The translations under genes were made by a program, and so were the position numbers. Below are positions 1 to 5,830 of a stretch of 5,830 bases of DNA, one piece after another; the first letter of the stretch is position 1, and every line of letters starts with the position of its first letter. The notes under the pieces were generated by a model. That model was given only the letters and a program-made list of their open reading frames with translations, searched no databases and had not been told where the DNA came from. Origin of the DNA: Deltaproteobacteria bacterium (GTDB lineage: Bacteria; Desulfobacterota; Syntrophia; Syntrophales; UBA2210); the NCBI GenBank assembly GCA_019314085.1, contig JAFCZZ010000235.1, positions 1 to 5,830 of the forward strand, read 5' to 3'.

Positions 1-1
1 G

Positions 2-964
2 AAGGGGTACTCGAACCTCGCGCCCGGCCAGGAGCTCTGGGTGCCGGCCGGGGACGCCGAGCGCCTCGTGCGCAACCAGCTCGCCGAGCGCGTGGGCGAA
101 GGGGGAGGGCGGGAATCTTCCCCGCCGGAACGGGGAAGAGAAGAGCCTCGGGGTCATGCACCGGTCCAGCCCGGTTTTTCACCTCCCCCGCCCTCCCCCG
201 CCGAACCGGATCCCCGGCTGGTCAGCTTCCTGAACACGAGGGGGTTCAGGCGCCTCGCCGACCGCCCGGCCTGGACGAAGCACGACAAGGTGGGGAACCG
301 CATCGTCCGCCTCGTCGTCGACTTCAAGGCGAACCCCCGGGGGAACCGCTACGGGTACGTGCTCAACGAGGAGACGGGCGAGTGGGAGGAGTCCAGGGAG
401 CTGAGGGACGCGGCGGAGGACCTCCTGGCCTTCAAGCGCTTCCGCGACGAGCTGGAGCGCGGCGGGCAAGAGCGCCTGACCGTGAAACCCGCCCCGAAGC
501 CGGGCGGGGCGCCGGCCGGGGGGCAGGCCCTCACGGTCGAGGAGGGGCAGGAGCTGATCCTGATGGTCGAGCAGCGCGACGAGCAGCAGATCATGCAGGA
601 AATTTTGGGGGACGTCCTGCGCCAGTACGTGTACCGGTTCGAGGTTGGGGGGCGCGTGGTCACCAACGTGAGCTACGCGGGGGTAAAGGAGGCCGCCCGC
701 CGGCGGGGGAACATCCACGTCACCAAGATCGAGGTGGACGAAATGAAGGACGGCCAGGGGTACCTCGCCAAGGCCGAGATCTACGACCTCGCGAACAACT
801 TCAAGACATGGGGCGTCGCCGTCCAGCGGAAAAAGATGAGGCTGCGCGACGGGCGGGAGGTGGAGGACGACTTCTGCGTCCAGAAGGCCGTGTCCAAGGC
901 GATCCGCAACGGCCTCCGCGCGTGCGTCCCCGAGAAGCTGATCGCCGAAGGGGGGAGGGGTTGA
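2..964 (+). CDS. Putative single-strand annealing (Rad52-like) recombination protein, 5'-partial
   Basis: The frame is open to the left window edge. The 13 codons before GTG 41 almost all end in G or C, as in the rest of the gene, while the other two frames do not, so the gene probably begins upstream. GTG 41 does have AGGAG six bases before it and would give 307 aa. Counting from GTG 41, there is a proline-rich linker (about 24-58), an unrecognised domain (58-140), a second linker (141-162) and a C-terminal domain (163-303). The last contains VSYAGVKEAARRRGNI, then GYLAKAEIYDL, WGVAVQ and KAVSKAIRNGLRACVP. This order (a YAGVKEAA-like helix, a strand pair, then a KAVSKAIRNALR helix) resembles Rad52-like annealing proteins of phages and archaeal viruses. 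That is a family-level inference without a search; a plain hypothetical protein is possible. The stop codon lies inside the first edge repeat of the downstream array. Confidence 0.6.
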   Translation, partial: KGYSNLAPGQELWVPAGDAERLVRNQLAERVGEGGGRESSPPERGREEPRGHAPVQPGFSPPPPSPAEPDPRLVSFLNTRGFRRLADRPAWTKHDKVGNRIVRLVVDFKANPRGNRYGYVLNEETGEWEESRELRDAAEDLLAFKRFRDELERGGQERLTVKPAPKPGGAPAGGQALTVEEGQELILMVEQRDEQQIMQEILGDVLRQYVYRFEVGGRVVTNVSYAGVKEAARRRGNIHVTKIEVDEMKDGQGYLAKAEIYDLANNFKTWGVAVQRKKMRLRDGREVEDDFCVQKAVSKAIRNGLRACVPEKLIAEGGRG

Positions 965-1794
965 GCCGCAAAGAAGTTGAGACCCAGAGGCTTCATGCGA
1001 GCCATAAAGTATGTGGAGCCCAAAATAGCGGTGCGAGCCATAGAAATTTTGGGGCCCACGGTACACGTGCGAGCCAGAAATTGTCTGAAGCCCGGAAGAG
1101 GAATGCGAGCCGCAAAGGGTATGAAGCCCATGGAGAGTCTGCGAGCCATCGGAGATATGGAACCCAAAATATACATGTGAGCCATGAAGTGTGTGGAAAC
1201 CATAGACCGGATGCGAGCCATAGTGTTTTTGAACCCCATGAGGCAAATGCGAGCCATAGAAAGTTTGAAACCCAAAGTCGCTCTGCGAGCCAAAATAGCT
1301 ATGAAACCCAAACCCTTTGTGCGAGCCATGGTTTAAGCGAAGCCCAACAGCAGGGTGCGAGCCAAAAGAGCTTTGAAGCCCAAAGAGTCGGTGCGAGCCA
1401 TGGGTTCGGTGGAGCCCGGTGGAGATTTGCGAGCCAAAAAAGCTATGAAGCCCAAAAAGCTGATGCGGGCCATGGATTCGATGGAGCCCACTGGATAGTT
1501 GCGAGCCATCGATTAAGTGAAGCCCAGAGGCTTAGTGCGAGCCGTAGGATAAATGAACCCCAGACTGCCAATGCGAGCCGCAAAAATGGTGAAACCCAAA
1601 ATATAAATGCGAGCCAAAATATGCGTGGGGCCCAAAGTTTTCCTGCGAGCCACGGCGACTTTGAAGCCCATGGAACGGGTGCGAGCCGAGAGAAACGTGG
1701 GATCCAAAGCAACTGTGCGAGCCCATACCTTTGGGACCCACGTAACGGGTGCGAGCCATAGATCTCGTGAAACCCAAAAGACGGTTGCGAGGGA
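960..1794 (+). repeat. TIGR-like array: 23 dual-spacer units of 36 bases
   Basis: Units begin at 960, 996, 1032 and so on every 36 bases to 1716, then at 1750, with a terminal degenerate edge repeat at 1786-1794. Each unit is an edge repeat (consensus TGCGAGCCA), a 9-base spacer A, a loop repeat (consensus TGRRRCCCA, most often TGAAGCCCA) and a 9-base spacer B. GCGAGCC is exact in 20 of 23 units; the exceptions are the first (TTGAGCC), the seventh (GTGAGCC) and the fifteenth (GCGGGCC). The terminal copy decays to GCGAGGG. The T before each edge repeat is invariant from unit 2 on. Spacers vary in nearly every unit, for example taaagtatg/aaatagcgg in unit 2 and cggcgactt/tggaacggg in unit 20. 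A 36-nt unit with two 9-nt spacers and two kinds of repeat next to a Nop/IS110-like gene matches published TIGR-Tas arrays. It is expected to be transcribed and cut into dual-guide RNAs. The strand is inferred from the flanking genes. The array is visibly AT-richer than its neighbours. Confidence 0.87.
1284..1499 (+). repeat. Higher-order 72-base duplication inside the array (units 10-15)
   Basis: Units alternate between two types of spacer A. Units 10, 12 and 14 have aaatagcta, aaagagctt and aaaaagcta. Units 11, 13 and 15 have tggtttaag, tgggttcgg and tggattcga. Units 12-13 (1356-1427) and 14-15 (1428-1499) align over the full 72 bases, including related B spacers (aagagtcgg with aaaagctga, gtggagatt with ctggatagt). 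By my count there are 11 differences in the 36 spacer bases and 2 in the 36 repeat bases. The array here grew by copying pairs of units, followed by change mainly in the spacers. Confidence 0.7.
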
Positions 1795-1804
1795 GCCCCC
1801 CGGG

Positions 1805-2712
1805 ATGCGGCGGATGAGGGAACGTATGCAAAGATTGAAGCACCCGCGCCTCCGCATCCTGGTCGAGTCGTACTACGACATCCAGAAGCTCCGGGTTGCC
1901 GTCTCGAACCGCCTCCAGATGTACGAGAAGCTGGACGTGCTCACCCCCCCCTCCAGGCGGCCAAGCTCCGGGAGATCGTCGACGGCTTCATGCGCGACGA
2001 GCAGAAGCTCAAGAGGGAGATCAAGGGCGAGCTGAGGGGGATCCCGGTGTGGCGGTGGCTCAAAACCATCAAGGGGATCGACGCCGTGATGGCCGGGGGG
2101 CTTGTCGCGTGGCTCGACGACCCCGCGAGGGCGCCCCACCCGAGCTCGTGGTTCAGGTACGCGGGGCTGGACGTGTGGCCGTACTGCCTGGCCTGCGAGG
2201 AGTACTTCGACTTCGACTGGAGGCCGAGCGAGCGCCCGAAGTGCCCGAAGTGCGGCGCGGCGCTCGTCGGCAGGGCGCCGAGGCGCGTGAGGGGGGAGAA
2301 GGCCCCCTGGAACTGGCGTCTGAGGACCCACCTGTGGAAGGTCTTCAAGCAGATCCTCCAGGCGGAAAAAAGGAAGGGGGTGTACAAGGAGGGGGCGTTC
2401 TACGGCCCGGCCTACGAGCGCTACAAGGCTGAGGAGATCGAGAAGTGCAGGCGGGAGGGCCTCAGGATCGTCCCCTCGGAGGACCTGCCGACGAAGGGCG
2501 GGAAGAAGTACGAGCCCCCCGGCGTGATCTCCGTCGGCCACGTCGACGCCAGAGCCAGGCGGAGGATGCTTAAGCTCTTCCTCGCCCACCTCTGGGTGGT
2601 CTGGCGCACGATGGAGGGGCTGCCGGTGCACGAGCCGTACGCGGCCAGGCTGGGGCACCGGGTGATCCCGCCGCCGAACTGGCCGCTCAAGGAGGGGAAA
2701 AAACGTGGCTGA
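1805..2712 (+). CDS. Tas-like protein (Nop / IS110 C-terminal-like domain), frame broken at a C8 run
   Basis: Probable RNA-binding effector of the adjacent array. Frame one runs from ATG 1805 (GGGAG nine bases upstream; ATG 1826 is an alternative) to the C run at 1944-1951. Frame two continues from there to the stop at 2710. Joined by a -1 step they give about 302 aa. Residues 12-80 are an amphipathic, probably coiled-coil region. Residues 88-104 (TIKGIDAVMAGGLVAWL) form a helix-hairpin-helix-like motif, followed by RYAGLD at 118-123, the order seen in the IS110 transposase C-terminal domain, to which Tas Nop domains are related. A zinc finger (Cys128, 131, 147, 150) sits where IS110 proteins have the serine motif. 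RLRTHLWKVFKQIL (172-185) follows, and the end is rich in aromatic and basic residues. No DEDD, RuvC or HNH nuclease domain is visible and there is no room for one at the N-terminus, so it resembles nuclease-less Tas proteins. Alternatives: a decayed IS110-like relic, or a pseudogene if the frameshift is real. Confidence 0.72.
1944..1951 (+). other. C8 frameshift site in the Tas-like gene
   Basis: In the upstream frame the run reads acc ccc ccc tcc, so bases 1945-1951 form the -1 slippery heptamer C CCC CCC. Without slippage the upstream frame continues as PSRRPSSGRSS, low-complexity sequence, to a stop at 2033-2035. In the -1 frame the protein continues as a regular helix (LQAAKLREIVDGFMRDEQKL). 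One extra C in the true sequence would have the same effect. A sequencing or assembly error in the homopolymer, a disabling deletion and programmed slippage all remain possible. Confidence 0.7.
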
Positions 2713-2851
2713 GATGAAGCTGAAGCGCATCGAGAACGGGTTCTTGGTGGAGTACCAGCACGCCTTGGAGCACGGGGTCAGGTACTTCCCGACCATCAGC
2801 GAGCTCCTGAAGTTCGTGGCCAATAAGACGCGCGAGTGGGAGTGGAGATGA
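2705..2851 (+). CDS. Small hypothetical protein, 48 aa
   Basis: The GTG start has a strong SD, GGAGGGG at 2691-2697, seven bases upstream. It overlaps the end of the Tas-like gene by 8 bases, so the two are probably translated from one message. The product begins (M)AEMKLKRIENGFLVEYQ and ends FVANKTREWEWR. It is a compact mixed-charge peptide rich in aromatic residues, with no signal peptide, membrane segment or cysteine. I do not recognise a family; the style is that of small virus or plasmid accessory proteins. Reality is supported by the SD, the overlap and GC-rich third positions. Position next to the Tas-like gene makes a functional link possible but unproven. Confidence 0.6.
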   Translation: MAEMKLKRIENGFLVEYQHALEHGVRYFPTISELLKFVANKTREWEWR

Positions 2852-2885
2852 TATGTCCAAGGGAGCTTCAAGTGGAGGGGAAAAC

Positions 2886-3044
2886 GTGGGTGAGTACTGC
2901 CAGAGGGGCCCCGAGTTCTGGCTGAAGGTCCTGACTCTCGCGAGGCGCATGAGGGCGCCGCCGCCATCTTCAGAGGGAGTGAGGCTTGAAGACGTTATCG
3001 GCGAAGTGGTCAGGGCCGTGGAGGAGATCGAGCGGGTGAGATGA
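2886..3044 (+). CDS. Small hypothetical protein, about 52 aa
   Basis: I place the start at GTG 2886 because GGAGGGG (2874-2880) lies five bases upstream, nearly copying the signal of the gene before it. ATG 2853, in the same frame, would add 11 residues (SKGASSGGEN-like, low complexity) and has GGAGATGAT almost touching it, which is poorer spacing. The product starts (M)GEYCQRGPEFWLKVLTLARRM, has a short proline/serine turn, and ends in an acidic-basic helix, EDVIGEVVRAVEEIERVR. It is probably a two-helix protein of unknown function. Its stop overlaps the next start by 4 bases (ATGA). Confidence 0.55.
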   Translation: MGEYCQRGPEFWLKVLTLARRMRAPPPSSEGVRLEDVIGEVVRAVEEIERVR

Positions 3045-3334
3045 TGAAGGTGTATCACGGCAAGAGGGTCAGCAAAGTCGGCGGACAGCCAGCTTACGTG
3101 GATGGGAGACCTTTGAAGCACGTGGTCAGGCACTCGCCCGATGGATTTCAGTGGGGGTACGGAGGCTCAGGACCCAGCGATTTGGCTCTGTCGATCCTCA
3201 CCGACTGTCTGGGCAAGGAGCTGGCGGAGAAGTACTACCAGCAGTTCAAGCGGGACTTTGTGGCCAAGTTCGGGGACGAGTGGGAGGTGAAGGAGGAGGA
3301 AATCCGGGAGTGGCTAGCCACCGTGGAGAGGTGA
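3041..3334 (+). CDS. DUF6166-like protein, 97 aa
   Basis: The start ATG overlaps the previous stop (ATGA), with GGTGAG directly before it; ATG 3044 is an alternative one codon later. The sequence carries YVDGRPL (about 19-25), then HSPDGFQWGYGGSGPSDLALSIL (31-53), then YYQQFKRDFVAKFG and a C-terminal IREWL. The block HSPxGFxWGYGGSGPxxLALxIL followed by YxxFK and a final WL is, from memory, the signature of DUF6166, a family of about 90-100 aa common in mobile elements and of unknown biochemical role. Length fits a complete single domain. It sits in the middle of the operon of small overlapping genes. Identification is by recognition and has not been tested by search. Confidence 0.75.
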   Translation: MMKVYHGKRVSKVGGQPAYVDGRPLKHVVRHSPDGFQWGYGGSGPSDLALSILTDCLGKELAEKYYQQFKRDFVAKFGDEWEVKEEEIREWLATVER

Positions 3335-3396
3335 GAGACAATTGCCCAACTTGTCGTGGAAAACTACTAAAAGAGAGGAAGGGGGTGAGCGGGTGA
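3331..3396 (+). CDS. CxxC microprotein, 21 aa
   Basis: The frame reads (M)RDNCPTCRGKLLKERKGVSG. The start GTG shares bases with the stop of the DUF6166-like gene (GTGA at 3331-3334). The stop TGA shares bases with the GTG of the next gene (GTGA at 3393-3396). Exact stop/start overlaps at both ends are what translational coupling predicts and fill the space between two genes with no slack. CPTC followed by a basic stretch looks like one half of a zinc ribbon, so it might bind metal as a dimer or be a remnant. There is no well-spaced SD (GGAGAG touches the start), which is the main argument against it. Confidence 0.4.
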   Translation: MRDNCPTCRGKLLKERKGVSG

Positions 3397-3596
3397 GGTA
3401 CTACGAGGTGAAGTACCCGGGCTCAAACGAGTGGGTGTCCACCCCGAGCGTTCGGGGGAGGACGTACCCGGAAGGAACTAAAATCAGGGTCGTCGTGACT
3501 GACAGGGACGGTACCCTGCTGGACTCGTGGGAGATCCCCCTGAGGAACGGCAAGCCGGACTTCAGGAGGGCCCCGGGGAAGCGGAGCGGATACTAG
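3393..3596 (+). CDS. Small hypothetical protein, 67 aa
   Basis: The GTG start is chosen over the in-frame TTG at 3342. GGGGTGA (3382-3388) lies four bases upstream of it, and the extra TTG residues overlap the microprotein frame. The product begins (M)RYYEVKYPGSNEWVS and continues with alternating hydrophobic residues (KIRVVVTDRDGTLLDSWEIPL), suggesting a small all-beta protein. It ends with a basic tail (FRRAPGKRSGY) that could contact nucleic acid. I recognise no family. It is the last gene before a gap with a probable promoter, so it likely ends the operon that begins with the Tas-like gene. Confidence 0.55.
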   Translation: MRYYEVKYPGSNEWVSTPSVRGRTYPEGTKIRVVVTDRDGTLLDSWEIPLRNGKPDFRRAPGKRSGY

Positions 3597-3619
3597 CGGC
3601 GAGGCGGAGAGAAACTTCC

Positions 3620-3627
3620 TTATTTGA
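3620..3627 (+). promoter_or_regulatory. Possible archaeal TATA box for the methyltransferase pair
   Basis: The 87-base gap 3597-3683 is AT-richer than its surroundings and contains TTATTTGA, preceded by GAGAAACTTCC, which could serve as a BRE. An archaeal promoter here would start RNA near 3648 and give a leader of about 35 bases with room for the SD at 3670. The match is approximate. Confidence 0.35.
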
Positions 3628-3669
3628 CGTGACCGAGTTCACATGACAGCTTGCCTCCCGAGGGGGTGC

Positions 3670-3676
3670 AGGTGAT
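3670..3676 (+). promoter_or_regulatory. Shine-Dalgarno that sets the start of the first methyltransferase
   Basis: AGGTGAT is a seven-base match to the canonical GGAGGTGAT. It lies seven bases before ATG 3684 and so favours that start over TTG 3651 and ATG 3675 in the same frame. Confidence 0.65.
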
Positions 3677-3683
3677 GCTTACA

Positions 3684-4286
3684 ATGGAAGAGAGGGTAAA
3701 ATCCTTTCTGAGCAGGTTCCCCAAAAGCCACCTCTGTATAGTCAACGGGCACCTCGAGGGCGTGTGGATCGTCGGCAACACATTTAGGGGATCGTACAGC
3801 GGTGGCTACTACGGCTGCTACCCCCACAGCTATCTGGAGCGGGTCCTCTCCATCTTTCCCGACCTGAAGCCGTTCCATCTCTTCTCCGGGATGGTCGAGG
3901 ACGACTGGGCGCTGGACATAAACCCAAATTCAAAGGCGTCGGTAATCGGGGACGCCCACCACCTCCCGATAAAATCTGAAAGCTTGGAGCTGATAGTCGC
4001 CGACCCTCCTTACACGAAGGAGGACGCGAGGAAGTACGGGTTCCCAATGGTAAAGAAAACGAGGGTCCTGCAGGAGTGCTGGCGTGTTCTGAGGGACGGT
4101 GGGTTTCTCGTCTGGCTCGACCTGACGTACCCCCAGATCCACTACAAGGATCTTTACAATTTCAAGCTTTACGGCCTTATCGCGGTCGTGGTCTCAACGC
4201 AGCACAGGATCAGGCAGTGCACGATACTCCAGAAGAAGCCCATTTCGGCGGGAGGTGAGAAAATTGGAGAAAGCCTACCTGCCTGA
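3684..4286 (+). CDS. Amino-group DNA methyltransferase (DPPY type), 200 aa
   Basis: Predicted to transfer a methyl group from S-adenosylmethionine to an amino group of adenine (N6) or cytosine (N4) in DNA. HLFSGM (65-70) and LDINP (77-81) form the cofactor-binding region. GDAHHLPI (89-96 region) follows, and the catalytic motif IV is ADPPY, with DPPY at 97-100. LQECWRVLRDGGFLVWLD (about 119-136) is the usual helix-strand after it. HLFSG replaces the common FxGxG, as I recall from a family of short phage and bacterial methyltransferases with a conserved YPxxYLERV segment, here YPHSYLERV (46-54). No target-recognition domain is obvious at this size. The last 23 bases overlap the next methyltransferase gene, so the two are probably co-translated. 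The base modified and the site recognised cannot be read from the sequence. Confidence 0.8.
   Translation: MEERVKSFLSRFPKSHLCIVNGHLEGVWIVGNTFRGSYSGGYYGCYPHSYLERVLSIFPDLKPFHLFSGMVEDDWALDINPNSKASVIGDAHHLPIKSESLELIVADPPYTKEDARKYGFPMVKKTRVLQECWRVLRDGGFLVWLDLTYPQIHYKDLYNFKLYGLIAVVVSTQHRIRQCTILQKKPISAGGEKIGESLPA
4251..4258 (+). promoter_or_regulatory. Shine-Dalgarno that selects a TTG start
   Basis: GGAGGTGA is an eight-base SD match located five bases before TTG 4264. The GTG at 4255 lies inside this SD and cannot be served by it. Confidence 0.65.
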
Positions 4287-5559
4287 GTACGGGTGGGTGG
4301 AGGTCTGGGATCTCCCAAAAGTGCCCCCGAAGAAGCAGCGGGAGGGCAGGTACGTTTCCGAATCCTTCGTGCACCCGGCCAAGATGGACTGCCTGCTCTG
4401 CCGGAAGATAATCGAGACCTACACGCGGCCGGGGGACTTGGTTCTGGACCCCATGGCGGGCATAGGAACCACCCTAGTCGAGGCCGCCTACCTCGGCAGG
4501 AACGCCGTGGGTGTGGAGCTTGAGGAGAAGTTCGTCCGCATAACCGAGCGCAACATCGGGCTGATGGAGGGGGCCCGAACGCTCACGCCCAAGGGAAAGG
4601 CGCAGATCATCAGGGGGGACGCGAGAGAGCTGTCCAAGCTGCTGGCGGAAGAGGTGGACGCGGCGGTGTTCTCGCCACCCTACACCGGTGCCGTGCAACA
4701 CGGGGGCGGGCTGGTAATGCAGGGTAAGTTCCAAGTTGGCGAGTCGACAAGGGCAACGTACGGCCCCTCGAAAAGCAACATCGGGAACCTTGAGTACGGC
4801 AAAGTCGACACCATTGTCACCTCGCCACCCTACTCCGAGTCGATGTCAAAGAGGCGCAAGGGGTACACCACCCTTCCACAGCTCTCGCGCACCAGACATA
4901 TGGGAGCGGACTCAAGCGACGAGAACATAGGCAACCTCCCGCACGGCGAGGTAGACGCGATAGTCACCAGCCCGCCCTACGAGAGAGCCGTCAGCCGCAA
5001 GCTCGGTGGCGGGGACAAAAATCCCCCTTTCAAAATCGGATGCAGATTCAGGGACAATTTTCCCGCAGTAAGTGACGACAACATCGGGAACCTCCCGCAC
5101 GGGTGGATTGACGCTGTGATAACCTCCCCGCCCTACGAGGAGGGCATGAGCGAGAAGCGGCACGCGACCCCCGGCACGGGGAGGACGGAGAGGCTCTGGA
5201 GGGAAAAACGCCTCGGGGGCTATCCAAGCTCGGGGGGCCAGATCGGGGCGATGAGGCAGGAGACCTACCTCTCGGCCATGTTCCGCGTTTATCAGGAGTG
5301 CTTCCGCGTCCTCAGGCCGGGCGGGCGGATGGTTCTGGTGGTCAAGCGGTTCATAAGAAACAAGAGGGTTGTGAAGCTGGATCTGGACACAAAACTCCTC
5401 TGTGAGCGGGCCGGGTTTGTCCATGAGGCCACCAAGCTCTTCAGGCTTCCTTCCCGGTCTTTTTGGAGGATCCTCTACCGCAAGAAATTTGGGAACGAGG
5501 TCCCCGAGATCGACACTCTGGACTACGAGTTCGTCCTCATTTTCAGAAAACCTTCCTAA
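4264..5559 (+). CDS. DNA methyltransferase with four SPPY motifs, 431 aa
   Basis: Predicted N4-cytosine or N6-adenine DNA methyltransferase. The order is beta-type: LDPMAGIGTT (61-70) is the cofactor loop, VGVELEEKF (82-90) the acidic contact, and TSPPY-like catalytic motifs come later. SPPY occurs four times, at 137-140, 187-190, 236-239 and 288-291, about 50 residues apart. The last three are preceded by NIGNL (172, 221, 273) and an (I/V)DxxxTSPPY strand, so a cassette of about 50 residues has been duplicated in tandem. The C-terminal part has FRVYQECFRVLRPGGRMVLVVK (340-361), then a strand-rich end. TTG 4264 is chosen for its SD. Multi-SPPY methyltransferases of this look occur in archaea and phages as far as I recall. 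Which copy is catalytic is unknown. No restriction endonuclease gene is seen, so it may be an orphan protecting the element's DNA. Confidence 0.82.
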   Translation: MEKAYLPEYGWVEVWDLPKVPPKKQREGRYVSESFVHPAKMDCLLCRKIIETYTRPGDLVLDPMAGIGTTLVEAAYLGRNAVGVELEEKFVRITERNIGLMEGARTLTPKGKAQIIRGDARELSKLLAEEVDAAVFSPPYTGAVQHGGGLVMQGKFQVGESTRATYGPSKSNIGNLEYGKVDTIVTSPPYSESMSKRRKGYTTLPQLSRTRHMGADSSDENIGNLPHGEVDAIVTSPPYERAVSRKLGGGDKNPPFKIGCRFRDNFPAVSDDNIGNLPHGWIDAVITSPPYEEGMSEKRHATPGTGRTERLWREKRLGGYPSSGGQIGAMRQETYLSAMFRVYQECFRVLRPGGRMVLVVKRFIRNKRVVKLDLDTKLLCERAGFVHEATKLFRLPSRSFWRILYRKKFGNEVPEIDTLDYEFVLIFRKPS

Positions 5560-5570
5560 GCCAAAAGTAT

Positions 5571-5600
5571 CTTATTCGTAGCCGGTCAGATACGAATGGG
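5571..5600 (+). repeat. Inverted repeat, possible operator or hairpin
   Basis: ATTCGTA (5574-5580) and TACGAAT (5591-5597) are perfect inverted copies around a 10-base centre. In RNA the stem extends to 10 pairs (5571-5580 with 5591-5600) using two G-U pairs. It lies between the methyltransferase stop and the TATA-like box of the next gene, so it may be a repressor operator or an RNA 3'-end hairpin. No U-tract follows directly. Confidence 0.4.
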
Positions 5601-5624
5601 AAACCCTGCCTCGCCTCATCCTAG

Positions 5625-5632
5625 TTTTTATG
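5625..5632 (+). promoter_or_regulatory. TATA-like box of a possible leaderless promoter
   Basis: TTTTTATG is centred about 24 bases before ATG 5652 and 27 before ATG 5655. That matches the TATA-to-start spacing of archaeal leaderless transcripts, and no good SD precedes either ATG. Confidence 0.45.
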
Positions 5633-5651
5633 AGTCAACGACAAGTTGGGA

Positions 5652-5830
5652 ATGATGGAACCCCCCAGACCGGAGAAGATCTTCGAGGTGCTCAGGGTCC
5701 TCGCGGAGTCCCTGAATGAGGGGATCGAGCGCTTGGATCGGGAGATAAAGAGGCTCGACGAGGCGCTGGACCCGAGGCGCGGGGCCGCACGCTCGGTGTT
5801 CGAGGAAATCCTCGGCGAGGTCAAGGGGAG
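5652..5830 (+). CDS. Coiled-coil hypothetical protein, 3'-partial
   Basis: The frame begins at ATG 5652 (ATG 5655 is next) and remains open to the right edge, giving about 59 residues. After a short MEPPRPEKIF start, residues 10-45 form a charged heptad pattern (FEVLRVLAESLNEG, then IERLDREIKRLDEALD), which predicts a coiled coil. FEEILGEV follows. No family can be named from this fragment. It may be oligomeric or a small regulator, and the inverted repeat upstream could then be its operator. Codon use agrees with the neighbours. Confidence 0.5.
   Translation, partial: MMEPPRPEKIFEVLRVLAESLNEGIERLDREIKRLDEALDPRRGAARSVFEEILGEVKG

Follow-up and report, generated by a model that had tools for sequence, protein, structure and literature searches.

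The window, by which we mean the whole 5,830-nucleotide stretch of contig JAFCZZ010000235.1 that was analyzed, carries on its forward strand a phage-like open reading frame (ORF) that is cut by the window start, an array of short repeats in 23 units, and a gene for a Nop/IS110-like protein (Table 1). The other neighbors in the window are a DUF6166 protein and two DNA methyltransferases. The array and the adjoining gene resemble TIGR-Tas, a group of RNA-guided systems described in 2025 (PMC12045711), and are named here after the parts of those systems.

Table 1. Positions of the array, tas, and associated features in the window
Feature	Positions	Strand	Basis or remark
Upstream ORF (cut by window start), phage-like, phrog_3657 of unknown function (E 3.4e-6)	2-964	+	ORF list
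Dual-repeat TIGR array of 23 units; edge, spacer A, loop, and spacer B of 9 nt each in regular units	960-1791	+	36-nt phasing; repeat motifs as in PMC12045711
Possible ribosome-binding site of tas, GGGAG, overlapping the truncated last edge	1791-1795	+	Inferred from sequence only
tas, N-terminal part, frame 2	1805-1948	+	Agrees with P0007 at 34 of 38 aligned residues
C-rich run at which the homologous reading shifts from frame 2 to frame 1	1936-1950	+	Stops per frame; relatives
tas, C-terminal part, frame 1, Nop/IS110-like RNA-binding domain	1951-2712	+	Listed as ORF 1990-2712
Zinc-ribbon insert (predicted) of the Nop domain, CxxC...CxxC	2170-2301	+	Model residues 61-104

Architecture and composition of the array

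The first-pass annotation of this DNA had described an array of 23 units with a period of 36, divided 9+9+9+9 and carrying two spacers per unit, and our parse confirms it at the same place. Units 2-21 (20 units) follow the 9+9+9+9 plan regularly. The edge repeat of unit 1 (960-995) is degenerate, GTTGAGCCG, and contains the TGA stop of the upstream ORF; unit 22 (1716-1749) has 34 nt, which is 2 nt under unit length; and unit 23 (1750-1785) is followed by a truncated edge, TGCGAG, at 1786-1791. In the regular units, the edge repeat is exactly TGCGAGCCA in 14 of 20 and one letter off in 6, the majority form of the loop repeat is TGRRRCCCA, and G2, C7, and C8 are invariant across all edges and loops. 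The letters of box D and box C are present, with TG....CC[AG] in every one of the 20 edges, TG in 19 of 20 loops, and CC in all 20. The 20 spacers A are all distinct, as are the 20 spacers B. Two alternating repeats within the 8-12-nt range, separated by spacers of about 9 nt, are the layout of a TIGR array, and the comparison of repeats that the first-pass annotation had proposed bears this out, as both repeats hold the UG...CCA that PMC12045711 gives for TasR arrays. A CRISPR array, which has one repeat of 25-36 nt and spacers of similar size, does not describe these 9-nt repeats of two kinds. When TG....CCA half-repeats are chained at 18-nt steps, the longest chain in the window region has 46 members, against a maximum of 4 when the region is shuffled 300 times with its dinucleotides preserved. 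TRF returned the array in fragments only, with periods of 18, 36, and 72. The expectation that ordinary annotation would miss the locus stands for the array; it fails for the protein, which NCBIfam can now name, and whose family is labeled "transposase" in PHROGs.

The arrays of PMC12045711 typically start and finish with truncated edges and are then followed by a terminator. A pattern scan of the plus strand of the window found no terminator, which fits an array that is read through into tas. Within units, spacers A and B show no similarity in the window array. For the other arrays, an initial parse placed some out of phase (the window is in phase), and this affects the pooled stop counts, the A/B similarity, the lag-2 and composite tests, and part of the comparisons L002/L047 and L033/L036 given below; read in this way, A/B similarity at register 0 is below chance (z -3.5).

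Since its units keep one frame open, the array might instead encode protein, as a 12-residue repeat and perhaps as an N-terminal extension of Tas. One frame is free of stops in 44 window spacers, where letter shuffles within spacers lead one to expect 6.7 and none of 200 is as low; the predicted protein of the relative P0005 begins inside such a repeat; and pooled stops, counted with some arrays out of phase, are mildly depleted in both repeat-open frames (102 vs 120 and 89 vs 119). Once the composition of the spacer columns is kept, however, P becomes 0.087, and translation of the array was rejected after this control, the open frame being largely explained by a purine bias at spacer positions 2-3. 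The frame is moreover broken in unit 22 ahead of tas, conservation falls on the letters of the box C/D motif, and 44 of 74 viral array calls lie downstream of tas, where no extension of Tas is possible. We consider a coding array very improbable.

The composition of the spacers follows that of the DNA that carries them. Among 42 arrays of at least 6 units on stretches with tas, spacer GC tracks carrier GC with r 0.63 (P 8e-6, a value inflated by related arrays), and dropping the tas filter gives r 0.64 for 54 arrays. The window spacers, with a GC of 0.41 vs a carrier GC of 0.62, make the largest departure in both sets. They are also rich in purines (0.65, vs 0.55-0.57 in three window genes), and between 1005 and 1785 position 3 is a purine in every nine-letter spacer A (21 of 21); the pooled other arrays, some of them read out of phase, did not show this bias. 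Guides against low-GC foreign DNA would explain the low spacer GC; an alternative explanation is a compositional rule belonging to the array. The departure offers a handle on where targets might be sought.

The tas gene and its neighbors

The array had been placed directly upstream of a Nop/IS110-like gene, and this is confirmed by a tas ATG at 1805, 13 nt after the truncated last edge. Homology to tas can be followed in frame 2 as far as about 1948 and from there on in frame 1, and the relatives P0002-P0011 are uninterrupted at this site; judged from its reading frames, the window copy of tas is interrupted at the C-rich run. The break in tas and the two-base loss in unit 22 may be read errors or decay. 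A genuine TIGR-Tas system of which this copy is decaying or dead would account for both defects and for the fact that no target has been established. Each defect is a single small length change, though, one of them in a C-rich run, and such changes are expected from read errors in a metagenomic contig; the repeats, for their part, are near-uniform, and the C-terminal part of tas is 60-66% identical to its relatives. Decay is a possibility that we take seriously but judge somewhat unlikely.

The assignment of the neighboring protein to Tas draws on several lines of evidence. It scores above the cut-off of NCBIfam NF052498 (TIGR_Tas_endo), and the proposed comparison with published TIGR-Tas proteins yields a profile match to the solved TasR structure 9mty at E 5e-38. 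Its predicted fold is a Nop fold that superposes on 9mty with an rmsd of 1.5 over 159 residues, and by family, profile, and fold the array therefore adjoins a Nop-domain Tas. The N-terminal piece of tas has no Pfam family at E 0.05, and Pfam profiles recognized no nuclease or other catalytic family in this piece or in ten relatives. A Tas without a fused nuclease is of the TasA type, an assignment that holds for Pfam profiles, leaves room for a nuclease that profiles do not recognize, and sits beside an NCBIfam name for the family that is that of an endonuclease. The window protein used singly found no close relatives in the viral and genome contigs, and an alignment-based search added a single distant genome, L065, but nothing among the viral contigs.

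The same protein invites another reading, in which an IS110-type transposase lies beside a tandem repeat that has nothing to do with it. PF02371 (Transposase_20) matches the window protein at E 0.0017, PHROGs give the family its transposase label, and among 11 close relatives, 7 show some similarity to the IS110 model NF033542, with a best E of 4.7e-8. Against that model P0007 scores 19 bits where the cut-off is 140, and the window ORF has no match at E 0.01; the DEDD domain or any other catalytic family was not found in the window N-terminal piece and ten relatives; and TasR and TasH agree with the protein better than IS621 does in both sequence and fold. Membership among IS110 transposases was therefore rejected for want of a DEDD domain and of a curated IS110 score. 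Array and gene also keep company: phrog_4285 (PHROG 4285, "transposase, integration and excision"), which is evidently Tas, occurs in 45 of the 50 array-bearing viral records searched whole. A transposase beside an unrelated repeat strikes us as extremely improbable.

The upstream ORF is not a fixed partner of tas, as phrog_3657 is found in only 4 of the 50 TIGR viral records; the upstream gene had no match in the phage collection. The DUF6166 protein and the two DNA methyltransferases would fit a virus or another mobile element. One predicted DNA methyltransferase (4255-5559) shows four SPPY catalytic-type motifs in succession (FSPPY, TSPPY, TSPPY, TSPPY), and the same NIGNLPHG stretch precedes two of them, which looks like a multiplication of the motif IV region. 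A second ribbon in the relative P0002 touches models of transcription factors E and S, which we take to be archaeal. The closest solved relative, the TasR of 9mty, is archaeal according to PMC12045711. An origin in an archaeon or an archaeal virus had been suggested for the window and is so far unsupported: the analysis assigned no host, and the neighbors, the archaeal TasR, and the P0002 ribbon do not establish an archaeal virus.

Arrays, their turnover, and candidate targets in viral records

A DNA pattern built from the repeats alone was used to search viral contigs for loci and found 64 stretches on 59 contigs. In 49 of the 64 stretches, tblastn detected a relative of the window protein. 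Array calls in tas loci, with near-identical records counted apart, number 74, and all lie on the tas strand, 44 of them downstream of the gene, 24 upstream, and 6 overlapping it; the upstream position seen in the window is the minority arrangement. An edge-anchored parser put 67 of 68 arrays on that strand as well; the one that departs is a call of three units about 5 kb from tas. A generic TG....CCA pattern was discarded, the matches listed for it being mostly short-period, coding-like repeats (collagen-like by inspection).

Several individual records deserve mention. In Microcystis phage Mvi-JY20 (L169 3690-4060), a dual-repeat array that carries no annotation lies downstream of tas; its edge is the same, TGCGAGCC, and it finishes in a hairpin and a T-run; as a cyanophage with a named host, Mvi-JY20 is a good system for a target search. 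Relatives of Tas occur in 76 Mycobacterium phage records, labeled transposase or hypothetical protein among the matches listed. In Mycobacterium phage BPBiebs31 (L168 2640-2990, beside gp74), the gap upstream of the Tas relative folds into several hairpins and is perhaps a stem-loop TIGR array in phages of known host; PMC12045711 cites a mycobacteriophage review for TIGR loci of tailed phages. A 72-kb viral record (G003, IMGVR_UViG_3300036863_000086; L003, L028, L042, L045, L070) has many TIGR arrays grouped about a single tas match, and half-spacers are repeated within its arrays, as in the case of one spacer B present in two adjacent units.

The growth of arrays is called an enigma in PMC12045711, and the viral records give countable facts on how arrays change. 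Two viral contigs (L002 and L047) are 93.8% identical over 1.4 kb holding tas, and their arrays, of 13 and 7 units, have one whole unit in common, while one further spacer A recurs with a different spacer B. In L033 and L036, with flanks 85-92% identical, seven units are kept in order and whole units have been gained or lost. Turnover of units between close viral relatives is fast. Reuse of half-spacers was counted within arrays on Tas stretches with the window left out, a match being 8 or 9 of 9 letters; the restriction to Tas stretches dropped 18 of 70 loci. Spacers A gave 12 pairs vs 0.69 expected from column-preserving shuffles (largest of 500: 4), namely 4 whole-unit duplicates, 6 pairs with partner spacers B agreeing at 5 letters or fewer, and 2 in between, so that reuse beyond whole-unit duplicates comes to 8 pairs with 0.7 expected. 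Spacers B gave 6 pairs vs 0.82 expected (largest 4), of which 4 belong to the same whole-unit duplicates, and the 2 others are not a significant excess over 0.8 expected. An unrestricted count, over the parsed arrays minus L282, L287, and L292, has 13 A and 10 B pairs with 4 whole-unit duplicates each; because the restriction leaves only 2 B pairs, the claim of spacer B reuse was dropped. Within the window, 7 pairs of spacers A agree at 7 or more of 9 letters (2.2 expected, P 0.007), as do 2 pairs of spacers B (0.87 expected, P 0.22). Our reading of the A pairs is that half-units have been gained or exchanged, the repeats serving as joints. The unit triple expected from simple unequal exchange at the loop was not seen in three adjacent cases (L045, L070, L014), and 65 arrays, some read out of phase, show no lag-2 rise that would mark two-unit duplication as a general mode.

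The cleavage rules of PMC12045711, with 8-nt 3' overhangs and one spacer per strand, lead to a predicted target site composed of spacer A and then the reverse complement of spacer B. Such sites were sought with gaps of 0-2 and arrays masked, in 0.61 Mb and then in 1.97 Mb of TIGR-carrying viral DNA (124 stretches), and the corrected search took its 552 units from the edge-anchored parse, limited to arrays that share a stretch with a Tas relative. The true geometry gave 0, 10, 159, and 1921 sites in 1.97 Mb at 0, 1, 2, and 3 mismatches, vs 0, 6-7, 149-160, and 1880-1967 for three wrong geometries and means of 0.45, 5.65, 158, and 1900 for 20 within-array shuffles (largest 2, 9, and 178 at 0, 1, and 2 mismatches). 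The 10 one-mismatch sites exceed every shuffle but are not independent: in a listing from the earlier parse, six units accounted for ten such hits; a single A/T-rich unit supplied four, and two hits of another unit were apparently one site in two near-identical records. The slight excess is for this reason no evidence of natural targets. With the earlier parse, the true geometry gave 2239 sites in 1.97 Mb at 3 mismatches, vs a shuffle mean of 2094 and 2161-2210 for the wrong geometries. Unit 20 of the window has a one-mismatch site at L160 12967, in a different TIGR-carrying viral record (G050); hits of this kind arise at about the chance rate. In a scan of IMG/VR with two of the 23 window guides, unit 13 matched 2 contigs that are one virus (99.97% identical) and unit 16 had 0 hits, as did the mismatched control; these matches are near chance. 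An all-against-all test of composite sites showed no excess of reversed matches. Its shifted matches at the loosest threshold (9, vs a maximum of 8 in 60 shuffles) were discounted, as wrong geometries gave a similar 5-8 and the two top hits came from the decoy L287. An apparent unit with A and B swapped, which had seemed to support a tandem rule, was an artefact of out-of-phase reading.

Proposed working and comparison with known systems

The repeat motifs, the NF052498 match, the profile and fold agreement with 9mty, and the co-occurrence in viral records uphold the identification as TIGR-Tas that was made at first sight. Positions 960-2712 very probably constitute a TIGR-Tas locus of the TasA type, likely an RNA-guided DNA-binding system. 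By analogy with the tested TasR and TasH systems, array and tas would be transcribed together, and with Tas present the edge repeats would be cut to give 36-nt tigRNAs, each bound by a Tas dimer whose two protomers would take the edge and the loop, respectively. Spacers A and B would pair with opposite strands of an 18-bp site that reads A and then the reverse complement of B, and the guides would in this way likely steer Tas to matching DNA on both strands. Without a recognizable nuclease, the complex would not cut its targets; it would bind these sites, unwind and bend the DNA there, and thereby block transcription or replication of competing DNA, or regulate it. With the tas frame interrupted, the window copy itself may be inactive or mis-read. 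A more ambitious proposal, in which half-unit shuffling of A and B modules reprograms TIGR arrays, the window guides are aimed at low-GC DNA, and the zinc-ribbon TasA is an RNA-guided repressor, seems to us doubtful. Three questions stand open in PMC12045711, namely the targets of the arrays, the way in which arrays grow, and the role of the nuclease-less TasA, and the passages of PMC12385481 available to us make no mention of turnover, recombination, or zinc. A TIGR-Tas locus of the TasA type is a known kind, and what is new is the predicted domain insert and the comparative facts on arrays, among them the low spacer GC of the window, the tas regions 94% identical with one common unit, and the reuse of spacer A beyond chance.

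Among known systems, the archaeal box C/D sRNP protein Nop5 differs from the window, which has no Rfam family match above chance. The bridge-RNA recombinases of IS110/IS621 have an RNA-binding C-terminal domain that is related to the window Tas. TasH of Salicola phage CGphi29 has an HNH nuclease (PMC12045711), unlike the window protein, and its repeats, of the AAGCGAGYCA and AAGACAACCA types, and its downstream array both differ from those of the window. The TasR of a Thermoproteota archaeon (PDB 9mty) is the best-matching solved structure and has the Nop fold; TasR has an N-terminal RuvC nuclease (PMC12045711), and none was recognized in the window family. The TasA and TasR systems of PMC12045711 are like the window in their alternating edge and loop repeats with UG...CCA, their 9-nt spacers and 36-nt units, and their arrays beside a Nop-domain tas with mobile-element-like neighbors. 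The window is unlike the systems of that paper, as far as its available text describes them, in an array that lies upstream of tas and closes with a truncated edge 13 nt ahead of the start, and in a Nop domain with a predicted zinc ribbon, "zinc" being a word absent from the main text in the form available. Its 23 units compare with the 5 to 15 most often given in PMC12045711, and one other array parsed here has 27. What the locus contributes to the systems known is a long array of the TasA type, together with a predicted domain insert.
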